Part shown: in pieces, positions 1-64,000 of the stretch | Layout of the letters: each line of letters starts with the position of its first letter | How positions within the stretch are numbered: position 1 is the first letter of the stretch | Assembly: GCA_963575745.1 (NCBI GenBank) | Contig: CAUYUJ010019348.1 | Span: 729,333 to 793,332, forward strand | From: Prorocentrum cordatum | Taxonomy: Eukaryota > Sar > Dinophyceae > Prorocentrales > Prorocentraceae | DNA: 64,000 nt | Direction: 5' to 3' | Program-made: the position numbers and the translations under genes | The notes under the pieces: model-generated | What the model was told of the DNA's origin: nothing | What the model saw: only the letters and a program-made list of their open reading frames with translations | The model's database searches: none

Positions 1-198
1 CCGGCGCCCGCCATGCATGCGTTCGCGTTTCCGCGCCCTGTGCCCCCCAGCAGCGCGTTTCCGACGTTGCCGGCAGCGCATTCAGCCAGATGCCCGAAGC
101 CACGCGCGCGGCCCATCAGCGCGCGCATTGCAGCTGACTCCGCGGCATCTGACCGTTGAGAGGCAAACGTATTTGAGCAGCCCTGCCAGGGCCGAACA

Positions 199-597
199 TT
201 AGGGCTCTAAAGAGCACTTTTGTGAGTGACAAAAGTTCGGTATGGCAAAGCCGACTGAGTCAGTCTCATGACGGGCCATTTCGAGCTGGGCGAAGATCGA
301 ATCCGTTCTCTCGCCTGGCTCGGCCCTGAAGTCTATGAGCGCCGTCCCTGAGGCGAGCTGTCGCTCGTCCTCGAAGTTCTCGAATAATTTGGCGCTTAGG
401 AGAAGCATGTTGTGCGTTGCGGGGTCCGCGTGGGCACCTTGCATCACCGCTCCGTAGTTGATGATCATGATCTGGGGAGAGATTCGCATCGATATTGTGC
501 GTGCCACCCGCCCAGACCGCGCTGCAACCGCCGCGCATCCTGTCGTTGTGGGGTGACACGTGCGCTCGTGACGTTCAGCCACGCATGTGCTCCACAA
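199..597 (-). pseudogene. Copia-type Gag-like fragment
   Basis: I infer a decayed piece of a Ty1/Copia-type Gag. The second half of this 132-residue frame reads as compositionally normal protein, with a run such as RQLASGTALIDFRAEPGE followed by a helical stretch ending in VGFAIPNF. The spacing (L.DFR.EPGE..DS.......R.E) resembles the helical Gag core of Copia elements, in which a PGE turn precedes a 'D....R...R' helix. The first half looks like random frame, so any upstream part is lost or shifted. There is no zinc knuckle, protease or integrase nearby. It could instead be an exon of an unknown gene; the assignment is by eye and weak. Confidence 0.33.
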
Positions 598-599
598 GT

Positions 600-1690
600 G
601 AACTCGAGGGACAATGCGTCCCCTGAGGGGTCCCAGTGTGGGTCCCTTCTTGCATGGCCGCCTCCATCATTGTGGCTACCGCGTTGCATGTATCCTATAG
701 CATATCCAATGGCCAACCAAGGAATGCTGAAGGCAATGTGCTTTCAACAACGATTGCATGAGGAATCATTGGTCGTCCTCGGGATGTCCATCGCCGTTCG
801 GCGGAAGATTGGCTGTGGAGGCGTATCCCCGTGTTGGTTCAAAAATATGGGGTTCGCGATTCCGCGTAGTGGGCCCTTATGTTGTTACCGAACTCGTCGT
901 AAATTGAAGTGGAATTGCGTAAAACCGGGGCGTATACGTTTTCTGGATTGGTCATGCGGATGCCGCCCACTGTGGATATCGCGTGTCCGATGAGGGCGTT
1001 TCCCCTGCTTGCCGACAGTCGCGCTCTGACGTCGCAGTGGTGTCGGCAGCATGCCAAACCATGCCGTGGATACATATAGACAGAGCTAGCAACAACTGGG
1101 TGGGGCCAGCTCCGTTACCAAGTAAAACGCAGGATGGTGACCATGTGGTACTAGGTCGGGCGGTTGATGAGAGATGGTGTACCATCCAGAAGACTGATCG
1201 GGTCTTGTTTTCGGTACGATCGTAGATTGCTGCGTCCACAGTCAATCTAGGCAAATAGGGCGCCGGCGTCTTGAACCAGACGCCGACGGCACGCTCGCCA
1301 CGTTCGCTGTACATGTGCTCCTCTGAACCCCGGCTTCAGACTTCAGAATCCCATCTGGCTTCCAAGGCGCTTCCAACACAACCAAGATGGCCTCAAGAGG
1401 GCCCGAAAAGGATCAGCGGGAGATCTCTTGGGCAATCTTGGGGGACCTGGCGGGCTGTCTCAAGACACCAACGCCCTTGAACAACAATGCGTTATCAGTG
1501 TTCAGATTCTCGCCTTTTCGGCGTCTGGGGCGGGAACACCCCACGACGTCCCAACTAGGCACCCCAAACAGCCCAAGATAACCCAAATACTGCCGTAAAC
1601 GGTCCGAAGCACGCCACACGGCAGCTCGGAGAGGCCCCACGAGACGGCCTCCCACGGCGCCAGATGGCCCTCGAGCGCCCTCCGACCACC
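600..1690. other. no supported gene
   Basis: Short overlapping frames on both strands only, none with recognisable motifs. One minus-strand frame (839-1075) ends in a protein-like stretch (NSTSIYDEFGNNIRAHYAES) and could be an exon or element scrap, but nothing ties it to a family. Confidence 0.3.
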
Positions 1691-1800
1691 CCATAAATCT
1701 TCAACCGTGCCCGAGGGGGCCACGGGAGGCCCCCAAGAAGGCCCCAGGAGGCCCCCCAGAAGGCCCCAGGAGTCAGACGATTGTCCCAATGCACCCCCAG
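1690..1800. repeat. patch of the dispersed CCAAGAGGCC minisatellite family
   Basis: Contains back-to-back variants of GGCCCCCAAGAAGGCCCCAGGA. The 10-12 bp unit is the same as in the patches at 3540, 19080, 21420, 23040, 38540 and 42500. Confidence 0.7.
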
Positions 1801-2139
1801 TGGTGTCTCCAACGGCTGGGGGCACACGCAGTCCACCAGCGTGGCCGCGCTGCCGCTCGACACCTCGCAATACAGGCGTTCCCAGAAAGCAAAAGGCGGT
1901 GGCGAATCGCCGTATGCGTCTTCTATAACGATAGGCAATTTGGATGGCCGAAGCAACCGTCCACCCACTTGTGCGTGTCACGCCGTCTCCCCAGTGAGCA
2001 GCACGTCTACAGGGCAGACGAAAAACAACGGGACTGAGTAGAACATGCGAGGGAGCTGGATCGACGTGACCAAAGCCCGTGCAGGTATCGCCACGACGGA
2101 CCTGAGAACGAGGACAGGTGGGGGGGTTAGTGGGTTGCT

Positions 2140-2173
2140 TGGCGGTGGAGTGCGTGTGCGCGTGCGTGTGCGT

Positions 2174-2223
<50 letters not shown>

Positions 2224-2302
2224 GCGTGTGCGTGTGCGTGTGCGTGTGCGTGTGCGTGTGCGTGTGCGTGTGCGTGTGCGTGTGCGTGTGCGTGTGCGTG
2301 TG

Positions 2303-2333
<31 letters not shown>

Positions 2334-2385
2334 ATGTGTGTGCGTGTGTGTGCGTGTTTTTGTGTGTGTGCGTGCGTGCGCGAAG
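2140..2385. repeat. (GTGTGC)n / (GT)n microsatellite
   Basis: About 245 bp of GTGCGT and pure GT repeats. All three frames on each strand stay open, so the long Val/Arg/Cys or His/Thr reading frames here are artefacts of the repeat. Confidence 0.97.
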
Positions 2386-2399
2386 CGGGCCCGAGCCAG

Positions 2400-3540
2400 A
2401 GACCGCGACGCTCGGCCGTGGCCCCTCCGCAAAGAGCAGTTACATGTAAGGCTCTGGGGCAGCTCCCGCAAGGCACCCGCGGACGCCCTCATCCGTCCAC
2501 ATGGCATGGGTGCTGGCAAGTGTCAGAAACAAAAACTCCGAGTGGGATCCGCTCGAGCCAACGCAGACAATCCAGGCCCCTCTGGGAGATTGTTCCCGGG
2601 GGCACCTGCCGGGATGGCAGTGTCCGTATTTCCAGCGCTGGCTGCAAAGCCCATGTCCACTTCTGGTGTTCCTCTATTGTTTTAGCAACGGGCCTCAACA
2701 ACATGGCGAATGGCAGCCGATCCCGCCCTCCCAAAACGGGGGCGAGGATGCAGGAGGGAAGCGAGGAGGGAAACGAGGAAGGATGCGAGGAGGGACGATG
2801 ACGAGGCGAGGGCAGGGGAACGAGGATGAAGAGGACGCGGAGGGCCTGTCTCTGGCCCCAATTCTGCGAAGTGTGCAGCAGGAGGGGAAAGCCAGTCTCC
2901 TGGTGGCCCTGCGCCCAAGCGCTGGCCATGCCCTTCGCGCCGAAGCCGCCGGCGGAGCCGCTGAACCCCAGGGCGCCGTAGCCGCCGCTCGCCTGAGCGG
3001 CGGTTCGCCCCCTCCTCGCCGACACTGATATATCTCTCTTCGTCGTCCGCGTCCCGTGCGGGCGCGATTGTGGCGTGTCTCGCGTACTCCTTGACATGCG
3101 TTTGGCGTGCCAATTGTCCCACGCCCTTGTACGCATGTGGCGCGTCTGCCCACGCGACCAGACGGATGCGCGGCAAGGATGCACGCCCCTTGTTCGCCCA
3201 TGTCGAGGCTCTTCGAGCGGGGCTGGCCATCGAAAGGGGTTAAGGATGGACTGGAGAGGCAATGATGCAAGGGTACCCTTGGGAAAGTTACCCACCATCG
3301 ATTTCGACTGTGCCGCTCTCGGCCAAGGCAACAGCCTACCATTGCAAGTACCGCGATAGACTCAATCTTCTGACCGCCTAAAACGGTCCGTTCGGCCCTT
3401 TGAGTGACCACAAAAGGACGGCCACGAGACGGCCAAAGGCGGCCTCAGAGGATTCCCAAGTCTCCGAACCCGTCAGGAGGGTCTTAAAATGGAGAACCCG
3501 AGCTGAAATCTCGGATGCTTTCCCGACAGACCCAAGCAAC
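2400..3540. other. no supported gene
   Basis: Overlapping frames on both strands without motifs. A purine-rich AGGAGGGAAGCGAGG stretch lies near 2750-2830. Nothing else identified. Confidence 0.3.
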
Positions 3541-3690
3541 CTCCAAGAGGCCCCCGAGAGGCCCCACAGATGCTCCCAACAGGTCCCACGAGGCTCCCAA
3601 AAAGCCCCCGCGAGCACGCAGGCAAGTGCCAACGATGCTACAATGAGCGCCCAAAAGGCTCCCATGACGGCCTCAAAGGGAGTCCAAGAA
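3540..3690. repeat. patch of the dispersed CCAAGAGGCC minisatellite family
   Basis: Repeated variants of CAAGAGGCCCC and GAGGCTCCCAAAA, the same motif family as the large satellite at 38.5-42.1 kb. Confidence 0.6.
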
Positions 3691-3963
3691 TGGCCCGAGA
3701 TGGGGGAGACGAACAGTCATCTCGAGCCGTCTATCCCGAGACGCCTGTGACTGCTCACGCAAAACTTCCCGGAAACTACCACCACCTCTAAGCGCCGCAG
3801 TGGCGACGAACACACAAGCAAAAGTCTGCGATGGAACCGACCGGGCGCCGGCGGGATGAGCGAAGCGATTCAATTCGGCGGGCCCCCTGCGGGCCTTGGC
3901 CTTGTTGTAGGCTCCGAGGGTAGATGATGATATGAGAAAGAGCGTGTTCTACCGCTGCTGGCG

Positions 3964-4118
3964 GAAAACCGGAGGGGGTCACTACCGGTTCGAACCCCTC
4001 CCCCCCCCCCTCCGGAAAACCGGGGGGGGTCACTACCGGTTCGAACCCCTCCCCCCCCCCCCAGCTCATCATGAAAAGGGGGGGGGGTCACTACCGGTTC
4101 GAACCCCCCCCCCCCCTC
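3964..4118 (+). repeat. left array of an inverted pair (three GGTTCGAACC units)
   Basis: Three near-identical units of about 50 bp, each with a GGGGGTCACTACCGGTTCGA core followed by CCCCT and a C-tract. The same unit occurs in reverse complement at 4750-4890, so the two arrays form an inverted repeat around the GACAGTGG array. The core holds the 10-bp palindrome GGTTCGAACC. Confidence 0.85.
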
Positions 4119-4129
4119 GAAAACCGAGT

Positions 4130-4740
4130 GGGGGTGCGGACAGAGGTGGGGACGGTGTTGGTGGGACAGTGGTGAGGGGACAGCGGGACAGTGGTGGGGA
4201 CAGTGGGACAGTGGGACAGTAGAGGGCCGGTAGTGGTGGGGACAGTGGTGAGGACAATGGTGGGAACAGGGGGGACAGTGGACAGTGGTGGGGACGGTGG
4301 TGGTGGTGACAGTGGTGTGGGCACAGTGGGAATGAGGTGGAAACAATGGGACAGTGGAGGGTACAATGGTGGTGGGGACAGTGGTGAAGGCGGTGGCGAG
4401 GACGGCGGTGGGACAATGGGACAGAGGTACAGTGGGGACAGTGGTGGGGACAGTGGTGGTGGGAACAGTGGGACAGCTCAGTGGGACAGCGGCGGAGTCA
4501 GTGGGACAGTGGGGACAGTGGGGATAGTCGGGCAGTGGTTGGGGCCGTGGAGACAGTGGGGAGAGTGGAACCGTGGTGGGAACAGTGGCGGGGACAGTGG
4601 GGACAGTGCGACAGTGGTGGGGGCACTGGTGGGGACACAGTGGGGACAGTGGTGGTGAGGACAGTGGTGCTGGGAACAACAGTGGAGGATGTGATGCGGA
4701 CGGTGGTAGGGACCGGGAGTCGTTTGCTGGCGGTGAGTGG
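4130..4740 (+). repeat. GACAGTGG(T)GGG minisatellite
   Basis: About 600 bp of degenerate 8-14 bp units around GGGGACAGTGGTG. The G-rich strand is plus. Long Gly/Asp/Ser or Pro/His/Thr frames here come from the repeat. Confidence 0.9.
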
Positions 4741-4749
4741 GGGCGTGGG

Positions 4750-4890
4750 GAGGGGTTCGAACCGGAGTGATCCCCCTCCGGTTTTCGAGGGGGGGGGGGT
4801 TCGAACCGGTAGTGACCCCCCCGGTTTTCCGGATCCGGAGGGGGGTGGGGGGGGAGGGGTTCGAACCGGTAGGACCCCCCCGGTTTTCGA
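4750..4890 (-). repeat. right array of the inverted pair
   Basis: Three units whose reverse complement matches the left array (GGGGTTCGAACCGGTAGTGA core then CCCCC and GGTTTTC). With the left array it could fold into a large imperfect cruciform enclosing the GACAGTGG repeats. Confidence 0.85.
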
Positions 4891-5036
4891 GGGGGGGGGA
4901 GGGGGGGGGAGGGGAGGGGGGGTTAGGAGAGGGGGGGGGGTTTGCCGGGGGGGGGGGGGGGGGGGGGGGGAGGGGGGGGTTCCAGCAGGGGGGGGGGGGG
5001 GATTTTCGGAGGGGGGGGGGGGGGGGCGACCCCCGG
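4890..5036 (+). repeat. poly-G / GGGA tracts
   Basis: Several runs of 10 to more than 20 consecutive G, separated by A, TT or CC. Strong potential for G-quadruplexes; run lengths in the assembly may be unreliable. Confidence 0.9.
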
Positions 5037-5099
5037 GTTTCGGAGGAAAACGTTGGCAATTTTCCACAGTAAAGCGGCGGTTGATCACGCTCTCTCTGA

Positions 5100-5213
5100 T
5101 ATGAGGGTGATGGTGATAGCGATGGTGACGGTGATGCTGCTGCTGATGTTAATGATGAGGATGATGCTGACGATGACGACGATGACGACGCCGCCGTCGA
5201 CGACGACGACGAC

Positions 5214-5273
<60 letters not shown>

Positions 5274-5283
5274 CATGATCAAA
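5100..5283 (+). repeat. (GAT)n microsatellite
   Basis: Imperfect GATGAC/GATGGTGAT leading into a pure (GAT)n block at about 5213-5272. Poly-Asp, poly-Met and poly-His frames here are repeat artefacts. Confidence 0.95.
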
Positions 5284-5825
5284 TGCTCCACTGCGCGAAG
5301 TCTTCGACCGATTACAACATCACGCGAAAGAAATCTGCGTTGCGACACTTCGGTCGCATTCAAGGAGCGGCCCGGTAAAGACAAATTCTGCAAATACAAA
5401 CCCGAAGGAGGAGGGGGAGGCGGAGGAGAGGAGGAGGAGGAAAGGGGCGAAGCAAAGCTGATGTTAGGTGTCCAGCAAACGGGAAAACGATGCCAACTGT
5501 GCCTCGCCGGCAACCAAATCCGCCGACCGTTGGCGGCGAAGCGTCGACATCTCATTACGAGCGTCGTCAGCCCACCCGGCGTCGGCAGAAGCCGCTGCAC
5601 CATCTCACCCAACGAATCACGAAGGCTTCGAAGTCGTTGCACTTCCTGGCGCGCATCCATCGTATCTTGATCCACTTCGCGCCGCTTCTTTAGCATATCC
5701 TGCTCGAGGGCTGAAACACATACGTGGGCGTCACAGCCTCCACCGAGATCGCCATGCGGAACTCCCTGGGCGCTTCCATCAATACCTCCAGCAGAAGCAT
5801 GAGCGCCCTCAGCAAGAAGACCATG

Positions 5826-5828
5826 ACC

Positions 5829-5912
<84 letters not shown>

Positions 5913-5935
5913 GTGATGGTGACGGTGATGATGAT
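5826..5935 (+). repeat. (GAT)n microsatellite, second block
   Basis: About 100 bp of pure GAT units. Between the two GAT blocks (5284-5825) there is ordinary sequence with no recognisable gene. Confidence 0.95.
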
Positions 5936-5989
5936 ATGGATGAGAAACATGCACAACTGCATGCTAAGAACCGCCTCGCCCATCCTGCC

Positions 5990-6400
5990 GGCCACCGCGG
6001 GCCAGGACTGCATCACAGCTCCTAGGACACGTAAACAATACGAGTTACCTGCACCATCAAGACCACGAGAGCCTCAATCCAGCACACCCCTCACGCATGT
6101 CCTGCTTCATACTCTCCTTCTCTTGGGACACGTGAAAGAGCGAATGATCCGCACTCTCGGGCTCCACTGGCACGTAAAAACACTAATTATTTGGACCTCC
6201 AGGCTCATGGGATACGTAAGAACACTAGTGATTCGCCTGCCTAATCTCCTGGGAGCCTCAACTCGGCACACCCCTCACGCACGTCGTGCATGTCGGGCGC
6301 TCACCTGGCCACCGAGACGGCTCCTTGGAGCCTCCACTCGGGTCCACGGGACACGTCGTGCCCCATGGACCCAAAAAGCCTCTTAGCGGGCCACCAAGAC
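5990..6400 (+). repeat. degenerate repeats around GGGACACGT
   Basis: Five diverged occurrences of (T/A)GGGA(C/T)ACGT(A/G)A at about 6020, 6126, 6170, 6208 and 6347, plus two copies of CACACCCCTCACGCA (about 6084 and 6267). This suggests an old tandem or dispersed repeat. No gene is seen between 5940 and 6700. Confidence 0.4.
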
Positions 6401-6699
6401 TGCCCATTCCCCCAAGAATCGCAGCTACGCCCACGCAAACAACGTTACAACGGTTGGCACCCACCCTCGTCGAAACAATATCCCGAGCACCCCCCCATTG
6501 CAACATCTGCGTGTAAACTTCCCCCTGGGGGTCCGCCGTGTCTCCCGCCCTGCGGGCTCAAGGAGGGACGAGTGGGCGTCTCTGGCCACGGCGAGCCTCG
6601 ACTGCGAACGGGCTCCGCGGTCCCAACCCCGAGGGGCGGTCCGAATACTGGAGCACCCTGTGGAACCTAAAGCGATCCTTGTTGCAGCGCCTTGACTGC

Positions 6700-8050
6700 A
6701 GGTCCCCAGCCGTCCGCGGAAGGGGGGGCGAGGAGAGGAGAGACTGGCGGATGGAGGATGAAGTCTTGCGGAGTGAGAGGGGGGTGGGGAGAAGGGCAGG
6801 GTGGAAAGGGTAACAAGGAGGGACACAGGACACATGAGCGAGGCGGTGACACATCAGGAGCATGAGGCTCATGGCAGAGGGTGGAGGAAAGAGGCAGCAC
6901 GAGGCACGAGGATGGAAGGATTCAGGAGGAACTTAAAGAAAACGCCAATGATGATGAGGACGAAGAAAATGATGGGGAAGGGGGCAGGGAGGAAAGAGGA
7001 TGTCATCGTGATGTGGAAGACGACAGGGAAAGGGGGGGAGAGACGAGTGGAGGGTCATGGCTACGGTCGTGCTGTCCCTCCTCCTCACAAGCTGCTTGCA
7101 CAGTTCCTCGTCGCCCTTGCGGGCATCACGCCGATTCTCACTTCTTCTGGCCCCTCTGCTTACCGCTCGCGCGCGCAGCCTAAATGTGCGGCCTCTGTGC
7201 GTACATCAGATCATGTTCATACTGCTGCCTAGTGTTAAAACAATAACATCACGCTGCGATCTCAATCGATCCAAACTTGCAGACGGTCCAAATGTGCCCA
7301 AGGTCAAAAGGCGGGTCCACCAGTTGCGGGGGAGCACGCCGCCTGGTTCTGCTGCATCCACATGTCGACCAGGTCGCTGTCGTGAAAGCCCTTGAGGACC
7401 TTGGGCAGACGCCAACAGGCCCCGAGTGGGGTCCGAGCTTCCTCCTCCTCACCCTGGATCGAGGAAGCAGGGAGTGGAAGAAGGAGGAAAATGCGGAGGA
7501 GGGGGGGGGGAAGAGGAGAAGGACAATGAGGAGGACGATGAGGAGGAAAAGGGGGAGGAGGAGGAGGAGGAGCAGGAGGAGGAGGAGGAGGAGGAAGAGG
7601 AGGAAGAGGCGGTGCGGAGGGAGGTGTTCGACCTTCTTGGAAGCTTCTGAATCGTTTTTGGGATCGAAAGGAGGGCTCTGAGGGTCCTCCTCCTCCCTCC
7701 CCGTACTCACCTTCGTGTTCCCCCTCCCCTTCCCCCTCCCCCTCCGCAAAAGGGGCCCTGCAAAGCTTCGGCGTCGGGGTCCGAGCCTATTCAATCCTCT
7801 CTCCCCGCCTCCTCCATCTCCATGCGCCTCGCTCTTCCCTCTTCGCCTCCTGCCTCTGTCCATCCTCCTCACCCGCGATCCCCATCCCTTCTCCCAACTC
7901 CTGCGCCTCCTCGTCACCGTCCTCATCGTCCTCGTCGTCGTCGTCGTCGTCACCCTCGTCGTCGTCGTCCACCTCCTCCTCCTCCTGCTCCTCCTCCTCC
8001 TGCTCCTCCTCCTCCTGGCGCAGTCTCTGCACCCCCCACCGCCCCCCCCC
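6700..8050. repeat. purine/pyrimidine-asymmetric simple-repeat region
   Basis: GGA-rich plus strand at 6720-7050 and 7440-7640, then CTC/GTC-rich at 7680-8030. No coding motif; the Glu/Arg-rich frames follow from GGA repeats. The interval 7060-7440 has ordinary composition without a recognisable gene. Confidence 0.8.
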
Positions 8051-8221
8051 CCTGGCGAGATGTGGTCCGTGCTCAGTGGTGCTCGGAGCCATGGGCGCGC
8101 CCGTCGAAGAAAGGCTCCCCGAAGGAGAGGAGGAGGCGGCGCGAAACACGGCGCTTACAAAGGAAGGCGAGGCGGCGGGAGGGAGGGAGGAAACAAGGGA
8201 GGGAGGGAAAGGGGGGAGGGA

Positions 8222-8301
8222 TGGAGGGAGGGAGAGAGAGAGAGAAAGAGAGAGATATAGAGAAACATTATATCGAGAACGAGAGAGAAAAAGAGAGAGC
8301 G

Positions 8302-8333
<32 letters not shown>

Positions 8334-8364
8334 CAAGGAGAGAGAGAGAGAGAGAGAAATACAC

Positions 8365-8428
<64 letters not shown>

Positions 8429-8475
8429 CGAGAGAGAAAAAGAGAGAGAGAGAGAGGGAGGGAGGGAGGGAGGGA
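8222..8475 (+). repeat. (GA)n microsatellite
   Basis: About 250 bp of GAGAGA interrupted by short ATATAT and AAACATTATA stretches. Adjacent DNA on both sides is GGGA/GGA-rich. Confidence 0.95.
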
Positions 8476-8877
8476 CGGGGGAAGAGGACTACGACGAGGA
8501 GGTTCAGCTGGTGGAGGAGGAAGAGGAGGACGCAACATGCGTAGCACTTAGTGCCCGCCCAACGCGAAAAGAGGAGGAGGAAAAGAAGGAGAAGGGATCG
8601 GAAAGATCTGATGAATCCAGCCGTTCATGAGCTGCTCGCACACAGACCAAGGCACCCCCTCGACGGGGGCACCAAAGCCGAGCCCTATGGCCCAGCCCCT
8701 GCAATCGCGCCCGCGGCAAGCCACTCAACTGCGCCGCGGGTTCGCCGGGGCGCCGAGCCTATGCCCGCCACCCGCAAAACTGAGCGGGCCGCGCGCTCGT
8801 CCGAGTTTCCGCTCGGAAGATAATTTTTCGGCGCCAAACTAAGGGAACCAAGCCAGGGTCCTATTTTCACCCTTCGG

Positions 8878-9950
8878 CTACCCGCCAACCGACGTCAGCT
8901 CAGCATCCCGCCAGTCGGGCCGCGAACGCCCATAAACGAGCGGGATCAACTGCTTGAAAATATTGTCTCTGGAGCTCCGACGCCCCAGACGCTCCAAGTC
9001 CACCTCCGCGCTGGCAATATCATCCTCGGCATTCTGGATGAGGGCCTGCACCCTGTTCCGCGCCTCCACTGAGCCCTTCTGGCGGGCAGGCTGAAGCGAC
9101 TCGATCAACTCCAACAAGTACGACCTTGGTCTCCTTCGTCTTGCTGGCCATCGCGTTGATGCCCTCTCGCGTGGTCTTCTCCGCCGCCGCCTGCGCGCTG
9201 GGCTTCGCCGCTGCGGCCTGCTTCTTGCGGAGGCTCTTCTTGAACTTGTTGCGGGGCTCGGCCTTCCGAGCTCTCAGGGCCACCCTCGCTGGACGGGTCG
9301 AAGGACTTGCACTGGTGGCCGCCGCCAGCTGCCTTCTGCAGGCTCTCTGACGCTCGAAGTCCCCCCTGTTTATTCTGCGCGCGGCTGCCCCCCGCTGCTT
9401 CAGGGCGGGCGACGGCGGCGGCGCGCGGTGGAGAGGGCGCTGCGCCCTGATGCCGACGTTCACCACCTTCTTCTTCAGCCTCTTTGCGCAGTCCTCGCAC
9501 CTCTACTCGGGGATCTTGCAGCCCCTCAGCTTCCACTCCTGAAGCCTGGCGATGTGGCCCCGGAGGTTCGCGGGGGGATTCGTCTTGGCTGCAGCTCAAC
9601 GCCGAGCGGCCTTCTTCTTCTGCGTCTTCTTCTTGGCGACTTCCGCCGCCCGCGCAGCCTGCGCGGGCGACTCCGCGCGCCGCCGGCTGCAGCGGAGACT
9701 CCGCGGCGACTCCGCCGCCGCGGAAACTCCTTGGACTGCAGCGGCGGCGGGGGCTTCGGCGGCCGCAGATCCTCCGCCATCGCTCGCTGGGGCGGCGACT
9801 TCCAGCGGAGGCCCCGCTGGCGCCCCGGGCCGGGCTGCGCGCCCGCCGCCTGCAACGTCTATGTCGAGCGCCTGCGCCTCGAGCGCGCCGACGGGGCGCC
9901 CCCGCGCATGCTCTCGAAGGCCCCCAGCGCACTGCCGACGTTGCCCTCGG
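8878..9950 (-). pseudogene. decayed Lys/Ala-rich coding region, unknown
   Basis: The minus strand carries protein-like sequence in successive frames. From the 5' side: an Ala/Ser-rich part ending in AEVAKKKTQKKKAARR (about 9600-9680); an Arg/Lys-rich middle (KFKKSLRKKQAAAAKPSAQ) ending near 9120; then, after a frameshift, an 80-residue helical tail with IQNAEDDIASAEVDLERLG that ends in a true stop at 8878-8880. The breaks suggest a retroelement accessory or ORF1-like reading frame gone to ruin, or a host gene with unrecognised introns. No catalytic motif is visible. Confidence 0.35.
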
Positions 9951-12290
9951 CGAGCAAGCGGCGTGGCAGCAGGGGCCTCATGCCGCATTCGTGGCCCCGA
10001 CGGGCTAGAGCCCCTTTCGAGTGCGCCCGCCGACCCTCTCCTCGATCTCTCGAAGGAAGGGGGCCGGGGGAGGATGGGGGGGGGGGCGGGGGGGGGGCGA
10101 GGGGCGGTGGGGGGGCCGCCCATATGACCAGCGGTCAGCTTCATCAACAATGAACCCCGCTGCACGGCTGGGGGCCGGGAAAGGAACCTCGAAACAAACT
10201 CTTCGTGAATTTGGGATCTTCAAAGGCTCGACCCGCGAAGGTGCGCCCTTGGCACTCCTGTTGAAGGTTTTGGCTGCTGCGGGTCGCGCGGGGCTCGCAG
10301 CTCAAACGCAACAACAAAAACATACTTCTCTGGGTCAGAACGATCTGGTGGGTCGCATGAACATGCGAGGCACTTCCCTGGGCGGCGACCGCCCGAGGCT
10401 GTGCCAGAAAGCAGCGGGTCTCCAAGAAAACTTGCATTGGCTTGGACGTGCGCACATTGGTAGAGACCACCAGGAAACACCTCGCACGCTGGAAACAGCC
10501 GCTGGCACCGGCGGATTCGAGCTCGCGGGCGCTACCAGCCATGGAACGCATCACTTTCGGTCCAAGAGCGGGCATCGATCTAGACGCCTTCGGCTTCGGC
10601 TTGGACTTCGCTCTGCGAATCTTACCGCGGCCGCGGGGGGCCCTTGAACTGTGGACCGACTGCGATTATGTCAGCTACGCAGGAAAATGTCGGCGGCCCT
10701 GTCGCGCATGCTCTCGGCGAAGGCGGGGCTGATTCTGACGGCGCCCACCTCGCCCGCGCGCGCATGCGCCTGTTCGACCATTATCGCAGCCAGTCTGTCG
10801 GCCAAGATATCACTTAAAAACAAACGCGGGCGCGCCTTTCAGTGCTGCTCGCCCAGTTGCCGCGCGCGAGTCGATCTCGACGAGGCTGACCAGGCGATCT
10901 TCGATGCACCCACGAACTCCCTTCCGCCAATTTCGATGCGCAGCTGGGCGCCCACTCCTCCGAAGTCTGCCAACCCCCCAGAACGCATGGGCACAGTCTG
11001 CGGCGCACACCAGATGGGGGCCTGCAGGGGGGCCCCTGAGGAACATTAGGAGCGCCAGTGTCTCGCCGCTGCGTCGCCCGCCCACTCCAAACTGCACGCG
11101 TTGCTTGACGGGCCACTTCAGGATAGGGCTCTTGCTCGGCGAGGTCGGCAAGCTTGAAGGCAGCGCGTGACCGAGCCACTCGCTTGAAACTTCTGATTCC
11201 GAATGCTCGCCGCTTGGCGCGCCACCCGCGCCCGCGATAGAGCCCGCGGAGGCAGGGGGGTCGCCGCGCGCGCGCACGGCGCCTCCGTCCACGAACGGAA
11301 GCGGGGCGGCCTGAGTCCAAGCGGCTAGTGTGGCACCTCTTTGCCACAGCGCTAGCCGAGCCTCGCGCTGCGCGCCGGCTCGGGGTGCAAGACGCGCCGC
11401 TGCCTTACTTGCGGGTAGATCACGTTTGCACTGGCGACCCAGCCCGTGGAATCGCCTCGGCCCCCTCTCCACATGTATCACGCGCCAAAGAACAATCGTC
11501 AGAAAGCTGAAGAAACAAATTCGTACTTAATGCGGGCGCGAGGCCATTGGCCCCCCATGGGCACCGCGAGCAGAGACCCTGCCCGCGCATGCTGAGAGGT
11601 CGCGAGCGCAACCTTCAACTGTCGGCGGACATCGTCAATATGTAAAACATATGATACATCCCCGCTTCCGAATAACTCTCCTGACGGCGCTGGTTAACTC
11701 CCCCTTCCAATCCTGTACGCCGGTGGCCGTGGACTCCTCAACTCCCTCCGCGGCTACGAACTGAACTCCTGGATGCGGCGTTCAGGCCGGAGGCCCCGCG
11801 GTATCCCTACTGAGGTCCAAAAGGTTGTTGATGACGGCCCTCGTGGGGCCTATGGCCTTTCCTCCGCCTGTGTTCTGGTCGCGTTCGCGATCGTTCTACA
11901 TGAAAATGCCAATCTCGCCGGGCCGGCGCTCGAGCTCTCGCCCCTCGTGTCATAGTCGTGATCCAAGCCTCTTGAAGCGGGCCAAACCTGGGCCGCCGCT
12001 GGGTCCTCGTCACCCAACTCGATCTGGGCCAACGTGCCCAGACAGCGCCCACGAACTGAACTTGAACGCGTCTTCCCCAGAGCCTGCCTCCATGAGTGGA
12101 TCGACGACGGGGGCGTCGTGCTGTACTTTCAACATACTACCATGATGAATGACGCGACCCCTGCGACCCGTTGCCAGAAGGTCGCCTGCTTTTCTAATCT
12201 GCTACAAAGCCTTGCAAAGACGAGCTGTCGCCTTTTGCGTCGCTCTGACATGGGCGGCTTCACCCACCCCTAAGTCGACCACCTCATGAC
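9950..12290. other. mostly unassigned, possible element remains on minus strand
   Basis: A short minus-strand stretch at about 10843-10985 reads plausibly (QLRIEIGGREFVGASKIAWS) and ends at a stop, so it may be the tail of a decayed element ORF. A G-rich run lies at 10075-10110. The rest (10140-10800 and 11000-12290) shows only short frames, with no motif I can name on either strand. Confidence 0.25.
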
Positions 12291-13040
12291 CCGCCGCGGC
12301 GCGCATGTACGCTGGGCGAATCCACGGGCAACTTCGCCGGCTACTCGGGGGTCACGACGCGCAATCTTAGATTCGAAGGCCATGGGCAAGCGGGCTGTCT
12401 GGCACAATCGGCCAAGCGCGAAAACAATTTTCACGCGGGCCTGGGTGGCGAACCCGGCCGATCCATGGCGCCTCTGCGTGATGCCATCGGCCCGGGGCGA
12501 CGACTGCGTTGCGGGCGAATATCTACTGCGCGCGAACTCCGTGGCCGAATGCACGCGGGACCTCCCGAAGTCCACACCTCGGCGGGCTTCCGCGATGATG
12601 CCCCCGGCGGGCTGCGCGGGCCCCGAAAAGCACGTTGCCCCCCTGAAAGCTCGCGCGCCAGGCGGGCCAACCGTTCCGGCGCGGGCACCTGCGGGGGGGG
12701 CTGCGCATCGAATCGCTGCTCGAACAGCCCATCGCAGTCCGGAGAACCGTGAAATTGAATGCATGTCCCATAGCAGAGACGATGAACCAGCGTGCCATGG
12801 CCCTGCGCTGTCAACTTCGCCCATCGAATGCGCGGCGCGCCAACTCTCAAACATCGCGACCCTCGCGCCGCCTGGCCCCGCTCGCCTTCCGCCTGATCAC
12901 ACCGTTCAGTCGGGCGCAACTTTCTCGCGGCACTAAGGAGCCGAGTCGCTGTCGGGGCCGCGCGCCGGTCTGTTCGCGAGAGTTGGGGAAACCCGTGGGG
13001 ATCTCCATAAATCGCGGTGGAAGATACGTTGTGCTGCCCC
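12290..13040 (-). other. unassigned, downstream of the retroelement
   Basis: Minus-strand frames are open for about 300 codons because of the high GC content, but no motif is recognisable. It lies 3' of the tyrosine-recombinase remains and may be the 3' part of the same element. Confidence 0.25.
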
Positions 13041-13700
13041 CCCTTTCTTCTCCTCGCCCCCGCAAGGGCCCGCCGCGCGCCCTCTTCCGACGGGCCGCGC
13101 GGCAGGCGGCGCTTTGGCGGTGCAGCGGCGGGCCTCTCATCGCGAGGCGCGCAGCGCGGCGGCAGGCCTCTGCCCTCGCTGCCCTCCGACTCGGCGTCGG
13201 GGGCGCCCCCGTGGGCGCGGGGGGCGGCGTCGCAGCCTGGTGTCTGGCCCGTCCGCCGCGACGACGCAGGCGCGCGCCCTCCCCCCCTCGACGGGGCGAG
13301 AGCGCCTGCGCGAGCAGACCTCGGGGCGCCCCGTCTGATGGGCAGGGTCGATGGCACGTGGAGCTGCAGGAGTAGAGGGGGGGAGTCGTCGCACTAAACT
13401 GCATGAGTGAAGAACTGGCGCCCCTCTCATCTTCTCCTCGCCCCCGCGAAGGCCTGCCGAGCGCCCGCGTTTGACGGGCCGCGCGGCAGGCGGCAACCTG
13501 GCGGCGCCGTGGCGGGCCTCTCGGCGCGAGGCGCGCAGCGCGACGGTAGGCCGCGGCCCTCGCTGTCCTCCGACTCGGCGTCAGGGGCGCCCCCTTGGGC
13601 GCAGAGAACGGGGTCGCCACCCGGAGCCCGGCCCGTCCGCCGCGACTGCCCGGGCGCGCGCCCCCATCCACGCGCCGCTGGCGCGAGCGCGACCTCCGCG
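13040..13700 (-). repeat. about 380-bp offset direct duplication 3' of the recombinase
   Basis: The block 13040-13315 recurs at 13420-13700. Shared landmarks include CTTCTCCTCGCCCCCGC, GACGGGCCGCGCGGCAGGCG, GCGAGGCGCGCAGCGCG, CTCCGACTCGGCGTC and CCCGTCCGCCGCGAC, with roughly 80 percent identity by eye. On the minus strand both copies encode similar peptides (GGAPDAESE.SEGRGLP, RLPRGPS). It follows the recombinase directly, so it could be terminal-repeat material of the element. Confidence 0.8.
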
Positions 13701-13799
13701 CGCGCCCGTAGAACTGGCGGACATGATCGGCGCCAAAGGGCGAGGGGCTCGGGCACCAGAGATGACGGCGTAGCAAGGATGTGCCTGTAGAAATCAACC

Positions 13800-14720
13800 A
13801 CCTCTCTCTTGCGCGCAGACCATGGCGCCCCAGCATGGCCGCGCCATCCTGGATGCGCATGCGGGCCGTGGGCCGGTGCGTCCAGCGGCCGCGAATGCAT
13901 GTCTTGGAGAGACTGCCCAAGGGTCTAGAATTGGTGCGCGGCTCCACCCCGGCGTAGGGAGCACGGCTCGTACCTGTAGGGGTCGGCGCCGATGAGGGTT
14001 GCCAATCCCCTGAAAGCACGGCGAAAGCCGCCCGTTCCGCTGGGGAACAGCTGCGCGTTGGCCGGGAGGTCCTGCAGCAATTCTGCCAGGGGCCCCTCTG
14101 CCTCGAGCTCGACAGGTCAAAAGTGCATTGCTTGGCAATCGGGGCAGCTTCGACGCGGCGCGGCAGCCTGTTGGGGCACGCCAGCGCGCCCGCGACCATT
14201 GCCTCGTCTCCCGCAGACAGGGCAAACGCGCCATGGCCAATGTATGCCCGGGCAGCAGGAGCCCGGCTCCTGAGGAGATTTGTCTCAAATCAGGTGCCGA
14301 ACAACATCCGCGCAATATTCAGCCCTCTGCGCAAACTTGGCACGACGTGTTGGAGCCATGAGAAGGCGCCCCCCGCCAAAGACTCCGGTTCTCCTGCCGC
14401 CCAGCAATCCTCGATGCATTCACCTGGGATCTCGTCGGCGGCCGGGGCGGAGACGGGCAGGGGCTCGCTCGGGCGCTGGAGCCACTGGAAAATGCGCAGG
14501 TCGCCTCGAAATGCCGCTCGACAGGGCGCGGCTGGAGATGTGGCGAACTCAAAGCGCCTGCTTCGCATCGTTCCCTCTGTCTCTGCTGCCTCGTCTCGCC
14601 ATTGAAAACCGATGATCCTCGGAACGTGCGCTGGCGCTGAACGCGCGCTTGTCCACCGAAGCCCCCTCCGTGAGTCGCGCGCTGTGCGCGCGCGCGCCCG
14701 CGCGCGAAAGAAACCGCCTC
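13800..14720 (-). pseudogene. tyrosine recombinase remnant (DIRS-like)
   Basis: Tyrosine recombinases integrate DIRS-like elements by site-specific strand exchange. The N-terminal core-binding part is visible at 14290-14568 (ADEIPGECIEDCWAAGE, then SWLQHVVPSLRR). The catalytic part lies at 13800-14000: YRYEPCSLRRGGAAHQF carries the LRRGGA arginine box and is followed at once by an in-frame TAG. In the next frame GSLSKTCIRGRWTHRPTAR holds the second conserved box (RGRW). Where related sequences, as I recall them, have a tyrosine in an ARxY motif, this copy reads ARMR with codon CGC, so the nucleophile appears lost. Multiple shifts make it non-functional. Another recombinase class is possible but less likely. 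Confidence 0.6.
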
Positions 14721-14739
14721 GGCGCGCCGGTGGGTCGCA

Positions 14740-15310
14740 AGTGCCGCGCGCGAAGTTGAATGAAGGAAACGCGGCTGACTCAGATTAGACGGGCTGGAGA
14801 AGCGCGCGCCCCTCGTGCGTCGCGGGGGCCGGCCTCTGCCACGGGCCGCGCAGATAACTAGCGGAACTGACGGAACCGACGGAACGCTCGCGTTACTAGC
14901 TGGGAATTCCGTTACTAACAGAACGCTGCGTCGGTGCCGGAGAGTTGCGCCGGTTTCTCGGAGGACCGAAAACGCGATGCCGCTCCAACGTCAACGACAG
15001 CCTTGTTGACGGAGCCGTCGCGTTAACAGCGGGGCGCCACGTCGGTGATGCGCGCCAGCTGCCGGCGGGGGGGGGCGACGGGGCAGGGGCGGGGCCGGGG
15101 GGGGGAGTCTGGAGGCGACGGAAGCAAGAGGATGAGAGCGGGAGCGAGGAGCTGATGATCAATACTGTTTGAAGGCAAGAGGCGACCCACATCGAAAATG
15201 CGACTCCCGCAGGGCCCCGACCAGGCTCCGCGACACTTGCATCTGCGCGCTGACGACTGTCAAGAGCTGCGAGTCATCGGCGGAGCCGAGGCAAGATGAC
15301 GCACATTGGG
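14740..15310. other. linker between RNase H-like and recombinase remains
   Basis: No domain recognised. On the plus strand there are short tandem CGGAACTGACGGAACCGACG-type repeats near 14855-14890 and GTTACTA motifs at about 14893 and 14911. G tracts lie at 15066-15106. Confidence 0.35.
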
Positions 15311-15329
15311 CTAACGCGCGCTCAGAAGA

Positions 15330-15485
15330 TCATCGAGAGCACTACGGCCGCCGCCATCTGCTCGGGGCGTCGGCACGGTTGGGCCCCGACTTCGCGCGCG
15401 CGCAAAGTGGGCGACTTGACGTGGCCAGCAGGAGCGCACTGCGACCCGCCCTTTGCAGTCCGCTGCCGTCGACGCCCGAGAACCG

Positions 15486-15554
<69 letters not shown>

Positions 15555-15700
15555 GCTCCGACGTTGGAGCGGGCTCTCGTCCGCCAAGTGGCCGCGGCAA
15601 GGAGGGCTTGGAGCTCGAAGGCGTCGACGCTGGCGTCGCCTTGCCTGGGCCCCAGAAAAATGTTCCAAAACCAGCGGTCAACTTCAAGGCCTCTCCTCAA
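15330..15700 (-). pseudogene. RNase H-like domain remnant, split by an A/T homopolymer
   Basis: The upstream part (about 15700-15560) reads VDAFELQALLAAATWRTRAR, matching the 'LE..AL..A..WR.R' helix of DIRS-type RNase H domains. After the 66-base homopolymer the C-terminal signature KSGPNRADAPSRW appears (about 15353-15395), followed by a stop. In DIRS-like elements the RNase H typically ends in an N-P/R-A-D-x-P-S-R motif like this one. The aspartate-containing centre (expected LVDS) survives only as a degraded FSGVDGSG in a shifted frame. The homopolymer sits inside the domain, so the copy cannot be active. Confidence 0.55.
15486..15551 (+). repeat. A66 homopolymer
   Basis: Sixty-six uninterrupted A on the plus strand, inside the RNase H-like remnant. 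It could be the tail of a retroposed insertion on the plus strand, or an expanded tract. No clear extra retroposed sequence is visible beside it. Confidence 0.95.
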
Positions 15701-15929
15701 CCGGCCCGAGGGGCGGGGCGCGTCGCTTCCCCTGAAGACGGCATTCCGAGCATGTGCTTCGCAGAGGGCGCGATCCTCCTGGGCTGGCGTAGCATCCTAC
15801 GCCGGCGAGTTCAGCTGCTGCTGGGCCCTGGGGCCCCCCAACACTTGGCAATCGTTGGCGGCCCTGGAAGGGCGCCCCGGGCTTCTTCCCGCGAGGAAGG
15901 CGCTCGCCGGGGCTGAAATTAAATCCCCC

Positions 15930-16905
15930 ATCAGCTAACAACAGATGCCCTCATCGAGGCGGGGGCCCCGAGACTCTGCTTTTGGAGCCGCCCAACTGCA
16001 GCGGCGAGGTGGTCACTGAAGGGTCTTGGGCGGGCGGGCCGCTCTCTGCTCGTCAACGGGCGGAGGTCGCCGTCGCTGCCCGACTCGAGAGGTTGCCCAT
16101 GCGGCATTGGCACAGCGGGAACCTGCGGTCATCTGCCTGCCAACGCTAGCGTGCATCCTCGTCGGTTGCCCCCGGGCCTGCATGGGGAGGAGGCGGTCGC
16201 TCGCGAGTGGTAGAACGCGCAGAGGTCGCCCAAGCCTTGCGCTCCCCTGGCGGTCGGCGCGCTCCTCGCCCGAGTCTGTCCGGGCCAGCGAGCGCGGCCT
16301 CGGCGACCTCCGATCAGTTCCCGCGCTGGAGCTCCGAGGTCTCAGGCCCGAGCGGCCAGTTGACCCAATGGGGCCTCGGACTCTTCGCCGAACTGCACCC
16401 GCTGGCACGCAGCTCAATTGGCATGTCCCCCCCAGGGTCCGAGAGCCCGGTCGAACCTTTCCCGGTCGGCGGGCGCCATTGAGCTGACGTTCTCGCCGCG
16501 CGTGAGGGCCTGGGCCAGGCGGGCCACTTGGCGCGCGAGAGAACCGATTCATGGGATTTCCTGCGCGACTCGCGCGCGGCCCTCGGCCGAGCCGCGGCCC
16601 AGGGCGCCGAGACGAGCGACTCCCTGGCGCGGCGACCCTCCCAGGACAGAAACGACGCGAAAGTGCGGAGTTCTCGCCGCCGACGCCTGCGCGCGCAAGC
16701 AGGATCGATCGCGGTAACATCGCCGAGCTTGACGGCAGTGGGCCGAAGCCGCCGCGAGACGCGACGCGCATCTGGCAGCGCCTCGGCGATCGCGTACACA
16801 GCCAACTCGAGTAACTCGATCCCAAGCCGATCGAAAGCCGCGCGCCCGCCTCCAATGCCACCGAATAGCTCCACCAGGCAAACCTCGTTTTTCTCCAGCC
16901 CGCGG
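15930..16905 (-). pseudogene. C5-cytosine DNA methyltransferase domain, inactive copy
   Basis: These enzymes methylate cytosine in DNA through a cysteine nucleophile. Motif I is clear at about 16848-16884 (VCLVELFGGIGGGRAAFDR). After a frameshift, motif IV reads VLGGSPRQGVARL with the SPRQG at 16624-16638: the invariant PCQ has become PRQ (codon CGC, 16627-16629). Motif VI is intact as RGENVSSM (ENV at 16486-16494), in the same frame as motif IV but with a TGA at 16549-16551 between them. A further shift leads to KSPRPHWVNWPL, the motif VIII region. The C-terminal part (RPLTSRER, then DHLAAAVGRLQKQS, 15931-16113) resembles motif IX and the final helix; the GNS motif is not readable. Family assignment is firm; activity is excluded by the breaks. 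Confidence 0.72.
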
Positions 16906-17235
16906 CCTTGGCAGAGGTCAGCTAGCGAAGGGGCGACGGCCTCGGGGCGTGGCCGCTCGCTCCCGCGGACACCTCCACCTGCCCCTGAAGCATCGCTGCA
17001 AGCGGTCATGGGCGAGACGGGCGCCCTCATCTCAAACTGGCACAGCGGCAGCAGGCGCAGCGCCGAGCAGGACTCGGCGCCTACCTCGCAAGGCAGGTAC
17101 TGCCGCCGAAATCCAATCCACTTCGTGAGTAACTTCCAGACCTCCGTGAACACGGCCGAGCACTCGCGGCGGAAGCCGCCAAACTGGCACCTGTGATCAG
17201 CCACCACCTGCGCATCCTTACGGCTTCCCTGGGCG
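16905..17235 (-). pseudogene. RT-connection / RNase H-like segment upstream of the methyltransferase
   Basis: A continuous minus-strand frame starts near 17235 and runs into methyltransferase motif I without a break. It contains FGGFRRECSAVFTEVWKLL, then PLCQFEMRAPVSPM and TACSDASGAGGGV. The CSDASGxGGGV motif resembles the first aspartate strand of an RNase H fold, as expected between the reverse transcriptase and methyltransferase of these retroelements. The frame is cut at a 20-bp duplication (17230-17269), upstream of which no reverse transcriptase palm motifs can be found. Confidence 0.55.
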
Positions 17236-17269
17236 CTAAGAGGCGCGCCTGGGCGCTAAGAGGCGCGCC
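17230..17269. repeat. perfect 20-bp tandem duplication
   Basis: TGGGCGCTAAGAGGCGCGCC occurs twice back to back (17230-17249 and 17250-17269), exactly where the retroelement coding sequence begins. It may mark a truncation or rejoining junction. Confidence 0.9.
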
Positions 17270-18090
17270 GTCAGCTGGGCCACATAACCTGCCCTAGCCA
17301 GCGAGGCGACTTCCTGGCGGTACCTGGCGCCGGGAGGCGCCCATGCATCGAGGAATGGGCCTGGCGGCCTGAGCGCACCAGATTTCGACCGTCCCCGCCT
17401 TTCCCCATCCCACCCATTCGGTTCAGCCTGGGCCTCGCTTTCGGGTGTTGCTACAAGTGCCCCTCCACCGGGGGCGCCCTGGGCTTCGTGAGGGGTCTCC
17501 AAGGGCTCCAAGATGCAGCGACAAAATAAGGGGTACCTTGCGCTCAGGGGCACCTTTAGCAACCCCCGATTCTTGGGAGTGCTCAGCACGCCCCGGAACA
17601 TGACCTCTCCGCCCCTGCCTCGTGCCCGAGCCCCTCCGCCGTGGTCCCTGTCGTACGCTGCCGTGCCCGTGGCGGGGTACATGTTCGCTAAAGGGCCACG
17701 CGGGGAGGCACCACAGTTCGAGGTCGCCAATTCGGCCGAAGCGATTGTGTGAACTTGTTCTGTCGAACCAGACGGTTCGAGCCATTGCTGGCCCAACTCA
17801 ATCAATCTTCGTCAAACTGTCTCGCTGTGAGTCCAGTGTTTGTTGAACATGTCTTGTTGAACCAATTTCTCTTGCGGTGGCGTTCGTGCCACTGCGGCGC
17901 GGCACGACGATTCCCGATGGTTGGTCCAGGCTCTGTGGTGAATTGTGGTATCACGCATGTACGTGCCGAGAGGGAAGCGATAGTTGGAATTTGGGGAGGA
18001 GTGGAAAGAGAGGGGATGATGAGAAGGGATGGGGGATGAAATGGAACCCGATTGCGCCCGAAGAGAAGACCTTGCAACCGATCACCGACA
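17270..18090. other. no supported gene
   Basis: Frames on both strands are short or lack motifs. The GC content falls after about 17750. No continuation of the retroelement is recognisable. Confidence 0.35.
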
Positions 18091-18300
18091 CTACACTCCC
18101 TCCCTCCCTCCCTCCCTCCCCCCTCGGAGGGAGGGAGGGAGGGTTCTGGCCTCGGGCTCTCGAGGAAGAGGGCGAGGGCCTCCCCCTCTAGTGTAGGGCC
18201 TCCTCTAGAGCCCGAGGCCAGAACCTTCGAGTGGAGGGCCCCCTCCTCTGGTGAGGGGAAGGGCCTCCTCTAGAGCCCGAGGCCAGAACCCCCCTGGAGG
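18090..18300. repeat. nested inverted and direct repeats
   Basis: (CCCT)n at 18095-18124 is followed by its complement (GGGA)n at 18126-18143. Then GGTTCTGGCCTCGGGCTCT (about 18141) is matched by its reverse complement AGAGCCCGAGGCCAGAACC twice (about 18207 and 18271). Both pairs can form stem-loops; the last two copies sit in a 64-bp direct repeat starting GGGCCTCCTCTAGAGCCCG. Confidence 0.8.
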
Positions 18301-18339
18301 GCGCGATCAGAGGCCAAGGGGAGGGAACCCGAAGAGGAC

Positions 18340-18490
18340 CGAAATGGAAGCGAATGTCCCTCCTCCTCCACCTGGGCGGAGGGAACCGGAGGCGAATGTC
18401 ACTCCTCCTCCTTCTCCTCCCCCTCCTCCAGAACCAAGAGGGAACCAGAGGCGAATGTCACTTCTCCTCCTCCTCCACCACCTGGGCGAC
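18340..18490 (+). repeat. three copies of a GGCGAATGTCACTCCTCCTC unit
   Basis: The segment GAGGCGAATGTCACTCCTCC and close variants recur about every 55-60 bp, separated by CTC-rich DNA and GGGAACC(G/A)GAGG. Confidence 0.6.
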
Positions 18491-18524
18491 GAAAAGAAAA
18501 GGGTCTTACGCAGGATTACCTAGC

Positions 18525-18640
18525 AACCTTACGCGGCGGCTTACGCGGACCGCCAGCGCGGTACGCTACGTTGGAGACAAAGGCGCTTACGCGCGACCCT
18601 ACGCGGGCAACTTACGCGCGAATGTCGGCGCAGTCGAATC
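18525..18640 (+). repeat. TTACGCG-rich dispersed repeat, copy 1
   Basis: Contains six (T/C)TACGCG motifs and shares an ordered set of blocks with 36660-36800 (GCTTACGCGG, CAGCGCGG, ACGCGCGACC, GCGCAGTCG), so the two are copies of one dispersed repeat. Confidence 0.6.
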
Positions 18641-19080
18641 CGTTGTTCTGCGTCGCTATCTCTTCGTGACTCCTCCTCCTTCACCCCCTCCCTCCATCTC
18701 TCGCTCCCTCTCATTTCCCTGCTTTCCTTCCTTTCGCTCCTCGCCCTCCTCCTCCTGTTCCCACCTTCTCCTCTGTCCCCTTCTTCCTTTCCTCCTACCA
18801 ACTGCTTGCCCTCTGGAACACCTGCAAATCGCTTGACCTCCAGAGCCAGTAGGAGCCCTACAACCCCTGGAACCATGCCAATTCGCCGGCCCAACGGGCC
18901 AGAGGCGTGCTAAGATCTCCGGCAACTACTTAACAATATTTCTAGTTCGCGCGCGCGGGGCGGCCCCTGGGGGCCCCTGGACGAAAAGTACCCTGGCTGA
19001 TCCCCGGCTGGGTCCTGGGCGATCCCCAGGGGGGAGGCTATTTTTCGCCACTCGTGGCCTCCGAGGGGGTGGCTGCAATC
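18640..19080. other. no gene, pyrimidine-rich stretch
   Basis: CT-rich at 18665-18810 (CCTCCTCCTTC, TCTCGCTCCC); otherwise unique sequence with no motif. Confidence 0.4.
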
Positions 19081-19220
19081 GACTACCCCCCCTCCCGCCC
19101 CAAGGGGCCCCCAAGAGCACCCTAAGAGGCCCCAGGGGAGCCCAAGACGCCGCCAAGGAGCCCCAAGACGCTCCCAAGAAGCCCCCAAGAGGCCCCCAAG
19201 ACGGCCCCAAGAGGCTCCAA
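19080..19220. repeat. patch of the dispersed CCAAGAGGCC minisatellite family
   Basis: About twelve tandem 10-13 bp units such as CCCCAAGAGGCC and CCAAGACGCT. Same family as 38.5-42.1 kb. Confidence 0.85.
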
Positions 19221-19329
19221 ATAGCGCTCCAGGGCTGGCGGAATGAGCGAAGCCGGGCGAAAAAGCAACCCATATGCAATTGTGAATGCCGCAATTGTGA
19301 CTATCGTCTTCGGCGAAACTGCTTATGTG

Positions 19330-19675
19330 GAGCACGAAACTTGTAAGAGGTGAACCGGATTGGGGGTGGAATCGCACTGCGGCCTTCGGTGGAGCTCCAC
19401 ATGGGGGCACGAAACGTATGATGGTGTGCCGAAGCGGGGGTGGAACCGCATGCTAGGTGGAGCGGGCCACGAAACCTACGAGGGTTGTGCCGAGATGGAG
19501 GTGGAACCGCATGCAAACCCTGCCAATGCGGCCTTCGGCGGAGCTCCCTATGAGGCCACCCAACGTGTGAGGGGTGTACCGAAATGGTGGTCGAACCGCA
19601 TGCAAACCCTGCCACTGCGGCCTTCGGTGGAGCTCCCTATAGGGCCGCGGAACGTGTGAGGGGTGTCCCGAGATG
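19330..19675 (+). repeat. tandem repeat, unit about 89 bp
   Basis: Three to four copies of a unit with GGTGGAACCGCATGCAAAC, GCGGCCTTCGGTGGAGCTCC and ACGTGTGAGGGGTGTACCGA. GCGGCCTTCGG recurs at about 19379, 19529 and 19617; one unit is shortened to about 60 bp. Confidence 0.85.
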
Positions 19676-19899
19676 AACATGCGAAGGGCAGAGGCACGGA
19701 TGGGAGGAGGAAGGAGTTTCAAAACAAAAACCCAACACCACAGTTTTGTTGGGAAAAACACTCCGCCCCTTCGTCCTCCTCAATCCTCGACCCCCTCCGC
19801 ACTCATCGCCCTCAGGAGCCCTGCGAATACCTCCGAAAATATGCACCAGCATCCGAACACATGCGACTGGCCTATGATAACCTTCGAGCCTATTGTTTG

Positions 19900-20700
19900 C
19901 ATCATCTCCTCTTGTTCGTCGTCGTCCTCCTCCTCTTCCTCCTCCTCCTCCTCCTTCTCATCCTCTCCTGCTAACTTCCTGGAAATATGCCCGCACTATG
20001 CTTTCTTGGGCCTAGGTATCCATCCACACTATCGTCCATACCCGGAGTACGGCCTCCCCACATTCTCGAGTGCTGAGGAAAAGAGGCAGCTCGAGGCTTG
20101 GACGCATCTCCTACAGATGGAGGCCAAAGCAGGGGTGTGCGGTACGCAACCACAACGGCGTGGTCCAGGAGGGGAGGGGGCCTGCCTTATCGTGGCGATG
20201 CAGGTCGAGGACCCGAGGAGCAGGAGGCGACTAATCTCACAGCTCGGTCTGAGGCTCGCTCCACGCCGCCTCCTGTGCGTCCTGCCTCTGCGCCCGTGCT
20301 CCCGCCGAGGTCCGAAGCGAGGTCGGAGAGACGAGGGTCCCCGAGGCGCTTGCCTTGCCTCTCGCGCTGGCCAAAAGCTCGAGGCTGCAGAGCCTTGTCA
20401 GGCGTGGCCTGGTCAGGGACACCAGAGTGACGGGGAGGGACGGGTTCGTGGTGAGGTCGTCCGTCGTGGAGGGGTCGGGGGAGGATGGGCGTGTGGCTGC
20501 CGCCGATGCCGACAGGAGGGAGGAGAGAGTGGCCCCTTCGAAGCAGGGGGCCAAGCGTCCCCTTCCTGGGGCTAGGGTGGGCAGGAGTTCGAGGCAGAAG
20601 AGCTGGACGGCTGGTGCCCGCAAAAACCCCAGCGCGGCCATCCGCGCTCGATGCGGCAAGCCTTCGGGGCCAGTAGGGGTGACTCCCCCCCGCGGGGGCC
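19900..20700 (+). other. possible decayed coding region
   Basis: After a (CTC)n block at 19920-19970, plus-strand frames read plausibly in turn: HYRPYPEYGLPTFSSAEEKR and QLEAWTHLLQMEAK (20030-20130), then LVRRGLVRDTRVTGRDGFVV (about 20390-20450). The frame changes at least twice and there is no named motif. It may be an old retroelement or exon fragments. Confidence 0.22.
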
Positions 20701-21420
20701 CCCGTGAATGCTCTTAATTTGGAGTCACGAGGCTTAGTTACGCCTTCCGTAGGGACTTTCTTCCGCCGTTCTCAAGGCCGTCCAGTTTTGCTCTGTTTGA
20801 CTTCTGGGTTAGTCTCCTGCGTTTCTTGGTCTTGGTCTTGGTCTTGGTCCTCTCCTCCTTGACGAGGCCGCGATCTCGTTCTCGTCCTCTACTTCCTCCT
20901 CGTGCTCCTCCTCCCGTCGTCCTCCCTCTACTCCACTTCCTCCTCCACCTTCTTGGGTAAACCGAATAAGCAAAAGAAATCCACAACCATTGCACTCACA
21001 TCCATGGACAAAACAATACATCCGACGACCCTTTGGGGCCACTCGGCGCGTGAGATTGTTGCCCCTCCCCAAACCTCTCCCCGGGGAGCTCGGTCCTGCC
21101 GGTTGGGGGGGGGACCGAAATGCCGGCAGTGCCGGCGGCCCCAGCCATGCTTCTGGACGGGCTCCGGCTTCGACAGTGCTTCCGCAGCCTCCAAGTTGCC
21201 TCGCCATGTTCTCCGCGTGGCCACATCTGACCGCAAAACGTCTCACCATGGTCTCAGACCAGCTCTGGAAACCCTGAAGATATCTTCAGAACGATTTTGG
21301 GCGAACCTGGCGAAGGCCCCGACAAGTAAAAATCGTCCCATTCCCTTGGGGATGTCACGTTCTGCATATTCTCTGCGATTTCCGGAGCGTCCAAGACTGC
21401 CTCAGAAGCCTTAAAGATCG
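20700..21420. repeat. mixed region with a copy of the satellite leader (21030-21120)
   Basis: 20740-20900 holds TTGGTC and CTC repeats. The segment 21030-21120 (CCTTTGGGGCCACTCGGCG, GTGAGATTGTTGCCCCTCCC, CAAACCTCTCCCCGG) matches 38545-38635, the DNA directly before the large satellite. No gene seen. Confidence 0.6.
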
Positions 21421-21665
21421 ACCCAAAACGGGCCAAGAGGCCTCCAAGAAGGCCCCAAGACGGCCCCAGACTGCCCTGGGTCGGTCCAAGAGGCGCCCAA
21501 GGGGACCCTAAGGCAGCCTCGGATAGCCCCACGGCGGACCAAGAGAAGGACCCAAGATGGCCCCAAGACGGCCTAAGAAGCGCCCAAGACGGCCCAGGAG
21601 GGTACCGGGAGGCCCCCAAGAGACCCAAACGAGCGCCTGGAGGCTCCCAAACGGCTTCAAACTGC
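21420..21665. repeat. patch of the dispersed CCAAGAGGCC minisatellite family
   Basis: About twenty degenerate units (GGCCAAGAGGCCTCCAAGAA, CAAGACGGCCC). It lies about 300 bp after a satellite leader copy, mirroring the arrangement at 38.5 kb. Confidence 0.8.
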
Positions 21666-21854
21666 CACTAAGAGCGGGGGTTGGGGGCTGGACGAGAGGC
21701 AAGAGGCCCCCCGCATGCGCAAACGAGCAGTTATCACGCTTTCGAGGCCCGGGATGCCTGTCTTCTAGGCGGCGTTGTGGTGGGATCGACGATTGACCAG
21801 CGAAGATCGAAAGGACAACGACAGAACACGAGATCGCAACAGCCAGCGGGGAAC

Positions 21855-21855
21855 G

Positions 21856-21910
<55 letters not shown>

Positions 21911-22330
21911 CCAACATCAACATCAACATCAACAACAACAACAACAACAACAACAGCAGCAGCAACCACAACAACAACAACAACAATCATTTTACCCGAA
22001 CGCTCAGTGTTCTCCCCAGTGCCAGGGTTTTCTTGCGACACCAGCCAATACCCCCACTTCGTGGGGGGGCCGTTCAAGCTCTACCAAATATCCAAACGAC
22101 TCTTCGAGACCACCCACACCCAGCTTCCCGCCCTATGACGTTGGGACACTTCACTTCGTGGCGTGCGGACGACCCTGGCTACTACACTGGCGTGGGGTAC
22201 ACACCCACAGAGGTTGATCACATCTGTTACATATGATGTGGTACACGGTACACGTGAGATGGTACGCAGTGCCAAGATAGTTGGTCACATTTTTGGGGCA
22301 AATTCGTGGGGATGCGATTGCAGAAGTACA
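21855..22330 (+). repeat. (CAA)n plus repeat R1, copy A
   Basis: (CAA)n with some CAT and CAG (21855-21985), directly followed by R1: TTTACCCGAACGCTCAGTGT, CCAGTGCCAGGGTTTTC, ATACCCCCACTT, CTACACTGGCGTGG. R1 recurs at 26150-26560 in the same orientation with about 90 percent identity by eye, again directly after (CAA)n. Confidence 0.9.
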
Positions 22331-23040
22331 TGTGTTACACTGATGTTATACAGTCCCAAGGATGACGCATGCATTGCTCATAGACTCATGGCGCTATGAT
22401 CCTAACTCTCAGTGCCCAACGCGCGCGTGCACAGCCAGACGGAGGGAGAGAAACACATGTATACAAGGTTCGTGACATACGCACGGTCCACCATGTTGTA
22501 AACGATCGCATGCACGGTAAGTTCTGAAATTATACGTATGTACAAGCAGACATGCGAGGGAGAAAGGGAGATGGCCATCGACAGTTCCAATACGGCTCCA
22601 AGGCGGAAGAGGGGGAGGAGGAGCAGGACAAGGAGGAAAGGAGAGAAGCGAGAAAGGAAGAACGCAGACGGCGCGGCTCTGGACACAAAGGGGTGCCATA
22701 CTTTCTCCTGCTTTCGCAAACAGGTCCAGTCACACGTAGGGGTATACTCAACCGAATGGTCTTCGCATCCAGAAGCATACTAAAGGCGCGACGCATCGTC
22801 GTCTGCGATGGCGCGGAGCGGGCGCGTGGGTGCCCGGCTGCCTGGCTGATACACGTGCGGGCCTGGCTGATACCCGTGCGGTCCCAGATGCCCAATGAGA
22901 TTGCCGATACGCCTGCTGGCGGGAAGGCCGGTGCTTGCATACGGCAGTGCTACCGCGAGCACGTTGTGGACCTGCGGTGGCAAGGCCTGGTAATCGAGCA
23001 TGTTCGGAAGCTCGTCGCTCTGACCATACCACCGCCATAC
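22330..23040. other. no supported gene
   Basis: Unique-looking sequence with short frames. A purine-rich stretch lies at 22555-22680, and a short GCCTGGCTGATAC duplication at about 22841 and 22862. Confidence 0.35.
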
Positions 23041-23395
23041 GGGCAACCAGTCGGGGGCCTTCCTGGGGCCGCTTGGGGTCCTCTTGGGGAAGGGGGGAAG
23101 CCTCCTGGCGCGGTTTGGGGTCCACTTGAGAGCCTTTGGGGGGCTCCTTGGAACCATCTTGGGGCCTCTTGGGGGCTTATTGGACCCTCACGGCGGACTC
23201 TTGGGGCCTCTAGAACGCCTCCTGGGGCCATCTTGGGGGTCTCTTGGAGCCACCTTGGAGCCTCTCTGGAACCTCTTGGGGGCCTCTTGGAGTCCTCTTG
23301 AAGCCTCTTGGGACCATCTTGGGCGCCTCTTTGGGCCTCATGGACGCCTCTTGGGGCCATCTTGCGCGCCTGTTGGGGCCATCTTGGGTTTTAAA
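23040..23395 (+). repeat. patch of the dispersed minisatellite (opposite orientation)
   Basis: About thirty units of CTTGGGGCC(T/A)TCTTGGGGCC type. Here the T/G-rich strand is plus, the reverse of the other patches, so the family inserts or arises in both orientations. Confidence 0.85.
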
Positions 23396-23439
23396 GATTC
23401 ATCAAGAGACCGCGAATGGATTTCGAGATTTTTCGGATG

Positions 23440-24130
23440 AGAAAGTAGTGCGTTTTCATATGTTTTCTGAACATCGCATCTTGAAATTATTGAAAACCCA
23501 TTGTGTTTGGCAGGATTTCGACATGCGCGCGCGGCGGCCGCGCGCATGTGCACTTCGTCTCATTTTTTGCAAGGGATGGTGGCCCTCGCAGGCGCGCAAC
23601 CGTTGTTGGAGAAGTTCAAAGCACCTGAAGAAGTAGCACGCAAAGACCCTTTTGACAGAAATGTTTAAAAAGTGGTGTGTTTCCTATGAATCCGCAAGAG
23701 CGCGCGGAAGGACATTTTGACAATTTTTTCTTAAAAAACCATTGGGTTTTTGATGTTTTTATGTTAAAATCGTTACGAAACCTAAGGTTTTGGAAGGATT
23801 TCGTCTTGCGAGCGCGAATGTCCACTTTACCTTATTTTTTGCAAGGGATTCTTGAAATTTGATCAACTAAGAACAAGAATTTTCATTTTCTATTGTTTTT
23901 TGCAAGGGAAAACGAGCGTCAACAAAAAACCGGATCCGGGGGTAATCCACTTTTCTGAAGCTTTCGCAGAAAAATGATGAAAATGTAGCTGCGGCCTAGG
24001 TTTTGGGCGGGGGGCGTGCACCAGGGGGTCCAACAATAATAATTCTTTAGAAGTAATAGTGTTCAACACCACCAACACCACCACCACCACCAACAACAAC
24101 AACGACAACAACAACAACACCAACAACGAA
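23440..24130 (+). repeat. repeat R2 plus (CAA)n, copy A
   Basis: A relatively AT-rich repeat that recurs at 26850-27450. Landmarks: GACAGAAATGTTTAAAAAGT, CCTA(T/C)GAATCCGCAAGAGCG, TTATTTTTTGCAAGGGATTC, AATGATGAAAATGTAGCTGC, then AATAATTCTTTAGAA running into (CAA/CCA)n. Internally TTTTTTGCAAGGGA occurs three times, so R2 is itself made of diverged subrepeats. No protein coding capacity seen. Confidence 0.9.
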
Positions 24131-24364
24131 TTATTCGGAAGAGTCGGAGGGGGGAGGGGAGGGAGCGCGGAGGAGGACAAGGAAGAGGAATACGATATAA
24201 TAGCAACAAATACCGATGATAACATACGTAGCACCCCGCATATGAGAATAAGAATGAGGGGGCGGTGGGGGCGCCGGCCGTTTGCGAGACTCTGGAGACA
24301 CCCGCCGCAGGCGGCATAGTTCCACAAATCATACAACGAACCCGCCGCAGGCGCCGACTTCTCG

Positions 24365-24835
24365 TTAAACCAATGTGGGTAGTTCAAGGGTGGGTCGCGG
24401 GTGTATCGCAAATACGTCACGGGTGGGTCGCGGGTGTGTCGATGTTGGGTCTCGGGTGGGTCGCGGGTGTCGAAGGCAGAAAATCCACCCCCAAATAATC
24501 ACTCCGACAAGCGAAGCCGTTTAGTAAACGCACACAATGTTTGAATCGAACAGGGCAGGGCTGTTTAGTAAACGCCCAGGGCCGTTTAGTAAACGTCAAC
24601 TGTCGGGTCCGGGTGGTTTTTCCTCCCTTGAGGGTGGGTCGCGGGGTGGGTCGCGGGATAGGTCGCGGATGGGTCGCGGGGTGTGTCGCGGGTGGGTCGC
24701 GGGGTGGGTCGCGGGGTGGGTCACGGGTGGGTCGCGGGTGGGTCGCGGGGTTGGGTCGCGGGTGGGTCGCGGGGTTGGGTCGCGGGTGGGTCGCGGGGTG
24801 GGTCGCGGGGTGGGTCGCGGGTGGTGCGACGACTG
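24365..24835 (+). repeat. GGGTGGGTCGC minisatellite, two blocks
   Basis: GTGGGTCGCGG units of 10-14 bp at 24385-24475 and 24632-24825, separated by sequence with three GTTTAGTAAACG palindromes (about 24520, 24564, 24589). Pro/Thr/Arg frames on the minus strand are repeat artefacts. Confidence 0.9.
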
Positions 24836-25179
24836 CAAACAACGACAAGAACAACAATCATTCTAAGACTGTTCGCTCTTACTTGCCTGCGTATCATTCA
24901 AAACGAGTTCCCCACACCCTCGATACCCGCCGCTTTTGTCTTCGATCACACCCCCCTTTGGGGGATTATTTCTCTTTGCGGGGGGCGGCAGGCTTAGACA
25001 GGCGGGCAAACCTGAACGGGCAGGCAATCCTTCGTGGGCGTACATGTGCCCGCCATTGGAATTGGTGTGGGCCCTGCTAAAAGAGGAGGGGGAGAACGAG
25101 GGAGACTGGGAGGAAAGGAGGGGGAGGGCCGAAGAGGGAACACGGAAGGAGAGAAGGAGCGAAGCGGGGGGCGGTTGAT

Positions 25180-25182
25180 TGG

Positions 25183-25226
<44 letters not shown>

Positions 25227-25440
25227 TAGAGGTAGAGAAAGAGAGAGAGAGAGAGGGGGGAAAGAAAGAGAGAGAGAGAGAAATAAAGAGGGAGGGAGGA
25301 GGCAGGAGAGGGGAGGGAGAAGGTAGGAGGGAGAGGAGGGAGAGGGGACAGGACAGAGAGGTATAAGGATGAGGGAAGAGAGGAGGGAGAGAAAAGGGAG
25401 GAGAGGAGGGAGGAAGGAGAGGGAGGAGGAGCAGGAAGGT
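25180..25440 (+). repeat. (GA)n / (GGA)n microsatellite
   Basis: Pure GA at 25187-25222, then GA, GGGA and GGA mixtures. Flanking 24840-25180 and 25440-25560 show no gene. Confidence 0.95.
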
Positions 25441-25559
25441 AAGAGCGTGAGCGTTCGAGGACATCTTAGGCGAAAACACCGTTCCTGAAGGAAATCTCGG
25501 GCGGGAGCCCACGACGGGCGGGCGATCCCCTGACGGGCGGGTCGGGCGGGTGGGACATT

Positions 25560-25940
25560 CAAGTGGGATGCCTGAGTATGGCGAGAGCGCGATTACTAAG
25601 TAAAGTGTAGCGGCGTCCTTGGCGCAGCGTGTTTCCTGAGCGTCGAAAGCGCGATTTCTGAATACATCGCATGGAAGTCACAAGCGAGAACGCAACTCCT
25701 GAATAAAATGTGAAGGGTTCTCCTGCGGGAGCGGGGGGTCTTGATTCAATTGCGAGGAAGTATCAATCGGGAGCGCCGCTCCTGAGTAAATGGTGAGGAA
25801 GTCTCAGATGGGAGCGGGGGTCCTGACTAAATTGCGAGGAAGTCACAAGCGGAAGCACCGATCCTGAGTAAATTGTGAGGAGGTCTCAGGAGCGGGGGTC
25901 CTGAGTAAATTTGGAGGAAGTCTCAGGCGGGAGCCGTTGT
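25560..25940 (+). repeat. tandem repeat, unit about 50-60 bp
   Basis: Six to seven diverged units with TCCTGAGTAAATTG(C/T)GAGG, AAGTCTCA(G/A)GCGGGAGC and GGGGGTCCTGA. Earlier units are more diverged (GCGATTTCTGAATAC), suggesting directional decay. Confidence 0.8.
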
Positions 25941-26059
25941 TGTTGTAATCCCAAGGGCCAAGGGCACAGTTTGAGCACCAAGACTTTCCCTGTCAAAAAA
26001 CAAGGTGCGAGCGTCGAGGGGCACACTTTGATTGAGAACGCACAGTATGCACCAGTGAG

Positions 26060-26098
26060 GGGGGATCAGCAATAGTTGTTCTTCAGAAGTGAGAGTTC

Positions 26099-26139
<41 letters not shown>

Positions 26140-26560
26140 CGACAATCACTTTACCCGAACGCTCAGTGTTCTCACCAGTGCCAGGGTTTTCATGCGACGC
26201 CAGCCAATACCCCCACTTTGTGGGGGGGCAGTGCAAGCTCTACCAAATATCCACACGACTCTTCGCCACCACCCACACCCAGCTTCCCGCCCTATGACGT
26301 TCGGACACTTCACTTCGTGGCCTGCGGACGACCGTGGCTACTACACTGGCGTGGAGTACACACCCACAGAAGTTGTTAAGCCTACGTTCGTACACCCACA
26401 GAAGTTGTTAAGCCTTGTTAACCCACAGAAGTTGTTAAGCCTTCCACAGAACATCTGTTGCATATGATGCATATGGTACATGATACACATGATACACATG
26501 ATACGTACTCACAAGATAGTTGATCACATCTTTAGGGCAAATTCCTGAGGGATGTGGGAA
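26060..26560 (+). repeat. (CAA)n plus repeat R1, copy B
   Basis: Starts with TTCTTCAGAAGTGAGAG, then (CAA)n (26097-26143), then R1 in the same order as copy A. Inside it GTTGTTAAGCCT occurs three times (about 26370-26440) in short CCACAGAAGTTGTTAAGCCT duplications absent from copy A. Confidence 0.9.
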
Positions 26561-26576
26561 TACACAAGAGAGAGAG

Positions 26577-26796
26577 GATATGGTTGTCCCGATGGTTGTC
26601 TCGATGGTTGTCCCGATGGTTGTCCTGATGGTTGTGGTTGTCCCGATCGTTGTCCCGATGATTGTCCCGATGGTTGTCCTGATGGTTGTGCTTGTCCCGA
26701 TCGTTGTCCCGATGACTGTCCCGATGATTGTCCCGATGGTTGTCCCGATGGTTGTTCCGATGGTTGTCCCGATGGTTGTCCCGATGGTTGTGAGCG
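26577..26796 (+). repeat. GATGGTTGTCCC 12-bp minisatellite
   Basis: About eighteen copies of a 12-bp unit with few substitutions. Because 12 is a multiple of three, one plus frame reads (PDGC)n and another MVVP repeats; this is not taken as a gene. Confidence 0.95.
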
Positions 26797-26849
26797 ATGC
26801 CGGATCCTCACGCCCCCCGCCGGAGGAGGAGGAGGAGGATGTATGCGCG

Positions 26850-27650
26850 GTGCTAAAATTCTTAAGAAGCCCAATGGTTTTTGGAGATTTCGGCGTGCGC
26901 GCGCGAAGAAAAAACGAATGTGTCCCGCATGGTATTATTTGACAGGGATGATGGCCCTGGCAGGTGCGCAACCGTTGTCGCAGAAGTTCGAAAAAGTTGC
27001 TCGCAAAAGCCCGTTTGACAGAAATGTTTAAAAAGTGTTGGGTTTCCTACGAATCCGCAAGAGCGCGCGGGATGAGATTTTGACATTTTTTTGTTGAAAA
27101 ACCATTGGTTTTTTGATGTTTTTATGTTAAAATCGCTGCGAACACTAAGGTTTTGGAAGGATTTCGTCTTGCGCGCGCGAATGTCCACTTTACCTTATTT
27201 TTTGCAAGGGATTCTTGAAATTTGATTATATTAGAACAAGAAATGTCATTTTCTATTGTTTTTTGCAAGGGAAAGCGGATTACAACAAAACAACCGGATC
27301 CTGTACACACCCTCTTTTCTGAGGCTTCCTCACGAAAATGATGAAAATGTAGCTGCGGCCTAGGCGGCGCAGGGGGGGCGCGCACCAGGGGGCCCAACAA
27401 TAATTATTCTTTAGAATAAATAATGTTCAACAACAACAACAACACCACCACCAACAACAACAACAACAACAGCAACAGCAGCAGCAGCAGCAGCAACACC
27501 AATAACAACACCAACAACAACAGAAACATCAACAGCAACAACAACAGAAACATCAGCAGCAACAACAACAACACCAACGACAACAACAGCAACAGTAGCA
27601 ACAAAAGCAACAACGCAACAAGCATAATTTCCACCACGAATTCCTTATTC
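26850..27650 (+). repeat. repeat R2 plus (CAA)n, copy B
   Basis: Same landmarks and order as copy A (23440-24130), ending in AATAATTATTCTTTAGAATA and a longer (CAA/CAG/AAC)n of about 215 bp. Copies A and B differ mainly in microsatellite length and in the minisatellite placed between R1 and R2. Confidence 0.9.
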
Positions 27651-27699
27651 AGCCACGCACCCAGGGACAATGAATGATCGTTCGGCCCCCTCACTCTGA

Positions 27700-28160
27700 T
27701 GATCTCGGCATGTGCGGGCCCTGTGGAGTCGGCAGTGTGGGGTAAGTCAGTGAATAAGGTCGCCTCCTGGCTGATGCGGGGGGCGCCTCGCCTTGTAGCC
27801 CAGCGGCGTCCAATCGAGAGGATAGGCTGGTCCGAGCCTGAACGCGGTCATGGGAAGGCGCCCTGTCTGGAGGGTTCGGAGCTCCGTCGACTTGAGGTTA
27901 CGTGTACGAGGTCTGGCGAGGGCCAGAGCCTTCTGGGTACGTCGTCGGCGAAGACCGACGGCGCAATTGGGTCCACATGAGCCATTTGAAGCCCATCGAA
28001 GCGCAAAAGAGAGCCAACAACGAATTCAACAACATCGACCCTCGGACCTCGATGCCGGCCAACAAGCAGCGGCCATCGCGCGCGGAACGCGCAGCCGGGC
28101 CGGCCGCGTGCGCCAGGTCCGCGTACAGCGCGGGGGAGCCCGTCTGTGGCGCGGGAGGCC
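27700..28160 (+). pseudogene. gypsy-type integrase C-terminal tail
   Basis: The frame from 27902 reads GPEPSGYVVGEDRRRNWVHM followed by SHLKPIEAQKRANNEF. The 'VHVSHLKP' signature ends the chromo-like C-terminal part of Ty3/gypsy integrases, and the preceding PSGYVV is consistent with the beta strands before it. The upstream part (27700-27900) would need a frame change to join. Integrase catalytic residues are not present in the window, and the 3' side runs directly into a GTC microsatellite. Confidence 0.4.
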
Positions 28161-28303
28161 CGTGGTGGTGGTGGTGGTGGTGGTCGTCATCGTCATCGTT
28201 TTCGTCGCTCTCGTCAGCGGCAGCGTCTGCGCTCGGCGTCGGCGTCGGCGGCGCGGGCGTGGGCGTGGGCGTGGGCGTGAGCGTGGGGTGGGTGGCGGCG
28301 CGC

Positions 28304-28398
<95 letters not shown>

Positions 28399-28620
28399 GC
28401 GTCATCGTCGTCGTCGTTCGTCGGCGTCGGCGTCGGCGTCGTCGGCGTCGTCGTCGTCGTCGTCGTAGTCGTCGTCGTCGTCGTCGTCGTCTTCGACGTC
28501 GTGGTCTTCGTGAGGGGCGGCGTCGTCGGCGGCGGCGGCGTCGTCGTGGTCGCCTGCGTCGGCGGCGGGGAGGTCGCTGTCGACGTACTCGTCGTCGACG
28601 TCGTCTGAGGGAGGTCGAGA
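28155..28620 (+). repeat. (GTC)n microsatellite with GGC and GGGCGT variants
   Basis: About 450 bp of GTC-type trinucleotides with a GGGCGTGGGCGTGGGC stretch at 28255-28280 and a (GGC)n block near 28378-28400. Open frames in all six phases here are artefacts. Confidence 0.95.
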
Positions 28621-28889
28621 AGGGAGAGGAGTGGCTCAAGGGGGAATCGGCCTGGAGTCGGCGGCACACAGCCGATAGATCGGCGACAGGCTGCGAGACC
28701 CGTCGCGGCGCCCAGGGCTTACGACCAAGAATCGAAGATTGAGATTTAAGGACCGCTTACCAGTTTTTCTTGTTTTTGGAAAAAATGATTATCTTAGTAA
28801 TGTTGACTTTCTTTTGGCCTACCACGCGCCTCCAGAGACACACGCCTCCTCCAGGCCAGGGGACTCCAGGGACCTCTGGGGACCGCCGC

Positions 28890-29020
28890 AGGCCAACGCC
28901 GTCGTCGTCGGCGTCGTCGTGGGCGTCGGCGTCGTTACCTGCGTCGTCGTGGTCTGCATCGTCGTCATCGTCGTCGTGGTCGCCTGCGTCGTCGTGGTCG
29001 TCGTCGTCGTGGTCGCCTCC
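28890..29020 (+). repeat. (GTC)n microsatellite, second block
   Basis: GTCGTCGTGGTCGCCTGCGT-type units. The stretch 28620-28890 has no recognisable gene; an AT-rich 60-bp piece lies at 28745-28810. Confidence 0.9.
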
Positions 29021-29029
29021 TCCCCATGC

Positions 29030-30225
29030 TCCTCAGATCCCACCTCCCGCCTCGTGTTCCTCCCATCGCTCCTCCCTCCTCCCTCCTCAACGCGGGCCCA
29101 AGCCAGGCCTCAAGGACACTGCGGGCTGTCGCCACGGGCGGCCTCTTCTGCCGCAAAACTATTACGGGAGGGAGGGATAAGATTTCAGATGTGGCGCGAG
29201 CTCACCTAACTCCCAGCTTGATGTGAATATTACTCTCCATGTTCCCACGAAGACGTCCTGAGAATTGCCCGCCTCGTAATTTTTGTGCACGCAGGATTCG
29301 AAAAGGATCAGATGTGTTCTCTCATGTATGTTCTCATGCGTTGTTGCATGTCAAACGTTTTCGATCCTGCCAAAACGGCGCTACCGCTGCAACGTGGGTT
29401 TGCTCCCGTCGTTCAGAATGGCGCTCTCGCCATTGCGCCGCCAACTTTTCTGGATCTACGTCTTTCCTCATCGTTGTCGCCCCCCTCCTTTCCCCTCCTG
29501 CGCCTCCTCCCACTTATTCGACTCAAGCTCCTGCTGGTGCTATTCGTCCTCGTCCTCCTCTTTCCTCATCCTCCCTTTCCTCCTGCTCATACTCTTGCAT
29601 ATCCGCCACATCCTCCTCCACTGTACGCAGCTCCCCGTTTCCGATTGCGCACAACACAATGGGGTCTATTCTGGAGTTTTGGGTCCGCTAGGGCACGAGT
29701 CGGCGGAGAAAAAAATCAGGGCCATGGGAAGGGATGGGTGGGAGGGATGAGATGCCAGACATGGCGCGAGCGCACCCAACTTGATTCACTCTCCGGCCTC
29801 ACTCGGCGGCCAGCCCTGAGGGAAAGTGAGAGGGGGCGGGCATTCTAAGCCTTCCCTGAAGACACAGAAAACTTCCCAGAAGGCCAGAGGGCTCCTGAGA
29901 AACGCAGTCGCCTTCTGAGAAGGTCTAATTACCCCTTCTCGTTTCCCCCCCTCGCGCGCCGCCGACTCACTCCACCCCGACCCTGTGCCGTGCTCTTGCC
30001 GCCATGGCGAGCGGCCGCGGCCGCGCGCAGCTGCGGCACCGCTGACATACACTGGCTCCCTCGGCACACACCAGGCGGCCACGCCAGCGGCGGCCCTTCG
30101 CGCTCCGAGGCTGCTCGCGTGCGCGGCCCAGTAGTACTGAAAGGTAGCTGGGTATTGCTTTGTAGCGACACCCGTGACGCTTGAGCAGGGACCGGCCGTC
30201 CCGGCATTCCTATAGTCCTACCACG
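29030..30225. other. no supported gene
   Basis: Overlapping plus-strand frames between 29239 and 29850 lack motifs and are CTC-influenced. Two copies of GA(G/T)ATG(T/C)..A.(A/G)TGGCGCGAGC.CAC occur at about 29186 and 29748. Nothing else seen. Confidence 0.3.
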
Positions 30226-30375
30226 AAATGTTCTTAGAACCCAACAATGTTCTAAGAACACCAGCAATGCTCTTAGAACATTAACCCGACGTGTTAAAAC
30301 ACGACAATATCAACCATAAACGTTCTAAGAACATTTCGCGCAACCTACAAAACGTTATTAGAACAGTGTTTGGTA
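30225..30375. repeat. cluster of TGTTCTAAGAACA-type palindromes
   Basis: Five forms of the inverted repeat (A)TGTTCTTAGAAC / GTTCTAAGAACA lie within about 140 bp (30229-30243, 30248-30260, 30269-30280, 30320-30333, 30353-30365). They are separated by 5-40 bp of AT-richer DNA. Each half-site is TGTTCT or AGAACA. Confidence 0.8.
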
Positions 30376-30738
30376 GGCCTATAACACGCCAAGACGTTTC
30401 GCCACTGCTTGAGACGCCCATTACCCCACCACCACGGCCTGCATGCGAGCACCACGCAACGCCTGTGGGGAACCGTGCAGCCCCTCCCGCATGCGCTCGG
30501 TACTGCTACAGGGAGGGGGAGTAAGGGGGGGGGGGCGACATCCCGTAGCGGGCGTTACGAGCTCACCGAATAGAAACACAATCTCACCGAAGGGTAGCTC
30601 AAGGGATTGACACGGTGGATCCTCTCTGAGCGCCACACCATCTTTGCACACGTTCACGAGGTCTGCGGCGCAATGCAGGGGGGATGCTCTTGGCGTGCTC
30701 CCCCACCAGCTCAGGACGAGGTCGGGGGCCCCCAAACG

Positions 30739-30926
30739 AGATGGTGACCACACCGCGTGGTGAGTCACTTGGGATTCGGTGTCACCGCATGGTTTTGGAA
30801 CTCGGGTCGTTATCCGAAACGTCTCGGGCGACTGGGGCCTCCGAAGTCCCAAGACCGTGCGGTGACGGACCGCGCGGTGAAGTCTCTTGGGATTTCGAAG
30901 TCACCGCGCGGTCCGTCACCGCACGG
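30739..30926. repeat. two hairpin elements, one with perfect 26-bp arms
   Basis: Arm 30855-30880 (starts CCGTGCGGTGACGG) is the exact reverse complement of 30901-30926 (ends CCGTCACCGCACGG), with a 20-base spacer CTTGGGATTTCG-type. A diverged, imperfect copy of the same hairpin, with CACTTGGGATTCGGTG in the loop position, lies at about 30745-30792. Confidence 0.92.
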
Positions 30927-31389
30927 CTATGGGACCCCAGCGGGGGTCCTGGGCTCAATCCCGAGCAGCTGGAACATGCCACAGCCTCTCTCAATCCCCA
31001 GCACGGCGATTGCGGTGCCCGGCTGGTCAAGAGCGGGCCAAGCATCTTCCACACATCGCGGTCGAAGTATTACTTTTCGTTTGTTCCCCCTCGCTCGTCC
31101 CTGGAGATGGGGCGCAAGCGACCATCGGCATCATCATCTTGCTATCACCCCTCGTGGTTCTCACTCGCATTTCGCCTGGAGCACATCCGGGCGGGCAGGC
31201 AGGCATCTCCTCTCCCAGGCTACGAGCCAGTGCATTCATGCGGCTGCACTGCGCGCTGGTCCTGCTGGCAACAGAGGTTGTCGGCACACCAACACGAGTT
31301 GGTAGCATCATGCTCGGTTTCGCTGCAGGCTTCGCAGGGTGCCGAGAGGCGCCCAGCCAGCCCCGTTTGGTGGGAGCTCGGGCGTTCCC

Positions 31390-31510
31390 CCAAGTGTCCG
31401 ATCGGCCTCACTTGCAAATGGTTCGCCCCTCTCTCTTTTTGTTGCCAACAGGTGCCCGACCAGCCTCACTTGCAAATGGCTCGAATCATTCTTGAGGTGC
31501 CCGACCAACG
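31390..31510 (+). repeat. tandem repeat, unit about 56 bp, 2-3 copies
   Basis: GTGTCCGATCGGCCTCACTT at 31396 and GTGCCCGACCAGCCTCACTT at 31452 both continue GCAAATGG(T/C)TCG; a third GTGCCCGACCA starts at 31497 but diverges. The surrounding 30930-31980 holds no recognisable gene on either strand. Confidence 0.7.
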
Positions 31511-31982
31511 TCGAGGCCGCCGCTCGGTCCGAGGTGCCAATCCTGATAGGCTCATCGGGACACGACGGGAGTCTGGCAATCTAGAGCAGTGGCGACCATG
31601 GGGCTCCTTTGCCCAACTTCCTCGCCCACTGTTTGACCTCGGTCGAGGCCTCCCTACCACCTTGAGTGCGGCGCTGCGTGGGATGCCATCCTGCTGGACC
31701 GGTGCCTTGCGCGCCCGAAGTGGGTATCGAAAAACTCGGTACAATGCCCAACACCAGACGTTGTCCAAAACCGACAGCGTCCACTGTTGGGCAGGCGGTT
31801 TGTTTGTTCAAAGGACAACGTCCGCGGCGGCGCGTGGGCATCGTACCTATTTGTTTCAGTACCAGTTCCGAGCGTCCCGAGGTTTGGCCTCCAATTCTCC
31901 TCTCGCCTTCTCGGGAGACCGCCCCGCCCCGACGGCGGCGCGGAGCCCCTTTGGGCGCCGCCAGCCCTCCCTCGGTGGGCCG

Positions 31983-32023
31983 ATCCTCCTCCTCCTCCTC
32001 CTCCTCCTCCTCCTCCTCCTCCT
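31983..32023 (+). repeat. (CTC)n abutting the assembly gap
   Basis: Pure CTC triplets run into the gap. The same microsatellite borders the other end of the LINE (35943 onward). Confidence 0.95.
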
Positions 32024-32123
32024 NNNNNNNNNNNNNNNNNNNNNNNNNNNNNNNNNNNNNNNNNNNNNNNNNNNNNNNNNNNNNNNNNNNNNNNNNNNNN
32101 NNNNNNNNNNNNNNNNNNNNNNN
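32024..32123. other. assembly gap (100 N)
   Basis: Exactly 100 N, the usual placeholder for a gap of unknown size. The 3' end of the LINE probably lies in or beside it. Confidence 0.99.
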
Positions 32124-34430
32124 GCGCGCGTGCACCTGGAAATCTCCCGAACCTTCTCGGGGCAGATGGGTGGGGGGTGGCGATTGCATTCGTCATTCGG
32201 GAAAAAAGCATGGACTGTGACTATGAGAGAGGACCGAGAGGGAGTCACGAGACCAAGGCGAGCGATCGGACAGGGATGGGCAGGGGCGGAGCAGACGCAC
32301 GAGAGCGCGCGGAGAAAGTGCGGGCAGTTCCACAGATGCCTGAAGCTGCAGACTTCCCCGCACCCGAAATGACAAATTCGATTCTCTTGAGCCGCCGATG
32401 CAGTGACCCACCCCCCGCATAAAACTTTACTTACAGCGGTGCGCCAAGCCGGAGGAAGGAGGAGGGCCTGGGTTCGCACCTCACTCCGCGCGATCGAGCG
32501 AATCTGCAGTTCGAGCCGAGGGAACCAGGACAACGGACGCTTCTGGAAGAGAGCCTCGAGCTGGTCTGGGAGGGTCAGGGCGGCGAGGTGGCGGAGAAGA
32601 ACACGTTGAGGGTGAAGAGCTTTGAGAGGGAGAAGAGGACGGGATGCTCGGAATTCTTGAGCGTGCCGAACGCTCGACGAATAGCAACCGGATCCTGCAG
32701 CAGCCTCCGTCAAATTCGCGGCGAAGGCGGGGGGCCCCCAGAAGCGCGGCCATGGGGGGCCCACTCACAGCACGGACTATTGAGTGATGCTCGATACAGG
32801 TATCATATAACTCTGAATAGGCCTGCTGCCAACTGGAGAACGTGACAAGGCTCGCCCTCATCAACTGGGCGATTATCAACATTTTCACGCTATGCACACG
32901 CGCCCCCCCTCCCCCCTTCCGCGAGGCAACAGAAGGGAAGGTTAAATATGCTGGAGAGGTATCGCGTTTCTGGAGGGAGGCTGGAAGGGTTTGGGATTGG
33001 CCGACATATGAGAGGACGGAGAGAACCCTGGAGCAATAGAGCGCGGCCGAGACAGAAGCAGCAGCGCGTCGCCGAGAAAGCTCACGGGAGCGGGCAACAT
33101 ATTCTCCGGAGGGTTTAGCCCACGAGGTGTAGGGGGTGACTCCAGGACCAATCCAAACCCCCATATAGAGGACCGAGGGTGCGATCGCGAAGTCGGCCCA
33201 CTCGGGCACGCTCCGCTTGAGATGCATGCGGTAGAGGGCCTCCAGCGCCTCCGTGAACGAGCCGAGCAGCGGGGCAATTTTACATTTGGCTTTTTCCAAC
33301 TGGAGGTGGGCGAGGTTGGGGGCGTCAGCGAAGACAAGGTAAACCCAGTAGAGGTCAACCGTACAGTAAAGAACGGCTCCCACATCGTCCGCGCACGCTC
33401 TGGCAAGTCCCCGAGGCACAGCGGGCCCCTCGAGCACAGAGGCAAGCTTGATCAAAAAAAGGGTCGGCACCTACAGCGTAGAGCGAGCCGCTAGCTGGGG
33501 GGGGGGCCCCTGAAATATCCAGCTGGCGATCCAAAACATCAGTCCAAGCTCCCCCCCGACACAACCCGGGCACGTCACATCCCAGTAGAGGTGACAAACC
33601 AGCGCGAGAAAAGGGGGCAGGAGGACGGATCCGTTTCAAAGTCTGGATCATCCAGCGCTGCGGCATGGAAGGGGAAGCTTGACCATAGTCCAAGCTGATC
33701 AGAAGCGGGCAACGCCTTTCGGCCATGGGCGTCATGCTCGTGATTCGGCTCACAGCGTCCAACTCAATAATATTATCCCCGAAATTCCGCGTCGGAGCGA
33801 ACCCCTTTGGGATCTCTGGGGGCCAGGGGGGGGGGGCATGGGTGAGGGCTCGGATCGCCATGGACGTAATGCTTGTATCGTCGCAATTTTCAAGCCCCAA
33901 AAAGCGGTGTCTCCTGGGGATCTTATAACTCCAGTCCTGGTCGTCGGGCGTCTCGGATTCCGGGATGAAGACGCCCGAGATGGCATTGAACTCGGGCAGC
34001 AGATAGTTGCCCGCGAAAATCCACTGCATGCATCCCATGGGAGATCCACTCCTGCAGGTGCGTGTTGCCAAGCCTCATGCGGAATCCTGTCGGGGCCTGG
34101 GGCGCTATGTTGGGGTTTTCGGACCAGGGAACAAAGCTGGGGAAAGGTCGGGGGGGGGGGGGGGGGGCTGCCGAGGCTGTGAACTTCGGGAAGAGCGCGA
34201 CAACTCCGCCTCTGGGATGGGCAGGGGAATCGCCGGCACTGGGAGAAGCAAAAGAGAAGGAGGCACTAGACGGGAGGTGGGGGTGGTGGAGTAGATCATT
34301 CAGCTCAGGCTCAGACCCGCGGGCATCTTGCGAGGTCCGACGGAGGAATCTGACTTTCCTCGCGCGGGTGGCAGCGTCATAATGAAGAAGAGCTCTGGCG
34401 TTCCACGCCACAATTCTGAACGCGGAGGCA
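32124..34430 (-). pseudogene. LINE ORF2: endonuclease, reverse transcriptase, Cys/His motif (decayed)
   Basis: ORF2 normally nicks target DNA and copies the element RNA. The start FRIVAWNARALLHYDAATRA (about 34420) matches the first strand of an exonuclease-endonuclease-phosphatase fold, but the expected Q-E strand is missing and the frame soon resumes at GGVVALFPKF, implying a deletion. Reverse transcriptase landmarks: FAPTRNFGDNIIELDA, motif A LLISLDYGQASPSM (Asp at about 33690), motif B SGSLYAVGADPFF (about 33492), motif C CADDVGAVL (about 33392, both Asp kept). A zinc-type motif C-x3-C-x3-C-x3-H-x3-C lies at 32374-32324 (CHFGCGEVCSFRHLWNC). Three frames are needed to read through. Confidence 0.82.
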
Positions 34431-35715
34431 GAGGGGGAGAACGGGGCGGAGGAACCGTGCCACAGGGCACTCAGTGCACTTGGAACTCCACACTGTTGGA
34501 CTTGGCCCCGCGATCGCCTGCTGCGCGATCGGCCCCAGCTCGGATTGCGACAGCCCCTCAGCCACAATGTTGGCGGGGGCCCAGGCAATCTCAGGCGTGC
34601 CACTCTGCGGGACTGGCTTGATTTGGATAAGTGGCCTCCAATTCGATGAAATCTCACCCTTGGCCATGTCGGTGAAAAAAGCGACGCCCAGGATGCGCTT
34701 CTTGAAGAGCACGACGAATGGACCTGCAAGCCGCCTCACGGCAGATGGTGCACATGCTCTTGTCGGGTCCGACGAAGATGTTCGTCTGCTCACCCGTCGT
34801 GGACTTGATCTTGAACTCTCGGTACATGTGGCCCGCGCCTCCACCTGGGCGTGGGACCTTGAGATGGCCGGGGGCCTGTGCCGCGCGCTTTGTCGCAAGC
34901 GCCTCCGTGCCGTTGAACATGATAACGTACTTCTTGCTCGTGGGTTCGCCCTGCACGACCCACTCGTTGCTTGAAACATATGAATATTCCAACCACCCTC
35001 GAACCGATCCTGAGACGGCTGTCGCAGTAACCAATTCTCTAGATCGTACCACCACGATACTTGCATCAATGTTTCTGTCGAAATTCGCATTGGATGGCTC
35101 GAACTGCTTGAGCGGCGGAGGGTGTTTCTTGATGATACCGAGCTCAGCCCGCAGCTCACGCATCTCTTTCTCCACCTGCGACAGACGGGTATCCTGCGCT
35201 TTCTGAGTGTGCTCCACAATGTTGATCCTGGTCTCCATGTGCTTGTGGAGCTCGGTGTATGATCTGGACAGGGTTGCCTTGAGAGAGGCCATAGATTAGT
35301 TGATACTTGCCATGTTTGAGGATACCCCGTCTGCAACTGCCGAAACACTGTCGAGCACGTGCTTGAGGCTGCCGTCGACCTGACCCTTGAAAGATTGGAA
35401 CTCGTCTCGCAGACCAGCAAAGGAATACAACACAATAGGAGCAGAATCCCGCGGCGTTGGCAGAGGCGTCGATATGTCGACCATCTCTTTCCCACCACTT
35501 CGTGTACGAAGGCTGCGGCTGCCACGACCATCATCTTCGTCACGACGGCTAGCATCACGATGCACGGGTCCAGTACCTTCTTGAAAGGGGAAAGTGGGAG
35601 CAGTCTCGAAGTCTCGGATGTCCTGCGAGCTGAGGACCTGGGCGCGCTGGGGCGCGTCCACCATCGCCGCGCCCTTGCCAGGGAGCACGGGCTGACCATT
35701 TCCCTTGCCAAGCAT
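34377..35715 (-). pseudogene. LINE ORF1 (RNA-binding/Gag-like protein), broken
   Basis: ORF1 proteins bind element RNA. The start chosen is the ATG at 35715-35713 (MLGKGNGQPVLPGKG), about 205 bases after the spliced leader. The N-terminal region ends in a helix with DEFQSFKGQVDGSLKHVLDS; an in-frame TAA follows at 35298-35296. The frame then resumes (MASLKATLSRSYTELHKHME), with a coiled-coil-like heptad region and a globular segment (KYVIMFNGTEALATKRAAQA). Near 34672 the run of T in GGCGTCGCTTTTTT shifts the frame: RRFF is followed in the next frame by TDMAKGEISSNWRPLIQIKP, which continues to the stop at 34377. Stop plus shift show a dead copy, unless either is an assembly error. Confidence 0.7.
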
Positions 35716-35920
35716 CTCCGCCACAGGACGGGCACCCACGAGATGCGACTGGCGCCCGCAAGGGGCATGACAGCGGTTCGTGAAACGCGAGGAGGGGCGG
35801 TGGACAGAGAAAGAATTGCTCCCACAGGAGCTCACACAAAAACACCGTGGGCGAGGCAGTGGCGCCTTCCTACCCACCACGCAAAGGCTGTCCTGGCCAG
35901 CTGCCTTGACGAGATGGCAG

Positions 35921-35942
35921 TTTGAGCCAAAATGGCTACGGA
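35921..35942 (-). other. dinoflagellate spliced-leader relic
   Basis: On the minus strand the sequence is T followed by CCGTAGCCATTTTGGCTCAA and then A. The dinoflagellate SL is 22 nt, D-CCGUAGCCAUUUUGGCUCAA-G; only the last base differs. Upstream on the minus strand is pure (GAG)n, with no SL RNA gene context (no donor GT after the SL, since AACTGCC follows). It is therefore a genomic relic of trans-splicing carried in by retrotransposition. Confidence 0.93.
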
Positions 35943-36245
35943 CCTCCTCCTCCTCCTCCTCCTCCTCCTCCTCTTCCTCCTCCTCCTCCTCCTCCTCCTC
36001 CTCCTCCTCCTCCTCCTCCTCCTCCTCCTCTCTCCTCTCTCCTCTCGTCTCTCTCCTCTCTCCTCTGTCCTCTCTCCTCTCTCCTCTCTCCTCTAACCCC
36101 TCCTCCTCCTCCTTCTCCTCCTCCTCCTCCTCTTCCTCCTCTTCCTCCTCCTCTTTCTCCTCCTTATCCTCCCCTTCCTCCTCCTCATCCACCTCCTCCT
36201 CATAGTATTCCTCGTATTCCTCTTATTCGTCTGTTTCTTCTTCAT
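35943..36245 (+). repeat. (CTC)n microsatellite with CTCTC interruptions
   Basis: Pure CTC at 35943-36030, then CTCTCCT and CTCTGTC variants and CTC/TTC to 36245. It directly borders the LINE 5' end. Poly-Glu and poly-Pro frames here are artefacts. Confidence 0.95.
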
Positions 36246-36404
36246 CCTCCTCCTCCCATGCTCCTTTGCCGCGGGCTGCCCCCCCACCAAGGCCCGCCTG
36301 TGCCCTGGCCGCTCCTAGGCCTACAACAGGTCAGATGCTCATGTCGTGTTAAAAAGCGCCGCCTGAGCCCCTCGGCAGCTAGTCTGCGCCATCCCGTGGC
36401 AACG

Positions 36405-37065
36405 CCCTTGGGACCTCTGATTCGATTAGGAGATCGACTACAGAAATGATGCATCCCAACATGTTGTTGCCGATAGAGTCTACGAAAGCACGTAGAGTGT
36501 TCGTAGATCTGCGAATATCATATGTATGTCTGTGGCTTCTGCGTAGATCAGCATAACGCTATGTACCCGATCTCATCCTCGACTGGTACCAACTACCCTG
36601 GCGCCAACCCGTTCTTGGCTCCTGTCACGTTCTCCGCTTGACTGACGATCAACAACGAATATCACGCGAGCTGACGTAGCGACCTTATGCGGCTGCTTAC
36701 GCGGGCTGTCAGCGCGGCATGCTACTGTTTAGAAGTTGCGCTCACGCGCGACCTCACGCGAGCTGCTTGTACACGAACTTATGCGGGCACCTGGTGTACA
36801 CTATCCCTTGATAGCGCAGTCGGTGCCTCTGACTCGAGTAGGAGAACGACTACATAATTGATTTACCTCGAAAGAGTTGTTTCAAATGCAATCTACGAAA
36901 ATCCGTAGAGTGTTCGTAGATCTACGGGCATCCTACGTCTTCTCTTGTGGAGTCGACGAGAATTCGAATTCTGGGGTAGACACATTCTGTGGCCGACCAC
37001 ATACTCGACTGAAGCCAACTACCTTGGCGACACCCCTTTGGGCTCCTATCACGTTCGCCATTCCT
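36405..37065 (+). repeat. tandem duplication, offset about 415 bp
   Basis: 36405-36640 and 36820-37060 share, in order, (G/T)CCTCTGA(T/C)TCGA.TAGGAGA, GTAGAGTGTTCGTAGATCT, CTCGACTG.....CAACTACC.TGGCG and GGCTCCT(G/A)TCACGTTC. Between them (36660-36800) lies a TTACGCG-rich block homologous to 18525-18640. No coding sequence seen. Confidence 0.82.
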
Positions 37066-38540
37066 CCTGGCGCAAGGGTACCGTAATTCAAGGACGGTCC
37101 CAGCTCCTCCTTACTCGAGGCCAAGGCCATCCTGTTCTTTGGCAGCAGCGACAAGGCCTCCCACAAGAAGCGTGGTGAACAGCACTAACACAGGCCACCC
37201 TGTGCCCCCCCTCCTCCCTCCTCCCAGTTCCTCCTCCCTTCCTCCCCTTCCGTCCTTCCTTATCGAAGAAGAATTCCTTCCTGTCGCGGCCTCAGACGTG
37301 TCGGTAGGGCGGGCCAGGGCGTTTCGCCTAAAACTTCATCACATATGGTGAGCGGGCCGTGTTTTCAAGATGTTGTTCTCACCTGAGCGCCACGCACGTT
37401 CATCTTCAGAGTTTGCGACGGTTTCGAGGATTCGTATGGGAAAAGACCCAGAAATGGTGGTCTGGTACGATTTAGGACTGTCAGGGCGCAGCAGTCACGT
37501 TGATTCGCGGTGTTGCAGTCCTAGGAACGGTGTTCAGGCCCGATTTAGTATGGCCAAGACGCAACAGTCATGCTGATCCGCGACGTTGAAGTCCCGGGAA
37601 TAATGTGTCGACACCCTAAGAAGAGGGAACTTGGAGGGAGGGCATATTGCAACATCGTTGATGCATCTTGGGTTTACACTGGTCCTCCTTCCTCCTCCTC
37701 CTCCTCCTCTTCCTCCCCCTCCTCCTCCTCCTCCTCCTCCTCCTCCTCCTCCTCCTCCTCCTCCTCGCGCGCGCTCCCTCGCGCGCGTTGAAGTTCCTAG
37801 GAGGTTCCTGGGTGTCTCCTGAAGCATCCAGCGACATCTGGAGACCGCTGGGGGGATGAGGGGGGGGGAGGGGAAGCGAGGGGAGAGGGAGAGGAGGACA
37901 GAGAAAAGCCATGAGAAAGCAATGCGGGCGCGGCTCTCGCCTGACCGGTCTGCTTCATCTTGTGGAGGACCTTCGTCAAGTCCGAGCACAGGAGGTTCGC
38001 GTTCGCCTCGGAATAAAACCGGGGGGAGGACTTTTGTTTTCCTCATCCTGCGATGTGGGTGCGGCTTCAGAGTTCCGCACCAAGTGTCAGCGGGGGGCTA
38101 GGGGTGGACCTGACCACCCCAGGATCCGGGGGGGCGGGAGGGTGAGACCTGAGGGGGGGAAGGGGAGGGGCGGGGAGGGGGCGAGGGGGGAGGAGGGGGG
38201 GGGGCGAGGAGGAAGGGAAGGATGACTTGTCGAGAAGCTCATGAGGTTTCGGGTGGTGTGGAACGACTCCGATGCGCTCCTCGGGGGTTCTTTACGGGTG
38301 GGGGGCGGAGAGGAGGGGGGAAGAATATCGCTAGGGAGTATCGCGGTCGAACGAGCAACCAGGAGACGCAAGCACCCCGAGGATCTCGCAGCCGAATTTC
38401 GCCGTGGGGGAGGGGAAGATGGATGATGAAGATGGGGAAGAGGAAGGGGGGAGATGGTGGCGTTCGTGGAATTGTCCTGAGCCCACTGGGAGGCCCTGTG
38501 GGCGGCTGGTGGCCGATGGCCTAAGGTGGTGCCCCAAAAT
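37065..38540. other. no supported gene; (CTC)n and G-rich tracts
   Basis: (CTC)n at 37690-37765 and GGGGAGG-rich DNA at 38120-38220 and 38295-38430. Two diverged copies of a segment with GTC..GTACGATTTAG / CAGTCACGTTGATTCGCGG and CAACAGTCATGCTGATCCGC lie at about 37490-37580. No motif-bearing frame. Confidence 0.4.
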
Positions 38541-41500
38541 CCGCCGACCCCTTGGGGATCATCGGCGTGTGAGATGCTTCCCCCTCCCCAAACCCCTCCC
38601 CCGGGAGCCTGGTCGGGTCGATTTGGAGGGGGGGGGGGTCCGGGACGAGCGATCCACGGGGCTTTTCCTGGCCCAAGAGGGCCTCCAGACGGGCCACGAA
38701 GCCCCCAAGAGGCTTCCAAGACGGCCCACGAAGGCTCCGAGACGCCAAACGACCGCTCCAAGACGCCCACGATGGCCCCAAGACGGGCCAAGAGGTCTCC
38801 AAGACGGCTTGAGGTCCCAAATGAGCTTCCCAAGAGGGCCCAAAGAGTCTAAAATTGCTGATTTTCCAGAGTGTTTTTCGATGTTTTTTCCTGTTCCGCC
38901 TTTCCGGCTTCCCGACGCTCCAAGACGCGCGACGAGGCCCCAAAGATAGCCCCAAGATGGCCCAAGAGTCCCCCAAGATGGCCTCCAGACGGCCCAAGAC
39001 GGCCCCAAGACGGCCCAAGAGGTCCCCAAGACGGCCCAAGAGGGCCGATTTGAAGGGGGGGGGGTCCGGGACGAGCGATCCACGGGGCTTTTCCTGGCCC
39101 AAGAGGGCCTCAAGACGGGCCACGAAGCCCCCAAGAGGCTTCCAAGACGGCCCACGAAGGCTCCGAGACGCCAAACGACCGCTCCAAGACGCCCACGATG
39201 GCCCCAAGACGGTCCAAGAGGTCTCCAAGACGGCCTTGAGGTCCCAAATGAGCTTCCCAAGAAGGCCCAAAGAGTCTAAAATTGCTGATTTTCCAGAGTG
39301 TTTTTCGATGTTTTTTGCTTTTCCGCCTTTCCGGCTTCCCGACGCTCCAAGACGCGCGAAGAGGCCCCAAAGATAGCCCCAAGATGGCCCAAGACTCCCC
39401 CAAGACGGCCTCCAGACGGCCCAAGACGGCCCCAAGACGGCCCAAGAGGTCCCCAAGACGGCCCAAGAGGGCCGATTTGGAGGGGGGGGGGGTCCGGGAC
39501 GAGCGATCCACGGAGCTTTTCCTGGCCCAAGAGGGCCTCAAGACGGGCCACGAAGCCCCCAAGAGGCTTCCAAGACGGCCCACGAAGGCTCCGAGACGCC
39601 AAACGACCGCTCCAAGACGCCCACGATGGCCCCAAGACGGGCCAAGAGGTCTCCAAGACGGCCTTGAGGTCCCAAATGAGCTTCCCAAGAAGGCCCAAAG
39701 AGTCTAAATTGCTGATTTTCCAGAGTGTTTTTCGATGTTTTTTCTTTTCCGCCTTTCCGGCTTCCCGACGCTCCAAGACGCGCGAAGAGGCCCCAAAGAT
39801 AGCCCCAAGATGGCCCAAGAGTCCCCCAAGACGGCCTCCAGACGGCCCAAGACGGCCCCAAGACGGCCCAAGAGGTCCCCAAGACGGCCCAAGAGGGCCG
39901 ATTTGGAGGGGGGGAGGGGTCCGGGACGAGCGATCCACGGGGCTTTTCCTGGCCCAAGAGGGCCTCAAGACGGGCCACGAAGCCCCCAAGAGGCCTCCAA
40001 GACGGCCCACGAAGGCTCCGAGACGCCAAACGACCGCTCCAAGACGCCCACGATGGCCCCAAGACGGGCCAAGAGGTCTCCAAGACAGCCTTGAGGTCCC
40101 AAATGAGCTTCCCAAGAGGGCCCAAAGAGTCTAAAATTGCTGATTTTCCAAAGTGTTTTTCGATGTTTTTTGCTTTTCCGCCTTTCCGGCTTCCCGACGC
40201 TCCAAAACAGGCAAAGAGGCCCCAAAGATAGCCCCAAGATGGCCCAAGAGTCCCCCAAGACGGCCTCCAGACGGCCCAAGACGGCCCCAAGACGGCCCAA
40301 GAGGTCACCAAAACGGCCCAAGAGGGCCGATTTGGAGGGGGGAGGGGGCCGGGACGAGCGATCCACGGGGCTTTTCCTGGCCCAAGAGGGCCTCAAGACG
40401 GGCCACGAAGCCCCCAAGAGGCTTCCAAGACGGCCCACGAAGGCTCCGAGACGCCAAACGACCGCTCCAAGACGCCCACGATGGCCCCAAGACGGGCCAA
40501 GAGGTCTCCAAGACGGCTTGAGGTCCCAAATGAGCTTCCCAAGAGGGCCCAAAGAGTCTAAAATTGCTGATTTTCCATAGTGTTTTTCGATGTTTTTTCC
40601 TGTTCCGCCTTTCCGGCTTCCCGACGCTCCAAGACGCGCGACGAGGCCCCAAAGATAGCCCCAAGATGGCCCAAGAGTCCCCCAAGATGGCCTCCAGACG
40701 GCCCAAGACGGCCCCAAGACGGCCCAAGAGGTCCCCAAGACGGCCCAAGAGGGCCGATTTGAAGGGGGGGGGGGTCCGGGACGAGCGATCCACGGGGCTT
40801 TTCCTGGCCCAAGAGGGCCTCAAGACGGGCCACGAAGCCCCCAAGAGGCTTCCAAGACGGCCCACGAAGGCTCCGAGACGCCAAACGACCGCTCCAAGAC
40901 GCCCACGATGGCCCCAAGACGGTCCAAGAGGTCTCCAAGACGGCCTTGAGGTCCCAAATGAGCTTCCCAAGAAGGCCCAAAGAGTCTAAAATTGCTGATT
41001 TTCCAAAGTGTTTTTATGTTTTTTGCTTTTCCGCCTTTCCGGCTTCCCGACGCTCCAAGACGCGCGAAGAGGCCCCAAAGATAGCCCCAAGATGGCCCAA
41101 GACTCCCCCAAGACGGCCTCCAGACGGCCCAAGACGGCCCCAAGACGGCCCAAGAGGTCCCCAAGACGGCCCAAGAGGGCCGATTTGGAGGGGGGGGGGT
41201 CCGGGACGAGCGATCCACGGAGCTTTTCCTGGCCCAAGAGGGCCTCAAGACGGGCCACGAAGCCCCCAAGAGGCTTCCAAGACGGCCCACGAAGGCTCCG
41301 AGACGCCAAACGACCGCTCCAAGACGCCCACGATGGCCCCAAGACGGGCCAAGAGGTCTCCAAGACGGCCTTGAGGTCCCAAATGAGCTTCCCAAGAAGG
41401 CCCAAAGAGTCTAAAATTGCTGATTTTCCAAAGTGTTTTTCGATGTTTTTTCCTTTTCCGCCTTTCCGGCTTCCCGACGCTCCAAGACGCGCGAAGAGGC

Positions 41501-42062
41501 CCCAAAGATAGCCCCAAGATGGCCCAAGAGTCCCCCAAGACGGCCTCCAGACAGCCCAAGACGGCCCCAAGACGGCCCAAGAGGTCCCCAAGACGGCCCA
41601 AGAGAGCCGATTTGGAGGTGGGGAGGGGTCCGGGACGAGCGATCCACGGGGCTTTTCCTGGCCCAAGAGGGCCTCAAGACGGGCCACGAAGCCCCCAAGA
41701 GGCCTCCAAGACGGCCCACGAAGGCTCCGAGACGCCAAACGACCGCTCCAAGACGCCCACGATGGCCCCAAGACGGGCCAAGAGGTCTCCAAGACGGGAG
41801 GTCCCAAACAAGAGGGCCCCAAGAGTCTACAATTGTTGATTTTCCATGGTGTTTCTCGATGTTTTTTGCTTTTCCGCCTTTTCGGCTTCCCGACGCTCCA
41901 AGACGGCCAAAGAGGCCCCATAGACAGCCCCAAGATGGCCCAAGAGGCCCCCAAGACGGCCTCCAGACGGCCCACGACGGCCCCAACACGGCCCAAGAGG
42001 TCCCCAAGACGGCCCAAGAAGGCTCCAAGACGGCACCAATAGGGGCCCAAGAGGGCGACCAA
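38540..42062. repeat. satellite array, period about 427 bp, about eight units
   Basis: The landmark AAAATTGCTGATTTTCC recurs at about 38851, 39278, 39705, 40133, 40560, 40988, 41413 and (changed) 41829, giving spacings of 427, 427, 428, 427, 428, 425 and 416. Each unit holds a G-run followed by TCCGGGACGAGCGATCCACG, a block of CCAAGACGGCC-type 10-12 bp subrepeats, and TTCCGCCTTTCCGGCTTCCC. Adjacent units are about 95 percent identical by eye; the last is shorter and more diverged. Long Trp/Gly/Leu frames on the minus strand are repeat artefacts. Confidence 0.97.
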
Positions 42063-42500
42063 ACATGTTGAAACTCTAGTGTTCTGCCCCCAGGAGCCCC
42101 AGGGGGCCACAAGAGTGCCCCAAGAGGCCCCCAGAGGCCCTCACGAGGCCGCCCAGACGGCCCAAGGAACCACCAAGAAGCACCCCAAAGGCTCCGAAAC
42201 GGCCCCCGAGTGGCTCCAAAACTCACGGTGTCGCCGTCCGCTCGGACCTCCCCGCGGAACTGCCCGAGACCCTCTGGCGGTGGCGGCGAACAGACACCAA
42301 ACAAATATCACTCGCCTTTTCACCCCTTCGCAGCTTCTACTACCCCCAGATTGGCATAAACAAGGGGTCGGCGGTGTGGCGTAAGCCTAAGAATCATCCT
42401 ATCGATCCTGATGCTCACAATTCCTGGGGGTTGTAATCACGCATCCCCATGACGGAGCACTCCCCCCCGCGTCACACGCGAAGAGGGTGCTGAAAGGCCC
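42062..42500. other. satellite edge and unique DNA
   Basis: CCCAAGAGGCCCCC-type motifs continue to about 42220 without the 427-bp order, then unique sequence to 42500 with no gene. Confidence 0.5.
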
Positions 42501-42970
42501 TTCGGGATGGAATGGTTGTTGATTTGAGGCCTGCTGGGACCTCTTCTGGTTTCGTGGGGGCCTCCTGGGGTCTTCTTGGGGGCCTCTTAAGGCGTCTTGG
42601 GGGTTTGGGACTTCTGTGGGCCACATTGCTGCCAACCACGGTTGGCTACAACGAGCAAATCGCGAATTTGAGATGGCTTCGGGGAGCCTTTTAGGACCGT
42701 CTTGGGGCGATCTTGGGCCATCTTGGGGCCCTCTTGCGGCCCTGCTTGGACATGTGAGCTCTTTCGGGCCGTTTTGTTCGCTCTTAAGCCCGACAAGGCG
42801 GGTATGTGGACATCATGCCGAAACCACTGGAAATCAATGTGGTGTTTGCCTCATGCGGGCCTCCCAGAGGTACTCATGGAACCGTTTTGGGCAGACTTGG
42901 AGGCTACATTGAGTCAATTTGGCTATCTTGGAGGCCACATTGGCCGTCTAGGAAACAATCCTGGGTCATC
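42500..42970 (+). repeat. patch of the dispersed minisatellite (opposite orientation)
   Basis: Degenerate CTTGGGGGCCTCTTAAGGCG and CTTGGGGCGATCTTGGGCC units, with the T/G-rich strand plus, opposite to the satellite just before it. Confidence 0.75.
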
Positions 42971-43079
42971 TAAGCCGTCTTGGCAACGATATAGGACTGT
43001 CTTCGAGGCCATCTTAGACCGTGGTAGTTCTCCTCGCCCATGTCCTACTTCAACTCATACTTCTACTTCGCAGTCAACC

Positions 43080-44215
43080 CTGCCCCTCTTCCTCCTCCTC
43101 TTCCTCCTCCTCCTCCTCCTCCTCCTCCTCCTCCTCCTCCTCCTCTATATGATCCTCGCTTCCTCCCCCTGCTCAGAGCCCAAACACTGGGGGATGGCGC
43201 CCGACGTGTGGACGCACGCTCCGACGTGTGGACGCACGCTCCTGCTGCTGACCTTCCGCTGCTGCTCCTCCTCCGCCTGCCTTTTTGCTTCTGCGCCTCG
43301 TCCACCCTCCCAGTTGACACCCCACACACCTCAGCACGCGCCACAGCGTGAAGCAGAGAACCCCCCAGGCCAGCCACGAATGTCGCAACGAGCCGACATG
43401 CAGTAGACAGGCCCCCGTCCATCCTCCTCGCTACATTACGCGTCCAGGATTCGCGCTGCACGCGTAGCGAAGACCACGAGGCGCATCGGTGTCGAGCGTG
43501 CCTTCTCATTCTCGTCCCCATCATTGTCCTCTTGATCCCCTGTGTCGACGTCATCTACACCCTCTTGCTCCTCCTCCTCCTCCTCCTCCTCCTCCTCCTC
43601 CTATAGCCGTATACGGATCCCCCCTCCTCCTCCTCCTCCCCCCCCTCGCTCCGAGAATCTCGCAGACTGTTCGGAAACGCTCGGATATCATTGGAAACCT
43701 ACGGGAGCCGTGGAAACAGAGTGGAGGAATCCAACAACCATCTCTTCTTCCTTCTCCTCCTTGTCTTGCTCCTCCTCCCGTCCTGCTCCGTCTTCCCCCT
43801 CTCCTGCCCCCTTTCCCCTCTCCTCCCGCCACTTCGTGCTCCTCCCTTTCTTCTTCGGTATGTCCTCGCATGCTCCTGTGGCGTGAAGCATCGAAGCAAA
43901 TGGCCTCGCTAGTCTTCGTCGTCGTGCTGTTCGTTCGTTCGTTCGTTCGTTCGTTCGTTCGTTCGTTCGTTCGTTCTCGTCGTCGTTGTCGTCGTCGTCG
44001 TCGCCCTTTTTCTCCTCCTCCTCCTCCTCCTCCTCCTCTTCCTCCTCCTCCTCCTCCCACTCCTCCTCCTCGTTCTCCTCACCCTTCTCCTCCTCTTCGT
44101 CCTCCTCCTCTTCCTCATATTATTCCTCCTCCTTTTTCCTCTCCTTCCCTCGCCTCCTCCTCCTCGTCATTCCTCCTCCTCTTCCTCCTCCTTCCCCCTC
44201 TCGTGCGCCTGCAAC
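43080..44215 (+). repeat. (CTC)n blocks and a (TTCG)n block
   Basis: (CTC)n at 43085-43150, 43560-43605, 43625-43645 and 44010-44200; (GTTC)n at 43928-43976. A short direct duplication CGACGTGTGGACGCACGCTC sits at 43203 and 43222. No gene seen between them. Confidence 0.9.
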
Positions 44216-44399
44216 TGCGCGGCGTCTTGCTCCAGAGCTGCATCCGGCTTCGCAGCGCCACGTGGCTGTTGGGGGAGCGGGGGACGGCGTGTTTTTCGCA
44301 GCCAGGCGGAGGAAGGGTTGGGAAGGGGGAAGGGAACAGGAACAGGGCCAAACACTCCGAAAGAGCCTCTTGTCTGAGTTAGCTGGCGTAGTGAATAAA

Positions 44400-47300
44400 A
44401 ACTAGGAAACACAACCCTTTAGAAAAAGGCTCGAACTTGAGGTCGGCTTGGCTCTCGGGGCTACGCCGAAAACTAGCGCCCCCTGCCCCACCTTGGGAAC
44501 GCACTGCCGGGAAGGAAGGGGAGAGGGGGCAAAAAAGGCAAGAGCATTACGGGAACAGTTGAATGACAACGGGAATCAGACATGACGACAATACGACGGA
44601 CTGCCGACACCAAACCTGGCCTCGAGATCAACCTTGGAAGTGGCAAAACAACTCTGCGTCTTGGACGTGCTGAGGCTGCCCCGACGGGTGGGGGTACTCG
44701 CTGGTCGTTATAGTCGCCAAGTTCTGGAGCCGTTTCGGGGTGGCCCGGCTCGCCATCAATAGATACCTGGGGTCGGTCGTCGCGGTTTTGCCTCAACGAA
44801 CAAAAAATCAAAGGAAACTTGCCTCAGGACAGCAGCGAGTGGGGCCCGCGGAGCTCTCGGCCCGCCAGTACATGGGGTGCGAGGGGGCTGAAATCCCCTC
44901 GTCCGCAACCTGGGGGACACGCCTGGTTTCGAAAGCCTGGAAGACCGAATCCTGCCGAGCAGGAAAAAGGTCACAGCTGGCACGCAAATGTTTAGCCCCC
45001 GCCCTCCTCCAAGTGGGAGTCACGCAAGGCCCTGCGCAGCTTGGGGAACAAAGGGGCAGCGCGGGGGCGCATCTCTTGGGGGGTCAAAGATCGCCTTCTC
45101 ATGCACTCCACAAGAGCTTTCCACGCCTCTCGACGGATCAACACCGCCTCAGCGCCTCGCCTATCCGCGTCAGGATGATCACAGGTCGCGAACTCCTGAA
45201 GGTTCCTCCCTCAGCCAAAGAAGAGATACCATCGGCGCATTCGGTACCTAATGATATGAACCCCTCTGGCGGGGAGCGGTGATCCCCGAAACCTCCTGAT
45301 GAGACGGGGCCCGCTCCACCGTGACGTTGAACTGCCCGCGATCTACGCGCGCCAGGCTCGTGGGCCCGTTGGCCGCCGGCCTTCGGTCATCGCCCTCAAT
45401 CTGGCTCGCCGCCGCGCCCTCTTGATGGCATTGGTCCTAGTGGCTGCTGCAGCGACGCGTTGAAATGCAATCCTGCGCGCGCGCCGCCTGCCGCCGCTGC
45501 AATCCGCGCAATCCGCGCCGTGGTCGGCATCCCTCTCGACTGCAGTCGCTGGCACCTCTGGCGCGCAAGCCTGCCGCGATCAGATTCGCGACGAAGGGGG
45601 ATGGATGCCGCCGCAACTGTCTTCGGGTAGATGGTGGGCTGGGGCCATTGCAACTGCTCGCCCACGTCGGCGCCCGCCTCGATGAGGGCGTCGACCACCC
45701 TCGCGTCTGCGCCCGCAGCGCGGATGACGGCGTCGCCCACGAAGCAGTGGCGCACCGCTGGTGGCGCTGGCGCGCGCGGCTGGGGATCGGGCCGGGGAAA
45801 GCCTTCGCGAGCCGCCCAACGCGAGGCGACCCAGCAACCACCCCACGCCCAGCAATGATAGTTTCGCCCGTTAACAATCTGCACATCGGAAACCTCGGCG
45901 CCAGAATGTTTGATACTCCAGCGACGACATGGTCGCTGGGGGCCCCTGCTGAACGCCCGCGCAACGCAACTTGGGCGCAGAAACAACATCGCGGGAGTTC
46001 CTCCAAGTCCAGGAAGAGCGTCGACGTGCTGACGTGGAGCTCTTTGCTTCGTCTGAGCATGAGCAGACTGGGGGCGCCCGCGTAGCTGATGATCCCTTGT
46101 TTGCTGCATCCCATTATTGCCCTGCCAAGCTGTCGCCCCGCTCCTCAGTGGCCGAGAACCGCAGCTGACTCCGCTACTTGGCCAGGATCAAACGGCAATT
46201 GCTCGAGGATGCGCCAGCCCCCATGGGCCTGCGGGGGCGCGGCGCCCAGCGCCGCGTAGAACTGCTCCGGCCGCGCGTCGTGGTCCTCGACGGTGTCCTA
46301 CGCCTCCAGCGACTCGATCCTCGCCTGGCCGGGGGGGCGCTGACCTTCGGCGGGCCCCGCGACGTCGACGCCCGCCACCTTCTCGGCGCCGGGCCTCGGG
46401 GGGGGGGGGCGTCGAGCGCGCCGGGCTCGAGCTGGCCCCAGTCCTCTCCCCGAGCTTTGGTCTCCGCGTGGCGCGGGCCGTCGAGCGCGCTCTGGCGCGC
46501 GAATAGGAGGTCGCCCCATATCTCCCTCCATCCCCGAGCTCTGTAGCCCGCGATGTCGTCTGGGGTCGCGCGCGCGACGCGCCGGCCCGCGACCTCGTCC
46601 GCCGCGCGCGCCGCGCCCTTGGCGCGCTCGCGGGGGCCGCCGCGCGGCTGCCTCCGCGTCTTGGAGCCCCGGCCCTGGAATCCACTGCGAGGGGGCGCCA
46701 GCGCCACTCTGGTCGCCCTGTCATCGCAATGCCTCGCAATGCCAATGGGCCTCTCGCCCTGCGTGGGTTAGCCCTCCAGGCGCCAAGCTGCCGGGGGGGG
46801 GGCGGCGGGCCCTTTGGCGGGGTGGCCTGAGTGCGCACCCAATCGATCGTGGAACATCTATCGCGGCCTCGAAACCGCAGGCGGCCCACCGGTGGCACGT
46901 CGCGGTGGTCGAGGGCGCTGACCTCGAGCACTTGGGTCCACTCGCCGTACTTTGCGGGTCGCCATGCGCGGCGAGTCCGAGTTCCCGGCAAGAGGGAATG
47001 CTCGCCAGGGGGGGGGCGCCGTCGCGGCAGACCAGTTCGGCGGCCGAACATTCGTTAATCGGGGCGTCGAAGGAGGCGGGGCCCAACTGGCGCTCTGGGG
47101 CCGCCTCTTCGTGGCGCTGATGACGTCGCCAGGAAGTGCTCCTCTACCGCCTCTCGCCTCCGCTGCTTCGCGCTGGCGATGTCGCCCTGCCGATTGCTGC
47201 CCACATCAGACCGCTGAGTTGGCCCCCTGGGCGCTGGGGGCTCGGCGGCCGCCCGATGAGTTCTGTTGCCCTGCGCGCTGCGGTGCTTTGTCTGTTCTCG

Positions 47301-47690
47301 TCATCAAAGAGACCTGCACTCTAGCAGTGGGTTTTCCACGGGGCCTCAGACGCGACCCCATTTGTCGATGGGGAGGGGGCCCCTCGATGCCACGGCGCCG
47401 CGCCGAAGCCGGCGCAGCCGAGGCAAGCAAGTCGGCGAGAACGCGCGGAGGAGGAAGACGAGACGACAAAAACGAGGACGACGCGCGGACAAGCCGCGAG
47501 GCCGGGAAAGGCGAGAAAGACGAGGGACACGAAGAGAAACGAGAAGACCCCTGCCTTCAACGCCGCGCGGGGCCCCTCCTTGGGACGACGCAGTCGACGA
47601 GGGCGCCGGCGCCGCCGCGAGTGGCCCGGCCGCTGGCTGGGAGGGCGAGCTCGTCTCCAAGCTCGCCGAACAGGATCGAGTGCTTGCTGC
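44400..47690 (-). other. probable decayed retroelement DNA, no domain named
   Basis: Minus-strand frames hold protein-like stretches without a firm family: EAWKALVECMRRRSLTPQEM (about 45080-45140), a frame with VVDALIEAGADVGEQLQWPQ (about 45640-45700), ARATPDDIAGYRARGWREIW (about 46500-46570) and EWTQVLEVSALDHRDVPPVG (about 46885-46945). They alternate with noise and need frame changes. Context (similar decay on both sides, no introns recognisable) suggests an old LINE or DIRS-like element, but I cannot identify catalytic motifs. Confidence 0.28.
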
Positions 47691-47699
47691 GTTTTCCAT

Positions 47700-49440
47700 T
47701 CTAATGGCTGCGGGCACCTATTTGCCGCGATCGCCTCAAGGATCTGCGAGGGCTCGACAACAGCTGGCGCTCGAACAAGGGCGCGCTCGTTGGCGCTGCG
47801 TTGTTTGAACCCTGGGGGGGGGGGGGCGCAGGGGAAAGATCGCGGCGTCCTCTATCTTCGCGCGACATGGCAGGGGGCGAAGCCGTCGAACGGATCGCGG
47901 CCGCTCTTCTGCATCTCCGTCTCGCGCCAGGGCCCGAAGCTGCGGGGCCGCGGCCCTCCTCGCGGGCGCCCGCCCTCCTCCGCGGGCGCCCGTGATAGAT
48001 CGGCCGGAGCGGCGGGCGGGAAAGGCCGCGCGCTTCCACCCGCCTTGGAATAACTCTTGCTTCGCGCGCTCGGGCTCGCCCCCGTTGGCGCGGGCCCCCG
48101 CCGCGCCCCCTGCGTCGCGCGCCCCCGTTCGGCCCCGCCTCGGTTGCAGGCGCCGCCAGGCCCCCGCCGGACGCGTTCGCGAAGAGCAGCTTGGAGCTCG
48201 CGGCGGGGTCGCAGAGGGGCCGCTGCGCGCCGCCGGCGGGCCGGGGGCTCGCGGGGGCCTGCGGCCCCGCGCCCCGGGGCCGCGGGCGCAGGGGCAACGG
48301 TGGCAGACGGAGCACGCGCGCAAGAAAACTAACCGCTGGGACCGCGGCCCCCGCCAGGTTGCGGGGCCCGTCGCGAGGCGCCCCCGCTGCGGCGAAACCC
48401 TCGGCGGCCTCGGCGCCCGCGGCTTCTTCGCGCGGCGCTTCGCCAGTCGCCGTTGGCGCCGCGGGTTTCGGGGGCGGTTCTTCTTTATCATCGCGCGCCA
48501 GCCTCGCCCTCGGCAATCGGGACCTCGTCGCCGCCTGACCTCGTGGCGGGCGACGAGCGGGCGGCGCGCACCTCGGCGCAGTGGTTGCGGACGGTCCGCT
48601 GCCGCGCCTGCGATTGCTGATCTCCTCTTCGGTCGGTTTCTTGCCGACGATGCGCTCGCCGACGCCGGCGTGGCCATCTGGCGGGGCAACGCGCTGGAAC
48701 TTCGCGCTGCGGCCGACAACACCTTGACTGCCTCTTCATGTTCTTTCCGGGCACTTGCCATCGCGATGGCGGATTTCTCGCGCTGCTCCTGGGCGCCGGC
48801 GAGGTCTCGTTGGGCACGGTTGACCGCGTCGGAAAACTTCGCCAGCAGCGCAATCTTCTTGTCCAAGTTGCGCGAGCTGGTTTGGACCTCGACGCGCGGG
48901 TTATTGGGCTCGAGCCTGGGCCTGGGGAGAACGGCGACACGGGGCCGCGGAAAACCGCGGCCACAGCTTTCGGACTCGTCAAATTGGCACGGTCGAGCTG
49001 GGCGCTTTCGGAAAGAAGTGGGTCGAATCTCAATCGCAATTTCTGCCCATCTGGTTTCTCACAAACATGCGGTCTTGCTCCAGGAGAAAGCTGACGTCGC
49101 ATTCCTTCACGATGCGGCCCCGACGCCCTGATCCGTTTCGCAACGAGAAAAGTAAGCCGAACGACGAAACATAACCCTCCATTTCCACGCCCGCCGTGGG
49201 GCTGCCACGCTGCGGGCGCCTGCGCGACGGCGGGCGCAGTTGAAGTGATGCGAGCTCAACCAGCGCGCTGCTGAAAGGGGGGCGGCGCACAATGAAGCAA
49301 CCCAAACATCTGACGCCATGTTTTTTGCGCGCCTTCCCCAAAAGGTCTGGACCTCTTCCCAGGGACCAGCTTGTCACCCGGGGTAATGTTTGACGTTCGA
49401 CGGAGCGCGGCGGGGGCTCCTGGGCGCCGACATTTGCCAA
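47700..49440 (-). pseudogene. coiled-coil N-terminal region of a LINE-like polyprotein (decayed)
   Basis: The clearest part is a helical coiled coil at about 48640-48866: DKKIALLAKFSDAVNRAQRD then LAGAQEQREKSAIAMASARK and EHEEAVKVLSAAARSS. Upstream, in other frames, come KECDVSFLLEQDRMFVRNQM (about 49035-49110) and RCLGCFIVRRPPFSSA (about 49270-49310). Downstream to 47700 the DNA is Ala/Pro/Arg-rich. Dinoflagellate LINE proteins often begin with a short Cys-containing segment followed by such a coiled coil before the endonuclease, which is the basis of the call. No endonuclease or reverse transcriptase motif is legible, and at least two shifts are needed. Confidence 0.4.
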
Positions 49441-49939
49441 CGGCCTCCCGTCGCGGGCTCTTCGCGGCGCGAAAATGTCCGGGTCGTGCCGGCGCTGGGT
49501 ATGCGAGAGCGCATGCCCTCATGATGCTGGAGACTTGTGTGCGCGAGTTCGATGGAGCTGGCAATCGAGCGCAAATTGGCGCCGCCACCCCACCGCGCTG
49601 CGCCCCCGCTTCGCGGCCGACCGAGAAGGAGGGATGGTGCAGACGGCAAAAAGGGAGAAAGGAAGAGGAGAAGGGATGGAGAAGAGGGGGGATGTATGTT
49701 CGAATCGTTTCGAATCGTTGGTCTACCTTGAACGGTTTGGGTGCTTTTATGTGGATTTATGATGCGCGGCGCGCTCGGGGGACATGGTGAGTTCACCAGG
49801 ATGAGGAACATAAGAGGGCATGGGAGGGGGAGGAGGACCAGCGAAAACCCAAGAGCCATCAACCTCGAGCTCCCCCCCATAAGCCCCTATAGCGGAGAGT
49901 TTCCATTGCGGGAACAGCCTCGCTGGAGCGCGACAATTT

Positions 49940-50660
49940 CAAGTTCCTGAAGCGTGCCAAAACATTGTTCTGGCGTTTTCGACGCCACGTATCAACTTGA
50001 CTGCTGCGCATTGACGATCCAGAATCGCGCCGGAACGCCATGTTTGGAACTTCGACGCCGCAAATCAACATAACTGTTGCGCCTGCGTAATCCTGAATCT
50101 TTCCACAGCGCAATACATGGTGCGCTGCTCATGGGAACGCGTTGAATTCTTGCAATGTGTGGAAAACGAACGTGCGCGGCGCTAAGGCGAGAGAAGCATT
50201 TGGAAACAGAACCGCCCTCAATCTGCGAAGCCCCCGCACATGTTGAAACCGAATGCGCGCGGCGCTTAGGCGAGACCCACATTTCGAAAACGCCCCGCCC
50301 TCAATCTGTGAAGCTCCTGCTATACTTGCAAAAAATGCGCAGCGCTAAGGCGAGAACAACACTTTGAAAACCACCCGCCCTCAGTCCGTGAAACTCCATC
50401 AAATGTGGAAAAACAAATGTACGCGGCGCTAAGGCGAGAGCCACATTATGAAAACCACCCGCCCTCAATCCGTGAAGCTCTTGCCATTTCTGACCACGAA
50501 TGCGCGCGGCGCTAAAGGCGAGAACCACATTTGGAAAACCGCCCGCCCTCAATCCGCGAAGCTCTTGCCGTTTTTGAAAACGAATGCGCGCGGCGCTGCG
50601 ACGAGAGCCCCATTTTGAGAACTACCCGCCCTCCAGGTGTGAAACTGTTGACGCGCTTTA
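49940..50660. repeat. minisatellite, unit about 83 bp, about eight copies
   Basis: (G/A)GCGCTAAGGCGAGA recurs at about 50179, 50261, 50341, 50425, 50509 and 50592 (spacings 80-84). Each unit also has AAAACC(G/A)CCCGCCCTCAATC and TGAAGCTC(T/C)TGC. Two more diverged units precede it (49945-50110). On the minus strand 50301-50552 reads 28-residue repeats (HGLRAGGFHNVALALAPRTF). Confidence 0.9.
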
Positions 50661-51590
50661 AGCTTCGGGGTCATAAGTGACGGGGGGGTCCCACGCGAAA
50701 CGCCCTGCCCGCCCTGCAAACTTGCCCTGGGGCGCGACAGGGGGGAGTTATCTATAAGGAGAAAGAATGGGGGAGGAGGAAGAAGGGGGGGAAGGAGGAG
50801 GAAGCGGACCACAGACATCCAAAGATGCGTAAACGGTGGCGCAATACACTTTGCCAAAAACACCCCTTTTGAACAGCCAGCGCAATCAAGACTGCCACGT
50901 TGGCGGGGGGGGGTTCTTTGCACAGGAACTGCCTTGCGTATTTCTGACGCGCAATCAAGAGTGCGAGACACGATTATACAATGTGAGGACCTGTTCACCG
51001 ATATTTCCTTTTCCAGGGGCGACGATAAGGGGGCGACGGGCGAGGGGGGGGGCGTCGACCTGGAATCGGCGATGCATCGCCGATAAAGCAGCGACAGGCC
51101 CTGATAGCGAATCCCCACGCAGCCGGGCAGGTTGCGCCAATCGGACCCTCATCGGCGATGAATGGGCGATTGGGTGTCGACGAGTCGCTCCCTATGCCGA
51201 TCCCCCCCGATCGCTGCCCCTGACATATATTACGAAGGACCACCCCCCTCCGTTCAACTGTTAGCAAAGCTTAAGCCTGGTGGTCATGAGCTTCGAAGAA
51301 AAATTATGACGACAACTCAATTTAAAAAGAGCCGCCAAGCATCCGTGCAGACCCACGTGCGTTCAATCCCCCAATATTTAAACTCAGTGGGATCTACAGC
51401 CGCCGTTCGATTTCGATCTCATTCCCGAAACACTGCCTGCACTTAGGGTTTCTCACTTGTGTTGTAAGGTAATTCGGCCCCAATGTCGGTCCGGCCTGGT
51501 CGTCGCCGCCCGTCGCCGCTATGCCTCGGTGTCGGTCCGGCCCGTCGCCGCCCGCCGTCGCCGTCGCCGCTCGGCCCATGGCTGTCCGGC
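50660..51590. other. no supported gene; contains a 20-bp perfect palindrome
   Basis: GGAGGAAG-rich DNA at 50760-50810. ATCGGCGATGCATCGCCGAT (51065-51084) is perfectly self-complementary, and ATCGGCGATGAA recurs at 51151. (GTC)/(CGC) repeats at 51495-51570. No coding motif. Confidence 0.55.
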
Positions 51591-51815
51591 TGGCCCGACG
51601 CCGCCCGTCACCGCGTTGCTTTGCATTTCTTTGTTTCGCATTGCTTTGCATTGCGTTGCATTTATTTGCGTTGCTTCGCGTCGCATGGCATCAGTTTGCA
51701 TCGCTTTGCAATGCCGCTCAATGCTCCGCATTGCTTCAGATTGCAACGCATTGCTGTGCATTGCTCTGCATTGTTTTGAAATTGTTTCGTTGCTGTGCGC
51801 TGCTTTGCGCCACAT
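51590..51815 (+). repeat. degenerate array of GCATTGCTTT-type units
   Basis: About twenty-five imperfect units of 5-11 bp around TTGCATTGCTT and TTGCGTTGC. Spacing varies, so it is an old or slipped minisatellite. It lies just before the Gag-like region. Confidence 0.8.
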
Positions 51816-52019
51816 AGATTGCGCCACGTGGATTAGTTGTTTGGTCTAAGCGCTAGGCTCCCCCTGACCCCAGGAATGCGGGGGCCCGTTTTCCTCTTGT
51901 CCTTGCCCCTGCCTCTGCCTGCTCCTCTCTCGAGCCTTTCTGGGCCAAGCTGGGGGCCGGCCTCAGGTGGCCCAGAGACCAGGGCATCCCAGAGGCCCAT
52001 TCTGGGGGCCCTGAAGATC

Positions 52020-54616
52020 CCGGTGATCCAGGAGAGCTCACGCGCGGCCGCGCCATGCCGCTGCGCGGGGCGCCCCGCGGCTGGGGGGCGGCTGGGCTGC
52101 CGCTGCCGGCGGTGGCCGGGCGTGCGCGGGGAGGTGGTCGGCGCCGCGCGGCGCCCGGGACCCCCTGCCGCGCGCTGCTGCGGGCCGCCACACTGCTGGC
52201 CGCGGCCGCGGGCTGGCCCGCCCCGCAGGCGCCCTGGGACTACGGGCCGGCGCACTGCGACGACGACGCCGGCCCGGACCCGCGGCTGCGGAAGGGGCAC
52301 CACGGGGGCCCGGTGATAGGGGGGGCCGAGGGCCCAGCGGAGTCAGGGCCTGCAGGCGAGCAAGGGTTGCTGCCGCCGGGTTCGCCCCGTCCGGCGCGCC
52401 ACCCGAGCCGCCCGCCGCCCCGCCAGGGAAGGAGGCCACCCAACCCCCCACCCCGAACGGAACTTCAGACACCTCCTGGACTGGGGGGCGGGGCCTGGGC
52501 TATCCCAGCTGGGAGAACCTAGGGAGACACGCCTGGTCCTGGAAGACAGAGGGGATGGGGCGCTGGGCGCGCTCATTTGAGAACCTCAAAAGCGCTTTCT
52601 CAACCCAGCAGGACTCCGGCTGGCTGCTCTCCGACGGCGGCTGGGTCTGGAGCTACCTGACCGACATCTGCGGCGTGCCCTTGTTCGGCGCCGCCTGGCC
52701 CATCGCCGGCTGGGCCCTCGTCGCCCAGCGCTGCGCCGGCGCCCTCGCCCTGGCGGCGCACAGCCTGCGGGCCATCTTCGCGCCGTGCGCGTGGGTCTGC
52801 TGGGCCATTGGCGCAGCCGCCGGCTTCTGCCGCGCGCGCTGCTGCTGCGCGCGGAAGCCGCCGGGCGAAGCAGAGGTGGGCCGCCTTCTGCCGCCGGCGC
52901 CGCCGCAGCACGTCGCGGCAGTCTGGGCCGGCCCTGCGACGGGCCCCAGCACGACGACCTCCTCGCACCAGAGGGCTGTCCGCGCCCGCGGGACCAGCAG
53001 GAAGCCCAACGACCTCCTCGTGAAGCTCGACGGGTACGTGGCACGGATCGGGCTGGTGTTCGACGAGCCGGAGCGCGTCGGCAAGAAGGGGCCCTGGGTC
53101 CAGTGCAACAAGATCAAGGGGGCGAGTAGCAGAGCCCCCCATGGCAGAAGCTGGAGCAGGGCCAGTGGGCGCACCTGTGCCGGTGCGGAGACTGCCAGCC
53201 CAAGAAGGACGAGAAGGAGCTCCACTGCGTGGAGTACGCGGCTCTCGACTCCGCGGCCATCGTCGACATCGGTGCCCGCGCTCGGCTGACGCCCCGCCGG
53301 CTCTGCGTCCTTACGGGGCGGGCCCTCGCCGGCGGAGCCCGCCTGTTCGCCGCGAGCCTGATGTACTTCTTCTACCTAGCCTGCCGCTGCGGACGCTGCA
53401 GCCGCCGGCGACGCCGCCGCCGTGAATCGGCAGGCGCTGCGGAGCCAGGCGTAGCCGGGGGAGTGGCAGAACTCTTAGACCAGGAGCCCAAATCCGAGGT
53501 CGAGATCGAGGAGCGCCCCTGCGAGGCCGTCAAGGCAGGCGTCCTCATCAAGGGCGCGATGAGGCCCCTGGCCCCGGGCGGCTGTCGCGACGCTGCCGAC
53601 GCGACCCCCGCGGCGTTGCTCTGGGAGGAAGGGCGGGCCTCAGACCTGCCGCCGCCAGCCGACGGCAAGACGACAAGTGCTCGATCGTCACCAGCTTCCA
53701 CCAGGCGGTCGGATCCTCAGCGGGAGCCCCCCTCTCTGTCTCGCCCACCTTGGCGGAGAGGCCGGACGTGCAGCAGGGCGCTCAGCTCCAACCGCAGCGC
53801 CCCCCACAGGAGCGTTCGCCGGCATTCGGCGGCGGGCTGCGCGGGGCGGGAGGGGCCCCGGGGGCCAACGCCCCAGCAGTCTTGCAGAGCAGCGGCTACA
53901 GCACCCCCCCCAGGCGTGGCTCGCCCGCCCCAGCGGGAGGCCCCCAGTCGGCACGCTTCGAGTCGCCGACGGTGCCCGCGCCAGCCCCGAGCGCCGAGGA
54001 CGTCGACCTTGACGACCTGAACTCCGGGGACCTGAAGTACCTCTTCATCAGGGCTCGCGTGAGTAGGGCGAGCGGCGCCCAGTTGATCATCTTCCTCTGC
54101 CAGCGCCGCGAGGGCAACGAGAAGAAGGGTGAGGCGCTCTGGACTGGAGCGCCACTCACGGCCCCGATGGGGCCAGCCTCGACTTCACCCTGAAGCTGGG
54201 CGAGGCGCAGGCTCACCCCGCCCTCAGCGCAGCAGGCAGGCTACAACAGGGTTTCCTCGAGGAGCTCCTCTACCATCCGCCGGCCGGCGCCCGCGAGATG
54301 GGGACTGCCGCGGTGGGATCTGCGCTGCCCAAGCTCGCGCGGGAGAAGCTGCAACCCCGGCAAGGCAAGCCCGTCGGGGGCAGGCATCGCTCTCTCAATG
54401 CTTGGCAGTGGCAGCTCATTCGAACCCGAGGCAGCACCATCATCAACTGGCATGCAGCGGGGCCCGCCTCAGCCACAGGAGACATGCCAATCGGGGAGAG
54501 GAGCGAACTCGACGCCACGATGAAGGACCTGGATGATCATTGGAGGCGACTGGACCGCAGCGGGTCACCACGAGCGCCTTCCAGGGGGGGGCCCAGACAT
54601 CAGACGGCCTTGATTT
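52020..54616 (+). pseudogene. Copia-type retroelement Gag-like polyprotein, frame-shifted
   Basis: Plus-strand coding sequence can be followed through frame changes. 52230-53130: Pro/Gly-rich start, then GLGYPSWENLGRHAWSWKTE, a hydrophobic segment (PLFGAAWPIAGWALVAQRCA, two or three possible membrane helices), a Cys/Arg cluster and RKPNDLLVKLDGYVARIGLV. After a shift near 53120: CGDCQPKKDEKELHCVEYAA, then LTPRRLCVLTGRALAGGARL. After a shift near 53670: DKCSIVTSFHQAVGSSAGAP. 54000-54060: DVDLDDLNSGDLKYLFIRAR. 54300-54616: GKPVGGRHRSLNAWQWQLIR, TRGSTIINWHA and DMPIGERSELDATMKDLDDH, ending at a stop. From memory this order resembles a large Gag region common in dinoflagellate retroelements; no protease, integrase or RT follows within the window. 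The true start is not clear. Confidence 0.5.
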
Positions 54617-54617
54617 A

Positions 54618-54643
54618 ATTGAGGTCGTCGGGAAGACCTCAAT
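54618..54643. repeat. small hairpin after the Gag-like stop
   Basis: ATTGAGGTC and GACCTCAAT form a perfect 9-bp stem around an 8-base loop (GTCGGGAA), starting just two bases after the stop codon of the preceding frame. Confidence 0.75.
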
Positions 54644-54649
54644 GTTTGA

Positions 54650-55670
54650 TTGGGGTCGGGGGCAAAAATTGGGGCCATCTGAAAGAATTGGAGTCATTTC
54701 AACATAGACGTTGTTGCTTCAACGTAGAGTTGTTGCTCGAACATATCATTAATGCGCCAACATAGGGATGCGTGCATGTCGACATATGTCACGAATTCAT
54801 GTGAAGTAGCGTTTTTTTGTGTTTGGGAGGGCCTCCTCCTCTTTGTATATCACGTTTTTTTGTATTGTGTGTGTTTTGCTCCTGCGTTTTGAGATCACAG
54901 TGCCTGCAAGGAACGGCCAGTCCAGAGCGCAGCGGTCCGCTGTCGATGCGCCTCTCAGGCGCACGGCTCTCTCAACAAAAACGAGAGCGTATCCCGCAGT
55001 GAGGCATCGGCCGCATGCAGGGGGCGGAGATCGGTCCCCGCTGGATGTTTTCTGTTGTATGTGATCGGGGGGGTTGGGGGGGCAAGGGAGGGCAGTGCCA
55101 TCGGCCGCCGCGGGCGCCGCGGCGTCGGCCTGGGCGGCCGAGAAAAAAACATGCATGTTGTGATCGTCTTTTTTTCCACCAATCGCCGTCGCCCTTTTTG
55201 ACGGTCGATCGGCATCGTTGAATCCTCCCCCCCTTTTGCGTTTTTTCTTTTATCGTTTCCTTCTAAAGCTGGAAGGCTGCGGGTGGTGGGACTGCCCGCG
55301 CGCGCAAAATTGTCGCGCGCGACTCGGGCGTATATCGTTCCAGCCATCCCCCCCCCTCCCCCTCCTCCTGGGTCCCCCCCCCCCCTTGTCCTCCCATTCA
55401 ACCATCCCTGGCGCGCCTGAACTATGAATTCTCGCGCGGCCCGCCGCGCGAACCGCGCGGCCTCCGCCCCAACGTCCCCTCCGTGGCTTTCTCCCCCTTG
55501 TACATCCAACCCCGTATCAAAAGATGGCGTCTGCTGCGCTCGCGCTCGCGCTCGGCGCCCTGCCGCTGGCCGCGCGCGGGGCCCGCGGCAAGGATTGCAG
55601 GGCGATCCGCGCCCGCCCCGCGCTCCCCTTCTCCTCCCTGGGTCTCGCCCCCTTTTCCTCGTCGGCAAAT
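54650..55670. other. no supported gene
   Basis: 54690-54770 has short repeats of CAACATAG / CAACGTAGAGTTGTTGCT, which may be retroelement terminal DNA. 55320-55400 is C-rich. No motif-bearing frame. Confidence 0.35.
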
Positions 55671-55676
55671 ATTTGT

Positions 55677-55686
55677 TTTTACCCGC

Positions 55687-55737
<51 letters not shown>

Positions 55738-55747
55738 GCGGGTAAAA
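55677..55747. repeat. A47 tract enclosed by a perfect 13-bp inverted repeat
   Basis: TTTTACCCGCGTT (55677-55689) is exactly complementary to AACGCGGGTAAAA (55735-55747). The poly-A tract (55690-55736) forms the loop, so the whole is a mirror-flanked homopolymer. Confidence 0.95.
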
Positions 55748-55749
55748 GA

Positions 55750-56040
55750 TCACGACGCGCTGTGCGTGTGTGTGTGCGTTGTGTGCTGCGTGTGCGTGTG
55801 TTGTGTGTATGGGCTGCGAGTGTGTGTGTGTGGTCTGTGTTGTGTGCGTGGCGTGTGTGTGTGTGCTGTGTGTGTATGTGTGTGTGTATGTGTATGTGTG
55901 TATGTGTGTATGTGTGTATGTGTGTATGTGTGTGTGTGTGTGTTTGTGTGTTTGTGTGTTTGTGTGTTTGTGTGTTTGTGTGTTTGTGTGTTTGTGTGTT
56001 TGTGTGTGTGTGTTTGTGTGCGTGCGTGCGCGTGTGTTTT
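55750..56040 (+). repeat. (GT)n / (TGTGTGTT)n microsatellite
   Basis: About 290 bp of TG repeats with TATG and a regular TGTGTGTT 8-mer block at 55935-56010. Cys/Val and His/Thr frames are artefacts. Confidence 0.95.
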
Positions 56041-56312
56041 TTTCTGTAATAGGCCTCGCCATGGAAACTGTACACGTGGATTCCACGCGCGTTATTGATT
56101 GAGGAGTTTTGCAATTCCTCGCAGGGGCCGTGTTTTATTATTTGATAGAAGGCAATTTCGCCCACAGCAATAATGCCAGGGGGCAGCAAACGCCCGGCGC
56201 CTGAAGGCATTTCCCATGGGGGGCCTAGGGGGCCCCAGGGGACTGAACATGACGGTGGCGTGCGAAAGCAAGGGTCAGGTGTTTGTTGGCCCCTGTCCTC
56301 AACCGTGGCGGC

Positions 56313-56835
56313 CCGCAGGAGTACGAATTTGATCCACCTCAATCGGCGTCTGAAGGCATACTATAGGACGAGAGCGTTTGCTCGTGGTAAATACCCCTGC
56401 GTTAACAAAGTGACTTGGAAGATGCTGTCGCCGACAGCGAATGACGGTCCACGTTTAAAGGCAAAGGCAGCAGAAGCTCGAAATATGTTGCCTTTGCTCG
56501 TCGACCCCTGCCGCGAGAATTTGCAGTTTCTCGGCGAAGGCGGTAATTTCCTGTATTTGGCTACTCAGAAACTCAACAAAGTTCATGTCATCATGAAACG
56601 TGAACCACGGCGCATGAGCGCTGCGGGCTTGACCGCAATGCAATCTTCCACGTTTTTTTTTTTTTTGCATTTTTGGAAGTTGCGGGGGGGACGCGGGGTT
56701 TGCAAACACCGCGCTTGTTGGTGCCTAGTCCGCCGTGCAGGTAGGCACGGCAACCCTAGATGGGACTGGACGCACAGAGACGAGCAAGAAAATAGGGTCA
56801 TGGGGACTGCAGCTGAGAGCTGCCATGCCTGCTGA
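56313..56835 (+). CDS. conserved-looking hypothetical, plus strand
   Basis: A plus-strand frame with normal protein composition: LNRRLKAYYRTRAFARGKYP, then PRLKAKAAEARNMLPLLVDP, GGNFLYLATQKLNKVHVIMK, and a C-terminal RRAGRHGNPRWDWTHRDEQE followed by NRVMGTAAESCHAC and a stop. From memory the 'LKAKAAE.R..LP' and 'HGNP.W.WT..DEQENR.MG..A' motifs recur in multi-copy dinoflagellate hypotheticals of unknown function. A (T)12 run at 56653-56664 (FFFF) looks inserted. The frame is open back to about 56173, but the protein-like part begins near 56313, just after an AG (GCAG/GAGTACG), so the upstream part may be intron. Function unknown; could be a transposon-linked family. Confidence 0.5.
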
Positions 56836-56879
56836 GGGGTAGGGGCGCGTGGAAGGGCATATATCCTCCTCCTCATCCC

Positions 56880-56922
56880 TCTCCTCCTCCTCCTCCTCCT
56901 CCTCCTCCTCCTCCCCGCTGCG
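56880..56922 (+). repeat. (CTC)n microsatellite
   Basis: Fourteen or so CTC triplets between the plus-strand hypothetical and the minus-strand exon at 57.0 kb. Confidence 0.9.
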
Positions 56923-56944
56923 CGCTCCCGAACTGCGCTATCAC

Positions 56945-57200
56945 GCCGCGCGGGCCCCATGTGCAATGGCATGCCCTCCGCGCCCCACCGCCCAGCCAGA
57001 GAGAATCGCCGAGAGCTTCGCCACGTTGCCCAGTAAGTCCTGAGCTGCATCATGCTCAGGGCCCTTGGAACTCGACCCACGCGACTCGAGAGAGCCCTTG
57101 CCCCTCGGGGCAGGTGCCTCCTCGGGCTCCGGCTCCGAATAAGAGTAGCTGGAGTCGCTGCTGTCGTCAGCCTCCCCTCCGACCGCCGATCGCAGAAGCG
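56945..57200 (-). CDS. exon B4 of a minus-strand gene (acidic Ser/Glu-rich)
   Basis: Reads GEADDSSDSSYSYSEPEPEE then APAPRGKGSLESRGSSSKGP and DAAQDLLGNVAKLSAILSGW. The acidic, Ser-rich and hydrophilic composition argues for real protein, probably nuclear or disordered. A preceding GRSRALLRSAVGG may belong to the exon. Limits are approximate, and no stop or poly-A signal was fixed. Likely 3' part of the gene whose exons lie at 57.3-57.9 kb. Confidence 0.42.
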
Positions 57201-57319
57201 CGCGAGAACGTCCACGACTCATCCACGCCTCGAGAAGCAGCACAAGCATGCATACACGCATGCACATGCAAAGTCATTTCTCCCCCATATCCCCTCCTTC
57301 CCCCCCCCCCCAATCCTCC

Positions 57320-57405
57320 GCCATCCCGTCCTGCGCGGCGTGCTTCGCCTCGTTCATGGTGCTCTTGCCCTGCATGGTGGTCTTCAGCTCCTTCTCGTTG
57401 TGCTG
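57320..57405 (-). CDS. exon B3 of a minus-strand gene
   Basis: After an acceptor-like CACATCCCACAG the minus strand reads HNEKELKTTMQGKSTMNEAK then HAAQDG. It is a charged helical segment, unlike random frame. The downstream donor is not canonical (possibly CAG followed by GACGGG); GA and GC donors occur in dinoflagellates. Function unknown. Confidence 0.45.
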
Positions 57406-57570
57406 TGGGATGTGGCAGGGGTGGCGCAGGCCTCGTCGATGCCCCTCGCTCCCTGCAATCTTGTCTCCTGCCATCCACCTCCCCCTTAGATGCCATCCTC
57501 ACCGTCGGTTCCCCTCATCTCCATCCCTTCCCCCTACAGGCATCGAGTGGGAGAGTGAAAACGCGCTCTC

Positions 57571-57719
57571 CTGCCAGGCCCCCCCCTCGATGTCGAGGCG
57601 TTTGTAGGTCTTCTCACCGTTCTGCGGGTCGACCTCCCATCGGGCCCTCGATCTTCTCATCGCGGTCGGTCTTGGCGTAGGCGCGCTGGACTTCCTTCTT
57701 GTCCATGCCGATGTGGCGC
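57571..57719 (-). CDS. exon B2 of a minus-strand gene
   Basis: Begins after GGGGAG at 57720 and reads, completing the codon from exon B1, RRHIGMDKKEVQRAYAKTDR then DEKIEG. With one G fewer in GAGGGCCC (about 57655) the frame continues WEVDPQNGEKTYKRLDIEGG, which looks strongly protein-like; as assembled it hits TGA. A canonical donor-like GTGAG at this point (AACG/GTGAGAAG) offers an alternative exon end. Sequencing error, a recent frameshift or alternative splicing are all possible. Confidence 0.48.
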
Positions 57720-57864
57720 CTCCCCGCGCACTCCGCGCACTCCCCTCCCCCCCCCCCCCCCCTTCCCCGAGCCGAGCACTAAACTGAACCCGTCCCAGGC
57801 GATCTGCGCCCATGTCTCATCTGCTGACGCGTGCGAGCAAGAAACAAAACCGCCCCAGCCGCAC

Positions 57865-57941
57865 CGCGTACGAGCCAAGCTCTTCTCGTGCTCAGCGTTC
57901 GCCTCCCTCAGGCGCCTCGCCCTCTCCTCATTGTCCTTCTC
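57865..57941 (-). CDS. exon B1 of a minus-strand gene (charged helix)
   Basis: Acceptor GGCCCCCAG then EKDNEERARRLREANAEHEK and SLART. The exon is 77 nt and ends ACGCG before a GT (GTGCGG). Its last two bases CG join the first G of exon B2 to make an Arg codon, keeping frame across an intron of 145 bases (57864-57720) with GT and AG ends. This phase match is the best splice evidence in the window. The helix is coiled-coil-like. Confidence 0.52.
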
Positions 57942-58449
57942 CTGGGGGCCGATCGTCGTCGTCCTGCGTCGTCGTCGACGTCGACGTCGACGTCGACGTC
58001 GACGACGATCGCTGACCGTCCGTCCGTCCGTCCGTCCGCCCGTCCGTCCGTCCGTCCGCCCGCGTCGTCGTCGCCGCTCGTGCGACGACGACCGCCGCCA
58101 CCGCGGACGCAGTTCTGTGCGCCGTCCTCGGTGGGGTCGTTCTTCTTCCCCGTAGTGCGCTTTCGATCCCCTCGGCGGCGCGCCCCCCCCCCCCGCCCCG
58201 CCAAAAAGAAAAATCGCGCCTGCAACCTTGCACCATTGCCCCCCTCGTGAGTGGCCCGAGTGAGATCGGGCCCATTCGGGCGACTGGGCGGGGGGGCCAC
58301 GGGCGGGGGCGGAGGGGGGGCGGGCGCCGAGGGGGGGGGGGGGGGGGGGGAGGCGTTGCCTACCATGGCCTTGCGCGCGACGCACGCGGGCGACATCGGG
58401 GCCACTCGCGCGGCGCGTGCGCGCCACCAGTGCGGGCGTGCATGCGCGC

Positions 58450-59230
58450 GCGTTTAAAAAAAGAACACGAAAAAACATGACAAGACGCGAAAACACTAAA
58501 AACATTACAGAACATGGTAAAACATGACAAGACATGACGAAACAATGAAAACGCGAAAACACGAAAAACACAACCACATGACAAAACGTGACAACACATG
58601 ATGAAACATGAATTACCATGAAAACACGAAAACGGGAAAACATGACAAAGCATGGCAAAACATGACAAACCATGACGAAAACGTGAAAACACGAAAACAC
58701 GAAAACGGGAAACATAACAAAACATAACAACACATGACAACACACGATGAAAACAGGAAAACACGACAACGGGAACACATTGCAAAACATGACAAAACAT
58801 CACGAATCATGACGAAAACAGGAAAACACGAAAACAGGAAACATAACAAAACATGACAACACATGACCCTGATGAAAACAGGAAAACACGAAAACGGGAA
58901 AACATGACAAAACATGACAACGCAGGATGAAAACAGGAAAACACGAAAACGCGAAAACATGAAAATATGAACAGGAAAACATGACCAAACATGACAAAAC
59001 ATGACAAAATATTACGAAAACGTGAAAACGCGAACACATGAAAACAGGTAAACATGAAAACAGGAAAACATGGCAAAACATAACAAAACATAGCGAAAAC
59101 GTGAAAACTCGAAAACACGAAGACACGAACACATGACAAAACATGACAAAACATGACAAAACATGACGAGGACGGGAAAACAAGAACAACATTATAGAAA
59201 AAACGAAAACACGATAACACAAACTCCGCA
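58450..59230. repeat. minisatellite of AAAACATGAC / GAAAACACGA units
   Basis: About 780 bp of 9-11 bp units (AAAACATGAC, AAAACGTG, AAAACACG, AAAACGGG), with almost no T except in ATG. Higher-order order is seen: ACAGGAAAACACGAAAAC returns every 60-110 bp. The minus-strand Phe/Met/Cys/Val frames are artefacts. It occupies an apparent intron or intergenic region. Confidence 0.93.
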
Positions 59231-59365
59231 CATGATAGCATGGGGCAGTTAAATTTAACATAATAACGCATACTATGTGTACACACATCTATATTTATAC
59301 ATGCATATGCGCGCGCGCTGGAATCGGGCGCCCGCGCGGGGGCAAGCGTGGCCAACTGCTCCCTC

Positions 59366-59370
59366 CCGCG

Positions 59371-59402
<32 letters not shown>
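59366..59402 (+). repeat. poly-C tract
   Basis: More than 30 C in a row within a C-rich segment. It is followed by two similar segments, GGCGCAGGCAAGAGGCAAAA (about 59449) and GGCGCAGGCAGGCGAGCTCG (about 59646), which share GAGGCAAAAC and GTGCTGCC. Confidence 0.9.
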
Positions 59403-59403
<1 letters not shown>

Positions 59404-59854
59404 CCACTCCCGAGCGCCCCGGTCTTCTTGAGGCTGGCCCAAGCCCAGGCGCAGGCAAGAGGCAAAACTGCCGAGGCAAAAATGCCTCGTGCTGCCCGTT
59501 CCTCTGCTCTTCCCCCCTATTCCCCCATCCTTCTCCTGCCTGCTGCTCCTCCTCCCCCTCCCCCTCCTCCTCCTCCTCTCTCCTCCTCCTCCTCCCCCCC
59601 CCCTCCTCTTCCCCCCGCCCCCCCCTCCAGATGCTGCCCAGGACAGGCGCAGGCAGGCGAGCTCGAGGCAAAACAACGCCTTGTGCTGCCTTAAGCATGT
59701 GTTCCCCTCGTCCCTCACTCTCCTCCTACTCCTCCCTCCTTCTCCTCCTCCTGACTTGTTTGGGTGCGGCCCACCTCCTCCTCCGCCTCCTCCTCCTCGA
59801 TCGCTCCCTTGCCCCTCCGCCCCCGCCACTTTCTCGCCCCCCCCCCCATCCTGC

Positions 59855-60055
59855 CCCGCAACAGCTGAACCCGTAATGGGCCCTTTTCGGGCCCCAGTGC
59901 TGAACCTACAATGGGTCCGTTTCGGGCCTCAGTGCTGAACTTGCCGGGGCTTTGCGCTGAACCTATGTTGGGTCCATTTCGGGCCTCAGGCCTCTGAACC
60001 TATAATGGATCCGTTTCGGGCCTCTGCGTTGAGCCCGTTTCGGGCATCACCTCGG
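59855..60055 (+). repeat. tandem repeat, unit about 38-50 bp
   Basis: CTGAACC(T/C)(A/G)TAATGGGTCC and TTTCGGGCCTCAGTG recur five times with small changes (about 59868, 59903, 59956, 59995, 60030). Confidence 0.85.
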
Positions 60056-60107
60056 ACCCTTCAGCCCCTCCCCCTCATCGCGCTATCCCTCCACCAATCC
60101 CGTTTTC

Positions 60108-60310
60108 ACTCTATTCCTCTATCCAGATATCCTTCCATCCCGTCTGCTGCTCCTGTTGCTGCTGCTGCTGATGTTGATGTTGCTGCGGATGCTCTGGCTG
60201 CTGACCCTGCTGCTCTATCCGAGCCTGCTGCTCCTGCTGCTGATGCTGCTGCTGCTGCTCCTGCTCCTGATGCTGGTCCTGGTCTTGCTCGTGCTCGTGC
60301 TCCACGCGCG
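60108..60310 (-). repeat. CTG/CAG-rich trinucleotide region
   Basis: The minus strand reads a Gln/Glu/His-rich frame (CAG, GAG, CAT triplets). It could be a poly-Q coding exon of the minus-strand gene, but its simple composition fits a microsatellite intron equally well. Confidence 0.7.
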
Positions 60311-60344
60311 CTCGCGCCGTTCCTTTCTCGAACGAGACTAGGGC

Positions 60345-60560
60345 GCCTGTCCATCAGGCTTGCAAAATGCATGCCCTATAATTCCAACAGCGCTGATCGA
60401 AGCTCATCATCCTCGGCGCCTGTCCACCAGGCTTGCAACACGCATTAACTCCAACGGCGCTGATAGCGCATCATCCTCGGCGCCTGCCCACCAGCTTGCA
60501 ACATGCATGCCCTATTGCTCCAACAGCGCTGATCGAAGTAGACCATCCCCCCACCATCCT
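60345..60560 (+). repeat. tandem repeat, unit about 65-72 bp, three copies
   Basis: GCCTGTCCA(T/C)CAGGCTTGCA, ATGCATGCCCTAT, CCAACAGCGCTGATCG and CATCATCCTCGGCGCCTG recur at about 60345, 60418 and 60482. Confidence 0.88.
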
Positions 60561-60674
60561 CCCCGCCCCCCCCCCCCATCATCCCCCCCATCATCCCCCC
60601 ATCATTCTCCCCGGCACCACCCCGTCGCCATCCCACAAAGCACCCGCCAGCCTGGAGCCTCACCCCCGAGCCTG

Positions 60675-60760
60675 AATCTCAGATGATGACCGCGCTCGAG
60701 ATCGGCATCTTCGAGTAGTAGTCCATCATCTCCCCGACACGGGCGTCGTCATTGAATCGT
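60675..60760 (-). CDS. possible short exon between gene parts
   Basis: The minus strand reads RFNDDARVGEMMDYYSKMPI followed by SSAVII and a stop (TGA about 60685). The stretch is protein-like and sits between simple repeats, as the other exons do. It may be an internal exon if splicing occurs before the stop. Weak by itself. Confidence 0.28.
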
Positions 60761-60889
60761 GCTCCTCGTCCTCCTCTCAACCCTCCGACGCAGCCTCCTC
60801 AGATTCTTCTTAACCATGCTCGTGGCCTTCACCGTCATCGCCCTGTTAAGCATCTGACGCCTCCTCCTTCTCCTCCTTCTCCTCCTCCG

Positions 60890-61009
60890 CCCCCTCCCCC
60901 TCCTCCTCCTCCTCCTCCTCCTCCTCCTCCTCCTCCTCCTACTACTACTACTACTACTACTACTGCTACCACCACCACCACCGCCGCCACCACCACCACC
61001 ATCACCACC

Positions 61010-61051
<42 letters not shown>

Positions 61052-61070
61052 GCTACTACCTGATGCTGCT
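60890..61070 (+). repeat. (CTC)n, (CTA)n and (CCA)n blocks
   Basis: Consecutive trinucleotide blocks: CTC (60897-60939), CTA (60940-60965), CCA/CCG (60967-61018), CTA (61019-61055). A row of different trinucleotides in one phase suggests stepwise expansion. Confidence 0.95.
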
Positions 61071-61164
61071 AGTACTGCTGCTGCTACGACTGCTACTACT
61101 ACTAAAACTGATGCTGCTACCGTTGTTACGCCTACTTCCTACGACCTACCTGCCACGCCATCCT

Positions 61165-61435
61165 CATCATTGTCGTCGTCGCCATCGGCATCATCATCAG
61201 CATTGCCATCATCATCATCATCAGCATCATATTACCACCACCATCGTCATCATCATTGTCGTCGGCATCAGCATCATCACCATCATCGCCATTACCATTA
61301 CCATCACCATCGCAGTTGCAATCGCCATCGTCAACAGCATCATCATCGTCATCACCATTATCACCATTATCACCATCATCATCATCAGCATCGTCATCAT
61401 AAACATCAACATCAACAACATCATCGTGAGAAGCA
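61165..61435 (+). repeat. (ATC)n-type degenerate trinucleotide region
   Basis: CATCATCATC with GTC, ATT and GCC variants over 270 bp, lying 3' of exon A2 on the minus strand. Confidence 0.93.
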
Positions 61436-61455
61436 CTCCCCGAACCCCACGCCAC

Positions 61456-61557
61456 CTAGCTGCACCCGCGCTGCACGGCCTCTTGCACGGCGGCCCTCTC
61501 GTTCTTCAGCTCGGCCTTGTCGAGCTTCTGGGTGCGCAGCGCGACCCGCAGCAGCCG
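61456..61557 (-). CDS. exon A2: C-terminal exon of a minus-strand gene
   Basis: Starts at a codon boundary after CCCCCTCAG (61566-61558) and reads RLLRVALRTQKLDKAELKNE then RAAVQEAVQRGCS before TAG at 61458-61456: 33 residues of charged amphipathic helix. It fits as the continuation of exon A1, whose end EEAIK is also on a codon boundary. The donor after AAG would be GGCACT, not canonical, so the exact junction is uncertain. The stop may be bypassed by further splicing into exons at 60.7 and 57.9 kb. Confidence 0.5.
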   Translation of the reverse strand, partial: RLLRVALRTQKLDKAELKNERAAVQEAVQRGCS

Positions 61558-61909
61558 CTGAGGGGGTGGGTGGGTGGGCGCGGCCCCCCCCCCCTCCGCA
61601 TCCCCATGGGGCATCCCTAGGGATGGTCAGGGATAGAGGGAGGTGCGGGACATCCTCCTGTTCATCATCCTGCTGCTACTGTTCCTGCTCCTCCTGTCCA
61701 TCCTCCCCATCGCCATCTGTCCTCCTCCCCCTGGCCACCTCCCCTCATCATCGTCGCTACCGCCCCTTCGCACCCTCGCTATCTCTCAGCGGCATCCCCC
61801 CCCCCCCCCGAGCCCCCTCATCCTCATCCATCCCCCTCATCTTCCATATCCCTTCTCGCATGCCCCTCCCGCCGTCGTCACTTCGGACACTGCTCGCAAA
61901 AATAGTGCC

Positions 61910-63067
61910 CTTGATGGCCTCCTCGCTCTTGGTCGCCCGCTCGGCCTCGTTGCCGCCCAGCCAGGAGGCGTCGCTGACCTGGATCAGCTGCGCCCAGACC
62001 ATGGCGCCCGTCTTCTTGTAGGTCAGCGTGGACAGCTTCTCCGAGGCCCGCCGCTCGGTCTTCACGCGGAAGTCGCCGACGTCGCCGTAGTCTGGATATG
62101 GGGGCGGATCTCCGCCGTCGGCCTCTCCGCCGCCGCCCCCCTCGACGTCGGCCTCTCCGCCGCCGCCCTCCCCGCCGTCGGCGAGGTCGATCACCTCGGG
62201 CTCGCCGCCCTCATCTCCGCAGTCGTCCTCCTCTCCGCCGCCGCCCTCTCCGCTGTCGCCGCCCTCGATCGGCTTGGCGTCGGCATCTGGGTCGTGCTCG
62301 AGCCGCTCTTCCCCCCCGTCTTCGTCTTCGTCGAACCCGCCCTCTGGCTGCTCACCGCCCTCGGGCCCGCCCCCCCCCCCCCCTCCTCCTCGGGCTCCTT
62401 CCTCGGGGGCGGGCTTTGCAGCGGCGGCCTTCTTCAGCGCCGCTCCTGCAGCTCCTGCCGCCGCTGGGCGCTCCGGCGAACTCATCGCGGGCGCCGCGGC
62501 GGGCCTCTTGCGCACCCCGCCGCCCCTGGAGGCCGCCGCTGGCCTGCTCGCACTCGCCGCCGACGCCCTGGGGAGCTCGAGCTTCAGCGCGGGCCCCTTC
62601 TCCTCGCAGCCCTCCGACTTGGCCTGCTTGAGCTTCTCAGCCGAGCTCGGGGCCCCTCGCGAGCGCTTGGTGCGCCTGCGCGCGCCTTTTGGAGTGGTCA
62701 ACTTCTTCTTGGCCCCGAGCTCCGGCTTCATCGAGGACTTGATGCCGAATATCACCTTCTTCTTGGGCTCGCTGGAGCGCCCGTCTGACCAACTTGCTGG
62801 AGTGTCCGCCTGACCAAATAGATCGTCGCCTGCTGGAGTGTGCGTCAGACGAACTAACTCGTCGCCTGCTGGAGTGTCCGTCAGACCAGCTAGCGCGTCG
62901 CCTGCTGGAGTGCCCGTCTGACCAACTATAGCGCCTGCTGGAGTGTCCGTCTGACCAACTACGCTCACGCCTGCTGGAGTCTGACCAACTAGGCTCTCGC
63001 CTGCTGGAGTCTGACCAACTAGGCTCGCCCCTGCTGCATCTTTCGGGCCCTGGTCCGCGTAGTCCGC
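61910..63067 (-). CDS. exon A1: repeat-rich, basic/acidic nuclear-type protein, unknown function
   Basis: A 386-codon open stretch after an acceptor CGCGGGGGCAG at 63068. Residues 1-13 are ADYADQGPKDAAG. Residues 14-93 are eight short repeats of TPAGDxLVGQTD type. About 97-215 is Lys/Arg/Ala-rich (KKKVIFGIKSSMKPELGAKK, GGGVRKRPAAAPAMSSPERP), DNA-binding or nuclear-localisation-like. About 216-320 is acidic Gly/Glu-rich. About 325-386 is a globular tail (LSTLTYKKTGAMVWAQLIQV then SDASWLGGNEAERATKSEEA). Length, low noise and repeat phase support real coding. From memory KRPAAA stretches with such charged helices are frequent in dinoflagellate hypotheticals. The 5' exons are not found; the frame runs open to 63337, but that part is Pro-rich and likely intronic. 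Confidence 0.6.
62760..63030 (-). repeat. coding tandem repeat TPAGDxLVGQTD
   Basis: GCCTGCTGGAGT(GTCC)GTC and TCTGACCAACTA recur eight times on the plus strand (minus: ACTCCAGCAGGC). Unit lengths of 24, 27, 30 and 33 bp all keep the minus-strand frame of exon A1, evidence of selection on the protein. Confidence 0.88.
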
Positions 63068-63079
63068 CTGCCCCCGCGC

Positions 63080-64000
63080 CCATCGATATGTGAGCAGGTC
63101 CACGCAGACATGGTGGCGAGGAGGATGGGGGGGATGACCACGAAGAGGCGGAGGGGGCGGAGGACGGGGATCCCCAGGCCGAGGAGAAAGAGAGGGTGGG
63201 AGGGGGGAGCATGACCGAGGAGTGCGAGGAGTAGTAGGAGCGCGAGGAATAGGAGGAACACGATGACGACCATGGACATTCGACGGGAGGTAAGAGGAGG
63301 AGGAGGAGGGGGGCTGCAGGAGGATCCGAACTCCCATAATTTCCCCCCCGTTCCCTGCCCCTCCTCACGCTTGAACGGGGGCCAACGCTCCGATGATGTC
63401 ATTTCTGTTGGCGCATATGGCGCCCACAAGCTTTCGCTATCCTGGCCCCCCGCCCGACATCGCGAGCTCGCATCGGCAATGAGGAAGATGCGCGACTTAG
63501 ATACACACCAGAGTCTTAGAGGAATCTAAGGGGAGATAGGACATAGATCTATGTCCTATTTCCCCTCCAGTCCCCTCCCCGCCCGCCCCTTATCCCCCCC
63601 CTTCCCTCCCCCCCCCTTCCCCCCCCTTCCCCTCCCTCCCCTTCCCGTCCCTTTCCCCTCTCTCTCCCTTTTTGTTCCTCTCTCCCTCCTTTTTCCTCTC
63701 GCCCTCCTTCGCTCACAAATGCAGCCAACCCCGCCCCTGGGCGCCGCCTCGCGGCCTCCAAGATCGCCGTGTAGTAATCGAGCTTCTGTCGGCCCATCGT
63801 CCGCTGTCGCGCGGCAGCCCCCCCCCCCCCTGCCCATTCTGCGCAACAATTCGGGGGCCGCGGGCCGAAGCCAAGAGGAAGGATGAGGGGTGGAGAAAGG
63901 ATGGAGGAAATGGGAAGTAGCGGGGAAGGCGAAACGAGCGTGGGAGCGAGACGCACGGATGGAGGGAACGGGAACTATTGGGAAAGGGAAGGGGCGGGGG
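63080..64000. other. no supported gene
   Basis: GGA-rich at 63110-63320, then unique DNA to 63550 with a palindrome-like AGGACATAGATCTATGTCCT (63538-63557), then C/T-rich DNA (63560-63710). A short minus-strand frame near 63740-63850 reads MGRQKLDYYTAILEAARRRP and could be an exon start, but is unsupported. Confidence 0.35.

What the first reader, a model, noticed from the sequence alone, without database searches (positions are those of the whole stretch)
35921..35942. LINE copy begins with a trans-spliced leader
The 5' end of the LINE (minus strand) is a 21/22 match to the dinoflagellate spliced leader, about 205 nt before ORF1 and directly joined to (GAG)n. This means the RNA template of the inserted copy had been trans-spliced, and reverse transcription ran to the very end of the mRNA, so the insertion is 5'-complete. 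If general, SL addition would supply LINE mRNAs with a cap and 5' end without a standard internal promoter at that end. SL relics are known for processed host genes in dinoflagellates; a LINE whose full-length copies carry the SL is less often noted.
Basis: partly seen in the sequence, partly recalled or inferred. Interest (0 to 1): 0.9.

Follow-up and report, generated by a model that had tools for sequence, protein, structure and literature searches.

The report
Jumping gene headed by spliced leader
In a dinoflagellate alga, nearly every inspected copy of a group of self-copying DNA elements (LINEs) begins with the short leader that the cell splices onto its messenger RNAs, often stacked two to four times, which suggests that the elements borrow their front end from the host afresh in each round of copying.

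Summary
Confirmed and extended. Window 35921-35942 (minus) matches the dinoflagellate spliced leader (SL) at 21/22, joined to (GGA)n, 205 nt before the first in-frame ATG of a decayed LINE. An SL-free 5'-UTR pattern finds 217 places; of 76 read, 75 begin with the SL (one is truncated). Of 68 independent copies, 35 carry two or more SL cores; 38 of 39 steps are 15 nt (...CAAG|CCATTTTGG...), the register expected if the older SL's own AG served as the next trans-splice acceptor. Tandem pairs number 5,177 genome-wide, control 0. No shared LINE 5' extension was found upstream; one copy has an 18-nt target-site duplication ending 3 nt before CCGTAG. Unexpectedly, 56 of 70 flanks are trinucleotide microsatellites, and related copies tend to share the same one. 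Most likely these LINEs replicate through trans-spliced RNA and inherit the relic SL as a portable acceptor. SL relics on retrogenes are known; as a systematic LINE 5' end I did not find it in print. No RNA was examined; promoter use is untested, and RT was shown for only three copies.

The parts
35943..36201 (.). 5' flank: imperfect (GGA)n on the LINE strand, joined directly to the SL
   Evidence: tandem repeat; read
35921..35942 (-). DNA-encoded spliced leader, 21/22, full length including the first (D) position
35716..35920 (-). 5' UTR of the LINE; its first 15 nt may be an older decayed SL relic (inference); 35887-35905 is the family module used for the SL-independent search
   Evidence: single-copy relic test not significant (p about 0.07)
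34741..35715 (-). ORF1-like frame (325 codons, one TAA at codon 140), continuing in another frame towards 34441
   Evidence: no convincing family hit and no protein relative; 88% identical reading over 213 residues in copy L086
34106..34441 (-). Start of ORF2, resembling an APE-type endonuclease N-terminus (FRIVAWNARALLH..., recognised from memory), interrupted by a ~1.26-kb internal deletion near 34167
   Evidence: deletion from comparison with the C13653 copy
32808..34127 (-). Reverse transcriptase region (APGPD ... ACADD motifs), broken by frame changes
   Evidence: tblastn of P0002 on the raw window
32312..32374 (-). C-terminal Cys/His motif CHFGCGEVCSFRHLWNCPHFL, taken as counterpart of CLFGC...CCP in P0002 (compared by eye beyond the aligned CxFGC)
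32024..32123 (.). 100-N assembly gap that hides the last ~67 nt of the element and its 3' junction (length taken from the C13653 copy)
31984..32023 (.). 3' flank: (GGA)n on the same strand as the 5' flank

Best explanation
This is a non-LTR retrotransposon (LINE) whose replicating RNA is trans-spliced by the host. Shown by the DNA: nearly all copies read begin at the SL; about half carry two to four SL units, almost always at 15-nt steps; no shared LINE sequence lies upstream; most sit at trinucleotide microsatellites; and the window's own relatives end at a fixed 3' terminus (...GCTACGCTCGA) without a poly(A) tail. Inferred: RNA that reads into a copy from flanking DNA is trans-spliced, receiving SL and cap; the endonuclease/RT then inserts it by target-primed reverse transcription and copies to the cap-proximal nucleotide. 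A new copy has no upstream sequence of its own, so its next RNA must take an acceptor at or in the relic SL: the internal GTAG|CC adds a 15-nt unit, the terminal CAAG| would renew the SL without a scar. The relic SL is thus a portable trans-splice acceptor.
For: SL at the 5' end of 75 of 76 places read (of 100 listed, 217 in all; reversed-pattern control 3) found by an SL-independent pattern. Of 68 independent copies, 35 have two or more SL cores; with any distance of 9 nt or more allowed, 38 of 39 neighbour distances are 15 nt and one is 27 (L060). Counting ungapped 15-nt steps only: 31 with 2 units, 2 with 3, 1 with 4. In the outer unit the internal AG is kept in 61 and the terminal AG in 61 of 66 ungapped copies. 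5,177 tandem 30-mers (up to 3 mismatches), control 0. C13653 copy: 18-nt duplication (17/18), 5' arm ending 3 nt before CCGTAG, 3' arm directly after the 3' terminus; its distinctive 15-mer occurs with up to 1 mismatch at those two sites only in 770,804 bases of the window and held loci, both strands. Same 3' terminus in 6 of 6 readable copies, no poly(A). RT in the window copy, the C13653 copy and an (ATC)n-type copy headed by SL.
Against: No transcript was examined. L016 lacks the SL, and L018 has the SL on another UTR. 14 of 70 flanks fit none of the four microsatellite classes, and at the looser threshold the cluster of the window's own UTR variant is mixed: GGA 4, GAT 1, other 5. One readable target-site duplication only; by alignment score alone it (31) barely exceeds GGA-rich windows nearby (28-29). 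The UTR module heads elements with different ORF1s (P0001 similarity in 2 of 68), so most copies in the tally are not proven to encode an RT. Two of the eight partial upstream similarities reach close to the SL in one partner (L054/L063, L103/L109).
Confidence: 0.88

Rival explanations
1. The SL was captured once and is now an ordinary part of the LINE's DNA 5' end, copied along by transcription from an upstream promoter; no new trans-splicing happens per cycle.
For: A single unit in 32 of 66 ungapped copies (one of them, L060, has further gapped units) is also what passive inheritance would give; the 110-nt stretch behind it is conserved across subfamilies.
Against: 35 of 68 copies carry two or more cores, 38 of 39 steps being 15 nt in the register of the internal AG, which passive copying does not produce; single and double forms occur in front of the same UTR variant (L062 and L055); the outer SL keeps CCGTAG with at most one mismatch in 65 of 66 ungapped copies.
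Confidence: 0.07
2. SLACS/CZAR-like element: the LINE inserts into SL RNA genes, so the SL is target sequence, not RNA-derived.
For: Such LINEs exist in trypanosomatids (PMC2696322 passages).
Against: In the window copy no SL-intron donor follows the SL, and neither flank resembles an SL RNA gene-like sequence from another organism (L003; p 0.30 and 0.95); upstream are microsatellites in 56 of 70 copies; tandem units and the duplication outside the SL do not fit.
Confidence: 0.01
3. The 205 nt behind the SL are a host exon: a LINE captured in a host transcript, a one-off.
For: One copy alone could not exclude it.
Against: Four other copies match the window across UTR and ORF1 start (84-96% over 409-438 of 443 nt; one of them, L016, without the SL), and about the first 110-120 nt recur in many diverged copies.
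Confidence: 0.01
4. Chance match or assembly artefact.
For: The genome is repeat-rich, has about one SL-like site per 86 kb (48,069 places), and a gap lies at this copy's 3' end.
Against: 75 of 76 places read; 18-nt duplication around an SL-headed copy.
Confidence: 0.01
5. Microsatellite flanks reflect assembly or survival bias rather than target choice.
For: Trinucleotide repeats cover 3.7% of the window, and insertions there may be tolerated best; 14 of 70 flanks are unclassified.
Against: Strong 3-periodicity in 43 of 67 flanks versus 4.4% of 1,965 control windows; close relatives share the same repeat: nearest neighbour agrees in 48 of 55, permutation mean 22.2, maximum 37 of 2,000.
Confidence: 0.15

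Closest known systems
DinoSL-tagged retrogenes of dinoflagellates (DinoSL plus DinoRL tandems; reviewed in PMC6050394, surveyed in PMC12014239)
   Same: SL relic in DNA at the 5' end; tandem relics of the form CCATTTTGGCTCAAG
   Different: Here the template is the retrotransposon itself, in nearly every copy read, so that the relic becomes part of the element's replication cycle
Trypanosomatid LINEs L1Tc/ingi with Pr77 (PMC8190864, passages)
   Same: LINEs in a host that trans-splices its mRNAs
   Different: Those carry an internal 5' promoter and make unspliced transcripts; here the 5' terminus is the SL
SLACS/CZAR/CRE (PMC2696322 and PMC4640811, passages)
   Same: Non-LTR elements physically linked to spliced-leader sequence
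   Different: They insert into SL exons or arrays; here the SL appears to come from the RNA template and the targets are mostly microsatellites
Microsatellite-specific non-LTR elements such as Togen in (TG)n and some HERO families (PMC4640811 passages)
   Same: Insertion into simple repeats
   Different: Trinucleotide targets that differ between related groups, and an SL-derived 5' end; clade membership not tested

Membership tests
Dinoflagellate spliced leader | 22-nt DCCGTAGCCATTTTGGCTCAAG | tested here: met
   21/22 in the window; 0-1 mismatch in CCGTAG in 65 of 66 ungapped copies
SL-tagged retrocopy | SL or tandem relics at the 5' end of an inserted copy, no common homology upstream | tested here: met
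   exception L016 without SL
SL-tagged retrocopy | Target-site duplication around the SL-headed copy | tested here: met
   18 nt, 17/18, in one copy; in the four other copies with both ends held none could be read, the flanks being simple repeats (three compared) or the SL missing (L016)
Non-LTR retrotransposon (LINE) | LINE-type reverse transcriptase | tested here: met
   P0002 (PF00078) vs raw window E 1.4e-21, C13653 copy 1.3e-52, (ATC)n copy 4.8e-54; no P0002 match in the TCC-type copy on C3838
Non-LTR retrotransposon (LINE) | Endonuclease domain (APE or RLE) | tested here: inconclusive
   APE-like start recognised from memory only; no Pfam hit
Non-LTR retrotransposon (LINE) | No LTRs; defined 3' end | tested here: met
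   no direct repeat of the ends by self-comparison of the window copy; same 3' terminus in 6 of 6 readable copies
SLACS/CZAR/CRE | Insertion inside an SL RNA gene exon | tested here: not met
L1Tc/ingi-type LINE | Unspliced transcripts from an internal 5' promoter | not testable with these tools
   no RNA data; the DNA 5' end is the SL, which argues against unspliced templates
Microsatellite-targeted LINE | Both flanks in the same simple repeat | tested here: met
   window copy (GGA)n both sides (gap between element and 3' repeat); C3391, C16989, C17654 (GGA)n both sides; C1790 (ATC)n both sides. C13653 lies in a mixed GAT/GGA stretch

The most novel reading that the evidence does not exclude
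A clade of LINEs has given up an own 5' end and promoter: the host SL is renewed at each cycle, the relic SL is inherited as the element's trans-splice acceptor, and stacked relics partly record past rounds. Subfamilies are confined to different trinucleotide microsatellites, and the same machinery may make the bulk of the ~48,000 SL insertions of this genome, host retrogenes included.
Probability: 0.4. Interest if true: 0.9.

Novelty: new variant of a known kind. Interest (0 to 1): 0.8.

Why it matters
LINEs must solve the problem of keeping their 5' end and promoter when each new copy starts at the end of the RNA; a common answer is an internal promoter. These elements appear to outsource it to trans-splicing and to carry the acceptor inside the very leader they receive. 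That would explain how full-length copies stay competent in a host whose mRNAs receive an SL, make insertion history partly readable from stacked leaders, and offer a candidate machine, with a visible target preference, for the flood of retrogenes in dinoflagellates. The RNA steps are directly testable with SL-selected long-read cDNA.

Tried and rejected
Rejected: chance, assembly artefact, SL RNA gene insertion, host-exon capture (see rivals). A second, decayed relic in the window copy: p about 0.07, not claimed from that copy; other copies (L035 TTGCCATTTTGGCGAG; L074 and L111 with the SL abutting the module) suggest it, as inference. Ribozyme or known RNA at the 5' end: no Rfam family at gathering score in the window and one hit far below gathering score in 35600-36000, on the other strand. 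Pfam, NCBIfam and PDB gave nothing meaningful for the broken pieces (weak Pfam hits in the coiled-coil-like part of ORF1, all below the curated cut-offs). Protein searches with ORF1 and with the 329-aa RT fragment found nothing at E <= 0.001. Viral contigs gave no confirmed relative of P0001 or P0002. L004 is taken as a chance 18-mer. Counting problems: one search's automatic core count gave 0 units in three copies (L074 and L111, where the SL abuts the module, and L097 with a deletion) although the SL is readable; one search had an off-by-one start and was replaced; only admits 15-nt steps, so the step length was re-measured without that condition. One search counts L060 as one unit although further units are visible.

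Full report
Observation. On the minus strand, window 35942-35921 reads TCCGTAGCCATTTTGGCTCAAA, 21 of 22 positions of the dinoflagellate spliced leader; only the final G is an A. It is the only site with up to 3 mismatches to the 20-mer in the window, expected 0.01. Upstream it is joined to (GGA)n; downstream 205 nt lead to the ATG at 35715. The published SL formula was seen in PMC6050394 (first of three parts read).

The element. ORF1-like and ORF2-like frames follow. Curated libraries gave nothing convincing for the decayed pieces. A search with the read-through ORF2 found one protein at E <= 0.1 among 7,993 scored candidates: P0002, 870 aa, PF00078, E 2.9e-33. As a control that does not depend on the joining, P0002 hits the raw window in three collinear pieces (34127-34059, 33993-33454, 33602-32808; best E 1.4e-21; the next hits elsewhere have E >= 4.7). 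The copy is decayed: frames change several times, and about 1.26 kb present in the C13653 copy is missing near 34167.

After ten unanswered tries the whole genome could be searched: 4,128,499,153 bases in 21,875 contigs, the window being C18499:729333-793332. Size, the length of contig C1 (3,562,531) and the window's G+C (61%) come close to the Prorocentrum cordatum CCMP1329 assembly in PMC10666404 (4.15 Gb, 22,724 scaffolds, longest 3.56 Mb, 59.7% G+C; passages); the identification is mine. The SL 21-mer with up to 3 mismatches occurs 48,069 times against 121 for the reversed control, about one per 86 kb. The window's first 443 nt from the SL on find 40 copies (lower bound); in 30 loci read, window copy included, 29 have an SL at the 5' end; L016 has none, and L018 carries the SL on a different UTR.

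SL-independent survey. A 19-nt UTR pattern without SL (GGCAGCTGGCCAGGACAGC, up to 1 mismatch) occurs 217 times, control 3; 100 places were listed. All 70 have an SL immediately upstream (listing; outer SL with at most 4 edits in 70 of 70); of the six, five have it and L016 has not. Together 75 of 76.

Stacked leaders. Two pairs (L049/L087, L061/L067) are ~100% duplicates over 500 nt upstream; one of each was dropped, leaving 68. With any distance of 9 nt or more allowed between 15-nt SL cores, 35 of 68 copies have two or more, and 38 of 39 neighbour distances are exactly 15 nt; the other is 27, in L060. Counting only ungapped 15-nt steps: one unit in 32, two in 31, three in 2, four in 1, and two with a gapped single SL. 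The join is ...GGCTCAAG|CCATTTTGGCTCAAG, the register expected if a new SL was spliced to the AG inside the old one (CCGTAG|CC). In the outer unit the internal AG is intact in 61 and the terminal AG in 61 of the 66 ungapped copies. In the window copy the terminal AG is lost (AA) and the internal one kept. Genome-wide, the two-unit 30-mer with up to 3 mismatches occurs 5,177 times, control 0 (stacks of three or more count more than once). PMC12014239 (passages) reports the same relic form for retrogene transcripts and proposes a TG acceptor; the plain AG of CCGTAG fits the genomic register here.

Element boundaries. blastn (plus strand, low complexity masked) of the 500-nt upstream flanks found, besides the two duplicate pairs, eight partial similarities of 45-224 nt at 69-84% identity. 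They lie at differing distances from the SL; two reach close to it in one partner (L054/L063, L103/L109). I read them as other repeats, not as a shared LINE 5' extension. A 3'-end search found 7 copies; six are readable and all end in GCTACGCT(C/A)GA followed by GGA-rich or related repeats, without poly(A); the seventh is the window copy, whose end lies in the gap. The copy on C13653 (96% over its 5' 438 nt; 89-90% beyond) is flanked by GAGGATGGATG[T/C]GATCAT, 17 of 18 identical, above all 5,000 shuffles. GGA-rich windows nearby score almost as high (28-29 against 31), so the score alone is not decisive; but the distinctive 15-mer occurs with up to one mismatch at these two sites only among 770,804 bases (both strands of the window and all held loci). 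Three bases separate the 5' arm from CCGTAG. This places the 5' terminus of the inserted DNA at the SL to within those bases.

Targets. Flank class of the 70: GGA 32, TCC 16, ATC 5, GAT 3, other 14. Three-base periodicity of at least 0.7 in the 48 nt before the SL: 43 of 67 copies, against 4.4% of 1,965 control windows from the same loci. At the tighter threshold, the larger clusters by the 110 nt downstream hold: 10 of 10 GGA; 7 of 10 GGA; 6 of 7 TCC; 6 of 6 TCC; 5 of 5 ATC. Smaller clusters are uniform, mixed or unclassified, and at the looser threshold the cluster with the window's UTR variant is mixed (GGA 4, GAT 1, other 5). Nearest neighbours agree in 48 of 55 classified copies, permutation mean 22.2, maximum 37 of 2,000. 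Both flanks carry the same repeat in the window copy, in C3391, C16989 and C17654, and in an ATC-type copy on C1790, which encodes an RT related to P0002 (E 4.8e-54). In C16989 the SL-headed copy lies just behind what looks like another element's 3' end plus (GGA)n, a nested insertion. Of the first 8 exact SL sites on contig C1, 7 also abut TCC- or GGA-rich tracts; their downstream 1.5 kb show no similarity to P0001 or P0002, so what they are is open.

Limits. The shared UTR module heads elements with different ORF1s: P0001 similarity in 2 of 68. RT homology was shown for the window copy, the C13653 copy and the C1790 copy; a TCC-type copy (C3838) had no P0002 match but an open frame with RT-like motifs (recalled). 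Whether every surveyed copy is a complete LINE is therefore not shown. No transcript data were available; initiation, cap and promoter are inferred.

Mechanism. RNA reading into a copy from flanking DNA is trans-spliced; the acceptor lies at the element's edge, and after the first cycle the relic SL itself offers it. Use of the inner AG adds one 15-nt unit; use of the terminal AG would renew the SL invisibly, which would keep stacks short. Target-primed reverse transcription into a repeat, perhaps helped by pairing of the RNA's ...GCUCGAGG end with (CCT)n, copies the RNA to its first nucleotide. The DNA pattern is shown; the RNA and enzyme steps are inferred.

Literature. Searches (open-licence library only; supplements not read) and the passages read (PMC3942190, PMC12014239, PMC3229502, PMC5890265, PMC10235124, PMC7245778, PMC8110479, PMC8045281, PMC11453091, PMC10666404) describe SL relics on host retrogenes and near endogenised RNA-virus genes, and LINEs in dinoflagellates; none of the passages that I read describes LINE copies that begin with the SL. 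PMC8190864 (passages) gives the contrast: trypanosomatid LINEs with an internal promoter and unspliced transcripts. PMC4640811 (passages) gives precedents for microsatellite-specific non-LTR elements.

On re-reading the calls I added L016 and five other held places to the tally (75 of 76 instead of 70 of 70), the re-measured step length, the GGA background of the duplication score and the mixed cluster of the window's own variant.

Noticed in passing
L001 (IMGVR_UViG_3300045993_001077), minus strand 2766 to about 1780: A contig of about 17% GC that looks like a giant virus carries a 49% GC insert that starts with an exact SL, encodes a 254-aa Cys-rich frame and ends in GGGAAAAAATAAA: it looks like a host mRNA retro-inserted into a viral genome.
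   Followed up: partly
L001, minus strand 3040-2720: A second exact SL at 2913-2893; stretches of viral sequence near it and before the insert's SL are ~70-nt imperfect repeats.
   Followed up: partly
L003 (JAKUNN010000063.1), 4334-4354 minus: An SL RNA gene-like sequence (SL followed by GTACGC...) lies between 28S and 18S on a eukaryotic rDNA contig (18S and 5.8S complete, 28S cut by the contig ends) filed under a bacterial MAG.
   Followed up: partly
L002 (CAJXDJ010000191.1), 1-60: A contig with bacterial genes whose end is (TCA)n joined to a full SL, probably chimeric; again SL next to a trinucleotide repeat.
   Followed up: no
G000, 48,069 SL places; L005-L012: The genome holds an SL-like site about every 86 kb; 7 of 8 sampled sites abut TCC- or GGA-rich tracts, and what they head is unknown.
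   Followed up: partly
L052 (C2574): A copy with four stacked SL units joined directly to the module.
   Followed up: partly
window 38615-42023: 427-bp tandem repeat, 8 copies, 96% alike.
   Followed up: no
window, e.g. 19925, 31984, 35943, 37683, 43085, 44012, 56864, 59528, 60860: (TCC)n arrays between 19 and 61 kb nearly all lie on the plus strand, a strand bias without explanation.
   Followed up: no
first ~110 nt behind the SL in L043-L112: A conserved UTR stretch heads elements whose ORF1s differ: an exchanged or selected 5' module?
   Followed up: partly
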